Source: Gracilaria domingensis | Taxonomy: Eukaryota > Rhodophyta > Florideophyceae > Gracilariales > Gracilariaceae | DNA length: 64,000 nt | Assembly (NCBI GenBank): GCA_022539475.1 | Contig: VCMS01000127.1 | Coordinates: 62,001 to 126,000, forward strand | Direction: 5' to 3' | Shown: positions 1 to 64,000 of the stretch, piece after piece | Numbering within the stretch: position 1 is the first letter of the stretch | Layout: every line of letters starts with the position of its first letter | Notes under the pieces: generated by a model | Told to the model about the DNA's origin: nothing | Databases searched by the model: none | Seen by the model: only the letters and a program-made list of their open reading frames with translations | Position numbers and translations under genes: made by a program

Positions 1-768
1 AGTCGACAGCGATGATACACGCCAAGAAAATGATCAGTACTATGATGAGTGACCGGAGCGGACGATTGCGCTTTATGAAGCTTGAAAACGGAAAAAATGA
101 CAGGAACATAGGTCGTTTCTCCTGCACATCACTTGCAATGAGCGAAATTGCAGAGTAGTTCTCCATTGCGCTGGTCGCCAATCTAAGTGGTTCCGATGGG
201 ACTGGAACATTGTCGAAACTGCTCATCACTCGCAAGGCAAGAGCGAAAGGGTGGAATTACCAAGGAATCACGGGGTCGCCGAAACAAAGCTTCGATACCG
301 AAAAGTTCACGGAGTATCATGAGATCCACAGAGAATATTCAGCTGCAGAAACAAAACCACGAGAATGGTTAGGGGCGCGACGAATGAATGTCCCATCCAT
401 GCAACGTGTCATCTGCAGGGACGTTTCGCACTGTGATATTCGCCGTGCCCTGCGTCTTGAGACTATCCTTCAGACGCACATGCATCGCATTTTGAGTTGT
501 GCTCCAATTGCTTACAACGTCACTCTTGCAACATTAATTAGATGCCATTGGTGTCTAACATTATGACGGTACTTCCGTGCACGACAACCCGTGGCGACGC
601 ACGAAGTCACCGGCATCAATTCCACTCTCCACATTGCCACACCTTGAGTTTTTGCATTGATGCATGATGGGTGCGACTAAATAATCATTCTGGTTGTCCA
701 AAAGGTTGCGCGGTAGTTGAAACGATGTTATCTGTGCTTCACTATAATGATAATAGTTTAACCAGGAT
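1..768. other. Left-edge region without a recognisable gene
   Basis: Only short open frames occur here, on both strands, and most lack an ATG start. None resembles a known protein. The right end probably carries the 3' untranslated region of the minus-strand gene that stops at 769. Confidence 0.5.
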
Positions 769-3252
769 TCAATCAAAGAAAAACGAATGCATTCGTCGAA
801 GAAGAAGGCCGTAATCTGATGTTTCTGGTATTTGCCCCGTGCGGTCGCTGACATGCTCGTCTGACCCTTTTGCAAAGTATACTCTCAAATTCACCCAGTC
901 TGGGATCTTCTCATTTGAGTCAACTTGTGAATGCGAGTCATCATGCAATTCCAGGCATGTGCTGTGCCACTCAGTGGCGGTAGAAGCAACAAACGACGAA
1001 TGCTCCAGACTTTCTTCCAAGCCAGTTGCTCCCAGAGGAGTGCGACAATGGGCCAGTCCAGACCTAGTACACCTCGCCAGTTCCGACAACGTACATCCTC
1101 CAATAAACACATCTGAAAAGTCTCCAATCTGACCCGCATCTCCTTCACTGGAGTAATGCGATTGAGTTGCAATATCGGAATCATGACCGCGTTCTATGAC
1201 AATGTCTTCTGCAGCTACATCCGAGCGCCTTTCTTGTCCTAGTGACTTGACCTCCAATTGCTCTCTGGATCGTGATATGAATGCAATGTCACCGAGATAT
1301 GGACGTGGTAATCGAGTTGCTGAACGGCCGTGGCCAACATCATCATCATCATCACGGCATATACGTTCACGTAAGTCTACTGCATCTGTCCAGAACATTT
1401 GTCGTGTACGCCTGTGCAAAACAGAACCCGGCAGGTTCCGAACAGGCAAATTGTTCACCAGATTAGGTGTAGTATGCTCTCCGACATCGACCAAAGCCTT
1501 GTGATGTTTCCAAATTGAGACAGAACTATCAGAGTACTGGGTTAGCTTGGCGTGATGTTTTTCGAAATCTCGTTGTCCTTCTGAAAACATACCAGCAGAA
1601 AGAAGCTGTGCTTTTAAACCATCGCGGGGGGACCATTGCACTACGGATACGTGGCCTTTCTTGTTTGGTTGGACCAAAGTTAGGCCTGTGTTCGAAGCCG
1701 TCTTGTCCAGTTTCTGCAGGTGGGAAAGTGGCATATCAGACCATAGAACTTCACAACTTGGAGACTGCGGTCGCCATGACTCCGTACATTCACTTGTAGC
1801 AAAACTGAACGGTTCTCCTTGCCTTTCGTGAACAGCGTGAAATACTTCTAAATAGCTATGCTTTTGCGAACATAGAGCGATTACATCATAGCTCATTTCA
1901 CTTTGTGAGACCTCACAGACCGACATATAGTCCACAACCGAAGGAAGAGAGAGCGACCAGTCTAGAAGGGGAGCGTGTGGCATTCTAACGTCGATGTAGA
2001 GTAAAGCTATACTCGTTGCAAGAAGCATCTGAAATCCTCCACTCCTCGCCAAAGGTTGAAAAGGTCCCAGTGTAACGCCTCGTTTTGACAAAGACATATG
2101 CTCCTCCAAATCGAATACAACATCACCAGGGTTCTTCGCATCATGGGTCCTCCAGTCAAATCGCCGAATACCGTGGCTGTTAGCAAACAGCACGGTTCTG
2201 GGATGCGTACCATAATGTATCTGTCGAAAACGCAAATTGGTAGCCAATGAGACAGGCTGTAAATCTATGAAGTGCTCATACTTCATCTCTCCAGCTAGGC
2301 AACCGTGAAGACGTTCTGCAGTGCCAGTGAACAAACCATCTTCACACAGGACGGAAAACTCTTCAGCAAGTATCGGATTGAAGCAAGTGGATGCCACTCT
2401 TTGAAGAGGAAATTGGTCCCTCCATTGTACTTTATACTTATCAATCTTTGCCAGAGACACACCGTTGACTGTTGTGGCCAAAAGCATTTGTGGTCCGGAA
2501 TTAGAGGAAGTAGATCTCGAGGAAAGCAAGTCATATATCACACCTGAATCAGAAAGGAGAAAATCCGGAACTTGTTCAACCGTTGCCACATTACCGAAGA
2601 CATGAATGGGTGTCCCATCTCCTTTTTCTTCAACATTAATTTCAGCAACCGTGAGAGAGCTCAAGAGCCCCGTGGGAGAAAAAGCGAGTGCAGTTTGTGC
2701 ATCACCGCCGATGCCGGTCAGCGGGTTCACGTACCCAAGAGTGTGACCGTCCCAGCCATTTGTTCCACTAAGACTAGAGCGAAATTTCGATGAGGTCACA
2801 TTCTCCGTGACGGCCATTGCCTGGAATAAGCCCGGAGTTGATAGACATGGCGGAGGAACAACTTCTGTCCTTGACACCCGCCATGCTTCGTTGCTTAAAG
2901 TTGCTGATTCGGTTTCCAACCTCCGTATCTCTCTGTCATGTTCATCAATGGAATTTGAACCTAAGATTTCTGATTCAAGGTCATTCAGAGGAGCTTCAGG
3001 GCTCACCGCCTTGTTGTAGACGTGGTTGTGGAACAACTTTTTCCGTTTTCGAACCGAAGCAGAGTATGTATCCCGGTTTTCACAATGTTCACCACGTGGT
3101 TCCACAAGTTGATCGGCCTGCAGCTGGGAAGGGAAAAGCCGTGGAACTTCATCATAACGATTCCTATGGACGGCTAGGAAAGGTCTTGTGTTCAGCGAAC
3201 TTAGCCCCCTTATAGTAAAAGATGGATGGGGAAGACTGTAAGAAAAATCCAT
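769..3252 (-). CDS. TAF1C/Rrn6-like WD-repeat protein (RNA polymerase I factor), tentative
   Basis: An intact frame of 827 residues without visible introns. I take the ATG at 3252; the frame can only be extended upstream with non-ATG codons. The middle third looks like a degenerate beta-propeller. It includes RRFDWRT near residue 370, then a hydrophobic stretch followed by DVRMPHAPLLDW, which resembles the DxRMPxxPLLxW strand of TAF1C (SL1 subunit) and plant/fungal Rrn6-like proteins. The C-terminal part is polar and low in complexity, with an acidic DDDDD run encoded by the CAT-repeat near 1340. If correct, the protein would recruit RNA polymerase I to the rDNA promoter in the nucleolus. The match is to a fast-evolving family and was made by eye, so another WD-repeat scaffold is possible. 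It is divergently arranged with the Bud20-like gene, another ribosome-biogenesis gene, about 780 bp away. Confidence 0.6.
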   Translation of the reverse strand: MDFSYSLPHPSFTIRGLSSLNTRPFLAVHRNRYDEVPRLFPSQLQADQLVEPRGEHCENRDTYSASVRKRKKLFHNHVYNKAVSPEAPLNDLESEILGSNSIDEHDREIRRLETESATLSNEAWRVSRTEVVPPPCLSTPGLFQAMAVTENVTSSKFRSSLSGTNGWDGHTLGYVNPLTGIGGDAQTALAFSPTGLLSSLTVAEINVEEKGDGTPIHVFGNVATVEQVPDFLLSDSGVIYDLLSSRSTSSNSGPQMLLATTVNGVSLAKIDKYKVQWRDQFPLQRVASTCFNPILAEEFSVLCEDGLFTGTAERLHGCLAGEMKYEHFIDLQPVSLATNLRFRQIHYGTHPRTVLFANSHGIRRFDWRTHDAKNPGDVVFDLEEHMSLSKRGVTLGPFQPLARSGGFQMLLATSIALLYIDVRMPHAPLLDWSLSLPSVVDYMSVCEVSQSEMSYDVIALCSQKHSYLEVFHAVHERQGEPFSFATSECTESWRPQSPSCEVLWSDMPLSHLQKLDKTASNTGLTLVQPNKKGHVSVVQWSPRDGLKAQLLSAGMFSEGQRDFEKHHAKLTQYSDSSVSIWKHHKALVDVGEHTTPNLVNNLPVRNLPGSVLHRRTRQMFWTDAVDLRERICRDDDDDVGHGRSATRLPRPYLGDIAFISRSREQLEVKSLGQERRSDVAAEDIVIERGHDSDIATQSHYSSEGDAGQIGDFSDVFIGGCTLSELARCTRSGLAHCRTPLGATGLEESLEHSSFVASTATEWHSTCLELHDDSHSQVDSNEKIPDWVNLRVYFAKGSDEHVSDRTGQIPETSDYGLLLRRMHSFFFD

Positions 3253-4030
3253 CGCACCCTGAACCAAGCACAGGAGAGTGTCCTTCTTCCTCCCTGATAG
3301 ACAAAGGTTGCTGGGCTTTCAAACTTTCAGAATCTCGTCAAGTTCACATATGCTCAAAGTTAGAAAGAGATCAGGACGGGAGGGTCTCATTCTGTAGAGG
3401 GGCCTGCCGTGAGGAATTCGGTAGCGCATGCAAAATCGAGCGAGGATGCTTGGGCTGTTCGGCACTGAACATCGTCAAAGGCAGTAAAGTTGGAGACCAA
3501 CACGAAGGCGTCAACTTGGAGTGCAAGGATCTCGCTTCTTTGGGAGTCCCGAACCGAGACCAGTGCTGAACGTTCATGTTTGGGAGGGAGATGCGCATGC
3601 ACAAAGGGAGAAATGTGTGAAACTCTGAAAAATTAAAACTTTTTGTTTTTTGAATAGCCAATAGATCCTCGTTCTATACCAACGGCGCCGGCGGTATGAT
3701 AGGGCGCCGTCCGAGAAACTTTCCGTGCTCTTTCACACGGGACGCTGCCGGCATTTCTTGGGCTTTGCGAATTGTGTGGAGCGTGAGCTGAGGTGAGTAC
3801 GTCCCTTTTGTTTCCTCAGTGAGGAATCCTCACGCGACACCGGCAGTTCACACAGTCAAGGCTCCTTCCCGACGGCATTGCATCCATACGGGCAAGGCGT
3901 GGTGTCAAGCTCTTCTTCTGTCGCGCTCAATCCGCCTCTTATTCAAGAGCGAAGCCTTCGCACTCTTTCATCCGGGCAACGTACTTATCCCGCTAAAGGC
4001 CTATCTACTCAAAGACAGCTTGCCGTTGGA
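3253..4030. promoter_or_regulatory. Divergent promoter region between TAF1C-like and Bud20-like genes
   Basis: This is the intergenic DNA between two outward-facing genes. No convincing TATA box is seen. A GAGGTGAGTACG sequence near 3789 could be a donor site for a 5' untranslated intron of the plus-strand gene, but no matching acceptor is certain. Confidence 0.35.
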
Positions 4031-4402
4031 ATGGGTTCTGGCACAGGGCGCGTTACCAAGAGAAAAGGCAGCAATAAGCGCTCGCGTCGAAAGCGAACGC
4101 TCGCACGCGCATTGGATCAGATCCACGACGATTTGACTGGAAACGGACAATTCAGCGAGGACAGGATGGATGCTTTACCCATCGATTTTGACCTTCCTGG
4201 ACTAGGCCAGTTTTATTGCTTACAATGTGCGCGCTATTTCATTTCAGATACCGTTCTTGCAGCGCACAAGAAAACAAAGAAGCACAAGTTCAGGTTGAAG
4301 GAACTCAAAGAAAAGCCGTATTCGCAGCTTGAAGCTGAAGCGGCTGCAGGTATGGCACCGCCGGATAACGGACCTTCCTCGCTGCAAATGAAGGCAATGT
4401 AA
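4031..4402 (+). CDS. Bud20/ZNF593-type zinc-finger ribosome biogenesis factor
   Basis: A 123-residue protein. The N-terminus is very basic ([17 protein letters not shown]), followed by the family segment LDQIHDDL, the linker [12 protein letters not shown], and one C2H2 finger (CLQC at about 62-65, then H..H within [10 protein letters not shown]). After the finger come RLKEL and the family motif [13 protein letters not shown]. This order and length match yeast Bud20 and human ZNF593, which bind pre-60S particles and help their nuclear export. The frame is open upstream to 3878, but only the ATG at 4031 gives the usual short basic N-terminus; the upstream part is serine-rich and unlike the family. 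No intron is seen in the coding part. Confidence 0.9.
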
Positions 4403-6442
4403 GAATAGCACTTTGAGAACCATTAGAGCTTGATCATGGTGACTTTACATACAAACATCTTTGTTTTTCTGCCGCACCGGTCAGATAGGGAAGATTATTG
4501 TCACTTTGAAACAACGTGCTACACTTGTATCAACGGCAACAATTCGTGGCGAAAAGCATGACAGTCTCGTTTCTAGATGGCAACGATTCATGTGCAGCAC
4601 GTGCGGCATGATTTGCGAGGAGCAACTTTGGTAAAAGTCAGAGCAGGGTTCGAGAAAAACTGTCATTGCGGATCGGAGAAACACGTTTAAGAGGCAACGC
4701 ATGCAAACTGGGATTTTCTCAAGTGATATGGTGTTAGATTGACGATTCACCTTCAGAGCCTTGAAAGCATCCGCAATCAGTCGTCACGGACAAAAGCTTG
4801 AGCACCACCCGATTCAGAGCTGGGAGTTGAGAGCGTTCATGTGAGGTGTGTTTGGCTGTGAATTCATGGGAGCGTGCCTGGCGGCAGCGTTGATTGCCGT
4901 ACAAGACGAGCGGGTGGCGTTGACTGACGACGATACGTTGTGCATTGTGGTGGTGGGAGTTCTATTTGCGGCGTTCACCAAACCGCCCGGCACGCAATGT
5001 GAGAAACGTGGGGCGTTATGAGTAGGATGACAGAAGGTAGGGCTAGCAGTGAAGGATGGAACATAGCTTTGCATTGCTCTGCGCCATGATGGACTAGAAC
5101 AGACTGTTTGTTTGTGTGTAGCTCCGTGATGGTTTATGGCTGAAGTTGAACGGCTTGTGTTGTAAGTTTTGTGAGGCACAGGCGGCATTGTCAAGGGATG
5201 CCACGATTTGTGGAAATGTATGTACCTTCATAGGCTAAAGGTTTACCGAACTGTACACGAGAGAGACGGGATTGGTCTGAGCGTGTAAAAAAATGGTATG
5301 CGGTTGCAGACGTGTGCAGGTCATATCGGGTAGGACGGTGCGCGCTCTGACAATTCTCAGCTTGACACGGAACTGCATACTGGGCGGATGGACATTCCAC
5401 TTGCTTGGCGTGGTACGGAACGGGAGGACGCCCTTTGTGGCGCAGATATGCAGCTGGATGGAAGTGAATTTGAGGGTTTTGTACCAGCGATCACGAGAAT
5501 CAATCTATTGAGTTGAGCTGAAAAGTGGAGGGAGCGAGGAGAAAAGCGCGAGGTCGGACGCGAGTTGAGGAGGTGCTGGCACATGGAGCGGACCTTCGAA
5601 GCGTTGGGTGGCGGCGGCACACACGTGCATATGGATTGTGGCATCTGACGCGTAAATCCAGTGGCAGGTTAGGTACTGGTACGATTTGTTGACAGGCATG
5701 ACGATGCGGTTGATTCGCTTTGTGATGAAGTGTCGTGTGTAGTTGTGGCGACGTAGTGATACAGGGAATTGATGACGAAGGCGGCTGGTGAGACAAAAGT
5801 TTAACACGGCGAGGTGCGGGGTGGGTAAGAGTCTCGAAAGGGGGCGTTTTGACAGACGGGCCCACACGGTGTGGCAACAGAGGATTATAGCGAATTTGGG
5901 TGGGAAGCGAGCAAAGCGTACGCAACGTGAGCCAATTACGCGCAGTTTGCTCGACTAGGCGCGCGTCTCGAGACGGACACGACACGACACCGAGGACATA
6001 ACAGTGGCGCGGTGCCGGCGACGGTACGCAGAAGCTGCTGGCGGCGGCGGCGGGAGAGCGGAAGACGGCGCGCGCCGGCGTGGCTCGACGCGCTGCGGCG
6101 CGCGTGGAAAATGTTTTTTTTGGCCGCTATCTCCTCGCGTTGAGATGAGGCGCCGCGCCTTGACACTTGATTGGCGCGCGCGCGCGCGCGCGCGTGGCGG
6201 CGGCGCGCTTTTCGCGCGCATTAAAGGACTGGTGGCGTCGCGTGCGCGCCGCGCCCGGCCGCTGCCCGTTGGTGCGTGCTGCTGCTGCTCCTCTTTCGTG
6301 CGCCGTTCTTCCTCCCCCTGCGCCGCCCGCCCGCCCCGCGCCGCGCGCACCCCCGCCACACCACCCCACCGCGCCGTTCCCCCTCCCCAATTGTGTCTGT
6401 TGCTTTTGCTGACCGCTCTCTGTGAGCCGCGCTCTACAAGTC
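4403..6442. other. Gene-free stretch of about 2 kb, becoming very GC-rich after 5950
   Basis: Minus-strand frames at 4814-5194, 5505-5867 and 5500-5985 are open but have unrelated, overlapping low-information products. I see no family match. From 5950 the sequence turns into GC-rich simple sequence with a 21-nt CG alternation at 6174-6194. The C-rich tract 6300-6400 and the CTCTCT just before 6443 resemble the 5' leader of the next gene. Confidence 0.45.
6174..6194. repeat. Alternating (CG)n tract
   Basis: 21 nt of strict G/C alternation lie upstream of the small gene at 6443. Similar runs occur at 10562-10584, 11912-11934 and 20275-20296. Such runs are known to favour Z-DNA under negative supercoiling. 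Confidence 0.85.
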
Positions 6443-6596
6443 ATGTCCGAGACGTACACCACGCCCGACGACTGGATCCTGGTGCACCACGCGCGCGACG
6501 CGGCGCTGACGCCACCCAGCTCGTTCGCGCTGCAGAAGGACCACTCCGTGCCCATCGACACGCTGTTCCGCTCGCGCTCGCGACGCAAAGACAAGC

Positions 6597-6633
<37 letters not shown>

Positions 6634-6709
6634 CAAGGGCAAGAGCAACCCGCCGTCGCCCAACGGCAGCTGCAACGGCGGCATTCCAAACCCGCTCCGC
6701 CTGCAATGA
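6443..6709 (+). CDS. Small unknown protein with glycine-rich tail
   Basis: An 88-residue frame starting at the ATG in GTCATGTCCGAG; the frame opens a few codons earlier only through a GTG. Codons use G or C at the third position almost without exception, which matches the neighbouring real genes and supports coding. The N-terminal half is ordinary sequence (SETYTTPDDWILVHHARD, then an SSFALQKDHSVPIDTLF stretch), followed by a basic patch RSRSRRKDKR, eleven glycines from a (GGC)n repeat, and a short polar tail. There is no signal peptide or membrane segment. I do not recognise the family. The stop is followed by an AT-rich ACTATATATATCC that may belong to the 3' end signal. Confidence 0.6.
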
Positions 6710-7411
6710 GCGCGTGGTTCTAACTATATATATCCTCCTGTAACTTGAACTTGCCGAGTCGTCGCCGCTTGTGGTCGTTTTGCTGTTGCGTTGGTTGCCC
6801 GCCCGTCACCTTTTACCTGTACTCTCTACGCCCCCCCCTCCACCCCCCACCCCCCACCCCATTTCGGTCTCCCTGCCCTGCTCTTCGTATCCCACAGTAA
6901 ACACGCCAAGCACCCACACACACCCCCCCCCCCCCCCCCGCCCCACCCGCTGCAGCCTCCGCGCGCGCGCGACGCGTCGCGCGTCGATTTCGCAACGCGA
7001 CGGCGGCGGTCAGCGCTCCACACGCCGCGACGCGCCACGCGCGCCGCTCGCTGCGCGCCGCACGACGTGCACGTGCATCGGCGCGCGCGCGTGGCCACGT
7101 GTGCAGCTCGCTGACGCACGCGCCGCGTGTAACTTTTCGCACCTCGCCGCCTCCATCTGCCATCTTCCACACAGCGCGCGCGCGCGCGCGCCGCGCCGCG
7201 TGGCCACGTGCGCGCGCGCCGCAATCAACAAGCTGCTCCCCCGTGCGCTGCCGCGCGCGCGCGTGCGGCCGCCGCGACGCGCGCGTTTCTCCGTCGGCGG
7301 GGGCGCGCTGCCGGCGCGCGCGGAGCTGCGGGCGAGGCGGAGCGCGCGTTTGCCTTCGCGCTGCGTGCGTTGCGTTCCGCGCCGGGCTGCGTTGGTGCCG
7401 CCGGCGGAGCC
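6710..7411. other. Intergenic region with C-rich tract and CG-rich simple sequence
   Basis: Contains a coding-strand pyrimidine/C-rich stretch at 6825-6960 with a run of 17 C at 6923-6939, then highly CG-rich DNA up to the glycosyltransferase start. It is probably promoter plus 5' leader of that gene. Long frames on both strands here are composition artefacts. Confidence 0.4.
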
Positions 7412-7485
7412 ATGAACTCTCGCACTTCGTCGCGCCTCGTGTCCAGGGCGGCGCTCGAGGCGGGCGCGCCGCCGCTGCAGCAGCA

Positions 7486-7522
<37 letters not shown>

Positions 7523-9961
7523 ACGCACGCCAAGCTGCCGGCCAGCCGCTCCTCGCAGCCCAGGATGGACAGGCCGCTGTCCAGCTACAGCGCGGCGCAG
7601 CTGGCGTCCAGCCTGTCCAGGCAGTCCGCGTCGCTGCTCAAGTCGGCGCGCAAGCTGTGGAAGCGCCTCAACCACGACGGCTCCGGCAAGCGTTCGCGCC
7701 TGGCGCACATGATCGCCGCCTTCAAGATGGGCCTGTACTTCAAGGTTTTCGTCACGCTGCTGCTGCTTGTGCGCTTTGCCTCCCACTCGTCGCAGAGAAC
7801 GTACCCCGCGGCCGCCGTGCTGCGACAAGATCACTTGTATAACGTGGCTTCTGCGCCGCTTTCGCCGGCCATGCGCATCATTGTGCTGTCCGATGGCGCC
7901 ACTCCGGACAACCTGCGCTCCTTGCTGCAGTCGCTGGCAGACGCGGACTATGAACGAGATACCGTGTCCCTCGATGTGTGGCTCTTTGCTTCTTCGTTTT
8001 GCGACTATTTTCCACTTCCGCTCTACCCGCTCGCCATGGCCGTGTTCGGTCCCCCTCGCTTCGATCACTCTATCCCGCAAGTCGTCGAATCCACCCAGTG
8101 GCCCCACGGCGAGAAGAGTCTCATCGCGTATAGAGCCGAGCCCGATTTGTGCAAGCTGTGGGAGTCCAGTCGCGGCACTGCAAACGAAACGCTCTTGTTC
8201 ATTCATGCCTCCGTCGCCAAGTCCGTTTCGCCTGCTTATTACACCTGGCTCAAGCGCACGCGACAGGCCATCGACCGCGGCATGATTGCCAACGCGGGCG
8301 TCATCTCGCTGGACTCTGTGGTCGTGCCTGACGTCGTTCCGACCAGCGACCGCGCCGTCATGCTGGAGCAGTTCTTTCCAGCCACGGCTGCATTCTCGCC
8401 CACGCAGGATGTTTGGATTACCTTTTTGAAGTGGCATGTCATGCATTCCAGCCGCTGGTTTTCGCATCCTACTCTTGGCCGCGAACTCAATCTGGGCGGC
8501 TACGATTTCATCGAATCATTGCGCGTTGACCCCGTTCGAGCTTGGTTTGCGCAGTTTCTCAACCTGTATCGAGAGCGCGTGCTGCACCCCATGCTGCCGG
8601 ACAAGGAGACGTTGCTGCTACGGATGCCGCGTACCACGGGGTCGCGAGTGGCGGGCGCTGGACTGCTGTTTCAGGTTCACCTTGACACGCAGTCAGAGCT
8701 GGATGCCAACCTGTTCGATGGTACTATGAAAGACACTGCTGTGCCAGAACAGCCGGTTTTGGTCAAGTGGAATGCGATGGTAACCACGGCCGATGCAGGA
8801 TACGGCCTGTCGAGCTCAAAAACAGCCGGCAAGACGCGGAGCGCTGTGATCGAGGATCTTTTGAGCAAGGAAGGCGCAACGATGTACAGGAGTGTTCTTC
8901 GTCGAATTGGGGAGTTTGCGCGGTCGAGGGGCACCTCGAGCGTGTCATTCACGCTGGCAACGGCGGCATTTCTCGAAACGACTATGAGCTGGTTGTGTAA
9001 TGTTGCGGCGTTGGATATTGCACCTCCGGCGATGGTGATTGTGACCAGTGAGCAAAAAGTAGCCGATGAACTTGTCAAGTTTATGGGCATGCACCCGAGA
9101 TTGGAGCAAGGCTCGTTGATTATCTCGTTGGATGGGGCGGTAAAGGCGATTGCTGTGGCCGACTCTCCGGGTGCGGGGATGAAGTATGGCACGCAGGAAT
9201 ACTGGGCGCTGATGCTGCAGCGCACTTTTCTGATTCGGGACTTGCTGGAGCATGGGGTGTCGATTTTGCACTTTGAGACGGATCAGATCTGGCTGAGTGA
9301 CCCCATGCCGTACGTGCAGCATGAGCTGAAGTTTGACGGCGGCGAGGACTCGGAGGTGGAAGACTTTCGGTATCCCGACATGGTTGTGAGCCGCAGCGGC
9401 AGTGAGATTGCCGGCAACTTTGTGTACTTTCGGCCGAGCATGAGCACAAGGCAGCTGCTGTCGACGGTAGTGGACCGGTTTTACCTAAGCTACAGTGCGT
9501 GTACGGCGGCGCGGCGGCGTGGCGGTGGGGGGGACACGCTGGTGATTGCCAACGACCAGACGCTGCTGACGGCTCTGGTGCTGGGCGGGGACGCGCGGTA
9601 CCGGCGGCGGTACCCAGGAGTGAAGTACAGGGAGCTGAACAGGGAGCTGTTTGTGGACGGGCGCTGGTTCCTGGACTTTGAGGACGAGAGCGGGAAGCGG
9701 GTGGGCGAGCGCAAGTTCTACACGAGCGAGGCGAGCTTGTACCCCGTGGTGCTGAACAACAACTTTGTGACGGGGCTGGAGGCCAAGACGGAGAGGGCGC
9801 GGAGGTTTGGGTTCTGGTTTGTGGGGAGGGCGGACGCGGAGGGGGGCGGGGAGTGGAGGTGCGACGAGGCGAGCGTGCTGACGGCGGCGCGCTCGGGGTC
9901 GAGCAAGGAGGAGCGCGAGGCGCGCGTGGTGGAGCTGGGGAGATCCAACACGCTGTTGTAA
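7412..9961 (+). CDS. Type II membrane glycosyltransferase with two catalytic-like domains (C-terminal GT77/Nucleotid_trans-like)
   Basis: An 849-residue intronless protein. The first ATG is at 7412; the frame extends upstream only with non-ATG codons. The N-terminus is cytosol-like with a proline run from (CCG)n at 7488-7523. One hydrophobic segment near residues 98-125 (MGLYFKVFVTLLLLVRF) would make a Golgi-type signal anchor. A first GT-A-like domain starts near 153 (MRIIVLSDGATPDNLRSLL) and includes FSPTQDVWITFLKWH near 330. A second domain from about 500 to 790 has LEHGVSILHFETDQIWLSDP near 617, the counterpart of the DxD-bearing (F/L)xTDxxWLxDP motif of GT77-type enzymes. It probably builds a cell-wall or secreted polysaccharide or a glycoprotein glycan; donor and acceptor cannot be read from sequence. 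The stop lies in an AT-rich TAATATATAG. Confidence 0.8.
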
Positions 9962-10561
9962 TATATAGGTTTGCGTTTGCTGGCGCTGGCAGTTGCGGCG
10001 GCGGCGGCGGCGGCGAGCGCGCGCAGCTCGGGCGCGCTGAGCGCGCGGCTCAGCCAGAGGCGGCGCGCGCGCGGCGCGGCGCGCCGAAGCAGCGGCGCTC
10101 AGCCAGCGCCGATGGCGTGCTGGCTGAGAGCGCGCGCGCGCGAGCACGACAGCGCGCGCCGCGCGCGCGCGTGACCGCGCGCCGCGCGGTAGCCCGCGGT
10201 AGCCGCGTGATGATCGCAGTTGGAACTGTTTGTTGTTGTAACACTGCCGCCTGCGCGCCCTTTTAATTTTGGCGGGAGAGCGCCGCCGCGCGCTGTCGGA
10301 CGCCCGCGCCGCCCGCGCCGCCGCGCCGCCGCGCCGCCGCGCCGCCGCGCCGCCGCGCCGCCGCGCCGCCGCCGCGCCCTCCCGCCGCGCGCCGCCCGCT
10401 GGCCGCGCCGCCGCCGCCAATGGGCGCGGGCGGCGCCGCGCTCGCCGCGCGCGCCGCGCGCCGCCGCGCGCTCATACGCCGCGCCGCGCGCGCGCGCTTA
10501 TCGAAAGGCGCGCCTGCGGGCGCGCTACCGGCGGCGCGCACATATCGGCGCTCGCTGTCGA

Positions 10562-10584
10562 CGCGCGCGCGCGCGCGCGCGCGC
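10562..10584. repeat. Alternating (CG)n tract
   Basis: 23 nt of strict C/G alternation lie in intergenic DNA downstream of the glycosyltransferase. Confidence 0.85.
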
Positions 10585-11716
10585 ACACGCACGCACACGG
10601 AGCGCGGGCACGGAAAAATAGAACACGCGCACGGCGGCGACGGTCGGACGCGCAGCGAGGTGGCGGGGGGGGACTGCAAGCGCGCGGGCGCGCGCTGTCC
10701 ACCGACGCGCTGTCGGCCGCGCCGGCTGGAAGGAGCGCGGCGCGCCACGGCGGCGCGGCGCGCGGCCGCAGGCGCGCAGAAACGTTGTCACCTTGCGCCC
10801 CCCCTTTCCCACACCCACCACCGCCGCGCCCACACCCACCACCGCAGCCGCGCCGCGCCGCGCTCCCGCCGCCGCCTCCGCCGCGCGCCGCCCCCCCTCC
10901 CCCGCCGCGCCGGCCGCGCTCGCTGCGCGCGCGTGACACGGCGCACTTTGCTCACTGTACGTTTTTTTGAACATCGTGTCAGGCGCGAGCGCCTCCCCCT
11001 CCGCTCGCTGCGCCTGCCGTCATATTCGCGCGCCGCGCCTACACACCGCGCTTTCCGCGCGCGCGTGGCGCGCCGCGCGCCGCCCAGCGACGCCGTCGCC
11101 CCCCCTTTTTTCTGGTGCGCCTGCGCGAGTCGTGGCGGCGCCGCCGCCGCCGCCGCGCTGCCTGGCGGCGGGCAACGCTTGTGCGCGCGGTCGAGGCGCG
11201 CCCGTGCACGGGCGGCGGGATGGGGGGGGAGCTGCCGGCGGTGGTGCCATGCGCGGCCCGTGGTTCCGCGCGCGGCTGGCGGTATCGGATGCCCCGCATG
11301 CCGTCCTCAACTTAATAGATCTCGTGCCCGCGCGCGGTGAGCGATCAGCTCCCGCGACTGCGGACCGTTTGTAGATAATAGTGGGACAGTGGGAGGGGGG
11401 GAGGGAGGGGGGGAGGGGGGGGGGCGGGAGGCGGCTTGCAATCTCAAGCCAGGCCCGAGTTGCGCACGGGCAGGTGGCGGTTGCAGCGTTCAAATTAGAG
11501 GAACGGACGGAGGATCAACAGCACTGTGGCGCAGTGTGAGTGTGCGCGACTGCGTGTGCGCGCGTGAGCGCGTGGGCGCGTTTGCGTGCGCGCGCAGCTG
11601 GTGAAAGCGTGTCAGCGGGCGCACAGCCTCCAGCTGTGACTCAGCCGTGTCCAAACGCGACGCGGCAGCGTAACATGGCTGCGTGCGCGCGCGCGTAACC
11701 GCCGGTCACACGGCGC

Positions 11717-11719
11717 GCC

Positions 11720-11762
<43 letters not shown>
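11717..11762. repeat. (CGG)n trinucleotide repeat
   Basis: About 15 units of GGC are flanked by CG-rich DNA. It is non-coding as far as I can judge. Confidence 0.85.
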
Positions 11763-11911
11763 GCGGCGCCACTTTAAGCCACCGCGGCGCGCGCGTCGGC
11801 GACGCGGCGCGCCACCGCTGGTGGAAGCGCCGGTGGACAGCGGACGCCGTCTGACAGGCGGTGCGTATCGGCAGCCGCGCGCGCGCCGCAAACCCCCTCT
11901 GCGCGGCGATA

Positions 11912-11934
11912 CGCGCGCGCGCGCGCGCGCGCGC
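11912..11934. repeat. Alternating (CG)n tract
   Basis: A 23-nt CG alternation that ends in CATATCG. It is the third such run in the GC-rich block. Confidence 0.85.
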
Positions 11935-12172
11935 ATATCGCGGCGGCGGCGGCGGCGCGGCAACTGCCGGCGCGGCGCGCAAATCGGGCGCGGCGCGGCG
12001 GGCGGGCGGCGCGGGGCGCGCCGTCCGCCGCCTGCGCGCCCGATTTGGGCGCGGCGGCGGTTGCGCCGATGGTGCGTACTGGCAGCGGCTGCTGCGAATG
12101 CGCGCCATGGGCGCAGGCACAGCCGTGCATTTGGCGGCGGGCGAAGGGGGGGGGGGGGGGGGGGGGAATAGT

Positions 12173-12232
12173 GACGCGCTGCGCTGTATCACGTCGGCGA
12201 TCAGACGGCGACGTGATACAGCGCAGTGCGTC
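12173..12232. repeat. Near-perfect inverted repeat (hairpin 1)
   Basis: The arms 12179-12196 and 12209-12226 are 18-nt perfect reverse complements around a 12-nt loop. The pairing extends outward by a further 6 bp with one mismatch (GACGCG against TGCGTC). The stem core is TGTATCACGTCG. It lies nine bases before a second hairpin, about 860 bp upstream of MYB gene 1. Confidence 0.85.
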
Positions 12233-12240
12233 AGCATTTT

Positions 12241-12306
12241 CAGATAAGGGGATTGCCGCCGCACGTACCGCGCAGGGGGTACGTGCTGCGGCGATGTTCC
12301 TATCTG
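12241..12306. repeat. Interrupted inverted repeat (hairpin 2) bounded by CAGATA/TATCTG
   Basis: The inner arms 12255-12269 and 12278-12292 pair over 15 bp with one mismatch around an 8-nt loop. After an unpaired internal bulge the outer CAGATA at 12241 pairs with TATCTG at 12301-12306. The left end reads CAGATAAGGGG, which contains the GATAAG (I-box-like) sequence. Confidence 0.8.
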
Positions 12307-12502
12307 GAATTAATAGCGCGCGGACCTAAACGGCGGGCGGCGGCGCGCGGCGCGCGGCGCTGCGCGGCGGCTCCACGAGCCGTTTACAAGCGCGACGCGA
12401 TACCAAGCGCAACGCGATAAGTGGCGCCCTCGCGCGCGGGGGCGGCGGGCGGCGGGGAGCGCGCGCCACGCGCGTCCCGCGGCGCGCGCGCGGGGGGATG
12501 CA

Positions 12503-12540
<38 letters not shown>

Positions 12541-12839
12541 AAAGCGGGCGAAAAGCGGCGAAAAAAGCAAATTTGAAGCGCGCGCCACGTGCCGTACACG
12601 AGACAGTGACGGCTCGTCGCGGCGCGCTGCGTGACGCGCGCGCGCGGAAAAAAGCTGCGCGCAAGCGGCTCAGACGCGATCTGCGCGCGCCGCATGCAGC
12701 ACAATCCCGCGCACATAAATCGCGCCGCGCGCGCCGCCGCCGCCGCCGCCGCGTACGCACCACCGCACCTCCGCCTCGCGTCGTGCGCCGCCGCCGCCGC
12801 CGCCGCCGCCTTTTCGCTCCGCCGCCGCCCGTTTTCCTT

Positions 12840-13085
12840 CCACCTCGCCCGCTCGCCCGCTCGCCCGCCGCCCCCCCGCCCCCTCCACCGCACCCACGCA
12901 CTAACCAACGCTCGCCTCCGCCTCCGCCTCCGCCTCTCCTCTCTCACCCCCCTCCCCCCCCCCCCCCCCCCCCCCCTCCTCTCCTTCTCTCCCCCTCCCC
13001 CCCCTCCCTCCCCTCCCTCCCCCCCCCCTCCCCCCTTGCCGCCCTCGGTTGGACGCACAACGCGCTTGCCTTGTTTCTCGACAGC
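12840..13085 (+). promoter_or_regulatory. C-rich pyrimidine tract in probable 5' leader of MYB gene 1
   Basis: Almost purely C and T on the coding strand from about 12840 to 13060, including a (CCGCCT)n hexamer stretch near 12910-12940 and 23 consecutive C at 12954-12976. It ends just before the ATG at 13093. A TATA-like CATAAATC lies at about 12713. Comparable tracts precede many other genes in this window. Confidence 0.55.
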
Positions 13086-13092
13086 TAAAGGA

Positions 13093-13220
13093 ATGTCTGC
13101 GCACAAGCTAGCAAGCGTGTGCACTACCTCCGGCGCCGCCCTGTTCGACTCGTCGTGCGTGCTCGCCCCGCTGGCCTCCGCGCCCGTTCGCTTCGGCGCA
13201 CTCAACGTGCGGTCGGTGGG

Positions 13221-13264
<44 letters not shown>

Positions 13265-13756
13265 CGCTGACACTGAGCGACTGCAGCGAGCTGTCGTCGG
13301 CCACCTCGCGCGACGACAACCGCCTGGCGCCCATGAACGCCGCGCTGCCCGCGCCCGCGCCCACGGCCGCCACCACGGCCACCACCACCAGCGCCACCAC
13401 GGCCACCGCCAGCAGCAGCAGGCGGTACGACATGAAGCGGCGGACGCGCGCCGCCGCCGGCGCCGCCGGCGCCGCGGGCAAGGCGCGGCGCGCCGCCGGC
13501 GCGGAAGGCCGCGCCGCCGGCGGCAAGAAGGTGCGCAGCAGCAAGAGCAACATCCCGGGCGAGAGCCGGTACTGGACGCCGTCCGAGCACAAGCTGTTCA
13601 TCGAGGCGCTGTGGAAGTTTGGCCCCAAGAACCTCAAGGCCATCTCGGCGTACGTCGGCACGCGCAACATGATCCAGTGCCGCACGCACGAGCAAAAGTG
13701 CTTCATGCGGCTCATGCGCGAGGCGCAGCGCGAGAACGTCGCGCGCGGCGGCGGCT

Positions 13757-13817
<61 letters not shown>

Positions 13818-13947
13818 GGGCGCGCGCGCCGGCGCGGACGAGAAGCGCCGCCGCCTCAAGGCCGCCAAGGACGTGTACTCGGTGTCGCCGCAGTGCGGGC
13901 TGCTGCTGCTGTGCGCGGTGAGCGAGGAGATGTCGCGAAGCGCGTAG
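13093..13947 (+). CDS. Single-repeat MYB (SHAQKYF-like) transcription factor, copy 1
   Basis: A 284-residue intronless protein. One MYB/SANT repeat spans about residues 158-210: SRYWTPSEHKLFIEAL, then GPKNLKAISAYVGTRN, then CRTHEQKCFMRLM. The last part corresponds to the SHAQKYF signature of plant and algal 1R-MYBs, but here reads THEQKCF, with Tyr replaced by Cys. The N-terminal 157 residues are alanine/threonine-rich and contain an Ala run; the region after the MYB repeat holds a long Gly run from (GGC)n at 13768-13816. The C-terminus YSVSPQCGLLLLCAV is shared with the next gene. It is probably a nuclear DNA-binding regulator; proteins of this class bind GATA/I-box-like sites, and a GATAAG lies upstream at 12242. 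Target genes are unknown. Confidence 0.85.
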
Positions 13948-14233
13948 CGCGCGCCGCCGCCGCGCCTGCCGTTGATTTTTTCCTTTTTTGTTGCCCGTCG
14001 TGTTGTGTGTGTGATGCGTGTAAAACAGTGAATTATTTTGAATCCGCTTTTCTTTGTTCTTGCGCGTTTACCTTCAGCGCGCGCGCGCGCCACACGGCGC
14101 CGACGTCGCCAGCGCGCGCCGCCGCGCGCTCACCGCGCGCGCCGCCAAGCCGCGGCTTACACCCGCGCCGCGCCCGCACGTGCGCCGGAGAAACGCGCGT
14201 GCGCGCGCGGCGCGCGCTGTTGCCAACCGCGCG
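13948..14233. other. 3' end of MYB 1 and spacer before the MYB 2 promoter
   Basis: The stop is followed by a T-rich segment (13975-14060) that likely holds the 3' end of the transcript, then CG-rich DNA up to the G-box of the next promoter. Confidence 0.4.
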
Positions 14234-14281
14234 CACGTGCGCGACCAATTTGACAGCTGCTTTTGACGCCGCTTTATAAAA
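14234..14281 (+). promoter_or_regulatory. Promoter of MYB gene 2: G-box, CCAAT box, TATA box
   Basis: CACGTG at 14234-14239, CCAAT at 14245-14249 and TTTATAAAA at 14273-14281 lie in that order. They are followed by a C-rich pyrimidine leader (14285-14459) directly before the ATG at 14460. This is the clearest core promoter in the window. Confidence 0.75.
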
Positions 14282-14284
14282 GCC

Positions 14285-14459
14285 GTACCCTCCACCGCGC
14301 CGCCGCCCGCTCAGCTCCCGCCCCTTCTTAACCTCAGCTCCCCCTTCCCCCCCCCCCGCCTCCCCCCACCTCCCACCACATCTCCCCACCCACCCCCCAC
14401 CGCGCACCACCGCCCTCCCCTCCCCCACCCACTTAACCCCCAACCTCCCCCCACCCCCC
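14285..14459 (+). promoter_or_regulatory. C-rich pyrimidine 5' leader of MYB gene 2
   Basis: About 170 nt made almost only of C with some T and A on the coding strand, lying between the TATA box and the start codon. Its position indicates 5' untranslated RNA rather than promoter DNA. Confidence 0.6.
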
Positions 14460-15371
14460 ATGCAGCCCGCGCTCTCCTCCCCCGCGCTCTCCTCGCACAC
14501 CATGTCGTCGTGCGCCAAGGACGCCGCCGCCGTCGATAGCTGCGCGCGCGCAGTCGTCGATGCCGACCAATACCGCGCCGTCGTGTCGCGCCTCGACGCG
14601 CAGACGCAGCTTACCGACCGTCTGCAGCGCCAGCTGGCCGACGCCCACAAGCGCGTCGAACACCTGCAACACCAACTGCACGCCCTCCACTCTAACACCA
14701 ACACCAACACCAACACCAACACCAATACCAACACCAACACCACCACCGTCACCTCCCACGCCGCCACGCCGCCGTCGTCCGACGCCGTGCACCGCGCGCA
14801 GCTGCAGCAGCCCGCGCAGCCGCCATCGCACGCGCCACAACGGCCGCCGCCGCCGCACGCAAGACGGCACGACAAGGAGGCGCTGTCGCTGTGCAGCGAC
14901 GTGTCTGCGCGCGGCGACGACGCCAAGACGTCGTCCACGTCCGCCAAGAAGAGCTCCACGCGCCGCAGGATCTGCAAGAAGCAACGGAACGGCGCGGCGG
15001 CGCACAAGGGCGTCAAGATAGCCGGCCAGAGCCGCTACTGGACCGCCGACGAGCACAAGCTCTTTCTGGAGGCGCTCACGCTGTACGGCTACAAGAACCT
15101 GCGCTCCATCTCGGCGCACGTGGGCACGCGCAACATGACGCAGGTGCGCACGCACAGCCAAAAGTACTTTATGCGCCTCATGCGCGAGGCCAAGCGCCAG
15201 AACCCGAGCATGAGCGACGAGCCGTCGCCGGTGCGCGCCGGCGGCGCCGCCGCCGCCGCCGCCGCCGCGCCCGCCAACGGCAAGTCAATCAACGACGACA
15301 AGTATTCGGTGCCGAATACGTGCGGCATGACGCTGCTGTGTCTGGTGGGTCAGGACACGCTGCCCACATGA
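14460..15371 (+). CDS. Single-repeat MYB (SHAQKYF-like) transcription factor, copy 2
   Basis: A 303-residue intronless protein; an ATG at 14502 (MSSCAKD) is an alternative start. A predicted coiled coil lies near residues 45-80. It is followed by an Asn-Thr run encoded by (AACACC)n at 14694-14744 and a basic region. The MYB repeat is at about 190-243: SRYWTADEHKLFLEAL, YGYKNLRSISAHVGTRN, VRTHSQKYFMRLM. The signature THSQKYF is closer to canonical SHAQKYF than that of copy 1. The C-terminus KYSVPNTCGMTLLCLV matches the corresponding motif in copy 1. The two genes are in tandem, 512 bp apart, and clearly arose by duplication; outside the MYB repeat, a short following stretch and the C-terminal motif, they share only low-complexity sequence. 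Confidence 0.88.
   Translation: MQPALSSPALSSHTMSSCAKDAAAVDSCARAVVDADQYRAVVSRLDAQTQLTDRLQRQLADAHKRVEHLQHQLHALHSNTNTNTNTNTNTNTNTTTVTSHAATPPSSDAVHRAQLQQPAQPPSHAPQRPPPPHARRHDKEALSLCSDVSARGDDAKTSSTSAKKSSTRRRICKKQRNGAAAHKGVKIAGQSRYWTADEHKLFLEALTLYGYKNLRSISAHVGTRNMTQVRTHSQKYFMRLMREAKRQNPSMSDEPSPVRAGGAAAAAAAAPANGKSINDDKYSVPNTCGMTLLCLVGQDTLPT
14694..14744 (+). repeat. (AACACC)n hexamer repeat inside MYB 2
   Basis: In-frame hexanucleotide repeat coding for alternating Asn-Thr, with minor interruptions. Its length is a multiple of three, so expansion would not break the frame. Confidence 0.85.
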
Positions 15372-16279
15372 GCGCGGCGCCACCGCGGCGCGCGCCGCGC
15401 GCCGCGGGCGCCCATTTTTCGGTGTAGTATTATGTGCAGAGTTGATTGTGTTGATGCTGAGTGTTGTAAAACAGCCTTTGAAATGATACACGTGCACAAA
15501 GTACGTGCTGCCGCGTCCTTGTGTTGCGCGTCGAGCGCGCGCCGCACCCGCCGCCGCCGCCGCCGCCGCGGAGGCCGAGAAAAAAAAGCTTGTTGCGCGC
15601 GCTGCCTTACACCGCGCGTCGTATCTCCAATTCAGCGCGCGCCAGCGTCGCGCTTACGTGACGTGTAGCGCGTCGCGCGTGCGAAAAGCGATCTGCCAGC
15701 AGCTGCCACGCAGGCGCTGCCGCAGCGCGCCGCCTGACAGCGCCGACGTCGCCACCGCCACCGCCGCCGCCGCCGCCGCCTGCCAAGTCATGCGCCAGTC
15801 GCCCGCGCCGCCCGCGCCGCCCACGCCGCGTCAAAAAATCTGCCAGGTCGACATGCACCTCGCAGCTCCCCCCCCTCCGCCAATGCCGTTCCACCAACGG
15901 CCCATTAGCAGCAGCAACGTGACGCCAACGCGGCAACCACATAATCGGCAGCAAAGCTATCTACAAGGATTACAAACCAGCGCTACCTGGTAGCTCGCAA
16001 AGCATCATCATCACCACCACCACCTCGCTTTCCACCGCGCCGCACAACCTCCCGCCTACTATGCATTCGCCGCCAATTTACACACTCGCAATCTCCGCCG
16101 CCTCTTCCCGCCAAATATCGCCGTATCGTACAACAGTTAAAAAAATTCTTTTTGTCATCCTACCTTCGTACAAACTTCACGCTTTTTACACATCCACAAA
16201 CCCTCCACCCGCCCCCCCCCCCCTCGCCCAACCACACACCACACACCTCACCACCCGCCAACCACAGCAGAGCGTTGGC
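15372..16279. other. Convergent intergenic region between MYB 2 and the FHA-FYR gene
   Basis: About 900 bp between two genes that end towards each other. The left part is GC-rich simple sequence and the right part (from 15960) is rich in A and C. No gene is supported. Confidence 0.45.
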
Positions 16280-19200
16280 TCACCGGTAGTACGAGTTGCA
16301 TCTCCGCCGCTGCTTCCGCTTTCCCTCGTGATGCAGCTTCTTCCAGTCCTCCGGGATGCTCATCTCGCTTCCAGCCGCCAACACCGGGTGCTCCCTCGCG
16401 TCCTCCTCCTCGTCCGTCAACGTCGCGTCGTACGCCCGCCGAGACACCCGCCGATTCAGTTTGGGGTCCAACGCATTCAGCATCGCCTCCAGCAGTCCAA
16501 CAGACGCCTCCACATACTGTCCCTTGCCCCGCTTGCTAAAGTCCCGTAACACGTAGCCCTCGATGAACTTGGCCCCCGCCAACTTCTGCATGTGGTACAC
16601 AATCGTCGGCTCGTACAGTCCGAACCGCTCAGGCCCTGACGTTAGATGAACCCTATTGTCAGCCTGATGATCCTTGCTCATGTGCTCATTCACCACCTTC
16701 ATCCAAAGCGTAACCACATTCGGACCGCTCCCAATCTCCCTCTGTCCCGTCCACATCGTGTCTTCATCGCTCGCCTTTTCGTTGAAGCCGTCCAGCACAC
16801 TGATGCGGAAAACTGGCCGTGTGCGATCCTCATTACCCATAATTTCACACAGTAGCGCCATCCCAGACACAACTCGAATCGTCCTGAACCCTACAGGGTA
16901 TATCACCTTGTTCTTGCAAAACGCTGACGCACCCTGCACAACTTCCCCCAGGCACAACAGGAACAACCCATCCCCAAGGTCCGCTGGTAGAATAAGAATA
17001 CCATGTTCATCCTTTGGGATCTCGATCAATGTTCGCCGTTCTGTCCGAGGTCTTCCCGACGACGCAGGTGGCGGAGCTGCGCTCTCCGCCCGCTTCCGGC
17101 CCACCTCTCTACTCCTCACCAAGTCCATCAGCGGCCTATCGTCCTCCAGAACGAATTCTTCTTTTGCTTCTGACTTTGCCTTGCCACCACGAAGTGCCCC
17201 ATTGGTAGAATAAGCGCCACCTCCAGAGGCTGTCCTCTCAGAGCCATACTGCGAAGCAGATGCTCCATTCCGTGCGTAGATTTCAAAGTGTGGATCGTTT
17301 GCTCGAGTTCGAAAATACCGTAGCAACGCAAACGCACGTTTTGTCGCTGCCGATGGCTTGGGCATGGCCGGTCGTTTCACAGACTTCAAGTCATTCGCCG
17401 CTTTCCGTTGCCAGCTTTTCATCGACGACGCAAAAGTCAGGTCAGGGTCATTGCACATGTTGTCCCAGCCGTTGAACCCATAGCGGTCCACTCCAATTAG
17501 AAGAGATCGGTCATCGGGGCCCTTCCACCACGATGGCAGGTCCCTTGTCTTCTTGAACCCCCTCAAGATAGACTTCAGTCTGGGATGCACGAGTACCTCG
17601 CCACGAAGCGCCCGAAAGAATTCCAGGCGCTCAATGAGTTTTTCGGCACGTTCGGTTGTGAGCGTGCTGAAAACTGTTGCAGAGTTCTTCCTCTGGTTCA
17701 GGTTATCCACCCTTTCAAAGTCCTCGTCTTCCTTCGCAGCAGATAGATCGTTACTTAGATGCGCTTCTGATAACAGCTCAACGTAGGCATCATCCAGCGT
17801 CTCAGGATACTTGGCTTCAAAGCCTTGCACTTTGGAATGAAACCAAGACCAATCAACGGATTTTCCATCTTCTTTGTACACGACGCCGCAATTAGAGAGT
17901 GCGCGTTCAAACTCCAGCGCTTCTTTCTTCGAAAATGGTTGCGACTTCCTAATCCGTCTTTCAGCCTTTCTCCTGGTTTTCTCCGCCTCCTTCTCAGCTT
18001 TCCGCGCTGCAAGGTCATCTTTCCGCTGCTTTGCTTTGGACTCAGCCATCTGCTTCTTCTTTAGCTCTCTCATGTCCTTGTCAAATTCCTTGGCACATGA
18101 GTTGATTGTAGATTTGAGACGCTTCATGAGAGCCTCGCTGTTCGGAAACGGAACGAGCCCATCATCATTGGCCATTGATTTGGCCGCGGCTGCGGCGTCT
18201 TCCGGATTATTAAACCCGTATTGGTTCCCAATGCGTGGGCCTCGTTTCGGCACAAAGCGCTTGCGCTTCGTTTTCTCCGTGCCAGAGGCGGACTCGTCCT
18301 TCACACTGCCCTTGGCTCCATGACTTCCATTTTCATGAGTGTTGAGACTGCTCTGCACGGCGGCGGTGACGGCCTCAATAGGATTTGGATCTAACGGCGA
18401 CATGTCCGAATCGTCCTGCGAATGCGGTGTGTTCACAAATGATTGCTGGGCACTGGCTGAACCAGCCGAAGGACCAGTTAGTGGGAGCTGGGCGTTGTCT
18501 TTTTGTGCGCTCGACGGTTCAGTATGTCCAAGTTTGGGTCGTTTCTTCGGGTTGTGCAACGGGAACTCATGCATATCCTCGTCGTCCACGTCTTCATTCA
18601 TACTCAGGCCGTGACGGTCGTCCTCGTCCTTGTCCGGATCGTGGTCGTTCTCGTCGTCGTCGTCGTCGTCATCCATGTCCATGTGCGCGGCATCAGTATT
18701 GGCACTCGGCGCAAGACTCTCGCTCTTGACCGGAGTCACAGTCTTCTTGGTAGACATGGCAGGCGCGTAGCGGTTTAAAAAACCGAGTTCAGGGTCTTGG
18801 CGAATAGCTTCAATTGCACCGTACCCATGCTTGTACGAGCCAATGATGAAGTCGGCATCATCATTGGAGGTCCAGTACAAAGCCGGTGGGGGGGTGGCCA
18901 CACGCAACTCACCCGCACGCAAACGCTGTAACGACGAATGGTCATGAACATCTTGCAGGCGACTCAAGAGTCTGAGTTTCCTCGCCCAGCGAACAAACTT
19001 TCTTTTCTCCTTGGGCTCGATCTGCGTCCTGGCGTGTTCTAAAAGCTGATTGATCTCATGCTCAACGTCATGCTCGCGGTTGTCGAAGAGTTGGACGGGA
19101 TGGCGTCGAAGAATGTCCATGAGCGCTTTTTGTTCTACGCCCGGACGGGCGTGAAGATAGCACCTCGCAATAAAGGTTCTCGCAACCGGAACCAGCTCCT

Positions 19201-19816
19201 CTGGCTGGCGTTCCGCCAAGCGACTGTTGGTCTCAGAAAGAATCTTCTCCCAGCGTCCGTAGCCGTAGCGCATCATGAGCGTGCGCAGCGAGCTATGCTC
19301 CGATTTAATCCATTCCCTCCGCTTTCGCTTCTTGGGCGGCGACACGGGCGACGGGGACTCGCAGGCGGGCGGCGCATCAGCGGACTGCGGCTGTTGCTCA
19401 AGCAGTCGAAACACGAGTCGCGAGTCTGCAATTTTAATTGCAGCGCCGTCGGGAAGCGGATGCGGCTCCTTGTCAGTGATGCGCAACTCCCTGGCGCGCG
19501 GCGCGGGGGTGAGCAGCACCGGGTTGCGGCCGAGACAGGTGAGGGTGAAAGAACGCGACGCGCGGTCATAGTTGATGCGCGCATGCAGGCGGCTGAGCTT
19601 GGTGGAGAGGCCGAGACCGAGGTGAACGGCCGGGTACAGCGGCTTGAGCGGGTGGTCTGGCGCGGCGGGGTCGGAGCGGCCCAGCAGCAGCTGCGACGCG
19701 GGCACGGGGTGGTGCACTGGGACGGAGCGCGACGCGTAGTGCACGAAGCCGTCGAGGGTGGCGAGGGGCTGCGGCGCGGCGGAGCTGCGCTGGGGCGGGT
19801 GGTGGTTCTCGTGCAT
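16280..19816 (-). CDS. Large chromatin-type protein: FHA domain, CHD-like SANT modules, FYRN-FYRC
   Basis: An intronless frame; I take the ATG at 19816, giving 1178 residues. The frame stays open to an ATG at 20272, but that extension is low-complexity (poly-Gln, Arg-Leu repeats) and lies downstream of a TATA-like CTTAAAA at 20118-20125, so it is more likely 5' leader. Domains in order: an FHA-like fold at about 20-150 (LLLGRSD near 45, LSRLHARINYD near 75); a MYB/SANT-like segment near 175-215 (EHSSLRTLMMRYGYGRWEKI); LYWTSNDDADFIIGSYKHGY near 310; an acidic then basic/coiled-coil linker; LPSWWKGPDDRSLLIGVDRY near 760, both similar to the WWxxxxDxxLLIGxxxxGY module of CHD6-9/Kismet; and FYRN (YPVGFRTIRV near 972) with FYRC (FRISVLDGF near 1003, FGLYEPTIVYHMQKL near 1065). 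No helicase motifs are present. A nuclear, histone- or DNA-associated role is inferred. Confidence 0.8.
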   Translation of the reverse strand: MHENHHPPQRSSAAPQPLATLDGFVHYASRSVPVHHPVPASQLLLGRSDPAAPDHPLKPLYPAVHLGLGLSTKLSRLHARINYDRASRSFTLTCLGRNPVLLTPAPRARELRITDKEPHPLPDGAAIKIADSRLVFRLLEQQPQSADAPPACESPSPVSPPKKRKRREWIKSEHSSLRTLMMRYGYGRWEKILSETNSRLAERQPEELVPVARTFIARCYLHARPGVEQKALMDILRRHPVQLFDNREHDVEHEINQLLEHARTQIEPKEKRKFVRWARKLRLLSRLQDVHDHSSLQRLRAGELRVATPPPALYWTSNDDADFIIGSYKHGYGAIEAIRQDPELGFLNRYAPAMSTKKTVTPVKSESLAPSANTDAAHMDMDDDDDDDENDHDPDKDEDDRHGLSMNEDVDDEDMHEFPLHNPKKRPKLGHTEPSSAQKDNAQLPLTGPSAGSASAQQSFVNTPHSQDDSDMSPLDPNPIEAVTAAVQSSLNTHENGSHGAKGSVKDESASGTEKTKRKRFVPKRGPRIGNQYGFNNPEDAAAAAKSMANDDGLVPFPNSEALMKRLKSTINSCAKEFDKDMRELKKKQMAESKAKQRKDDLAARKAEKEAEKTRRKAERRIRKSQPFSKKEALEFERALSNCGVVYKEDGKSVDWSWFHSKVQGFEAKYPETLDDAYVELLSEAHLSNDLSAAKEDEDFERVDNLNQRKNSATVFSTLTTERAEKLIERLEFFRALRGEVLVHPRLKSILRGFKKTRDLPSWWKGPDDRSLLIGVDRYGFNGWDNMCNDPDLTFASSMKSWQRKAANDLKSVKRPAMPKPSAATKRAFALLRYFRTRANDPHFEIYARNGASASQYGSERTASGGGAYSTNGALRGGKAKSEAKEEFVLEDDRPLMDLVRSREVGRKRAESAAPPPASSGRPRTERRTLIEIPKDEHGILILPADLGDGLFLLCLGEVVQGASAFCKNKVIYPVGFRTIRVVSGMALLCEIMGNEDRTRPVFRISVLDGFNEKASDEDTMWTGQREIGSGPNVVTLWMKVVNEHMSKDHQADNRVHLTSGPERFGLYEPTIVYHMQKLAGAKFIEGYVLRDFSKRGKGQYVEASVGLLEAMLNALDPKLNRRVSRRAYDATLTDEEEDAREHPVLAAGSEMSIPEDWKKLHHEGKRKQRRRCNSYYR

Positions 19817-19860
19817 ATGGAGGGGAGGGGGGGGGGGTTGGTCGGCGGCGGGCGGGCGAA

Positions 19861-19948
19861 GGGGGAGGCGGAGGCGGAGGCGGAGGCGGAGGCGGAGGCG
19901 GAAGGGGGGGGGGTGGAGGGGGGAGTGCGGGAGGGAGGGCGCGAGGGG

Positions 19949-19980
<32 letters not shown>

Positions 19981-19987
19981 GCTGTTG
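19861..19987 (-). repeat. Tandem repeats in the probable 5' leader of the FHA-FYR gene
   Basis: On the coding (minus) strand there is a (CCTCCG)n-type hexamer repeat over about 19865-19902 and a (CAA)n repeat over about 19949-19987. They would encode Arg-Leu repeats and poly-Gln if translated. Their position between the TATA-like box and the preferred ATG suggests they are leader sequence. Confidence 0.7.
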
Positions 19988-20117
19988 TTTGGTTGCTAAA
20001 GGGGGGAGGAGGGGGTGGAGGGAGGGCGCGCGGAGGGCGGCTAGGGCACGAGTGGAAGCGGAAGGGGAAGGGCGCGGCGGGACGGGGGGGAGGGAGTGGG
20101 GGGGCGCGGGGGGGGCG

Positions 20118-20125
20118 GTTTTAAG
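20118..20125 (-). promoter_or_regulatory. TATA-like element of the FHA-FYR gene
   Basis: CTTAAAAC on the minus strand, followed by a C/T-rich minus-strand tract towards the ATG at 19816. This arrangement matches that of MYB gene 2. Confidence 0.45.
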
Positions 20126-20274
20126 CGCATGATTAATGAAGAAAAGGGGAGGCGGCGTCGGGCGGCGACAGTTGAGTGGGCTAGCGGCGCGCAGCGGCGC
20201 GGGCGTGCTGCGCTGGGGCGGGCGATACACAACGGGCGTGCGTGTGCGTGTGCGTGCGCGGCGGCGCGGCATGG

Positions 20275-20296
20275 GCGCGCGCGCGCGCGCGCGCGC
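20275..20296. repeat. Alternating (CG)n tract
   Basis: A 22-nt CG alternation lies in the 600-bp spacer between the FHA-FYR gene and the methyltransferase gene. Confidence 0.85.
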
Positions 20297-20416
20297 ACGC
20301 GGTGCCGCTTCACAAGTGGCGCGCCCTTGACGGCGACTGATTTGCGGCGCGCACGCGGCACAGCGCGCGCCACGGCGTCGCGGTCGGCCACGCGCGCGCG
20401 AAAAAAAGCGGAGCTT

Positions 20417-21751
20417 TTACGGATTTGTCGCGCGCGGCGCGGCGCAGCGCGGCGGCGCGCCCAGCGCGGCGACGTTGCCGGCGCGGCTCAGCACCAGCTG
20501 CACGTCGGCCAGCGTGCGCGTGGCGAAGCCCGCCTCGCAGTAGCTGAGGTAGTAGCGCCACATGCGCGCGAAGCGCGCGTCGAAGCCCGCCGCCGCCAGC
20601 GCGCCCTCCTTGGCGCTGCGCTCGAAGCGCGCGCGCCACTCGCGCAGCGTCGGCGCGTAGTGCGCGCCGATGTTCTCCACGTGCTCCACGCTGAGCGCCG
20701 CGCGCGCCGCCGCCGACACCACCGCCTCCACGCTGGGGCACACCCCGCCGGGGAAGATGTACTTCTGGATGAAGTCCGCCGACGAGCGGTACGCGTCGTA
20801 CCGCTCCTCCGGCGTCGCGATCACCTGGATCACCCACAGCGCGTCCGGCGTCATGGCCGCCGACACGTCGCGGAAGAACGCGCGCAGGAACTCGTGCCCC
20901 ACCGCCTCCAGCATCTCGATCGACACCATGCGGTCGAACTTGACGCCCAGCGAGCGCACGTGGCGGTAGTCCAGCTTGAGGAACTGCACGCGCTCGTGCA
21001 CGCCCGCGTCGCGCGCGCGCTGCCTCGCCAGCTGCAGCTGCTGCTCGGACAGCGTCACCCCCGTGACGCGGCAGCCCGTGCGCTGCGCCGCGCGGATGGC
21101 AAACTCGCCCCAGCCGCAGCCCACCTCCAGCACGTGGCAGCTGCGGTCGACGCGCGCCTTGTCGATGATGGCGTCCAGCTTGCGCCACTGCGCCGCGTCC
21201 AGGTCGTCGCCGTCGCCAAACGTGGCGCACGAGTAGGTCCAACTCTGCCCGAGGAAGCACGCGAACAGCTGGTTGGACAAGTCGTAGTGCGCCGCGATGT
21301 TTCGCGACGAGCCGCGAAGCGTGTTGCTGCTCAGCAGGTGCATGGCGCGGTTGAACGCGCCGCCGAGCTTGGACACGGTCAGCTGCGCGGCGTTGAGGCT
21401 GGCGCCGTCTCGATTGAGGATGAGCAGCTTGAACAGCTCCAGCAGCTCATCGCCGCTGGCGTGAATGTCCGCGGCCATGTACGCCTCGGCCAGGCCGATG
21501 TCGGCGGCGGTGGCGACGCGGAAGAAAAATTGGGAAGCGTTGTGCACGCGAATGCATACCACGGGGCGCCTCTCGCGTCGCGCGAGCGCCTGCGGCTCAC
21601 CAAAGTGCAGGCTTTCGTCGGGCGACTCGAGGGTGAGATGGCCCTTGCGGATGCCCCTGGACAAAAAGTCGATGACAAAATAGCGGAGCAAGGCGTCGGC
21701 GGCGCGCAGAAGCGCCGCGTGCAGCCTCTCGCCGAGCGAGCTGTTCCTCAT
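20417..21751 (-). CDS. Cyclopropane-fatty-acyl-phospholipid synthase-like SAM methyltransferase
   Basis: 444 residues from the ATG at 21751, which sits in a strong GCCGCCACCATGA context right after a C-rich tract. An upstream in-frame ATG at 21877 would add 42 low-complexity residues. The N-terminal domain (to about 130) has the usual lead-in RGHLTL-type strand and AEAYMAADIHASGDELLELF. The catalytic part begins with IAAHYDLSNQLFACFLG and SWTYSCATF, then SAM motif I VLEVGCGWGEFAI near 235, VTLSEQQLQLAR, and VSIEMLEAVGHEF near 305, all standard for the CFA synthase family. The C-terminus includes MWRYYLSYCEAGF. It would transfer a methylene or methyl group from SAM to unsaturated acyl chains of membrane lipids. 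The protein lacks the oxidase domain fused to the plant enzymes and is closer to the bacterial layout. No organelle signal is clear. Confidence 0.9.
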   Translation of the reverse strand: MRNSSLGERLHAALLRAADALLRYFVIDFLSRGIRKGHLTLESPDESLHFGEPQALARRERRPVVCIRVHNASQFFFRVATAADIGLAEAYMAADIHASGDELLELFKLLILNRDGASLNAAQLTVSKLGGAFNRAMHLLSSNTLRGSSRNIAAHYDLSNQLFACFLGQSWTYSCATFGDGDDLDAAQWRKLDAIIDKARVDRSCHVLEVGCGWGEFAIRAAQRTGCRVTGVTLSEQQLQLARQRARDAGVHERVQFLKLDYRHVRSLGVKFDRMVSIEMLEAVGHEFLRAFFRDVSAAMTPDALWVIQVIATPEERYDAYRSSADFIQKYIFPGGVCPSVEAVVSAAARAALSVEHVENIGAHYAPTLREWRARFERSAKEGALAAAGFDARFARMWRYYLSYCEAGFATRTLADVQLVLSRAGNVAALGAPPRCAAPRATNP

Positions 21752-23154
21752 GGTGGCGGCGAGCTGCGGCGCCGGGGAGGGGGGGGTAGGGGCGGGGGGG
21801 GGGGATGCGCACACGGCGAAGGAGGAGACGCGATACGCTGCACAGCCGCCCCCCATTGGCGCGGCTGCGGCGGCCATAAGCCACCATCACCGGCAGTGAT
21901 GTGCTCCCCGGAGCCAGTGCGGCGATGCATAGCGCGATGAGCTCCCGCGCGCGCGCCCATTGGTCCACGTGAACACTCTGCACATGTGCCATTCGCCTTC
22001 CCGCCAACAGAGCGCGCCCAACCGCCTCCACCACATCGTTGAACTGAACCGCAACATGCGCGCGCTCACGTGCGCCGTAAGGCGAGCCTCCTTACAGCAC
22101 ACGTAGTGGTGCGCTGGACACGTTGGCGCTTTTCCGTAACCAGGGCTACAGTACGCGGCCGCATGTCGCCGCCTCTGCGATTCGCTGCGACACTCTCTGT
22201 CTGCAAAACAGAATAAAACTTGAGCGTACCCTTGTACATAAAATGGCTCTCATGAATCATTGCCACCAAACAAGAATGACGCATCAATAGCAGTGCTACC
22301 AAGGGTACCTTCGTAAATGCTTTTGCTTTTCACATAAACAGCGCCAAGCGGGAGCGCGCCGCCACAAGCAAACCAAGTGGCACTACAGCACTAATTCAAG
22401 GACGCCAACCGAGTGGAAGCCAGCTCCCCTACTACAGATAATTCCCCCACCGCCGCTCGCCGCCATGCAGCCGCCCAACTCCCGATCCGCCGCGGGGCAC
22501 CGGAAGCAGACGCGTCACCGCGCGCCGCCAGCCCACCAGTGCCCGCGCACGGCGCGCTGTGGCAGACCACACCAAGCGGCGCGCATGTTGAACACCACAA
22601 CCCTAGCCCCAACTTTTGCCCGCGCGGCCGCGCCCACGCCAGCTGTAAGCCGCCGCTTACTGCGCGAGTCTCTCACGCACGCGCGCGCAGACACACGCGT
22701 GCAGCTCGCGAGCGCAGCCTTTTCACTCAAAGCGCGACAGCGCGGCAGCGGCGAGGCGGCCCGTCGACAGTCGTTTCGCTTACGTCCGTGTGCGCTATCA
22801 ACGGCCCCTTCACGCTCGCCGCGCCCGTTTCCGACCGCTTCGCCGCGTCCGTTTCCGCCGTTCGACACGGCGTTGCGTCTCCTTCGGCGCCGCGCACCCG
22901 TCCCTGCTCCTAGGTCGCCGCCAAATGTCTCGCGTGCTGTGTTACGCGCGGGGACACCGCGCCGCAGCCGTGTCTTCGCGCCTTTGATTGTCAGTCGCGC
23001 CGACATGCCACCCCGCACACCTGATGGGGCGCATCACCGCCGCCGCACCGAGCCATCGCGCCACAAGCAACATCACTTGAACGAAAAACAAACAAGTGTC
23101 AGAACGATCGTTTTTACTAACGAACAGCAAGTTAAGCGTGGAAACTTCCACAAA
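21752..23154. other. 1.4 kb intergenic region
   Basis: On the minus strand just upstream of the methyltransferase start lie a C-rich tract (about 21778-21806), a CCAAT at 21851-21857, and a CCAAT with adjacent CACGTG near 21957-21970. Frames at 22413-22913 (+) and 22515-23018 (-) overlap each other and look compositional. I see no further gene. The TADA1 gene ends at 23155 on the minus strand. Confidence 0.4.
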
Positions 23155-24150
23155 TCAAAGCAGCATCGACAGCCGCTCCAAATCCACCGCCCGTTCCTCA
23201 CCAAGTAAGCTAGGGTTCCTCTTGGCCGGTTCCCTCAAGTCCAACGCTCTCACCGGTCCGCACTGCAAGTTATCGCACGGAATCATGGAGCTCCTCGCTA
23301 TTCGATGCCGCACCGCCAGCTGCAACAGCAGCTTGACTCTCATCTCAATCGCATGCACCATGGCACCGACAGCGTCATCATGCATTTCCGCCATACCGGC
23401 CTGCTCCACCGCAATCCTCTTCATCCGATGTCTTAGCTTGATGAACAGTTCGTAGTCGATACCACAGCCCGGCTCAACAGGTTGGAACGGCATGTCGTAC
23501 GAGCCCAGCTCGGTGGAAGGAACCAAAGCGCCCGCCCTTGACGCGGCGTTGCGCGCAGCCGCCAACGCGCTTGGCGACGGCGGTGGAAGACTTGGAGTCT
23601 TCTCTGGCGGTTTTGGCCGCTTTGGTTTTGGCGAACGCTTTTCCGGAAGCTCCAGTTTGGGTTTGACCAGCTTGGGTTTGTCGGCGTCGGAGGGCGGTTT
23701 CTTTGGTTGCACAGGACGAAGCTTTTGACGCTTTGCATTCTGCACGCTTGTGTCGTCGCTGGGTGTGCCCTTGACGGTGCTGGAATCCAGTTCATCGTGC
23801 GGTCGCTTGATTCCAAGCTTTGGAGCGACCGGCTTTTTGAGCGGGCCGTTTGGAAGTTTGGAGGGCTGTCTGCTGGAAGGTGCAGGCTTTTTGAAAGGAA
23901 TAAGGAGTGGAAGGTCGCGCAGCCCATCACGCTTCTGCTGTGCGCGGAACAAGATTTCTTGGATGATGGAGTTATGTACATGAATCTTGTCATCTGGCAA
24001 CAGTTTGGTCATCTGATCCTCGTATTGGATCTTGGTCATGCGGGCGCTGAGAAAGGAGCGCAGAACGTCGACATACCGCGTGCATATTTGGGGAGACAGA
24101 CCGGCGGATATGAGGCGCTTGCGAACGACATCTGATTTGCCGGCTGCCAT
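23155..24150 (-). CDS. SAGA complex subunit Ada1/TADA1-like
   Basis: 331 residues, intronless, starting at MAAGKSDVVRKRL. The N-terminal 85 residues fit the SAGA-Tad1 domain: ARMTKIQYEDQMTKLL, then HVHNSIIQEILFRAQQKRDG. The middle (about 95-225) is a basic, proline- and lysine-rich linker typical of these proteins. The C-terminal part ELFIKLRHRMKRIAVEQAGM, DDAVGAMVHAIEMRVKLLLQLAV (about 235-295) corresponds to the histone-fold region by which Ada1 pairs with Taf12. The role would be structural, in the SAGA histone acetyltransferase co-activator in the nucleus. A minus-strand TCTATATGC near 24244-24252, 95 bp upstream of the ATG, may be the TATA box. Confidence 0.85.
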   Translation of the reverse strand: MAAGKSDVVRKRLISAGLSPQICTRYVDVLRSFLSARMTKIQYEDQMTKLLPDDKIHVHNSIIQEILFRAQQKRDGLRDLPLLIPFKKPAPSSRQPSKLPNGPLKKPVAPKLGIKRPHDELDSSTVKGTPSDDTSVQNAKRQKLRPVQPKKPPSDADKPKLVKPKLELPEKRSPKPKRPKPPEKTPSLPPPSPSALAAARNAASRAGALVPSTELGSYDMPFQPVEPGCGIDYELFIKLRHRMKRIAVEQAGMAEMHDDAVGAMVHAIEMRVKLLLQLAVRHRIARSSMIPCDNLQCGPVRALDLREPAKRNPSLLGEERAVDLERLSMLL

Positions 24151-25240
24151 CTAAAGCAGCGGGGGTGTGACACAGGCGTTTGAGAGAAAAATGAGTGATG
24201 ACAGGCGCGTTCAGCGGTGGTTCATTTCTATGCAAAGGGGCTTGCATATAGAGGATGGGTGGGGGTTAGGTGGGTTGGGGGGTGGGGGGTGGGGGATGGG
24301 GGAGGTGTCCGAGGTCGAAGCGCAACGAGGTTGACGACTGTTTGGGTGTTAGCGCGGTATGAAGAACGAGATATGAAATGAAGCGGCGGTGTACAAGAAG
24401 CAATGAGCTGAGCGCGTCGAAGGGGCGAAAATCGGAGATGCGCGATATTTTTTGGCGCTGATTTCGAAAGCGCGAGCGAGGCGGACGCGAGCAAGACGGC
24501 CGCACGCGTCGACGACGCGCGTCGGCTGAGCCGCGAGGCGCGGCGCGGGCGATGGGCGACGGGGGGCGATGCGTGCGCGAGCAGAAGGCGGCTCAAAGCG
24601 ATCCACGACAGGCGATGACGGGGGAGGGGTTGACGCAGACGGCGCACACGACGCACAGCTGTCCAGCGAGACAGCGCTCCAGCGCGCGGGCTGCGTACGT
24701 CGCGCACTCGCGCGCGTGTGGGGGGGGGGGGGCGTCGAAACGGGCGCCTTGGCGCGGTGGGCGCGGCGGGCGGCTTCGGCGGCGCGGCGGACGCGCTTCG
24801 CGGCGGCGTGGCGCTGCTTGTTTGGGGCGGCGCGGCGCGCGGCGAGACGGGCGGCGGAGGGGCGGGAGGGGCGCGGCGGCGGCGGGCGGGCGGCGTGGCC
24901 GTTTGCGTGTTGCGCGCGCTTTGGCGGATGTTGACTACACGAATTGGCGCGCTGCCTGCGCAGCGTGCTGCGCGCCACGCTGACGCTTGGCGCGCGTCGC
25001 GCTGACTGACGGCGCGCGCCGCGCTGTGTGCGCGCCGCGTTGCGCGATTTGGATTTTTGCGCCCGCCCGCCGCGTGGACACGCTGCGCGCGTGGCCGCGT
25101 GGCTGTGGTGGGTGGTGGTGGCTTGCGGGTTTGCCGCTACGCTACGCGCGCTGCAGCGGCTGCGGTTGACACTGCTGAGCTCGTTGCGTTGGTTTCGACC
25201 TTGGCTGTGCGTGTCTACCGCAAGCTGCTTCCCCGTCGTC
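24151..25240. promoter_or_regulatory. Divergent intergenic region between TADA1 and ChlM
   Basis: Contains the TATA-like sequence for TADA1 (24244-24252, minus strand), a minus-strand C-rich tract at about 24262-24306, and a 13-G run near 24720. The right half is CG-rich and leads into the ChlM start. The long minus-strand frame 24349-25773 is antisense to ChlM and not supported. Confidence 0.45.
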
Positions 25241-26056
25241 ATGAGTGCGTTTGTTGCGGGCGTGCCTCTTCTTCCGTCGCGCTTCGGCGCCGTGAGCGGG
25301 TCGGGCCGATGCGGCGTCGCGCCTTCGCCGTGCCGCGTGCGCTCGCAGCGCGGCGTGAGAATGGTTTCGGGCGTCGATGACAAGAAGGTCGTCACCGAGT
25401 ACTTCAATAATACCGGCTTTGATCGCTGGAATCGCATATATTCGGAGGATGGCGAGGTCAACAGCGTGCAGCTGGACATTCGCGAGGGGCATGCGCAGAC
25501 CGTTGACAAGATCCTCAAGTGGCTGGACGACGACGGCGATGTGGATGGCATGCGCATCTGTGACGCGGGCTGCGGCGTGGGCTCGCTTACACTGCCGTTG
25601 TTGCAGCGCGGTGCCGTTGTGGCAGCGTCGGATATTAGTGACGCGATGGTGCAAGAGGCGGCGCGGCGCGGCGCGCAATTGTTGCCGGATAAGATGCCAA
25701 ACGTAACCTTTTCCACCTTGGATCTTGAGTCTATTGGCGGCACATATGATACGGTGTGTTGCATTGATGTCATGATTCATTACCCCACGGCACAGGCGGT
25801 TGACATGATTGCCAAACTGGTGGAGAGAAGCGAGCGCAGAGTGATCATAAGTTTTGCTCCCAAGACGTTTCTATTGGCCATTTTGAAGAAGATTGGAGAG
25901 TTGTTTCCGGGCCCAAGTAAGGCCACCAGGGCATATCTGCATGACGAGGCCGATATTCGACGTGCGTTGGAAGGGTGTGGATTCAAGGTGCGCAGGAGCG
26001 AGTTCACTGGCACTCGCTTCTATTTCTCGCGACTGCTGGAGGCGGTAAAAGAGTAG
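25241..26056 (+). CDS. chlM: Magnesium-protoporphyrin IX methyltransferase
   Basis: 271 residues, intronless. The ATG at 25241 begins a 45-residue extension rich in Ser/Arg/Ala and low in acids, as expected of a plastid transit peptide. The mature part starts with the ChlM signature KKVVTEYFNNTGFDRWNRI, then SVQLDIREGHAQTVDKIL, SAM motif I ICDAGCGVGSLTLPLL near 108, and VAASDISDAMVQEA. ChlM-specific segments follow: CIDVMIHYP near 175 and RVIISFAPKTFLLAILKKIG near 205. The enzyme methylates the ring C propionate of Mg-protoporphyrin IX using SAM, an early committed step of chlorophyll synthesis in the plastid. Its presence is the strongest sign that the organism is photosynthetic. Confidence 0.95.
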   Translation: MSAFVAGVPLLPSRFGAVSGSGRCGVAPSPCRVRSQRGVRMVSGVDDKKVVTEYFNNTGFDRWNRIYSEDGEVNSVQLDIREGHAQTVDKILKWLDDDGDVDGMRICDAGCGVGSLTLPLLQRGAVVAASDISDAMVQEAARRGAQLLPDKMPNVTFSTLDLESIGGTYDTVCCIDVMIHYPTAQAVDMIAKLVERSERRVIISFAPKTFLLAILKKIGELFPGPSKATRAYLHDEADIRRALEGCGFKVRRSEFTGTRFYFSRLLEAVKE

Positions 26057-26373
26057 CTGCGGCGCGCGCTGTGACGTGTGCATACAAAGATGTACAGGCG
26101 TAGGTTGCCACTATTATCTATCTGCGCGCATTGCTGCGCGAGGTTTCACTGCTCACTGTACAGCTGGCGCGCGGAAAACGGCGCAGTCGTGGCGGCGCAT
26201 TTGTGGCCAACCTTTCGAGATACTGTACCTTTTTGAAGCATGTGCGCTTTTTTTATACTCAGCAAATTCTAGTTCCAAAGCTACGAAGCAATCTCTTTTT
26301 AGAGTTGGTTTTGCGCGCCGCCCTTGTTGTACTAACAGTTTGGTGTTCATGAACACGTTCATATTATCGTGTG
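26057..26373. other. Convergent spacer between ChlM and the C2H2 gene
   Basis: About 320 bp of ordinary composition with a T-rich central part; it is the 3' ends of two facing genes. Nothing else is seen. Confidence 0.5.
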
Positions 26374-27288
26374 TCAGTATCTTGGAGCTAATAAACTCAC
26401 TTGTCGCCGTTGTTGGCACGAATGCGTTGTTAACATGGATGTCGAGCTCTGGCTCGAAGTGGCCATCGTGGAGGAAGACGCCTGCTGTCTCGCTGCGTCC
26501 GACGCGCGCGCTGGCGGCTTTACATCGCCCGCACTGGACGCGCCGTGCGGCGCGGAGGACGACGCTGCTGCAGACTGTGTGTTACTCAAGGAGGGATGTC
26601 CCTTATGGCTGAGGTTCTCATGGCGGCGCAGATATCTCTTCCTTGCAAATTTTACGCCGCAGGAAGGAACCATGCATTGATATGGTCGTCCCGACTGTTC
26701 GTGAAGCTCCATAACGTGCTTCCGCATGTCGCCCTTGTAGCCGAACGCTCGCGAACAGATGGGGCACTGAAACGGCCGTTTGCCCTCGTGCACAATTGCA
26801 ATGTGCTTGGATTTGTTGAACAGTTCGCCAAAGGACTTGTCACACAGATGGCATTTATGAGGCTTTGATTTCAAATGCACGTTTCTCCGGTGCACGCGGA
26901 GAGTCCACAGAGCAGAGAAGCTCTTTTGGCATTGTTCACAGGTGTGCGGCCGGAGCTTCTCGTGGCGGGATTTGATGTGGCGCGTTAGGGAACCCTTTTG
27001 ACCAAACGTGGCGTCGCAATTGTCAATGGTGCAACGGAAGGGCTTGGGCTTGGTCGCCCGATGCGCGTCGCTTGGAAGCGAGGAGAGGGGGGACGGCGCG
27101 CCGGATGTGAGCGTGGAGAAGGGCGGCAGAGGGGGCGTCCGCGCGGAGGAGGCGACGGGGAGCGAATGGGGATGATGACGTGGAGCGGAGACAGTGGTGG
27201 ACGTGGAGTAGGTGGAAGTACGAGCAGGGTGGGGCGCAGGGGCGCGGTGTACATCGGACGAAGCGGAGAGTAGCTTTGAAATATCCAT
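26374..27288 (-). CDS. Five-finger C2H2 zinc-finger protein
   Basis: 304 residues, intronless, starting at MDISKLLSASSD. The N-terminal 80 residues are Ser/Pro/Thr-rich. Five consecutive C2H2 fingers span about 83-230: FRCTIDNCDATFGQKG, HTCEQCQKSFSALW, HKCHLCDKSFGELF, FQCPICSRAFGYKG and YQCMVPSCGVKFARK, each closed by an H-x(3-4)-H pair. Fingers 1 and 5 have the wider C-x4/5-C spacing seen in TFIIIA-like and YY1-like fingers. The C-terminus is Ser/Ala-rich. It is likely a nucleic-acid-binding regulator; the array resembles several algal C2H2 factors but I cannot assign an ortholog. A minus-strand TATTTAAAAA at 27386-27397 and a C/T-rich leader precede the ATG. Confidence 0.85.
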   Translation of the reverse strand: MDISKLLSASSDVHRAPAPHPARTSTYSTSTTVSAPRHHPHSLPVASSARTPPLPPFSTLTSGAPSPLSSLPSDAHRATKPKPFRCTIDNCDATFGQKGSLTRHIKSRHEKLRPHTCEQCQKSFSALWTLRVHRRNVHLKSKPHKCHLCDKSFGELFNKSKHIAIVHEGKRPFQCPICSRAFGYKGDMRKHVMELHEQSGRPYQCMVPSCGVKFARKRYLRRHENLSHKGHPSLSNTQSAAASSSAPHGASSAGDVKPPARASDAARQQASSSTMATSSQSSTSMLTTHSCQQRRQVSLLAPRY

Positions 27289-27385
27289 GTCGACGGGGAT
27301 GGCGGTTGGGGAGGAAGAAGGGGAGGGGGAAAGGGGGGCTGGACGAAAGAAGGAAGACAGCGACGAGGCGAGGCATTATAGAGGC

Positions 27386-27397
27386 TTTTTAAATAGG
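27386..27397 (-). promoter_or_regulatory. TATA-like element of the C2H2 gene
   Basis: Minus-strand TATTTAAAAAG about 100 bp upstream of the ATG, followed by a strongly C/T-rich coding-strand leader (27295-27385). Confidence 0.55.
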
Positions 27398-27663
27398 GGA
27401 TGTGCAGCTTTGGCGCAGTTTGTGGTGCTTTCCGTGACGGCGGTGTGACATGCGGCGCGGCGGGCGCGCCTTATTGTTTTCTCGCCGCAGGGTGAGGTGA
27501 AAAAAGGTGATTAGACGAGGCCATTATTGGCGGATGAGCAAAAGCCGACGGTGGTTGTTGTTTGCCTGGCATGCGCTGCACACACCATGCTTGCAGTGAT
27601 TGCGTACGTGGCCGCTGGCGGCACTTTTTAAACGCATCCCAAGGAGGGATGCGCGCGGCGTTC

Positions 27664-27688
27664 GGGGGGGGGGGGGGGGGGGGGGGGA
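27664..27688. repeat. Poly-G run (25 nt)
   Basis: Uninterrupted G run in intergenic DNA. Comparable runs are the 21 G at 12146-12166, 23 C at 12954-12976 and 21 C at 31329-31349. Confidence 0.9.
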
Positions 27689-28350
27689 CGGCGAAGCAAA
27701 CGGGCGCAAAAAGACGCGCCGCAGGAAGCAGCTCTGAGAAGGTAGTACCGGACCCGGGGCCGATGGTGGTCACAAGCGGCGGACGAGGGACGCTCATACA
27801 GCGCGGCGGCTTTGAAAGAACGGGGCCAGTAGACGCTATGCCACTGCGCGGCGCGCCACGGCGTGTGCCATGTGCCAAGTATCGCGGCGGGGTGATGGAA
27901 GACGCAACGCGGTGGAAGCGCTTTACCTTCGTTTTAATGGCCCTTTTTGGAGCGAGCATGCGCGCGGTGGAACTGGCGCGAGGTGCATATGCAGCTCGCA
28001 CCTCGCGACCGCGCCAACGGCTGTTGACGCAAGCGGCGGCGCGCGCAGCCATGGCGCCGGGCGCGCGCGCAGGCGCGCGGGCGCGCGCTGCAGCGCGCGC
28101 TGGCGCGGCGTCATGCTGATGGGCGCGGCGGTAAGTCTGCGCCGCAGTGCTTTAAAGCGGCGCGCGAACATGTCGTCGGCGACGGAGAAAGCGTGGAAAG
28201 GCGGCGGCGCGGCGGCGGCGCATGCAATTGGAAACGAACAAGTGTGTGCGACGGCGTTGTCATTGTTCCGTCCGCGGCCGCTGTCATTGATTCACATGAC
28301 AACAAATAGGGCGGACCTTTCCGTTGCGCCGCTCAGCCGCACGTTGCGCG

Positions 28351-28356
28351 TATAAT
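28351..28356 (+). promoter_or_regulatory. TATA-like element of the L-galactose dehydrogenase gene
   Basis: TATAAT in an otherwise GC-rich region, about 175 bp upstream of the preferred ATG at 28529, with a C-rich tract between. Confidence 0.4.
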
Positions 28357-28528
28357 TCTTTTGAAACCCGCGGCCATCCCGCACAACGTGGCGCCCCGCA
28401 CCGAAAAAAAAAAAAAACCAACGCAGGCAGGCTCATCTGATCGCCCCGTCACCTCCACCTCCCCCCCCCCATGCAGATCTCCCCCCCGCCGCGCGCGCCC
28501 AGCCCCCAGAACCCGCCCCGCCACCACC

Positions 28529-29514
28529 ATGGAGGCCTCCGCCCCCCCCGCCGTCGACATCCACGCCCGCCGTCAGATCGGTACCACCGGCATCTTCGTC
28601 TCCCCCTCGGCTTCGGCGCCGCCACCCTCGGCAACATATACGGCGAGATCAACGAGCAAGACGGCATCGACGCCGTTCTCGAAGCCGTCAAACAAGGCGT
28701 CAACTACTTCGATACCTCGCCGTACTATGGCAAGACCAAGGCAGAGCTCGTGCTAGGAAAGGCACTCCGTCAGCTGCCACGAGACAGCTTTGTCGTCAGC
28801 ACCAAGGTCGGACGCTACGATTTCGACGCCTTCGACTTCTCCCCGGATCGTGTCACTCGTTCCGTCGAACAATCCATGAGCCGATTGGGTCTGCAATTCA
28901 TTGACATCATTCTGTGTCACGATATTGAATTTGAAGATCTTGATGTCATTGTGCACCAAACCATACCCGCCTTGTTGCAGCTCAAGGAAGCTGGTAAAGT
29001 GCGAGCCATTGGAATCACAGGCTACCCGTTGGAAATCTTCACGTACGTCTTGTCTGCCGTGCCGCCCGGCACGATTGACCTTGTCCTCACCTATTGCAAC
29101 TACTGCCTGCAAAATGATCGACTGTCAGACATACTTTCAGCGCTCCGCAAGGCCAACATCACCGTCATATGTGCCTCCCCACTCAGCATGGGACTGCTCA
29201 CATCGAGAGGACCTCCTCCATGGCATCCGGCCGACGCGCAAATCAAGTCAATCGCAAAGAGTGCTGCCGAGTACTGCGAGAAGCGTGGCGCTGATCTGCC
29301 CACCTTGGCACTCCAGTTTGCGTTGCAAGCCGACCACGACGTTGTTGCTTCGACCCTTGTCGGTATCGATTCCGTTGATACGTTGCACAAGAATCTTAGA
29401 ATTATCAAACAACCGCCAGATGAGGCACTTCTAAAGGAGGTGCGCGCTCTCTTCGACCCCGTTCGAAATCGACGTTGGTCGAGTGGAAGGTTCTTGGGTT
29501 CTTCCGCGTCCTGA
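28529..29514 (+). CDS. L-galactose dehydrogenase (aldo/keto reductase), with apparent frameshift near 28601-28608
   Basis: The body of the protein, from LGFGAATLGNIYG onward, matches plant L-galactose dehydrogenase closely: YFDTSPYYGKTKAELVLGKAL with the AKR catalytic Tyr, DSFVVSTKVGRYDFDAFDFS, DIILCHDIEFEDLD with the catalytic His, IGITGYPLEIFTYVL, ICASPLSMGLLTSRGPPPWHP. The expected N-terminus is in a different frame: from the ATG at 28529, MEASAPPAVDIHARRQIGTT then GIFVSP, equivalent to the plant RALGNTGLKVS strand. The two join only if one base is gained in the CCCCC run at 28602-28606. The frame from an ATG at 28471 reads through without a shift, but its first 45 residues are nonsense for this family. 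The enzyme oxidises L-galactose to L-galactono-1,4-lactone, the penultimate step of ascorbate synthesis. The break is either a base-call/assembly error or a true mutation. Confidence 0.88.
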
Positions 29515-31140
29515 GGGAGTGTGGCCCCCTTTATTAACAGTCTCTTCAGGCGACAAAGCTCACTGTCAGCTGAGCCTCTACAGTCAAATATCGGAAAGTA
29601 TAGTAGAATATGTGGAGTGAAAAAAAAAATAGAATCGCAACTGGTGAACGATTTCGTATTGATTTCTGACCTCAATGTCGTTAGGCGCGAAATGCTGAGC
29701 ACTTGTTAGCCTTCGTCTTATGATTGTGACGTATGATTCACCATACAAGACACTATTGTAGGCTATCATTACTCTGACTTATCATGTGCTGGACGGTGGA
29801 AAATGGTGCAACTTGTAAAGATACTTGTGTGAGCAGAGGCAGTCCAGCACAGGTAAATGTTACGCACAATGACAAAAGCAGCATTTGCCAGCAGCTTGGC
29901 ATGTGACGAGAAAGTGGTCTTGTGTCTTGAGTTACAGTAAAGACAGACAGCGATTGGACCGCTCTGCAGAGAACAGGTGAATAGACGTTGGGCAGTTGAG
30001 TGCTCGCATGAGCACGTCTGGGTATGATAAGTTCGGCGTTTGTGGACACTGAATGAAATCTGGGGGTGTCTCAAGTGTGGCCAAAGGTGCATTTTGTTTT
30101 GTTTCCAAAGTTGGAAGTAGAGAGAGCTTTCCATCAGTAGATAAGGTAAGTGGATAACGATTCGTCCCACATGCCGTGCATCAAAGATGAGAGGAAGAGT
30201 TTTTGTTGTCTCGATACGAGATGGATATATAGATACAACATGGAATGGAGAGTTGGGTCGGAGGCAAATCGATAGGAGATGTGTGCGTTGTTGATTCGGG
30301 ACCGATAGTGAATGAAGGACAGGTAGACATCGTGACGTGTTGTGGTGTAGGTTATTTCGTATGCAGCCTTTTTGAAGTCGAGCGCTACCATTCGTGAAAC
30401 GGCGGCGTCAGTTGTCTCTCGAGCCAAGTGTTGGAGGCTTGTGCGGCAACGAGATCGCGTGATTGAGAGAGAACGAGTGGAAACAGTATGTACGTTACAG
30501 AAATGGTTGACGGCATGTTTCGTGGTATGACTGGAGGCATCTGACAAATGGATGGAGCTGGTTTGAAGCTGGTTTGAAGCACCGGCTGGAACCGAACAAG
30601 AGGTTGAGAAGCGCTCAAGCCGAGCATAGGCGAGAAAAACTCGTGATTTTTAGTGGACGACGCGCGGACTTCGATACGGCTGCGGCGCAGGTGGGAGGAT
30701 GAGGAGCGATGGCGGGTGCTGCAGCTGGCGCGGGAGGGCGAAGCGGGTCTCCATAGCCGGAAAAAGTTGTTGTTGTGGTGACTTAAAAGGCGCGGTTGGA
30801 ACGAGAAGCAGGACCTCTGTGGCGAGATACAGGGGAAGCACGGAAAGTGAGCAAAGTCGGCAGCCATGTGCCAAGCGCTCGCCAGGCGCTCGCGTGCAAG
30901 CTCTTGCGAGCTGGCGGCGCGCGGCGCGGAGGCGCGAGGCGGCGGCGCGGCGCCCCTTTGCAATATTACCTTCGCCGCGCGGAGATTCGGTAACGCTGCT
31001 ACAGTACCGTTGGTACCGCTGGTATCATAGCCTACCGCTGGTGCCGTCGGTACCACCGCGCTGCTGACGAGCTGCTGACGAGCGCCGCTGCGGCGGACGT
31101 CGCCAGGGGAAGGTACAGCCGCGCCTTACAGTGGCTGGCG
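29515..31140. other. 1.6 kb region without a supported gene
   Basis: Minus-strand frames 29769-30170, 30134-30547 and 30385-31056 overlap in different frames, lack family resemblance and mostly lack ATG starts. Near 30995-31080 there is a cluster of imperfect GGTACCGCTGGTAYC-like units and a direct repeat of CTGCTGACGAG. The rest is unremarkable. Confidence 0.4.
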
Positions 31141-31152
31141 CCCATAAATATA
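31141..31152 (+). promoter_or_regulatory. TATA box of the pirin-like gene
   Basis: CCATAAATATAC, 240 bp upstream of the ATG at 31392, followed by a C/T-rich coding-strand leader that includes 21 consecutive C at 31329-31349. Confidence 0.6.
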
Positions 31153-31328
31153 CCGTCTCGAGAGCGCCCACCGCCCGTGCGTCCCAATAGAAACGCGACC
31201 TCTGTCACACGTCCCCGCGCCGCGCGTCCCCCTCGCGACCAGTCCATCGACGTCCGCACCGCCTCTATTTCAGATAACCCTCGTTCCTCACCTCCCCCGC
31301 CACCTTTCTCCTTCCACCCCTACACCCT

Positions 31329-31349
31329 CCCCCCCCCCCCCCCCCCCCC
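31329..31349 (+). repeat. Poly-C run (21 nt) in leader of pirin-like gene
   Basis: Lies between the TATA box and the start codon, within a longer C/T-rich coding-strand tract (about 31285-31385). Confidence 0.85.
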
Positions 31350-31391
31350 ACCTTTGTTCACCACCTTATCCCGCCTTGGCTTCCCACGTCG

Positions 31392-32663
31392 ATGCAATCT
31401 ACTCAAACGCACGACTCTCAGCAGAGATCCATCTCCATCATCACCTCCTTGGAGCGCGCCGCTCACTTCTTCCTCCCCCGTCGCCACAAGACCCGCCGCC
31501 CCAAGAGCCCCACCACCACCAAACCCGTCTCCCCCCCCGGCGTCCCACCCCCTCAACCCGCGCGACTCGTCTCCTCCCTCTTCTCCATATGTAGAGAGCT
31601 CAACGCCGACGGACTCGGCGTGCGTGCCACAGCCTCCTCCGTCCACCCGTCAACCCTATCCCCGTTTCTGCAGCTGCAGCACTGCGGTCCCAAGCATATC
31701 TTGCCGCACGCACCGCCCGGAATCGACACCCCTCGATGCGGGCAGCAATGTCTCACCTTCGTTGTTCAAGGCCAGCTGCGCTACCGTGATTCGTACTGCA
31801 ACTCTGTGCTGCTCAGTGCTGGTTCTGCGTCTTTGCTTACCGCCGGTTCTGGTCTCGTCGTTTCCCATACGCTCCACGGGCCAACCATTGAGTATATATC
31901 GGTGTGGATTAACATTCCTAGACATCTCAAAGCAGCAGCCCCTCACTGCGACTACACTATCACCCCTGCTTGCACCGTCATTGGTTCTGCGGAGGCCGCC
32001 GCACAAATACGAGTGCTGGCTGCCCCACACCGCGACTTCACCATTGACCAACTGAATCCTCCATCTGAGCATTCTTCAACAAATCACAACCACTCTCATG
32101 CTTCATTTCAACTTGAAACTCTTGCGGGAAGCGCCGCAGTGTACGACGTTCGAATGCATCCCAAGTCCCAGCTCGTGCTTAACCCTGAGACGCAGCGCGC
32201 CTTTGTCTACGTCTACCGTGGGAGTGCGACAATTGGCCACTCAATGCATGTTGAAGAAGGTCAGTTTGCTGTCCTTGGGGAAGATGCCCATTTGCCTATA
32301 GTTATTCGCAGTGAAGGAGTTGACACAGAACAAGAGTCCGTGCCTCATCGTGACTGGTGTGACTTTGATACTTTCGTTGACAATGGATGTTGGTGCATTG
32401 TGTTAGCGGGTGATCCAATCATGGAACCTGTATCAATGCTTTCATCCGGCATTGTGGCGTGTACGCCACAAGAGACAAGAAAAGCGTTTCAAGAGTATAG
32501 GTGTGGTAGTTTAGGCTCGTGTAGCCCATCCACGATTCAACGCACACATTTAGACAGTGCCCTGGATGACATCTATGACAGCGCCAGTGAAAAAGACAGT
32601 GATGCTTTTGACTCTGATGCCCATCACGACTTGGAGTTTGCTTTGGAAAAGCCTGTTGCTTGA
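31392..32663 (+). CDS. Pirin-like double-cupin protein lacking the canonical metal-binding motif
   Basis: 423 residues, intronless, against about 290 for typical pirins; the first 85 residues are a basic, Pro/Ser/Thr-rich extension that could be a targeting peptide. The N-terminal cupin includes FVVQGQLRYRDSYCNSVLLS near 124 and LLTAGSGLVVSHTLHG, then ISVWINIPRHLK, all standard pirin landmarks. The C-terminal domain has PHRDFTIDQL and CIVLAGDPIMEPVSMLSSG, then ACTPQETRKAFQEYRCG, matching pirin_C. The pirin HPHRGFET motif, whose two histidines bind iron, is replaced by TPRCGQQCLT; the third His is kept (SHTL) but the Glu two residues on is not. The tail is acidic with many Ser/Asp. Pirins are nuclear cofactors or quercetinases; without the iron site an enzymatic role is doubtful here. 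Confidence 0.85.
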   Translation: MQSTQTHDSQQRSISIITSLERAAHFFLPRRHKTRRPKSPTTTKPVSPPGVPPPQPARLVSSLFSICRELNADGLGVRATASSVHPSTLSPFLQLQHCGPKHILPHAPPGIDTPRCGQQCLTFVVQGQLRYRDSYCNSVLLSAGSASLLTAGSGLVVSHTLHGPTIEYISVWINIPRHLKAAAPHCDYTITPACTVIGSAEAAAQIRVLAAPHRDFTIDQLNPPSEHSSTNHNHSHASFQLETLAGSAAVYDVRMHPKSQLVLNPETQRAFVYVYRGSATIGHSMHVEEGQFAVLGEDAHLPIVIRSEGVDTEQESVPHRDWCDFDTFVDNGCWCIVLAGDPIMEPVSMLSSGIVACTPQETRKAFQEYRCGSLGSCSPSTIQRTHLDSALDDIYDSASEKDSDAFDSDAHHDLEFALEKPVA

Positions 32664-33535
32664 TATTACCAATGCTGCATCACTGCATACATACCTGATG
32701 TGATCGTCATCATGCTTACCGAAATGCTTACGCGGTCTGTGAGTTTCTGCCGTGCCATATTCGTGCGGTGGCTTGACAAGCCCCTCTGTAAATGAACACA
32801 GCCCATTGATAGGACTTCTACCTTTGTGCCCAAAACTCGTCACGTACGTGTACCTGTGATTCTGGCGATGCTGACATGGTTTGCCTTTCGAGGTCATATG
32901 GTGATCGGAAGTTGCATCCGTTTGACCACTTCCGTCGTACAAGCATTCCAAAGTACACACAAGCAGACCTCTGCGTCTTATTCAGGTTTTTTACCAGATA
33001 TATGAAGGATTGCAGTAGAGTTTGTCGCTGCTAGGAAGCGGAGCACAGCTTCTTGAGTCTGTCTTGGTCTAAACTCTTGTAAGCTTGTGTCACAAGACCG
33101 TATTGTGAATGAACCAAGAGTACTTGAATTTTCTCCATGACAAAATTCCTTCAAACGGGGCCGAACTTAGTGATGTATAACAGAATTTTACAGGGATTAG
33201 TTGTCCTTTCCCAGAGCGATTTGTACGCTTGCAGCAAACTGCTTTCAGCATAACATCTCATCAACGCGACAATCTACTCTGGTTTTTCTATTTAAGCCCA
33301 AACAATATTTGTACCTATTTGAAGACTACGTTGGAATAAGAAAGTCACACCGCATCAAGCCGATGAGTAAGGCTATCTCTCGCGACGGTGAACATGCTCA
33401 AGAAATTGAGCACCGGCTTCAACAGGCTTTTTTCTCTTCCTCCAACACTTGTAGCCGGGCGTTCTGTGGAAACCTTTTAAACGAAAAGTTAGTATGTTGA
33501 CATCTGAAACAAACATAGCAGACATCTTAGAAGAC
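32664..33535. other. Convergent spacer between pirin-like and HPPD genes
   Basis: About 870 bp of ordinary composition with no supported gene; it holds the 3' ends of two facing genes. Confidence 0.5.
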
Positions 33536-34684
33536 TCATAAATTCCCTCTAAGAGCTTGTTCTCTTTCAATAGCTTCGAACAAGCTCTTGAAGTTGCCTA
33601 CTCCGAAGCCACTGTGCATATTTCGTTGGATGATTTCGATAAAAAACGTTGGACGGTCCTGAAGCGGCTTTGTGAAAATCTGCAACAGGTAACCAATTTC
33701 ATCGAAGTCAAGCAAAATTCCCTTGGATTGCAAGTCATCGAGGGCCTCTCGGATGCTCGTTGTACTCAATCCCAACAACTGCTTCTTTGTTTCGTAGTAC
33801 GTAACGGGCACGCGAATAAATGATACGCCTCGCTGTCGCAAAATGCCCACGGATGTCGCTATGTCTGATGTGTTAAGAGCAATATGTTGAATTCCCGGTC
33901 CGTCGTAGTAATCCACAAATTCCTGGATCTGAGACTTACGCAGACCCGACGCTGGCTCATTGACAGGTATCTTAACACGTTCATTGGGGTCCGATACAAC
34001 AATGCTTCGCAAAGAGCTGTACTTGGTATGTATTTGCTTGTCATCGACGCTCCAGAATCTGTGAAAGCCAAGAGTGTGAACGTACCAACGAACCACTTGT
34101 TCCATGTTACCGTCAGGTTGATTAAAAACGCAATGATCTATAAACTGCAGCTGCGGGGGGCGAGTGAGATTGACTTGGGGATCAGTCTCTTCAAAGCGTG
34201 CAAAACCCGGTAGGAAGGGACCTCGAAAGTTAGTACGTTCGACAAAAGTGTGCCATGTATCAGAGTCGAACGCTTGGATAGTTGCAGTGATACAAGTACC
34301 CTGGTCTGAGCGATGGACTTCTGGTGGCTTAATTACGTGCGCACCCGCTGTGACAGCAGTCCCGAAAATTCGACAGCAATCGGTGACTCGAAAGGCAACA
34401 TCCTTAACACCGTCCCCGTGGCGCAAAAGATGATTGTGAAACTCGGAGTTGCCGGGTTCTAGAGGAGAGGAGAAGGCGAAGACGATGTCGTTTTGACGAA
34501 CCACTTGGGTCATGACGGTTCGACAGCCAGTCTCCAGACCGCGGTACGCATACGGCTCAAAGCCAAACCGAGAAATGTAGTAGGCCGCCGCCTGGAAGGA
34601 GTTGCCAACCCAGAAGTGAACGTGATCAAATCCAAGAAATTGAGCAGTGGCTTGTCTCATAGGAGTGCCATTTGACCCAGTCAT
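33536..34684 (-). CDS. 4-hydroxyphenylpyruvate dioxygenase
   Basis: 382 residues, intronless, starting at MTGSNGTPMRQ. Two vicinal-oxygen-chelate halves are visible. The three iron ligands are in place: His in QFIDHCVFNQ near 183, His in PGIQHIALNTSDI near 263, Glu in RPTFFIEIIQR near 348. The C-terminal signature LLQIFTKPLQDRP and GFGVGNFKSLFEAIE is diagnostic for HPPD rather than for hydroxymandelate synthase. The enzyme converts 4-hydroxyphenylpyruvate to homogentisate, the entry to tyrosine breakdown and to plastoquinone and tocopherol synthesis. No transit peptide is apparent, so a cytosolic location as in most algae and plants is likely. Confidence 0.95.
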   Translation of the reverse strand: MTGSNGTPMRQATAQFLGFDHVHFWVGNSFQAAAYYISRFGFEPYAYRGLETGCRTVMTQVVRQNDIVFAFSSPLEPGNSEFHNHLLRHGDGVKDVAFRVTDCCRIFGTAVTAGAHVIKPPEVHRSDQGTCITATIQAFDSDTWHTFVERTNFRGPFLPGFARFEETDPQVNLTRPPQLQFIDHCVFNQPDGNMEQVVRWYVHTLGFHRFWSVDDKQIHTKYSSLRSIVVSDPNERVKIPVNEPASGLRKSQIQEFVDYYDGPGIQHIALNTSDIATSVGILRQRGVSFIRVPVTYYETKKQLLGLSTTSIREALDDLQSKGILLDFDEIGYLLQIFTKPLQDRPTFFIEIIQRNMHSGFGVGNFKSLFEAIEREQALRGNL

Positions 34685-37600
34685 GGCAGACTGGAAGAAC
34701 TCTGCCGCACGATTGATCGGTCAGCAGACGATGTTGATGGGAGTGTGAATACGTCCAAAACCGCAACCAAGAGTTGTACAGCGCCGGAGACGCGGTGTGG
34801 CAACCATCGGCGGTAGTTACGAGACGAAGATGTTCAGGATGACGTTGATAGCTGTGGCTGTACTCGAATGTGGGGAACGACGTACGAGATATGTTGTGCT
34901 TGTATCTCTGACAGGAAGTTCACGTGTTGGTATGCGGAAAGAAGGGCGCGACGTCCGAATGTTCAAGTGGGCTCTACATCCAGTCAAGCAATTAGGCCAA
35001 CGTCGGTGATCACCCCTGTAGCTTGGATTTGAGGTGAAGAGCGACGCGGCGCCGATATCTGCTCTCAACCCTCCGCCAGTGATGGCCTCCTGTTCAGTGT
35101 TCTAGTCCGCCACCAGGTCTGCGACACGCAGTTCCCAGTCGAGAGTCGCTCGAAAATGCCCCCAAAATTTTTGTAAAACAAGGGCCCATCGTACATCAAG
35201 GTTAGCTTTCATAGTATGAAGTCCACAGAAGGATTTCTTACCGAGGTCCGTGTCCAAGGTAGATACCAAGGAGACATCAGCAGCTCGTCCCAAAACTCTA
35301 GACAGGGATTAACGTGATAGACACCTGAGGGTCGGGCCGTAAGCCTTTGCAGGGGGGAAATGGTGATCACTTCGAATGACCACTCTTAACAATTACTATC
35401 ATAATCCTAGTGATATTTTGTGCAAAAACGACCCCAACCATGTTTTTAGAATTGGTGCTGTGCGTCACGCTCAGTCCCAGGGATGTTTCTGAAACAACTA
35501 TGTGCTATTGGTGCATGAATCTTTCGAGCGACGTTCATGTTCTACTGCCTTCCTCTGAACACAGTATCGGAAAGCTGGGATAAGTTTCGATAAGGCAGCT
35601 CTTGAGACTTCTCATCATGATCATGTGATCTACTTTGTCTTCTAAAGATTCTGTATCGATCATAATCGAACGATACCCCCCTTTTATTGATTTCATTTTC
35701 TTTAGAGACCAGAACAACTGCTTGAAATGAATTAGAAGATGCAGCGCCATGTTATCACAGTCATCAAATCTTTAACCAGGTAACAACATATCTTCGTTTT
35801 CATATGACAAGACACAAGTTATGAATTACAAGTAGGCCGCAGAGCTTTGCCAGTAAGAAGAATATTGGCCTCCGGAATCGTTTACGCTTGAGATCGTTGT
35901 ACGACACAATTTGGACGGCTTCTATTCATGGATGCACCATGATCTATCAACAAGTAAGTCTGTCACGCATTTCGAGTGAGGAGAGATCAAAATTGAAAAT
36001 CATATCATCCATCATGATGATAGCGAAGTCCTAGTAGAAAGATTTGAAGAAAGGTCTTCTAAAGATATTCGTAGTACCATGAGGGTGGTGTTGTTTATGG
36101 TTGTTGCATGTGTACATTGACTTTCTTCTTTTAAGGAGACGTTCATGAACGAAGAGGTACTCAGCAGGGATAGGATATGAACAGGTAGAATCACCGGTGA
36201 CGAAATGCTCCGGCAGAAGAGAACATCTTAGAGATCTAAAGCTTTCTTAAAATAACTAACAGCTGCTCAACGCGCGTACGCGGCTAGATACCTGTAGTCG
36301 GTGGCTATATTTTGATGAAGGCCTTATGAGCTGCAGGGGTTCTTAGCAAACCGCACACGATACGAGTAATGAGCGTATACATACTAAAGAAGGAGACGTT
36401 CGAATCGAAACATAGTTTCGCAGCAGCAGAAAAGTGTTGATATAATGCCTGTGAGCACCTTAAAAGTCCTTCGCCAGCCTAAGCCAGGTAGTTCCAATTT
36501 CGAAGATGTTCCATTACCTGAGATGTCATTCCTTCTTCTTCTTTAGTATGGTCCTCTTAAACTTTTTTTTCGAAGAAACGGGAGAGATATTATTGTTTGT
36601 GCTTTTCCTTTAAGGTGGGCGACGGCCTCTGATTCATTTTTTCATATTCACTTTCTCTGGAACTCACGGGCAATGTGTAACGGACGCATAGGTCCATTAA
36701 CTCAGCACTTTTTAGCAGGGGTCGCTCACAATATATTGGATTGCAATAATATTGCGGTATACGCATTGCAATACATATTGCTCGTGAGAAGTGATAAACT
36801 TCGTTGTGGTTTCATGAGCATCGTTCACTTCTTCTTCTTCTTTATTTCGGACATCGAACTCTAATTCCTAGGTAGAACATTCGTTACAGAAAGTCCTCTC
36901 TCGTCAAGAAGTATCTTTCACAGATAGCACAGAGTAATACAGATTCTGTTTTGGGCAGCTAAACACAAGGTTTTTGTGACAATTCATATCAACAATCTGT
37001 GTTACCCAGTATGCGTGAGTTACACAAAATCATTCATCTGTGCTTAGCACTCAATCTCTTCGTAAGAAATGAAAGAGCGAACTGTATGCAGGAGCCTTGA
37101 AGAGAAACAGACGTCTTTTGGGGGTGTTCATACAGTTAATTAGGCTCTTCGCTTGGTAAGAAGCGAGAGAGTGGAGCGAAGATTATAAGAGGGCAAAATT
37201 TTCCTCTTACAATCTTCGCTTGTCTACAATTTAAAGTACAGTGAGAGAGATAAGGGTAATAGAACTCGCTTGATCCTTTTATGACTGTATCTTCTTGGTA
37301 TTGCTTGAGCCTCTTCAATATCTACTGGTTCTTCTGCGGCAAAGCGTCTGAAAATGGTTTGATAGCTCCGACACGCTTCAATAATATTGGACCGACCCCT
37401 GTTGTTCAGTAGGAAAATGAGATAATTAGGGAATAAGAATGTACATCGGGTTCTGCAGCAGGTGCTCAACTGTCTATGAATGGAACTACACTTCGAGTCT
37501 GTCCTAGGCACTTGAGGTGTAACAGATTTCACCAAAAAGGCTTCCATTCATGTAAACACATGATCGAGAGTTGGAGAACGCCATGCTATCTTGCATTGTC

Positions 37601-38193
37601 ACGATCTTTTAAAGAGTTTTCAAGGTCGAACTAAAGTAGAACTAAGGCGCTCATATTGCATGGAAAAGGTCCTTTCACGAGACATGAGAATTCTGCATGG
37701 GTTTTCAACAAACGAGCCAATGGAAAACACTTCCCTTACCCGCCAAGCAGTGACCGACAGAAGTGTATTGAGGAGTTTCTAGATAGTATCTAGTAGATAC
37801 AGAGCAGCCCTCTTACTTCATTTAACTGGCAATTACACAGAAGTCACGGCGCTGCTAGATACTTGATGCATTCTCATCGAAACTGGGTGAAAACTGCTTG
37901 TCCGACAAAAAGGAGATTTGCATTTCGTGATAGTCAGTGAAAAGTCATAAAAAGAAGCGCCGTTGGCCTGCTCTTCATCAGGAGCAGCGCGCGTGGAGCA
38001 GCTAGCTAGATGCTGAAGTATGCATTTCTGATTCCATCGGATGAGCTGTTCAGAGTTGATAAAGGGATTGACTTTCAGTCGGATGAAAATGAATACTCAG
38101 AGATATCGCTAACATAGTCATGACACATCGAGGAACGACTACCTAGAGCAGCAAATCTCAGACGCAACGGGGCCATTCAGGGTGCGCAGTACA
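34685..38193. other. 3.5 kb gene-poor stretch of lower GC
   Basis: No frame longer than about 100 residues and none with family resemblance. The sequence is A/T-richer than the rest of the window and has many short GAAGAA/CTTCTT runs. A hairpin lies at 37175-37220. I find no terminal repeats, transposase or reverse transcriptase remnants. The left part presumably carries the HPPD promoter and the right part that of the zinc-finger gene. Confidence 0.45.
37175..37220. repeat. Inverted repeat (18-bp arms, 10-nt loop)
   Basis: The arms 37175-37192 and 37203-37220 are reverse complements apart from one mismatch (AGCGAAGATTATAAGAGG against its partner). It lies in DNA where no gene is seen. Confidence 0.75.
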
Positions 38194-39104
38194 ATGAAAT
38201 ATGTGTTCGACTACGGATCGATGCCGGTGATATGCACCATTGAGGCTTCGAAGGTACGAAGCACAGACATGCTGGACAACATCTTGGACGACAACTCGTT
38301 CGGCTCTCGGGGTGCCGAATGGAACGGCAAATCGCTTTTCCTACACAGCAGTCTCGCATGGGATAGCGTCAAGCGGCAGCAGCATGTCGATGCAGCACTG
38401 GCCGACTGGAATAACAGGTTTCCAGACCTACCGCAGTTGGCGTCGTCAGAACACGGGACGGTGGACGAATGCATCAGTGACACCACCGGCGAATTCGATG
38501 AGGACGAAATAGGTCACGGGCACACAATGGTGACGAACTCAATGTCAGCCACGCAGGCGCACACATCGAACACAGGGTACGGACGCAACCGACGCGTGAC
38601 GTTACAGCGACGAGAGAACAAACAGGTGGAGCACTATACCGGCATCATTGTTGACGGTAGGTTAACAAGCAGCGGCGGCGGGCGGAAGGGCGCACAAGCC
38701 TCGCGATTCTGTCACATCTGTCTGCGCAGAGCGGAGAAGGTACCAATGGTGGCATGCTGCCGGCTGCTGAGCGGCAGCTGTCGCAAAGTAGTATGCGAGA
38801 AATGCTTCACGCAGTTCGGTTGGGACTGGCATTCGGCCGTACAAGAAGGTTCCCAATGGGAGTGCACACACTGCCGACAGACGTAAGTTAATCCCCCTCC
38901 GCACGCACAACCCATGACGCGCGAGGTTCACAGAAGATTCTTCTGAGAAGAACGACAACTGACCAATGATGCGTGACTGACAGCTGCCCGCCGCGCGCGC
39001 AATGCTTCATTTACCGCCGCACCAACAACCGGCGCCATCAGGCGCTGCTGCAGAGGAAGGCGCAGCAGACGCAACCGCCCGCCAGTGGTGAGCGCGCCAA
39101 TTAG
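38194..39104 (+). CDS. Zinc-finger protein with 4CXXC/CDCA7-R1-like domain, two exons
   Basis: Exons 38194-38882 and 38984-39104 joined through a GT-AG intron (donor ACGTAAGT, acceptor GACAG) give 269 residues. The first ATG is used; exons further upstream cannot be ruled out. The N-terminal 165 residues are polar and unrecognised. From about 170 a cysteine-rich module runs FCHICLRR, VACC, SGSCRKVVCEKCF, WECTHCRQTC and RAQC, a spacing like the zf-4CXXC_R1 domain of CDCA7/MAOA-repressor R1 proteins. Exon 2 completes it with the basic helix-like CPPRAQCFIYRRTNNRRHQ. The intron falls inside the metal-binding module, so without splicing the domain is cut short. Probably a nuclear DNA- or protein-binding regulator; its targets are unknown. 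Confidence 0.72.
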
Positions 39105-39411
39105 ATACCATCGGCAGAATCTGTCCTATCATGTGGGGAAGTCCCGCTGTGCTGCACTGAATTCACATCGCGCAAGTTGCGCCTTGTTGCGGTGAACTGT
39201 GAACCTTCACTCAATTCACCGTTGCAATTCACCGTTGCATACTTGTACGGAGCCTTACAGCATGCGTATGCGTAAGGGTACGCCGTGACGTACGCAGTAC
39301 TACGCAGTGCGTAGTACGCACACACAAAAGTGTGCGCCCCACTGGCAGCTCCTCACGTTCCCTTTCGGGAATGGCGCTCAGCTCAGAAGTCGTCTTCATC
39401 CGCGCTGACAC
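39105..39411. other. Short spacer before the UDP-xylose synthase gene
   Basis: About 300 bp holding the probable promoter. Imperfect repeats of TACGCAGTACTACGCAGTGCGTAGTACGCA form an inverted repeat near 39290-39322; no clear TATA box. Confidence 0.4.
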
Positions 39412-40833
39412 ATGCGCCGATCACCCTCTTTGACCACCCCCGCCGCCCGCTCATCCCTCGCATCCGGCGCAGCTCGCGGCGTATCGGCCCTCTCACGCGC
39501 CGCTTCCAACTCTTCGTCGCCCCGCTCTCAGCCAGCGATGCCCTCCTTCTCTCGCTCACCGCGCAACAGCCTTAGCAGAATGAGACTCCCTGCCTTCATT
39601 ACTGCCCTTATATTGCTCTCCAGCTTCGTCGTCACCAGCTCTACCGTCACTGAGTATTCAGCCGTGTCGGCTACTGATCACTACCAAAGTGATGACGCTG
39701 GCGTGAACCAACAACCCATTCGTTTTGACTCTCCCTCCAAGTCTTCCGATGGCATCCACACTAGTACCCGCACGGACCTCACCTCCAATTCCCGCTCCTC
39801 TGACGTTCCAATTCTTGACGCCCCAGAGACCGAGAAGGTGCATGATGTGTCCAAACTACTCCCGCCCAACCGACGCCCCAACAAGAAGAGAATACTCGTC
39901 ACCGGCGGCGCCGGATTCATTGGCAGTCATCTCGTTGACAGGTTGATGGATGAGGGCCACATGGTTATCGTCGCTGATTCTCTCTTTACTGGCAAGAAGA
40001 GTAACTTGGAACGCCACTTTTCAAACCCTCGCTTCGAGTTCATCCGCCATGACGTCATTGAACCGCTTTTCGTTGAAGTTGATCAAATCTATCATCTCGC
40101 ATGCCCGGCTTCCCCGATTCATTACAAGTACAACCCAATTCATACGCTGAAAACCAGTTTCATGGGCACCTACAACATGCTCGGCCTTGCCAAACGAACT
40201 CACGCACGTTTCCTCATCACTTCCACTTCAGAGGTCTACGGTGATCCACTTGTGCATCCACAAGTTGAGGAATACTGGGGCAACGTCAACCCAATTGGTG
40301 AACGCTCCTGCTATGACGAAGGGAAGCGTGTGGCGGAGACTTTGTGTTACGACTTCAAGCGTCAGAATGGAGTTGATATTCGAATTGCCCGTATCTTTAA
40401 CACATATGGACCCAGAATGGCTCTCAACGATGGCCGTGTGGTATCCAACTTCGTGGGACAAGCAATTCGCGGTGAGGAACTCACTGTTCAGGGATCTGGG
40501 AATCAGACCAGATCCTTTTGCTATGTTTCTGACCAAGTAGATGGACTAATTCGTCTCATGAACACCGACGACGTTGAGGGACCTGTCAACATTGGTAACC
40601 CCACGGAATTCACTATCAGGGAGCTGGCTGATGTTGTCAAAATGGCTGTGGAACCGGGTGTCGATATCACGTACACTCCACTCACTCCTGATGACCCCAA
40701 GCAGCGCAAGCCGGATATCACAAAAGCCCAGAATGATCTTGGGTGGACACCAGGAGTAGAACTTCGAGATGGTCTCAAACTCATGGCCATTGACTTCAGG
40801 GACCGCATTAAGAACGGGGACGAAGGTTGGTAG
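39412..40833 (+). CDS. UDP-glucuronic acid decarboxylase (UDP-xylose synthase), membrane-anchored form
   Basis: 473 residues from the first ATG; in-frame ATGs at 39538 and 39580 give shorter N-termini, and the true start is uncertain. A hydrophobic segment [16 protein letters not shown] at about 59-74 makes a type II anchor, then a polar stem. The NAD-binding Rossmann motif is [17 protein letters not shown] near 163, followed by [25 protein letters not shown], and the catalytic Y-x3-K in [11 protein letters not shown] near 300, then [13 protein letters not shown]. These are diagnostic of UXS within the extended SDR family. The enzyme converts UDP-glucuronate to UDP-xylose in the Golgi lumen, supplying xylose for cell-wall and secreted polysaccharides. 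The nearby glycosyltransferase at 7412 may belong to the same general process, but nothing in the sequence links them directly. Confidence 0.95.
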
Positions 40834-40951
40834 ACGGGATATGATTGTGGGTTGTAGAAAAGACTCCACTGTAGATTAAGGTTGATCTTGTCTCTAGGAC
40901 TATGAACTTCGATACAGTTTTCAGCACGAACGCCGCAGCGGAACGATTTGA

Positions 40952-42157
40952 CTACGCGGCGTTCCCAAATCGTGATCCAGCTTTGCGCCGCTTTTTCCTA
41001 ACTTCCCACGTCGCTTTCTCCTTATTCGCGTCTTTGACCACATCTGTCTCGTCAGTCTTCTTCCGCGGACTTGCAGTTTCCAGGTGCACATACTCTGGGA
41101 CTTGATGCGGTGCTGGGCTTTTCGTCACGACCCTGTCAGTTTTTGCATTCCTTTGTGACCTGCGTGTCGCATTCCACAATTTGCTCACTGATTGCGAGAA
41201 GTCAACCAACACTCTTCTGTCATCTATTACGGCATTTTCCATCTTAAAAAACGCTCGCTCACATTGTTGCTTGTTTTCAAACTCTATAAATCCGTAGCAT
41301 AGAGAATCCCCTGTTTCCTTATCGCGTAAAATGTCAGCACTGCAGTTTCCAAAGCGGGAGAAGATAATTTCTAGATCTTCGGGCTGAGTGACGGGATTGA
41401 GCTTGCATATGAAAAGAACGTTGTCTGGGGGTTTCATGTCTGCATCTCCAATATCCCCTATCATTTCGAGCACTTCCGCTCGCGACCGAGCTTCTCTTTC
41501 ATCCTGCAGTTCTCGCAGACGCTTTGCCCTTTCTTCGTCATCGGCATCCTCATCAACCTCTTCATCAGATGCCAGACGGTCTTCAGGCACGGTCTGGATT
41601 GGCTCTGGTGAAGGGCAGTGCTGAGGTAAACCGGTCGGGTCGTCAAAAGGGTCATGTAGGATAATCGTATGCCGGATGCGAATGACGCGATAGGGTCTGA
41701 GGTTCTTGTCCACGTCTATCTCAGCAAGTTTATCAAGAACGTCGAACCCTTCCTCCACTTGTCCAATAATGGTATGGGTTCCATCGAGATACTCAAGCTC
41801 GTCAGCAAGCGTTATGAAAAACTGGCTGCCGTGAACTCTTGATGCATCAGACTGTCCCGCAGATGTCGTCATCGAAACTGTTCCTTTTCTTCGATGACTG
41901 ACTTTGAGTGAGATTTCTGGCTTGAGGACGCTGTCCCCGGGCGGTTGGCACTTTGAAAACACGCTAACTCCACTCATTCCATCATTACTTGGGTCACCCG
42001 TTTGCGCCACGAAGCCCTTTTGCACACGAAAGAACTCACAGTCGTTATAATACTTGATCTTGCATAGCTTTAAGAAGTTGAGGCATGAATTTGGGGCGAT
42101 TGTATCAAAAAGATCTATGACAATGTCTCCAAGGGAAGTCTCGACGAGAACGCTCAT
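40952..42157 (-). CDS. PPIL4-type cyclophilin with RNA-recognition motif
   Basis: 401 residues, intronless, starting at MSVLVETSLGDIVIDLF; upstream in-frame codons are not ATG. The cyclophilin domain covers about 1-160 with FFRVQKGFVAQTGDPSNDG and RVHGSQFFITLADELEYLDG. Residues 205-235 form an acidic helix. An RRM at about 240-320 has RNP2 NVLFICKLN and RNP1 CYGFIEFEN. The C-terminus is basic. The order cyclophilin-RRM and the total length match the PPIL4/AtCYP59 family, which binds pre-mRNA and the RNA polymerase II C-terminal domain. It would be a nuclear prolyl isomerase coupling transcription and splicing. AtCYP59 usually carries a zinc knuckle and a long RS tail; here the tail is short and no knuckle is visible. 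Confidence 0.93.
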   Translation of the reverse strand: MSVLVETSLGDIVIDLFDTIAPNSCLNFLKLCKIKYYNDCEFFRVQKGFVAQTGDPSNDGMSGVSVFSKCQPPGDSVLKPEISLKVSHRRKGTVSMTTSAGQSDASRVHGSQFFITLADELEYLDGTHTIIGQVEEGFDVLDKLAEIDVDKNLRPYRVIRIRHTIILHDPFDDPTGLPQHCPSPEPIQTVPEDRLASDEEVDEDADDEERAKRLRELQDEREARSRAEVLEMIGDIGDADMKPPDNVLFICKLNPVTQPEDLEIIFSRFGNCSADILRDKETGDSLCYGFIEFENKQQCERAFFKMENAVIDDRRVLVDFSQSVSKLWNATRRSQRNAKTDRVVTKSPAPHQVPEYVHLETASPRKKTDETDVVKDANKEKATWEVRKKRRKAGSRFGNAA

Positions 42158-43256
42158 TTGCAGAGGCAGTGTTCTCAAGGCGTGTTTTGGGCTTTAATGA
42201 CTGATAAAGCTTTCACACCGCTTACTCCCAGAGCAATAGCGCGTTTCACCTTTCATCATGGGCAGAATTGGGAACCTGCTTCTGAGTACAACATCAAGCG
42301 CTTGCGTTAAACGTAGCGTCCAGTCTTGACGGAATCTTTCAACAACTGTGTCGGTCTAGGTCATCATTGATGAAGTGGAAGAAGACCCTTTGGAGCAGGA
42401 TCAAGGCTTCCTGTTCATGTGACACAAGGTATCATCATGACATTGTCATGTGTCAACTGACTTGACAGTGTCTAGTAGGTTTTACGTATTTTCACAAATC
42501 TCAAAATATTCGCAACTACACGTATAAATTAATGTTTGTCAGCCTTCTACGAGTCGGCGAATACTATTCGTGGTCTTCCTCTACTATGCACCCATCTTCC
42601 CGTATTGTGCTTCCAAGGCTTGAATGGGAGCCCGGTGATCATCAGATACTCCCCCCCTCAATGCTCGGGAACCGGCCGCTCCCAAGCCTTTTTTTTGGTT
42701 CATGAACGTCAAAAATTGAATTCAAAGTTTGAATTTCAAACAGTGATCGAAGTCAGAAATTTGATTAATTTAATTGGACCTCCATATTCTCACAGCGTTT
42801 ACAATAGGTAGACGTTGCATACGCGTAAGAGGAGCAATGCCCATGTGCAGATCATGATCCGGATGATTAATGAGCAGTTCTGTGGTACAGGTCCTTGTAC
42901 CGTAGGAAAACTATAATCATGATCGCCGATTCGTGATACAGATGTAAAGTTAACTACTTGACAGCGATACCACAACAGTACAGCCAAGCAAATGGGGAAG
43001 ACGAGATTCAAATCTCGCCAAAAAGACAAACAACGATTCTGATAAGTTGCGAAAGTCAACTGGAGCAACTCGAACGTAACGATTAGGCTATCCTAACTAC
43101 CACTCTGTTAAGGCCGAAGAGCTTCTCATCTTGCTAAAAAGCAAGTGCTTGCGTTGCACCATTTGTTGAGGCCCACATCGGTGGCACAAAGCAGCGAAGG
43201 AATCACATACCCAAACGGCAAAACGAACCAAGGTGCCGGAAGAAACCATCCACACT
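42158..43256. other. 1.1 kb divergent intergenic region
   Basis: Contains short palindromes near 42425-42470 (CATGAC/GTCATG) and A/T-rich DNA around 42720-42780. No gene is supported. It separates the PPIL4-like gene (-) from the ankyrin gene (+). Confidence 0.45.
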
Positions 43257-43944
43257 ATGTTATCTTGGCCTAATCCCGCACCAGCTTTTGTCTCTCCATC
43301 TTCTTTCATTTTCCGCTCTAGACCACGAGCGTTGAAGTACGTCAGGCCAGGTCCAAATTGGCAACCCGGAGCACTGCAACTGCGAGCCTCTTTAAATGCT
43401 AGCAAAGAAGCCCTCTTCGACTATGTGTCAGACAAAACAAGTGGCGCGCCACGCGATCAATCGCGGGTTCGCGTGCTACTAAACCATGTGGGTCAAGGTG
43501 TTGAAAACGCGTGGCTCCTTGTGGCAGCACGTGTGGGCGATGGGGCAATGGTAAAACAGCTTTTGGACAACGGTGCTGACCCGAACGTTGGTGACATTGA
43601 GGGGTCCACGCCCTTAATGCGGGCCGTTTCTCGAGGCCATGTGGATGCCGCGCGCGTGCTACTTGACGATGAGCGTGTTGATGTTAGCAAGCAGAATGGT
43701 AAGCGAGCTCGTCATGGAGACGTTTACAAAAGTTAGTTACTGACAGTTTTGTTTCGTGATTGCTGTGTGTATATCGCGCGCATGGGATGATACAGATTGG
43801 GGATACGATGCCGTCATCTACCTCGGCAGTGTGCAAAATAGCCAACCTGAGGCTTTCAAACAAATCGGCGAGCTTATGGAGTCTCGGGGTATACAGTCGT
43901 CCCGCAGCGAATTGAGGTGGACCCAAAAACCGAAGAGACGTTAA
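43257..43944 (+). CDS. Small ankyrin-repeat protein, two exons
   Basis: Exons 43257-43698 and 43796-43944, joined by a GT-AG intron (donor GGTAAGC, acceptor TACAG), encode 196 residues; a GTG at 43233 would extend the frame but I use the ATG. The first 45 residues are rich in Pro/Ser/Arg and poor in acids and could be a plastid or mitochondrial targeting sequence. About two and a half ankyrin repeats follow: ENAWLLVAARVGDGAMVKQLLDNGADPN, then DIEGSTPLMRAVSRGHVDAARVLLDD, then after the intron DWGYDAVIYLGSV and QIGELMESRG. It would act through protein binding; a partner cannot be told. Confidence 0.75.
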
Positions 43945-44103
43945 ATGCCTTACCACAGGCTCTCTGTCCGCCACTTACCGTATAACAACGCCATTGCTTG
44001 CAATTATATATATGTCATTATGTCATCCGTTTCGTAGGCTGAGACCTTGGGCATCACATGTCTTTTGTTGATATATGTACAAGAAAACCACCCCTGTCAC
44101 GTT

Positions 44104-46136
44104 TTAGCTTTCCAAGTTTTGATAGTCTAAGAAAGTAGTCACAGGTTTGTTCTTCTTCGTCTTGGCCTCCTGATTTGCGCGACGTTTTCCAGCCCTAGTA
44201 GTCCGCGGCGTTATATCACGTTCCTTTGTGGCTTCCTCAGCCAACTCAAAACTCTTCTGCTCCTTCATCATTTCATCTTCAATCAATCGAAGCCTTTGTC
44301 GCAGACGTCTCTTCAGTAATCTTTCTTCAATTCGATGTGGAGAGAGCCATCTCAGAAGGCTTTGGACGCTCTTCATGGTCGTCAAAGAAAACCAGTCCGC
44401 ATCATTGGTATCTTCAACCCAAATGCGACCGGAGCCCAAGAAGAACCAGTAACAACGACCTTCTCGATCAGTGCCTAGTGGATACGTCCTCACAGAATAC
44501 TGAGGACCGTGAGTATGCAACAATTGCTCGCTGTTGGTCTCGGTGATAGGAAAGCTATCTGAACCGCCCTTCCGTCTGCGAAGACGGATATTCTTTAGCG
44601 ATTTGAGGTTTGCTCGAAGCTTGTCCATACGGGCCACGATGGCCTGTGCACCGCGCTCCTTGGCCCGCCGCTCTGTGGCCTCTTTTCGTTCGCGCTGTGC
44701 CTGTAAAAGTTTCTCTTTTCTTGTTGTATGCCCTTCTCTACTGGTGGACCCAGATGCGCTGTCATTCTTCGAATGGGATAGTTTGTTTATGGAGCGGCTA
44801 TTGCTGGAATCGTGGTTCATGACAACGTCGGTTTCAATTTCAGACGTGGTTCCGGTCGCGCTGTTCTTTTGCTCAGCATTGGGATCGGCGGAAGACTTCC
44901 TGTCGTTGGTGGAGCCAGTTGAGCCAGAAGGAGGTTCTATCATGCCGTGTTTGAGCTTGTATTCGAGAAGTTCTGTTCGCAATTCTCGGAGTTGACCCTC
45001 ATACTTTCGGCGCAGGGCGGAGTTCTCCTCTCTGGCCTTTTTCCGCTCTTCTTCTGCGTGTTCCAAATTGGTGGAAACACAGTGGCGTAGTTTATCGGTC
45101 ATGGTGGCGTAGTCAACAAGTTCGCGCAGCACGCGACACTTGCCGTCAGGGTCTATGGATTTGTGAAACGCTTCCTTGCGAGATGATTGGCGAAGTTTTT
45201 GTACAGTGACGTGAAGCAGATGATCGTCGTCGTCGTCAGACTCGAAGAGTAGAATGTTGGGCAGTTCGTTAAGAATAGTATCCACAGCATTTCGGGGGGT
45301 GGCGGTGGTGAGATGTCTGATGACGGCGTCTGGAATGTCGAGTTCGTTGATAAGCGCCTTGTCTGAGATGATGATTTGGACGAGACGCAGAAGGCAGGTA
45401 TCGATGAGCTCGCAGCGGGAGTTGTACATGATGGCTTGCTGGAAATGCCAAAGCTTGAAGGGGGTGAGACGCAGCGGCTTTGAGAAGCAGGTGAAAAAAT
45501 CCCAAACCTGCAGCATATCGCCAATGGCGGTAGACGGTACACCGTCAAAATGCTTTGATACGACCGGGTAAGGTTCGTGCGGGTCTTGAATGGACATGGA
45601 GTGGCGCGAGGCGTGGCGGGGCGGGGACGAGGAGTCGGGACCGGGGCTGGGGCTGCGAGGGGGGCGGGCGGTGGACGGCTGGCGCGGGGTGGTTTGGCCG
45701 GAGCGGGTCGGGTGGATGATGAGGACATCGCTATCATCATCGTCGTCGTCAGTGGTAGAGTAGGCGGGCCGGAGGCATCGGCCGAAAGAGTCGACGCCGT
45801 CGATGATCTGCTCCTCGACGGAGTACTCGTCGGTGGACATGGCGGAATGGGAGGCGAGCTTGGGCGGCGAGTCTACGATTGCATGAGGGGACGCGGCGGG
45901 CGACGCGGACGACGGGCGCTGCTGCGGCGGCGGCGGGGGAAACGACGACGCGGACGACGACGATGGCGACGGAGAGGAGGCGCGCGAGAGGGAGGGCGAG
46001 CGCGACCGCGTCGAGTGGCACGGCGACGCGCTGCGCAGCGGACGGAAAGCGCGACGGCGCAGCAGGCGGCGTTGCGTCAGCGCTTCCGCGCGAAGCGCGC
46101 GCGTCAAATGCGTGGCCGAATTTTGCGCGCCACGCG

Positions 46137-46169
<33 letters not shown>

Positions 46170-46674
46170 GCGCCGCGCGCAGTGACGACACGCCCTGACG
46201 GCGCGCGCGCGACGGCGCGGGCGACGGCGAGCGCGTGGCGTCGCGCTCGCCGTCGTCGCTGGTGTGCATTCGCGGCGGCGGCGACCACGCCTGCACGCGC
46301 GCGCGCTTGGGCGGGCGGGCGCGCTTGCGCGCGGCGCGCCGCCGCACGCCGTGCGCGCGCGGCGTGACGCGCGCTGCATTGGGCGCGGCCACGGCGGGCG
46401 GCGGCACGGCGGGCGGCGGCGCGCGCCCGCAGTGCTGCGGCGGCGGCGGCGGCGGCGGCGCGTGCGGCACGAAGCGCGGCGCGGCGAACGAGGCGGGCGG
46501 CGGCGGCGGCCACGCGGCGTGGTGCAGCGGAATTGGCAGCAGCGGCGGCACGGCGAAGACGGGCGCGGCGTACAGCACGCGCGGCGGCGGCGGGGGGGGG
46601 CGCGGCGCGCGCGGCGGCGGCGGCGGCGGCGGCGGCGCGCGCTGCTCGTCGTTGAGGATGGTGCGCAGGTCCAT
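44104..46674 (-). CDS. DDT- and WHIM-domain chromatin-remodelling accessory protein
   Basis: 856 residues, intronless, from MDLRTILNDEQR. Residues 12-110 are proline-rich, partly from (GCC)n, and 110-330 are Arg/Ser/Pro-rich and low in complexity. A DDT domain lies at about 370-435: GDMLQVWDFFTCFSKPL, TPFKLWHFQQAIMY. A coiled coil follows near 530-570. A Lys/Glu-rich helix near 655-690 precedes the WHIM/WSD segment at about 725-790: TYPLGTDREGRCYWFFLGSG, RIWVEDTNDADWFSL, where the GRxYWxF and W motifs are the family hallmarks. The tail is basic. DDT-WHIM proteins (ACF1, BAZ, plant DDR) dock on ISWI-type ATPases and measure linker DNA. The N-terminal third follows the high GC of the adjoining block while the rest has ordinary composition. 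It shares a 350-bp divergent promoter region with PRA1. Confidence 0.88.
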
Positions 46675-46987
46675 GGCGAGCGGAGGCGCACGGCGCGTGG
46701 CGCGGCGCTGCGGCGTGCCGCGCTGGCCGGTAACCTTATCTATCTAAAGTTACAGATATCTGCCGCGCGCGCGCGCGGCTGCTGGCGTGGCGCTGGCGCA
46801 CCGCCTGCGCGCGCTGTTGCCGCGCCGTGCGCGCGTTCGCTTCCGCCGCCCTCGCCGCGCCACGCGTACACGCCTGCCCGCCGTGGAGCCGCCAGCTCCC
46901 AAGTTAGGAGTCCCAACGCCCCGCCGTGCTCACCACCGCCGCCTGCGCCCCCCCCCCTCTTATCTAAAGTTCTCTACCGTCCGTGCC

Positions 46988-47022
<35 letters not shown>
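46675..47022. promoter_or_regulatory. Divergent promoter region between the DDT/WHIM and PRA1 genes
   Basis: An identical 11-mer TATCTAAAGTT occurs at 46741-46751 and 46961-46971, 67 and 52 bp from the two start codons. The first copy is extended by TTATCTATC. A C-rich run (46945-46958) comes just before the second copy and a (GCC)n repeat of about 12 units directly precedes the PRA1 ATG. The motif may be a TATA-like or GATA-type element. Confidence 0.5.
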
Positions 47023-47023
<1 letters not shown>

Positions 47024-47535
47024 TGACGCTGCGAGGTCGCGCGCGGCGGGCGTGGTGGCTGCTGCGCCTCGAGCTGCGCCAGCGCGACTGGCGCGCGCCG
47101 CTGCGGCCGTGGGCGGACTTCTTCTCGCGCCTCACGCCGCCGCCGACCGACGCCGCCGCGCTGCGCGACCGCGTGCTGCTCAACTCGCACGTGTTCCAGG
47201 CCAACTACGTCGTGCTGCTCGGCGCCGTGCTGCTGGCGCTCATGCTGCGCACCCCGTCGTCGCTCTTCGTCGCCGTCGTCCTCCTGCCGCTGTTTGCCTT
47301 CGTCACCTCCACGCGCCCGCTCGTCATTGCCTCCGCCCGCGTCACGCTTGCGCAGCGCCGCGCCTTTGCCGCCGTCGTCGCCGTCGTCGTGCTCGCCGCC
47401 TCCGGCTTGCTGCCCTCCTTGCTGCTGTGGCTGTCCGTCGCCGCGCTCTGCCTGCTGGCGCACGCTGCCTGCCGCCACGCCAGCATGCGCCACAAGCTGG
47501 GCGAGATCCGAACCCACATTTCCGACACCTGGTGA
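47023..47535 (+). CDS. PRA1-family prenylated Rab acceptor
   Basis: 170 residues, intronless. The ATG at 47023 follows a (GCC)n repeat and sits in the context GCCGCCATGA. The N-terminal cytosolic part includes RPWADFFSRLTPPP near 29, then RVLLNSHVFQANYVVLL near 50, the PRA1 signature. Two hydrophobic hairpin regions follow (YVVLLGAVLLALML with LFVAVVLLPLFAFV, and AFAAVVAVVVLAASGLL with LLLWLSVAALCLLAHA), the usual four-helix topology. The tail HKLGEIRTHISDTW is polar. Family members sit in ER-Golgi membranes, bind prenylated Rab GTPases and aid vesicle traffic. Length is typical. Confidence 0.92.
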
Positions 47536-47569
47536 ACGCCAAATCTCCCTTCGGAGCGAGTGCTTTATG

Positions 47570-48499
47570 TTATGTCAACGTATCATCGCTCTCCACAGCC
47601 TGTCCCAGGAACGCCTCCACCGACCTCCGCAGCTGCGAAACACTTGACCGGTAGTGTCCGCTGTACTCCCCAATCTCCACTATTTTCCCGCCGTCCACTC
47701 TCATTCTCCCGGCGATCTGCACGGGCGCGCCGGACACAAACGACGAGTGGTGGAATCGCCCTTTCCGCTTCATGTTCAGATAGCAGTTCCCGGACAAGTC
47801 AATCACGAAGATCCATCTCTCCGCCGTGTCAACCGTGTGAACCGCTTCATGCTTTCCGAAGTTGCAGGAGGTCGACCCGTTTGCCCATACCAGCTTGCCG
47901 TTACGAACCATCACCTCATATTGTTTCCGCTCTTGTAAATTGCAGTACTCCACGCGCGAGCTGTCCAGCTGCGCTTTGGTCACAGCATGTTTACTTCCTG
48001 AAAGATTCATCAACCGCCCGGCCCCGTCATCAAGCCATTTGAAGAACGGCTCGCCCGAGTTTGCCCTTCGCCAATGCTGGTAGTACTCACGCAGATATGT
48101 CCCGTACCTATGAAGCGGGTCTTTCATCTCGAGGAAATGAATGCACGGCAGCGCAGCGGTGTAGAGCTCCATAACGTTCAATTGTAGCCGAGCCCGATGG
48201 CGTTCACCCTGATGTTTGTCCAATTTGTCTGCTTCCCCAGCGCTATAATCTCGTGAGCACACCCTTTTCCTCTTAAACGAAATACGAATACGGCACAGCA
48301 CCCGTTTAGCTCCGCTTTGAACGAAGATTTCTCGTTTCGCCTTCCGGTCAGGGAGTAGACGCAGAGAACCTCCATCAGCCGGCTTCGTGGATTGAGGTAG
48401 TGGTGGGGTACTAAACTGCCCACATTGCACGAGAAGAGGAAAACTGAAGCATTTCGTGTTGAGAAACTTCTGGATACCTGCCGTCCCGTTAGCCTTCAT
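47570..48499 (-). CDS. IQM-like protein (calmodulin-binding-family C-terminal domain, IQ motif not seen)
   Basis: 309 residues from the ATG at 48499; an earlier exon is possible because the N-terminus is poorly conserved. From about residue 115 the match to plant IQM proteins is continuous: DPLHRYGTYLREYYQHWRRA, EPFFKWLDDGAGRLMNL, then YCNLQERKQYEVMVRNGKL, RWIFVIDLSGNCYLNMKRKG, FHHSSFVSGAPVQIAGRM and IGEYSGHYRSSV. Plant IQMs also carry an IQ calmodulin-binding motif upstream; here the region is only a basic stretch (RIRISFKRKRVC near 73) with no IQxxxRGxxxR. The biochemical activity of the domain is not established; plant members act in calcium and stress signalling and bind catalase. The gene stops 35 bp from the facing PRA1 gene. 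Confidence 0.85.
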   Translation of the reverse strand: MKANGTAGIQKFLNTKCFSFPLLVQCGQFSTPPLPQSTKPADGGSLRLLPDRKAKREIFVQSGAKRVLCRIRISFKRKRVCSRDYSAGEADKLDKHQGERHRARLQLNVMELYTAALPCIHFLEMKDPLHRYGTYLREYYQHWRRANSGEPFFKWLDDGAGRLMNLSGSKHAVTKAQLDSSRVEYCNLQERKQYEVMVRNGKLVWANGSTSCNFGKHEAVHTVDTAERWIFVIDLSGNCYLNMKRKGRFHHSSFVSGAPVQIAGRMRVDGGKIVEIGEYSGHYRSSVSQLRRSVEAFLGQAVESDDTLT

Positions 48500-49820
48500 T
48501 CTGCCGATGATTGCACCTTGCTCCGGCCACCAGCACCGCAATAAGCAGGGCTAGCGATGTTGAAGAATGCTTGTCGACCGCATTGATCGACCTTTGCCGT
48601 ATCTAAGCGCACTTGGTGCTTAAGTACTGCTCCAAGTCACACCAATACCGCTGTGTTAGTTTGTTCACCCATGTCGACCTACTGTGTGAAAAATGTTGTG
48701 CTCTTCACCCGACATATAGTGTCGGTACTAGACTGAAGCCGGTCGACTACACTTCTCGAAGCGGGCGACCAATTATCAGACGAGATTCGTTGAGAGGGAA
48801 CAAAGTATTTAAGGTACTTTGAAGTCTCTGGTTGCCGTCCACGTTGGCTCCCACTCGGGGAGGCACATGATAATCGTGATACAGGGTTTGTCTGTCTAAC
48901 CTTCCAATGAATTCGAGGTCACCACTCTGCTATATGCGCTGGTTGGACCTGATAACCGATTACTATCTGCTACTCTACATCTCGTCAGCGATACAAAGCG
49001 AGTATGGAACAGCAAATGGAGCGATCTGTCGCATCGAGCTTGGCGGTGGATCTTCAGTCGAGACCCGTTGGAAAAGGTCTCGATCTTGAGAAAAGTCCTG
49101 TGTTCACGAACCAGGGTTGCCGTGATGCTGCGCTATGTGGATAAAGCGATTTAGCGTTTGCCCTAAGGTTTGGAAGTATCGAGATCTTTGTACCATGAGC
49201 GACTCTAATCAGTTGACACGTGAGATTAGCGGTCAGAAGCAACAGTTTCCCACGGCGTTTTAGGTCTAGCGAGGGCGACGGATGTAGGGATAGAGTCGCC
49301 CTCTGTGATCACTGCTCCGCGAGCAAGCCTCTTAGAGGCCAACAGATCATCTCATGCAATTGAATCGAGCTCCACAACATATGGAATGGAACCCAGAGTT
49401 CGGTTGCGAGGCTGAAATCGTCTCTGTAAACGTTATCATGGAGTCTTGAGTGCGTTCATTCGGAGACCGAAACAGGTACGCTCGTACCGAGGGTTACTCT
49501 ATGTCCAGCTACGCATAAACCCTGCGCTATGTCAATGGAATTACCCTGAACAGCGGTTCAAAGTTTGTCTCAAGGACAAAGAAGTTGGCATGATCTCATG
49601 GATGTTTTCCTCGCGCCACGTCCTGGTCGAACGTTTCTCTACTTCTACGTATCGTACCCCGCTCCCTCGTTCACCGACGACTACTTGTAAGGGAGGGGGA
49701 AAGTATGACGCAATAATCTGTGGAGATGTCATCGTCTCTTTCTAAGTTTTCCTTCTTAGGAAGCAATCTAAACTGCACCGTGATCCGCAAGCGCGAGACG
49801 CAAAGTCTTTACCTTTCCAT

Positions 49821-49894
49821 TCGTTAAAGCAAACTCTCTCTTTTGAAAAGGGCGAACGTTGGCCCTTTTCAAAAGAGAGAATTTGCTTTAACGA
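49821..49894. repeat. 74-nt near-perfect palindrome (33-bp arms)
   Basis: The arms 49821-49853 and 49862-49894 are reverse complements over 33 bp with one mismatch, separated by 8 nt whose centre AACGTT is itself palindromic. RNA from either strand would form one long hairpin. It sits in otherwise gene-free DNA. Confidence 0.9.
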
Positions 49895-52800
49895 AAGTTC
49901 TGCGTCTACGTAGATACGAATATGATGTCGTTGTCCGCATGAAAGAAGAAAAAGGGACAGGAATTTCCACTAGTTTCGAGATGTGGATGACTCAATCCCG
50001 CGAAGCTAAACTAGATTACCTTTTGGCATCAATCTCCCCAAACGAGAGCCCTTACATCGACATTTACGTACTGTGTCATCAGTGCAAAATAAGCAAGAAT
50101 GTCTTTCAAGCAATAGACGCTCATGCTAGAGAGGAAACCTCACTAGCCTTTGTTAGAGGTTGTTCAAAGCAAAGTTCCTCTCAGTCGGGAAAAGATCTGT
50201 AGTCGGTCCAGAAATGAGATACTTTGTAGTCAGAAACTGAACTGCCTTCGTACCCGCCCGGATTCTGAAGGCGTGGTCGCCACGGTATGTCGAAGTCACT
50301 TCGTTCGACTTGCATGCGATGCGAAAAAAGCAAGGAAGCGGAATGGATTTTCAATAGAACTTGCGCCGGGACGTTTGTGATCTATGATGAAATCATTATC
50401 TCACTTGAATCTCGTGCGAACACTCTTGCGTGTGCAAATGCTCTAATTATGCAACCAAGAAGTAGCAGATCTACTCACACGCACTCGCCTAAACGAAGAA
50501 GAAAGCGTGACCAAGACTTGATCATGGCCTCAACCGGAAAGTATCGTCACTGAAACTAAAAGGGACCCATCGCTCTTCCCAACATATCCCTTCTATTTGT
50601 TAGTCTTCCCAAATACGCAAGTTGGCGTTGCTACGGAGTCTGAGCACTCTGTGCCACTTATCGTCTTCAGTTTGGGTACGAGAGCGCCTTAATCATAAGC
50701 TACATGGGCAGTTTTCGTTTCAGCATGTAGGCACACTCTGCGATACAATTTTGCTCTTCTTCTTCTTGAGCACGATGTAAGTCTCATATCACTTCGCTGC
50801 CACAGCTCTTTGACCTATACTGTTGAGCGAACCCTTGAGCAGGTTTTAGCAAGAAACCTTCTGCGTTTTTGACAGTGCAGCTAATTGAACGTCGTGATAA
50901 TTGTTGAAGTCTCTCTCTCTCTGTTCATGGGTATCCTAGCCTAAAATATCGGTATAGTACATCTAGGGCGGCTCTTCGAAGAATGCTCTCTCATGAGAAA
51001 GGCTACAGTCCTTTCAGCCCACTTCCTAAGAATCTCGCAAACAGCAAAACTGAAGATCACGCAAACCAAGCAAACATGAACGCTTAGACACGTTGGCCAT
51101 CTCAGAATGTAATGCTCAACCGTTGTCAATACTCTAGGGCGGCAAGTGCAGACCAGCCCCTTGTGTTGTAAATGTGATGCTGAATCGGCTCTACTGTTGT
51201 GCTGAGAAGAGCTTTTTTGACACAGTTCCATAATACTGCAGCTTTTCCAACCTCTACCTAAAGCATTTATCGGATTGGGGTCGTTCAAAATTGTTCTCAA
51301 TGCGCCTTTCATTGATGTTCCGTTCTTCACGTGATTTCCACAGGGTGAGACGCAATCACACATCACATTTCGAACTGGTGTAGAACGCGAACACGAGTTG
51401 CCCAATGGTCAGATCTTTCGCCGGCCTAACTCTTCATAGAAAGAGCCCCTGAGGATGCCTTCATTACATTGCCATTCTTAAAATCTATGCTTTGAGGAAT
51501 GACATGAGAGTATTGAGTTCTGTTCGTCTTCGTTCTTTTTTGAATCTAGCACATCCAGCAATCTTTTGCAGTGAATTCACACTTAGAAAGCCGTAGAAAC
51601 CTGAAAACTGATTTGCTTGGAAGGATGAGACAAATCATCTTGACGATGATGACGTATGATACTTTTCGCTTCTGATGCATTAACACACCCAAGAACCATG
51701 GCCCAAGCGATAGTATTGGGTGGTTTTGAAGTTGCAATAATAAGTTTTTCGTTCCAAAGGGTTCCAGAAAGTTTGTTTTCGGGCCGTTGCGGGAGGAAGT
51801 TGTGGAAATGGATACCCGGAAAACTTATAACCATTCGGTCGTTCTGTTTTGTGTCGTAATTAGGTGACTATTAGACAGAGGGAGAGAGAGAGAGAGATGC
51901 GGGGAGAGGCGGGGGAGATAGAGTGGGTTTGAGCTTCCGTTGCTGACGAAGATGAAAGATGTTTCTATTCTTCATGGGCAGCATGTACCAAACCTGTATC
52001 AAGATAACTGTGCTTCTTCTCATCTTTCTCGGTAATCAATCAGTTTTGAAAGTATTGCCCAGATACCCAGGAGAAATATAGTGGTGGCAGAACTCTTCCT
52101 TTAGCCAGTCTTGTCATACAAGCTTTCCGCCTTCTCTGGTTGGAACAGCACAGTCTATGCATGGATGTTCATTGTTTCCTTCATCCTTTTTGACATGCCC
52201 CCCTGGCACATCTCAAAGAGACTCAATTTTTGATACTTCCGACACTTCCGTTGGAGCATGTCAGACCCAATAGCGTTTTCCAATATATCCTTGCGTTCAA
52301 AGAGGCGATACTAGTGGCGAGAGTGAGGCAAGTTGCGCAACCATCCTGAATTTCCATTCCTTGAACGAGCCGTGCTTAGGTCAGTAGAGATCGAGATATT
52401 CAGGTGAATCGTTGATAAGGACTCAAGGGTTCAAGACTGGAGATACGGTCACTCCCAAACATCTTCGGGTCACATATTTACAACGTCATTGTGTACATCA
52501 CGAGATGTTCAGACGGTGGAGCATGAAGCGAATCCAGTTCTATTTCCAAGAGAGCATAACCCTTTCAGAGGTCAGAACGTAGCGTCCTTTCCGTACTACA
52601 CTTGCCGCAAGTGACTTGCGCATGCATTGCAGGTGATGTTGAACAAATGTTGAGGAAACTCTAGGGTGTCCATAAATGAGAGAGAGAAATGTAGAGTTCG
52701 CACAGGTTTCAACTGAAATGAGCTTCTGCGCGTTGCATTTGAACAGGCAGTTTATTATGGAGATTAAAAAACGGCGTGCCCGAAGTTCTCTATGGAGCCT

Positions 52801-53098
52801 GGTTATGGACCATAACTTATGGTACGTTTGAGAGTTGAGTGACGTGAAAGAAGCGATGTGACTCGTTTCGACTTGAAGTCATGCTTTGCCAATGGGACAT
52901 GATTCAGAATTGGATTGGATTAGGCTGGTGACGCCATGCCGACGCTATGGAGTTGAACATTATTTTGCATAGACATTTCTTCTTTATCCATTGGCGAGGC
53001 AGTTCTTGCACTGTTTCAAAGCTACCGTAGACCGTCGGTGCTTCTCACAAAGGGGGGAATGGGGTACTATTGTTTTGGTAGAAACTAACTTGACACTT

Positions 53099-53127
53099 CT
53101 TGCATCAAGTTCTGTCCTTGATGCAAG
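53099..53127. repeat. Perfect 11-bp hairpin
   Basis: CTTGCATCAAG and CTTGATGCAAG flank a 7-nt loop. It is about 160 bp downstream of the MSH5 stop and could be part of its 3' end. Confidence 0.7.
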
Positions 53128-53286
53128 CATGTCCACATGACATTCGCGTCTAGAAACACGATTCCATTACTTCCCGTAATAGAGAGAGTGAGAGAGAGAT
53201 TTCGTTACTTTACATCCTAAACTCTCCAGACAGAACTAAAGCAGTTCTGCCATGGCATGACAAACCTTAGTTTGAGAGCTTTTTTG

Positions 53287-56134
53287 TTAAGATTGAGTCG
53301 GTGAGTCGTCTTCCAACTTTGCCCTGAGAAAGGCTCGTATATCATCAGACAACGCTTTGATCCTTGAGCTGTTCAACGAGACACATGGTGCATCTGCAAC
53401 CGTTTCACCACGAGATATTACATCTCGAAGATGTGCTGCACGTTGCAGAATAAATCTCGGAACTTGGGCCTCCAGTGCGCAGTGCAAGGCCCTCGATTCA
53501 TGACCAAGAGACCCTGGGAGAAGCCGATAGGTTCTAATGATATCGCTTGTATTGTCCAAATCGAGAACAGTTCCTTCAGCTCTGCCCCGAGCAGCGATTC
53601 GAGGCTTTTTCGCCGAGTGCAATGTCCGACGACATTCTCTTGCAGTTCGCCGACGACTCTTTGGAGGTTCGGTACGTTGGACATTAGAAAGCTGTCTCGT
53701 TTGCACTTCCATAGAGAACAACCCCATTCTTGGATTCGAAAGCGGAAGAAACTGATCTCCCAACATCTCTACGAAATTCGTTGCACACAATGTTATTGAC
53801 ATTTTGTCCTCAGTCGTAGCTAGTTCATGAATCACGCTAGCTAGAAGATTCATACCGTCCACCCCAGCAGTTCCAATACCAAATTCATCTAATAGGTTCA
53901 GAGATCGCCCAGGCTGTTTTCCAAACATTCTCGCAACTTGAGAAGCATCTGTGAAGAACATAGAGCCGCTCGTCATCGATTCAAGAGCTGAGATTCGACC
54001 GTTGATGGAGTCAATAATAACCATTCTGGCACTCTTACTAGGGACACAGGACCCAATTTGCGCCAAGACGGTGATCAGCGCGACCTGAGTCAGGTATATT
54101 GATTTGCCCGAAAAGTTTGGACTTTTGAGGTATTCGAGTACCATGGAAAGAACGAAACCATGAGTTAGTTCACAAAACACAGAAAGTCGTATTCGTTTGG
54201 AATTGTGCCTGGTTTGAACGAACTTACCCACTCAAAACATGAACATCTCCTAACCGGATTCTCGTAGAGTTTGGTACGAAAGCTGGAACCATAAGCTCCA
54301 TGAGTGGATGTCTACCTTCCACAATTTCAAGCCCATGGTCATCACTGACGAGCACAGGCGCTGTCCATGAATACTCATTGGCAGCGACAGCGAAAGCTTG
54401 CAGACAATCCAATGTCTTCACGATGGATGCCATTTCCGTTACAGCAAAGGCGTAGTCAAGCAGCTTGGCTTCTAAATACCGACATGCATGCTCCTCGAGC
54501 TCCAGAATTGTTGCCCCGATATCACCAACCTCTTCATCCAAATCGTGACACTTTTGATTCTTGAAGTGATAACCATCATCGTCTGACTTGAACCTGAAGG
54601 ACATACCGTGTTCCTCAAATCTTTCTATTCCGATATCCTCACATTCTTGATCAGGAACTGCAATGAGAAAACCAATTTGTGTTACATACTTGAAGTGAAA
54701 TGATCTGATTCGGAGGGCGTGGGTATTCTCAGCCATCTTTTCCAATTCATCTATTCCAACCTTCGTAAGAAAGTCGTCAAGACCGCTTTGCATGCGTTTT
54801 AAGTCATCAATTTCCGCACTGAAACCTGGGGCAACGACCATTCTTCCAGTCGCCCTGCATTCCTCGAAGTCTACTGCGCTCTCAATCCACCTTGTTGGCT
54901 CTCGAAGATGGCTTTCATTCACCCTTAGTGCACGTGTGACAGGAGAAGAGCGTGAAAACCTTTCATCTTCTTGGGCAGCAGTTTTCAGCGCCTCGATGAT
55001 GAAAATAAATGAAGAGGTAGACGAATGGAAAGCTTTCCAATCTGTTGCAATTGTGGAATGCTTTTGAACTCGTCCCAGTATCCCCTCCACATTCTTGACA
55101 CCGCTTAATGCATCTCTGATTGTAGTCAGTAGAGCACGTCTTGAGTTGTTTCGCAAGCTTTGCACGCAAACCTGTCTGTCTTGGATTTCATTGAGATCAG
55201 TTGATGGGTACATCAGCCAAGACCGAAGAAGATGTCTCCCGGCAGCTGTTTTCACGTGATCCTTGAGGATTCCGAACAAAGAGACGCCCTCTTTTCCTCG
55301 AAGTCCCCCCCGACCTAAAGGATGAAGTTCGTGACTAAAAATTTGCAATGCTTGGCTCACATTCGGACTTAATCGCATCGTGCTGTTGTAGTTCTTTGGA
55401 TGGATACCGTTAACGCGTATTTCATCAGAATCGTCTCGTAATGCACCGAGGACCCCTTGTTGAAGAATACACGAAAGAAGCCCACCCACAGAGCGAATAA
55501 TGACGTTTTCGCTGCCAAGGACATGCGAAAGATACAAGAGCCGAGATTCTGGTGTTAGATTCTTTGGCATGTCGCCCACTGTTACCAACGAGCACAGCTC
55601 CTTGGCTTTGTTAAGGCTGAATTCAGTACTTGGAATGAAGGAGATGGAGTTCTCAAGTTCTGAATCGCTAACTGTGCCCGAATTTGCAGTTGACGGTCTG
55701 TGACTAGAGTTCGGCATTTGGGATTGCTCTCGTGCGGTTCGAGGCACAAAGTTCGGGCGAATTGCACTGATAAACCCTTCATTATCTTGGTACGGAATCG
55801 GTAAGACGATATAGCATTGGTCGTACATGGAAACAATACGGGAAGCATTATGATAGTCATCAGCACACGACACTCTATCACATCAAAATTAGGGAAGACA
55901 GTTAGATCAAATCTACGACTAGTTGAGAAGGTGCATTAGAGGAACTAACCTTGAAATGAAAATGCTGTTGACAGAAGAATCATATACAGCCACACCCAGG
56001 TGCTTCTTTTCCTCAACAAAGGAGATGAGCACCCTTTTCTCTACAAATAGTGTTAGACTTTTGACGCCAAATGCAGCTAACGCTTGGTACGAAGCTGGAT
56101 TGAAAATACTGACCATTGGAGTTGTTGTACACAT
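53287..56134 (-). CDS. MSH5: MutS homolog 5 (meiotic MutS-gamma subunit), three exons
   Basis: Exons in transcript order are 56134-55950, 55874-54228 and 54121-53287, with GT-AG introns of 75 and 106 nt; the lengths sum to 889 codons in frame (888 residues; family about 830). The start at 56134 (MCTTTPMVSIFN) is the weakest point. Exon 1 ends with GVAVYDSSVNSIFIS, like the GIAYYD strand of MSH5. Exon 2 carries the connector, lever and clamp domains (LYLSHVLGSENVIIRSVGGL, GVSLFGILKDHVKTAAGRHL, VVAPGFSAEIDDLKR, EGRHPLMELMVPAFVPNSTR). Intron 2 splits the Walker A Gly; spliced it reads LSGPNFSGKSIYLTQV. Walker B is NLLDEFGIGTAGVDG, followed by the helix CATNFVEML. MSH5 pairs with MSH4 to stabilise crossover intermediates in meiosis. 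There is no mismatch-binding Phe-x-Glu domain, as expected. This implies a sexual cycle, at least ancestrally. Confidence 0.92.
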
Positions 56135-57502
56135 CTCTCTCACCTTCCGAACGTGATGGAACCTCTGAACGAGAGTTCGATCTAGATGGGACAAAACCCC
56201 ATTTTCCACCTCGTAGGACTTTCGCCATTTGGACGAGAGGTGAAACGTTTGTGCCTGAAACGAGCGCGACGTGGATTTGAAAGCTTGGCTTTGTCACGGC
56301 AAGCGGATGTTTCTCCTCTGGGCCAAAGTTCGCTCGTTTTCTTCGTCGCAGTTCGGACCTGATGAACTGAACTGAGTGCCAATGGTGGAACAAAGGAGCT
56401 GAAGCGAGGGTACAACACGCACCCGGCTTTATGAAGTTCCCAGGGAACGCACTCTTCTTTGCCGGATCAAGTTTAGTTTCGCTACACGGATGAGTTGGTA
56501 CGTACGAAAACAAAAGTACACGAAACGAAAATACGACAAGTGGAAAACATGAACAGAAACGAAGAAGCCAGCAAACCAACAATGTACACCTTTTCGATGT
56601 TTCCTTCACAAAGATGTAATCATCTTGAAATAGATACTTGGCGAAGATGAGCACCAAGAGAATAGGATACCAGAGTTGAACTAAGGGGGATTGAATTCAT
56701 CTTCTAGCACACGCAGTTTTCTTGAGGGCGCCCCGAGTGATATACTTAGTTCTCTAGAGCTCTGGTGGCGACTTGAAGATGGACCCGTCTGGTACGCATT
56801 CTCTTAGCTCCATTGCCAACGCTCCAAACTGCGATGGTCCTTGTACCAGCTAGCTCCGTTACTTTTGCTCTCTGTATCCATTTCTCTAGCTGCGGCGTTG
56901 AACCGGAGACCACGTAGTTCGCGTTGGATCGTGGTTGCTTCTTTGATGGTCTCCTAATGGAATGGCTGTCTGCTAGATGGCAGCGAGTATCTTTTTGGCG
57001 TCTAAGCTATGTCGGGTACATCAGTTATGCTCGTCTGTCTTTTCTGGAGGGGCTTTAGTCTCACGGAGACGATGCAGGAGGTGAGGTGACTGCGCGCCGA
57101 TAAGCATCGGATACTGCTTGGCCCGCGTTTTAATGACATGGCAATGAAACACATACTTGTTCACCCAATTGACATAGGGCTTGTCGTGACCGAAAGGCAT
57201 GAAAGCTTTCGGCTCTTCTCATATCGCAACGGTCAACAACAACGGTACTCGCTGAAAGCTCCTTAGGTTAAACAAATTCGGCAACACACACCTCCAGCAC
57301 TCCCTCAATGACTCCTCCGGTGACCGAAGTTCGGTCCAGTACGAGTAGACAGGGGTGCACCAGAAATTACGCTCGGAGAAGTAGAGATCGAACGAACGCA
57401 AGAAAAGCGGTCGAGTGACGGGTCAGCAAAGAAAAACCCTGAGATTTCAACCGAAACCGAGTTCGATAATACAACGTGCCAAAATCAAGCTTCTATGATT
57501 TC
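56135..57502. other. Divergent intergenic region between MSH5 and GAR transformylase
   Basis: About 1.4 kb. The minus-strand frame 56013-56657 overlaps MSH5 exon 1 in another frame and has no ATG at its 5' end. Nothing else is recognised. Confidence 0.45.
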
Positions 57503-58552
57503 ATGTCCCGGAGAAGGCGTGGGAATTGCGAGATTGTGACAAAGATCGTTTCTATCAATCGCGATATTACAATGCTACGGTTGGAGGAGAATCGTTCCCT
57601 GACTTGCACAGAAGTATACAAAACCACTTCATGCTTTGTTCAACAAGCCCGGGTTACAATACTTGACAATACGAACCACAGTAGTCTTCATCTAGAAAAT
57701 GGAGGCAGGCGACCAAATACTTGCAATCGAACAACCAAACTCAGAACGAAGACGCGTTTGAAAGCTGCACCTTTGTTCACCCCAGTGAAATGTTCAGTGC
57801 CGAAGCCAGAACCTCACTCAAATCAATTGCTGCGCATTGCGGTTATGGTTTCCGGCAGTGGCCGGTCTTTACAGAATGTCTGCGAGCAGATTACCTCTGG
57901 CCAGATGGAGGGATGTCAAGTAAATCTTGTGATCGCGAGCAAACCAACCGCGGGTGCAATTTCTCGTGCGGAACACTTTGGTGTTCCAACGCGTGTTGTC
58001 CGACAGAAAGATTATGACGGAAATGTGGAGAGTTTCAGTGGAGCGATATCACATTTGCTCGATGAGTTTAAGATCGACCTCGTGGTAATGGCTGGTTGGA
58101 TGCATTTCTATCTAATACCGCCGCGATATGACGGCAAAGTTATTAATATTCATCCAAGTTTGATTCCTTCTTTCTGTGGAAAAGGATACTATGGGAATCT
58201 TGTTCATGAAGCAGTTGTAAGTTGTAATGACCGAATCTTTGCAGCACCTTAAGGCCTTTCACAACAGCCTGACATTTCTTAACTTCCATACCGATGACAG
58301 ATCAAGTTTGGAGCGAAAATTACGGGTTGTACGGTCCATTTGGCCGATAACCAATACGACCACGGGCCTATTATTATACAGAAAGCTGTCCCAGTGTTCG
58401 ACACAGACACAACCGAAGTACTTGCACGACGGGTTTTTGAAAAAGAGAAGGAAGCACTACCAGAGGCAATCCAACTGTTTGTTGATGGTAGGCTTTCCGT
58501 TGATAACGGAATCATCCGAATTGCCGGAATTAACAAACAAGCGCCACTCTAA
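57503..58552 (+). CDS. Phosphoribosylglycinamide formyltransferase (PurN type), two exons
   Basis: Exons 57503-58216 and 58301-58552, GT-AG intron of 84 nt (donor GTAAGT, acceptor GACAG), in frame: 321 residues. The ATG at 57503 gives a 107-residue N-terminal extension, basic and Thr-rich, that may target a plastid or mitochondrion; a later start is possible. The catalytic domain begins LRIAVMVSGSGRSLQNV and contains VVMAGWMHFYLIP, VINIHPSLIPSF with the active-site Asn and His, and after the intron ITGCTVHLADNQYDHGPIII with the catalytic Asp, then FVDGRLSV. The usual P(K/S)xxGxH(T/A)xxQA is changed to FCGKGYYGNLVHEA. It transfers formyl from 10-formyl-THF to GAR in de novo purine synthesis. 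It is a stand-alone PurN, as in plants and bacteria, not the animal trifunctional form. Confidence 0.92.
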
Positions 58553-58836
58553 ATGATTGATAGCCCAACTTTGCTCTGTCCGTGTATATCCGTATTCTAG
58601 GACATGAATGGGCTGGGCGTTTTGACAATCACGCGCATTTTAAATATCCCATGCGCCCAAGTGTCGTTCGTGCTGGGTATGGCGCTTAACGCATCAAACT
58701 TCTTATCGGTCATAAGTGCAACACATAAAGGTCTATTTTTCCCACTTCTGGATATAAGGGCGTCATCGTCAAATCTTTCTTCCGCATAAACATCTTGCGT
58801 ACAGGCAGAAATGGACGCAATGATTGCAAGGCATTG

Positions 58837-59318
58837 TTATGATTTCTTCGCCAATTTCTTCGGTTGATGGTAAAGCACCTACATTCAAACCGATGGGATA
58901 CCAGAGAAACAGGGTTGTCAGAAACTCAGACTTGACGCACTTTCGAATGAGTTGTTTACTTCACTTACAATTAGATAACGTCCTGCAACTTGAAACCCAT
59001 TTAGGCTCTCACACGCATTCTTTGCTTCAAAAATGTCTTCGTACACAACATAAGCTGTCCCTCGAGTGCTGTTTGACGTTCCGAGTCGAATTTGTCTGAT
59101 CGCTCCATATTTTCCAAATATGTCATATATATCCTCTGTGCTTATTTTGTACGGCAAACTTCTGCACATGTGCAAGAACATGGGGAAGAGGAGAAATTGA
59201 TGTCAGTCAGAACTATTCACTTAAGAACTTATCAACAGTCAACATACTTCACGAACAATATTCGGTTTACATCTGGGGGTAAACGCATTCCCCCTCCAAC
59301 GTGCTGCATCGTGCTCAT
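58837..59318 (-). CDS. SF3B6: Splicing factor SF3b subunit 6 (p14), three exons
   Basis: Exons in transcript order are 59318-59248, 59161-58969 and 58878-58837, all with GT-AG introns and matching phases, giving 101 residues. Exon 1: [13 protein letters not shown], as in human p14. The joined product continues [40 protein letters not shown] (RNP1), [37 protein letters not shown]. This single RRM with the hydrophobic pocket is p14, which sits in the U2 snRNP SF3b complex and contacts the branch-point adenosine. The C-terminus is about 20 residues shorter than the human protein. The gene is itself interrupted twice although most genes in this window have no introns. It faces GAR transformylase and is divergent from the CHCH gene. 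Confidence 0.93.
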
Positions 59319-59838
59319 AGGTGCGCTAGGGGTCTAGCTCAGAAGGCAAAGCTTTTTGATACGTGCGAAGACGAGTGTTAGCCTTCTACCCTTGGTAACT
59401 CTAAACACCGATGGTCAACTTCATGCACTTGTTCACATTCTCAGAAATGTAGGAGGCCAAAGAAAGCAAAAAACGAAAAAAAACTGAATTTGTTTTGGAA
59501 ACATACAAAAATGTGTCAACTCTGGTTTAGTCTCCAAATCGGCCAATGAACAGTGCTTTTCGTCAGCGGGAGAGCAGATGTTCAGGTTGGTTCTTATCGT
59601 AAAGTCGCGACAAACGTAATCGTTGACGATACTACCCTTGGTATACTCGATTACGGCGGATCGTGAATTGTCGTGCATTAATTCCTCTTCGGGCCTTCAG
59701 CAGCGAGTTTTGGGGCGCAGCGTTCGACTCTTCATCGGTCTTCAGGATCAACTTCGCGTGGGACGGCAACATACTGGCGACTCACAAAGAGCATTGATAT
59801 CTAGTCAACACTTCGTGGGACTTTCTTGTTAACTGAAA
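59319..59838. promoter_or_regulatory. Divergent promoter region between SF3B6 and MIC19-like genes
   Basis: About 520 bp, with an A-rich tract near 59457-59485. A tRNA-like fragment at 59329-59392 was examined and rejected. No clear TATA box for either gene. Confidence 0.4.
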
Positions 59839-60443
59839 ATGGCTGACGAATACGACCCTGAAAACTTTTCAGTGAGGGTATGTTGAAACAGATCTTGTTG
59901 TTGTTGGTGGCAATGCAAATTCTAATGTTTATATACTTTTACGGCGTATACGAAGGTTTCCCAAAGCTTAATCAAAGTTCTGACCGGCCAAGCTTCAGAA
60001 CCAGGACCGATTCAACCCAGGAATGCCAGAGAAGCATCATTAGTGGAAGCAGTAAGTAGCCCCCTATGCACAGCCCGGGTCTTTGTGTCCTGAATGATGT
60101 TTTCATAGAAACTAACTCGCTTTATGTTTAGCTTCGAAGGGAAGGCCGGCTGCAACGGATGGTAATGCTTCGAGAGATGAAAGATTCTCAGTTAAAAGAA
60201 GCCGACGAACGGGAGCAAAAGGCTCGTGAAGCCCTCACGAGCAGCGTGACAGCTTTGGATAAGAAGTTGAACGATTTGAATTTTCCAAGCGGAGCTTCAG
60301 AAACGTTTAAGCCGTGTGCTGCTTTCCGCGAACGAATCACGACTTGCTACAAAGTGAATGGGAAGGACAACCCACTGGCGTGCGCTGGAGAGGTCGAAGC
60401 TTTCTCAGAATGTGCGAAGCAATTGAGCAGGATTAGTAATTAG
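59839..60443 (+). CDS. MIC19-like twin-CX9C (CHCH) mitochondrial protein, three exons
   Basis: Exons 59839-59877, 59956-60051 and 60132-60443 joined by GT-AG introns of 78 and 80 nt give 148 residues; all introns are phase 0. Exon 1 MADEYDPENFSVR followed by exon 2 VSQSLIKVLTG recalls the V(R)VSxxVxxRL start of MIC19/CHCHD3. A charged coiled coil follows (about 45-95: REASLVEALRREGRLQRMV then KEADEREQKAREAL). The C-terminal CHCH module has CAAFRERITTC and CAGEVEAFSEC, two CX9C pairs, near 115-143. MIC19 organises cristae junctions in the MICOS complex; import would depend on Mia40 disulfide relay. No N-terminal myristoylation glycine is present, unlike animal MIC19. Another CHCH family is possible. 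Confidence 0.82.
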
Positions 60444-60519
60444 CGAAAACTGTGTAGTTATGTACATTTTAATGAGGGTTCGAATGCTGTACATCGATTG
60501 CTAGTACTCTACGGAAACA

Positions 60520-62157
60520 TTAGACGTCGGTAGTGGGGGATTCGTAACCGGTTCCCTTCCATGTGGAACTGCTTCCGACCCTTTGACCAGATTCTGTGTT
60601 ATAGGACGCACTTCTTCTTGGGCGATTTGTGGACATGAAATCATCATCGGACGAAGAGCGCGTCGATGAGTTTTTCCTGCTTGCTTCGTCTGACGTCACA
60701 GAAGATCCATCTGTGCCAAGTTCGTTCCTCGACTTCCACCATGGTTGGTAGTTGGACTGTGTCTTCAAAATCTTTGCGCTATCCTCCAGTATGGAAATTA
60801 GTTTTGGTGCCCCATAAATATACATGAGCTCTCGTGCGGATATGAACTCTGTTGCGGGTTGCCCCAGAGCAAGTAAAGCAATTACAATCGAAAAGAGTAA
60901 GGATGTGGCACAAGAGCAAAGCCATACTATTGAAATACCAGAAATAACACTCAGCGGGCTGTTGTCGCACATGTGAAACGCCAACTTGCCGGCAAACATA
61001 CGCTGCTCATCACAGTCCTTGTACGTGCGAATTCTACTTCGCATCCATCGCTTGGCCTGGTTCCATCGAGCAGCGTTCCGTAGTTCCGACATGGCATCGA
61101 ATGCCTGGGTGAACTCTGGAATACCGTCACTGGCTGCGAAGAAAGTAGTCACATGACGCAGCGCTTCTCCAGTTACTGGTGATTCGGATGGACAAGTCAA
61201 ACCATATCGTTCAAACATGCTGTCGTAAGCAATATTGCCCAACTCATCTGGTGAATCCCTCGCTTGAATATCAATGAACGCATGGTATTCGTGCAGCGAC
61301 GTACAAAAATCTGCGGTGGCTACGGCAAGCATGGTTGAAACTGCGGAATGAGACCAGACGGCTAGCAACGGAATAGCGAGTAATGAAAAGGTTACTATGC
61401 GAATCACCCTGCTCTTCGACGCTGACAGGTCACATACCACGGGCAGTGCGAGGCCAAGCAAGACGACCAGTAGAACAACCAAGGAGAACCAGAAAAAGGC
61501 TCGTGATAGATTAGAAATTCTCCGATCAATCTTATTCATGTTGTTAAGAAGCACATCTGCCGACTTGAAAGCGTCTCGAAAATTGCGTGTGTTCGATCGA
61601 AAAAGGGTGACGACGATACTGACAGTTTCGTCTGCGGAAAACGACGAAATGTCCACCTTTTCAGCCCGATTAGCAAACTGTACGAGAGCGTTGACGGGTG
61701 TTTGGAAGACATATGTGAGCGTTCGTTGCACGCCTTGTATAGCAAGCTTGGCGTCATGAACCGAATAACGTATGAGAAAGACATTTGAAAGCGCCAAGCA
61801 GACGCAAAGCGCGATGCAAAAATGGAGAAAACTGGTGAAGATTAGAAACAGCTTAGCGGTTCTATCCCTGTTATCGGGATGAGACTCATTGGAGTCATCG
61901 GCGCCAGGGACGATAGCTTTTTTGTGACAAAAGTAAAAGACTGCGATCAAAGTGGCCAAGAGAAAAACTGCGGCGAGAACAGCGTAAGGAATGACGAGCT
62001 TGTACAATGACACTCGGTAGGCAGCAGAGAGCGAAAAGCGACGAAACGGGGAGAATCTGGGGTACGCTCGAAAGAAGCGAGTGGCAACGGCTACTGGCCG
62101 TGGAACGACGAAATCGACGGCCGCGGAGAGGGCGGCATAGCCGCGCGGGAGCGTCAT
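60520..62157 (-). CDS. Five-span membrane protein of tweety/prominin-like topology
   Basis: 545 residues, intronless, from the ATG at 62157 (MTLPRGYAAL); upstream in-frame codons are not ATG. Five membrane segments can be drawn: YKLVIPYAVLAAVFLLATL and LFLIFTSFLHFCIALCVCL early, then a loop of about 90 residues, FFWFSLVVLLVVLLGLALP and RIVTFSLLAIPLLAVW, a large loop of about 150 residues, and VISGISIVWLCSCATSLLF. The large loop starts with TADFCTSLHEY, contains LTCPSE, and ends YKDCDEQRMFAGKLAFHMCD right before the last span. This cysteine pattern resembles tweety-homolog (TTYH) proteins, where SDFC and a DC...C pair occupy the same places. The cytosolic tail is Ser/Arg-rich. Function is unknown; the likeness is by topology and cysteines, not by confirmed homology. 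Confidence 0.75.
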   Translation of the reverse strand: MTLPRGYAALSAAVDFVVPRPVAVATRFFRAYPRFSPFRRFSLSAAYRVSLYKLVIPYAVLAAVFLLATLIAVFYFCHKKAIVPGADDSNESHPDNRDRTAKLFLIFTSFLHFCIALCVCLALSNVFLIRYSVHDAKLAIQGVQRTLTYVFQTPVNALVQFANRAEKVDISSFSADETVSIVVTLFRSNTRNFRDAFKSADVLLNNMNKIDRRISNLSRAFFWFSLVVLLVVLLGLALPVVCDLSASKSRVIRIVTFSLLAIPLLAVWSHSAVSTMLAVATADFCTSLHEYHAFIDIQARDSPDELGNIAYDSMFERYGLTCPSESPVTGEALRHVTTFFAASDGIPEFTQAFDAMSELRNAARWNQAKRWMRSRIRTYKDCDEQRMFAGKLAFHMCDNSPLSVISGISIVWLCSCATSLLFSIVIALLALGQPATEFISARELMYIYGAPKLISILEDSAKILKTQSNYQPWWKSRNELGTDGSSVTSDEASRKNSSTRSSSDDDFMSTNRPRRSASYNTESGQRVGSSSTWKGTGYESPTTDV

Positions 62158-63211
62158 CGGGCAAACGGAGACGGGCGCAACGGACGGCGGATCGACGAGC
62201 GGTTCCGACGAGCGCAGGCTCAAGCGATGGCGGCCAAAGAAGGCGGTTCAGGGAGCTCAGGCAAGGCTCAACAAACGGGGTAGCACCGAACGGAAGGGCG
62301 TGAGCATCCGGGAATGAGGCCGGCCAGAGAAGATACAAGCCCCGCGGCTGACGAAGTGTCACGCGAGCAGAGGAGGCACGCGCGGCGCGCCATGGCGGCG
62401 GCGCGGTGAACGGCCGAGGTATGACGCGCGCGAATCGCGGGCTCGAGACGTGGCGGCGGGCGGCTAACCGCGCGCCGCGGTGAGCCTCTGCGCCGCGCTG
62501 TGAAGAGCAACGGACCGACGTCGCGGCGGAACGTGGAGCCCGCGCCGAACGGCACGCTGCGCGCGCGCGCGAGAGAGCCGTGCCGCGCGCGGCGCAGCCG
62601 ACCGTTTCGCGCGCGCGCTCACCACGTCGCCAGTCGCGGCGGCGCGCGCGCGCTACGTGGCGCCGTCGCCGGCGCGCCCCAAAAATGGAACTGCGCTCCG
62701 CCGTTTACACGCCGTGGCGCAGCATGTGTCAGCTTTATACGGGCGTAATTATATACTCCAGCGAGCGGTACAACAAAAGCGCGCACCACGCCGCGCACGT
62801 CGGCACCGTGTACGCTTGTGGCCGGGCCGCGTGCGGCAGCAGCGATGCTACCCGCAGTTTTTTCCACTCGCTCAAAAACATTCGCCCAAAATCATTCATT
62901 CCATCAGGCACATTGTTCACCCTGTTTGAAATGCTCTTCTCCTACTAGAAAAAGTTGTGTTACGCGTGCACGATCGAAATCATCGCACGTGGAGCAATCA
63001 GCACCAGCTTCGCCACGGAGGCCATTCAGATCGTTCCGTGCACCGCCTTCCCCACGCCGCCAGACAGTGCAAAGGTCCTCTTCGACAAGCCTCCGCTTTC
63101 ACCTTACGACAGCATTTCATCCGCCAGAGCAATTCCGAAGCACCAAAGAGTGTAAGTCCAACAAACGTCCTTTCGCCTCGTCCTTCAAAATCGCTCCCAG
63201 CCTGCCCTAGC
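62158..63211. other. Spacer with a CG-rich block and an AT-rich TATA-like sequence
   Basis: CG-rich simple sequence lies at 62380-62690. AATTATATAC at 62747-62756 looks like a TATA box; plus-strand frames downstream (for example from an ATG at 62685 to 62948, and 62955-63155) have no recognisable product, so I do not annotate a gene. Confidence 0.4.
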
Positions 63212-63496
63212 TTAACGCGCAAAGTCATCCAGGCTCTTCTTGCTCGGCGCTTCGCCACATGGTCGGTGCATTTTCTCTAGCAAGTTTAGTTTGACACGTC
63301 CGACTGAGATCCCTTCTGCGACGGCGAAGTAATGTAGCAACGACGGTCTTCCCAGATAGCTTGCGATCGAATCGCGGTGCTGGTTTGTCGCCCATTCGTG
63401 CTGTGTTGTCTCCGAATGGCCCGTGCCTACGTACTTAGAATGAAGATGCTCTAGCTGAGAGAAAGCTCCTCCGCTTTGTTGAGGGCCTGGTGCCAT
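63212..63496 (-). CDS. SF3B5: Splicing factor SF3b subunit 5 (SF3b10)
   Basis: 94 residues, intronless, starting at MAPGPQQSGGAFS. From residue 13 it follows SF3B5 almost throughout: SQLEHLHSKYVGTGHSETTQ, HEWATNQHRDSIASYLGRP, LLHYFAVAEGISVGRVKLNL, LEKMHRPCGEAP. Family length is about 86; the extra residues are at the ends. SF3B5 is a small structural subunit of the SF3b complex of U2 snRNP, packed against SF3B1 and SF3B3. Another SF3b subunit, SF3B6, lies 3.9 kb to the left on the same strand. Confidence 0.96.
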   Translation of the reverse strand: MAPGPQQSGGAFSQLEHLHSKYVGTGHSETTQHEWATNQHRDSIASYLGRPSLLHYFAVAEGISVGRVKLNLLEKMHRPCGEAPSKKSLDDFAR

Positions 63497-63945
63497 ATTT
63501 TCGATACCTTGCGAGCGAACACGTCAACAAAGAGCCGAAGCAGCCTCCACTTTCAAACCAATTTGTTTCTCGTGTCGACCAACTTGGTACGAAGATAATT
63601 TCGTAGAACGAAGAACGTCCGCGCGCACTCTGTCTCGCATACCGGAATCCTGAAATAGAGCCCGATAATTGTATGATTGATTTCCATTGATGCTCAACAC
63701 ATATATTTATTTTGCGCTAATTAAACCGTGTTCCCAAATTGGGAATCCCAATGTCCAGTACAGACAGAGAGTAGCTCTTCAGCTTCGTAGGACGGCGGCA
63801 TAGATATCTTCGCTGATTACAGACTGTCTAGGATCATTCGATGCAAATGTATGTCGTTTCCGCTCTAACCCACATTGTGAAAACGTCTCCGTTTAAGAGA
63901 TAGCCATTTGTTGCTCTAGCTTGTTTTCATCTTGCAGATAAAGCT
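63497..63945. other. Intergenic spacer at the right end
   Basis: About 450 bp of ordinary composition. A TTTTCATCTTGCAG at 63924-63937 is shaped like a 3' splice site and may end a 5' untranslated intron of the gene that follows. Confidence 0.4.
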
Positions 63946-64000
63946 ATGTCCTCAGAGCAAGCTGTGGAAAAATTCGTTCATGTCACCGAAGTAATCCCGT
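63946..64000 (+). CDS. Start of an unidentified gene, cut by the window edge
   Basis: An ATG at 63946 opens a frame that stays open for 18 codons to the end of the window (MSSEQAVEKFVHVTEVIP). It comes eight bases after a pyrimidine-rich TTGCAG that could be a splice acceptor. Too short to identify. Confidence 0.35.
   Translation, partial: MSSEQAVEKFVHVTEVIP

Follow-up and report, generated by a model that had tools for sequence, protein, structure and literature searches.

An FHA-CHD-type-FYR reading frame on the minus strand

The window, a 64,000-nucleotide stretch of contig C127 in the 680-contig, 77.9 Mb genome of Gracilaria domingensis, carries a single unbroken reading frame of 1178 codons on the minus strand at 16280..19816. 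The earlier note had described this region as one joined frame and gave no strand. We annotated the following features, in coding order, with Pfam bit scores given against the curated cut-off.

16280..19816, minus strand: coding frame, 1178 aa plus TGA; an intron is unnecessary and the start codon is a choice
19430..19612, minus strand: FHA, 22.7 bits against 20.7 (scored as a piece), covering profile positions 14-66 of 67
19220..19321, minus strand: Myb/SANT-like N-terminal half of module A, PF00249 at 18.3 bits, below the cut-off of 24.4
18770..18877, minus strand: SLIDE-type half of module A, HTH_CHD1_Hrp3, 44.3 bits against 27 (piece)
18080..18691, minus strand: acidic low-complexity linker from module A to module B, in the same coding frame by codon preference (linkers 1-3)
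17780..17995, minus strand: SANT-like half of module B, the tri-helical HTH_CHD6-9, 29.1 bits against 27 (piece)
17429..17530, minus strand: SLIDE-type half of module B, a WW...DxxLLIG...GF unit, PF23588 at 24.1 bits, below the cut-off of 27
16871..16990, minus strand: FYRN, 30.9 bits against 24 (piece), profile positions 2-40 of 60
16547..16699, minus strand: FYRC, 25.1 bits against 21 (piece), profile positions 30-81 of 84

The frame opens with an ATG at 19816 and closes with a TGA at 16280-16282, both within a stop-to-stop frame of 1378 aa; a second in-frame ATG, at 20272, precedes it at residue 49 of that larger frame, in low-complexity surroundings. It is very improbable, in our judgement, that the frame is an artefact in which two adjacent genes are read as one, or a decayed gene. 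Long open frames are frequent in this very GC-rich window, with another reaching 631 aa antisense to the neighbouring CMAS gene, but 20 Markov-1 simulated sequences, each of 64 kb and matched to the gene in composition, gave no stop-free frame longer than 414 codons, and we rejected a chance open frame by comparing 1178 codons with this maximum. Codon preference, trained on the domain parts, peaked in the gene's frame across the 4 linkers tested, the FHA region and the C-terminus, with a thin margin in linker 2 (-0.013 vs -0.035). This continuity through the linkers counts against two fused genes, a candidate explanation that we rejected on this ground, and a second protein of the genome, encoded on contig C34, also holds FHA and HTH_CHD6-9 in one frame. 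In favour of decay, a copy of the FYR region with internal stops is present on contig C57 (71% DNA identity over 420 bases). Mismatches between it and the window fell at codon positions 1, 2 and 3 in 30/137, 29/135 and 49/135 cases, a pattern as would be expected for a constrained window gene, with the decayed copy diluting the signal. The description as a single joined frame is thus borne out by the uninterrupted run from 19816 to 16280 and by codon preference, which favours one gene.

To assign domains, we scanned the protein with Pfam twice, once in five pieces and once whole. In the whole-protein scan, FYRN (27.9/24) and FYRC (21.3/21) both passed, as did HTH_CHD1_Hrp3 at 58.6 bits against 27; FHA was absent from this list and HTH_CHD6-9 fell short, at 23.2 against 27. 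A SANT-SLIDE-type DNA-binding module of the CHD kind was recognised from the pieces (44.3 and 29.1 bits) and from alignment to CHD1. Several domain scores lie near the cut-off. Neither scan, in pieces or whole, listed any SNF2 or helicase family, chromodomain, BRK, SET, JmjC or PHD for the window protein. These results agree with three features that the earlier note had proposed: an FHA-like N-terminus, seen in the piece and unlisted in the whole protein; a C-terminal FYRN-FYRC pair, above cut-off in both scans; and the lack of an ATPase in the frame. Structure prediction of two protein pieces gave pLDDT values of 36.1 and 33.7, too low for use.

We examined the terminal regions individually. 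The GR motif of the FHA region lies at 19676-19681 on the minus strand, upstream of the Pfam stretch. By eye, and counting from the Met at 19816, the region has R47, S75, H78 and N98; these would be the phosphothreonine-pocket positions of the family, and they are candidate contacts. A phmmer comparison of the FHA piece with the PDB gave no FHA match. At the other end, the FYR region matched only TBRG1 (2wzo) in the PDB at E 1 or better, and this match was weak (E 0.041). The same genome encodes one MLL-type protein that combines FYRN and FYRC with SET and PHD-like zinc-binding domains, and in MLL the FYRN and FYRC are, according to PMC3769346, among its intramolecular interaction domains.

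Two modules of differing CHD type

The two modules had both been assigned to the CHD6-9 type in the earlier note. This stands for module B, in which HTH_CHD6-9 also scored 29.3 bits in a genome-wide profile search, but for module A the CHD1/2 model gives the highest score. The best solved relative of module A was the human CHD1 DNA-binding domain (4b4c; phmmer E 4.4e-5), matching in the SLIDE half only, and its first half gave a weak phmmer match to the TRF1 Myb (E 0.0035). The PF23588 match on module B represents a second copy of HTH_CHD1_Hrp3 in the frame. A profile built from module B and its C34 counterpart reached yeast Chd1 at E 0.0011, again in the SLIDE half only, with CHD4 lower down at E 0.077.

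Shuffled alignments supported the relation of both modules to CHD1. For module B, the alignment to the DNA-binding region of the CHD1 encoded by this genome spans about 190 residues, while module A aligned with the SLIDE end of that region; in each case 0/500 shuffles reached the score. The modules are marginally similar to each other (1/500 shuffles). We rejected the possibility that the modules are a CHD1 fragment, given that module B scores with HTH_CHD6-9, which was found only in the window and C34 proteins, and that near-identical CHD1 copies are located elsewhere in the genome.

A second motor-free FHA protein

Both candidates scored for HTH_CHD6-9 in the genome (2/2) were accounted for by two places, the window gene and a frame on contig C34. 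The C34 frame encodes 883 aa. Its FHA (26.9 bits) and HTH_CHD6-9 (40.1 bits) exceed their cut-offs, and its WW-type unit, at 16.4 bits, does not; Pfam listed no FYR and no helicase in this protein. Across 244 alignment columns, module B and its C34 counterpart share 25% identity, and neither the alignment of these modules nor that of the two FHA domains had its score reached by any of 500 shuffles (0/500 each). The similarity of module A to C34 was not significant (29/500 shuffles), and the C34 FHA has Ile where the GRNP loop of the window protein has Asn.

With this second helicase-free protein, the combination of FHA with HTH_CHD6-9 recurs in the genome, and the two proteins seem to form a small family of chromatin adaptors that lack a motor. 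At E 1, genome searches with the whole proteins did not find C34 from the window protein or the window gene from C34; the C34 search returned itself, an FHA match on contig C89 and a weak CHD1 match. Since the two proteins missed each other, such searches are too blunt to exclude a third member. Searches of viral contigs with the module-B profile and of prokaryote genomes with the whole frame gave no match, and these collections, being unsuited to a eukaryotic nuclear gene, say nothing on its spread.

Remodeler ATPases and BRK domains in the genome

To place these motor-free proteins among the alga's remodelers, we searched the genome for SNF2 domains, yielding 46 rows. We compared 24 SNF2 domains among themselves and scanned 12 SNF2 frames and CHD1 with Pfam, the frames being the ones contained in the loci examined; several are truncated at the locus end. 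The types recognised were two SnAC-bearing proteins of SNF2/BRM type with a third close to them, INO80 (with DBINO), an HSA-bearing protein with two near-identical copies that we read from its domains as SWR1-type, ISWI (with SLIDE, and HAND below cut-off), and a protein whose domains read as Mot1-like. CHD1 is present, with chromodomains, HTH_CHD1 and a CHD1-like C domain; four more loci, 93-96% identical to the CHD1 locus in DNA, are near-identical partial copies. A separate HTH_CHD1 match on contig C2, below cut-off, belonged to an ADA2-type protein and was rejected. As a side observation on the assembly, 10/12 phycobilisome-family matches fell on contig C680, which we read as the putative plastid genome, in keeping with a red alga.

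Chromodomains lay beside SNF2 matches only at CHD1 and its four copies (150/1207 chromodomain candidates scored). Across the 46 SNF2 rows and these 150/1207 candidates we found no CHD6-9 ATPase, in a search that could miss an intron-split, weak or unassembled one. A DUF1087 search for the Mi-2 type gave no match, yet it was silent in the controls too and does not imply absence.

BRK is not exclusive to CHD6-9 remodelers. In the genome we obtained 16 BRK matches, 14 of them above cut-off, compared with matches in 2/14 prokaryote controls and none above cut-off. The two best BRK matches stand in tandem in one 754-aa frame on contig C32, for which Pfam lists BRK alone; it is helicase-free. BRK domains do occur in CHD6-9, as stated in PMC13360762.

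Proposed role and alternative readings

We propose, with about even confidence, that the window protein is an ATPase-free, phospho-regulated chromatin-binding adaptor that docks partners through its FYR region. The two SANT-SLIDE-like modules would grip DNA, either linker or nucleosomal, but would not move it. The FHA domain may recognise a phosphothreonine on a histone or on a partner protein, in which case binding would depend on kinase signalling. The FYR fold could dock a further protein, possibly a COMPASS-type or transcription-factor partner. As a whole, the protein would serve to target a complex or to assemble one, and might recruit a remodeler, CHD1 or another, to sites that carry phospho-marks.

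A less probable reading, although one that deserves weight, is that the protein is a transcription-factor-like or TBRG1/COMPASS-linked regulator whose CHD-like modules are protein-interaction surfaces with no link to remodelers. MLL-type proteins carry FYR domains, the one in this genome among them, and SANT domains are said in PMC13360762 to join histone-tail interactions. The second SANT-SLIDE of CHD6 is instructive on both sides: PMC8140133 ties this module to co-factor recruitment, proposes that it recruits co-remodelers, and reports that its disease mutation left DNA binding unchanged; against the regulator reading, the same paper reports that in gel shifts this putative module by itself bound both DNA and nucleosomes. 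Modules A and B of the window protein both resemble the CHD1 DNA-binding region, which likewise argues for a DNA-binding role.

We consider it unlikely that the window protein was once the C-terminal half of a CHD6-9-type remodeler, lost its ATPase by fission within this lineage, and now acts in trans with a separate motor. This would fit the finding of HTH_CHD6-9 only in two helicase-free frames, the recognition of CHD1 and its near-identical partial copies as the chromodomain ATPases, and the second SANT-SLIDE module also proposed for CHD6 in PMC8140133. However, fission and ancestral absence look alike from this one genome, and the N-terminal FHA in both the window and C34 proteins makes them unlike a simple fragment.

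A broader reading, to which we also assign little probability, is that the parts found behind the motor of animal CHD6-9 are spread here over motor-free proteins, which together might form a phospho-gated, modular "remodeler platform" that would supply separate ATPases, CHD1 for example, with a hold on DNA and a means of docking partners, either as a pre-fusion state or as a later split. The proteins meant are the two with FHA and CHD6-9-type SANT-SLIDE, one of them with FYR, and the tandem-BRK protein; the reading arises from taking the FHA proteins together with the C32 frame, and the link between them is hypothetical. As for the adaptor reading that we prefer, the earlier note had proposed a phospho-dependent chromatin reader or scaffold, a function that stays putative, and had gone further in suggesting that the protein might replace a CHD-type platform in this lineage. 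No CHD6-9 ATPase was found, which agrees with this, but with CHD1 present in the genome, replacement of a CHD-type platform is conjectural.

In the open-licence literature, we found no paper joining an FHA domain with FYRN and FYRC, none joining FYRN with forkhead-associated, and none joining an FHA domain, a SANT domain, SLIDE and CHD; nor did the papers that we consulted describe this architecture. The parts are known, and their FHA-CHD-type-FYR combination seems undescribed. The earlier note's remark that it knew of no described protein with this combination holds as far as this literature goes, but is qualified within the genome itself by C34, which shares FHA and HTH_CHD6-9 and has no FYR. 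Domain recombination alone is not a new mechanism. To our knowledge, CHD-kind modules of the SANT-SLIDE type always follow a remodelling motor. Their occurrence without a motor and fused to a phospho-reader type of domain, in two proteins from a genome that yielded no CHD6-9 ATPase, would make it possible to see in nature what the modules do by themselves, and would inform the question of how CHD6-9 came by their architecture.

Comparison with known systems

The window protein shares features with four kinds of known protein and differs from each. Like FHA proteins, it has an FHA domain that passes as a piece, with GR and SxxH motifs followed by a loop that contains an Asn, but here the domain is joined to CHD-type modules. 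With TBRG1 and MLL-type FYR proteins it shares a closely spaced FYRN-FYRC pair, whereas it has no SET or PHD; we know of no FHA or CHD-type modules in those proteins. Its likeness to CHD1/Chd1 lies in module A, which scores 44.3 bits with HTH_CHD1_Hrp3, and in the alignment of module B to the DNA-binding region of the alga's CHD1. That CHD1, however, has one HTH_CHD1_Hrp3 stretch behind chromodomains and an ATPase, in contrast to two modules and no motor. In CHD6-9, HTH_CHD6-9 is followed by the WW...DxxLLIG...G unit, in that order. The window protein resembles CHD6-9/Kismet (subfamily III) in having HTH_CHD6-9 followed by this unit and in having two SANT-SLIDE-like modules, but differs in lacking chromodomain, SNF2, Helicase_C and BRK and in carrying the additional FHA and FYR domains.

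Copies of chromatin-remodeler genes

Chromatin-remodeler genes seem to have been copied repeatedly in this genome. Three features on other contigs were located as follows (coordinates within each locus):

L017 (contig C16), 2290-6534: CHD1 gene, SNF2 frame of 1415 aa
L007 (contig C57), 3862-4269: decayed copy of the FYR region of the window gene, 71% identity over 420 bases
L053 (contig C32), 448-2709: helicase-free frame with tandem BRK domains

Four further copies of CHD1, on contigs C18, C38, C201 and C300 (loci L028, L029, L031 and L032), share 93-96% DNA identity with the CHD1 locus over the 3.2-3.6 kb compared, and their SNF2 frames are shorter (355, 448, 328 and 663 aa, respectively, versus 1415 aa). 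A SWR1-type gene has two further copies with ~95% protein identity within the SNF2 domain (loci L023, L025 and L026). The decayed FYR-region copy contains internal stops.

A chromodomain search of the genome returned 1207 candidates on many contigs; among the 150 of these that were scored, many were near-identical and found in frames of either 87 to 131 aa or more than 1000 aa. Our guess is that these are probably chromodomain-bearing mobile elements. BRK matches above the cut-off numbered 14 in the genome.

Genomic neighborhood of the window gene

12610-13947, plus strand: Myb frame, one domain
14280-15371, plus strand: Myb frame, one domain
20417-21886, minus strand: CMAS (cyclopropane-fatty-acid synthase type) gene
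23155-24150, minus strand: SAGA-Tad1 family protein (43.2 bits)

The two Myb frames are neighbors with similar flanking sequence and, judged by eye, are a tandem duplicate. The CMAS gene lies immediately upstream of the window gene on the same minus strand, and the SAGA-Tad1 family protein is also encoded close to it.
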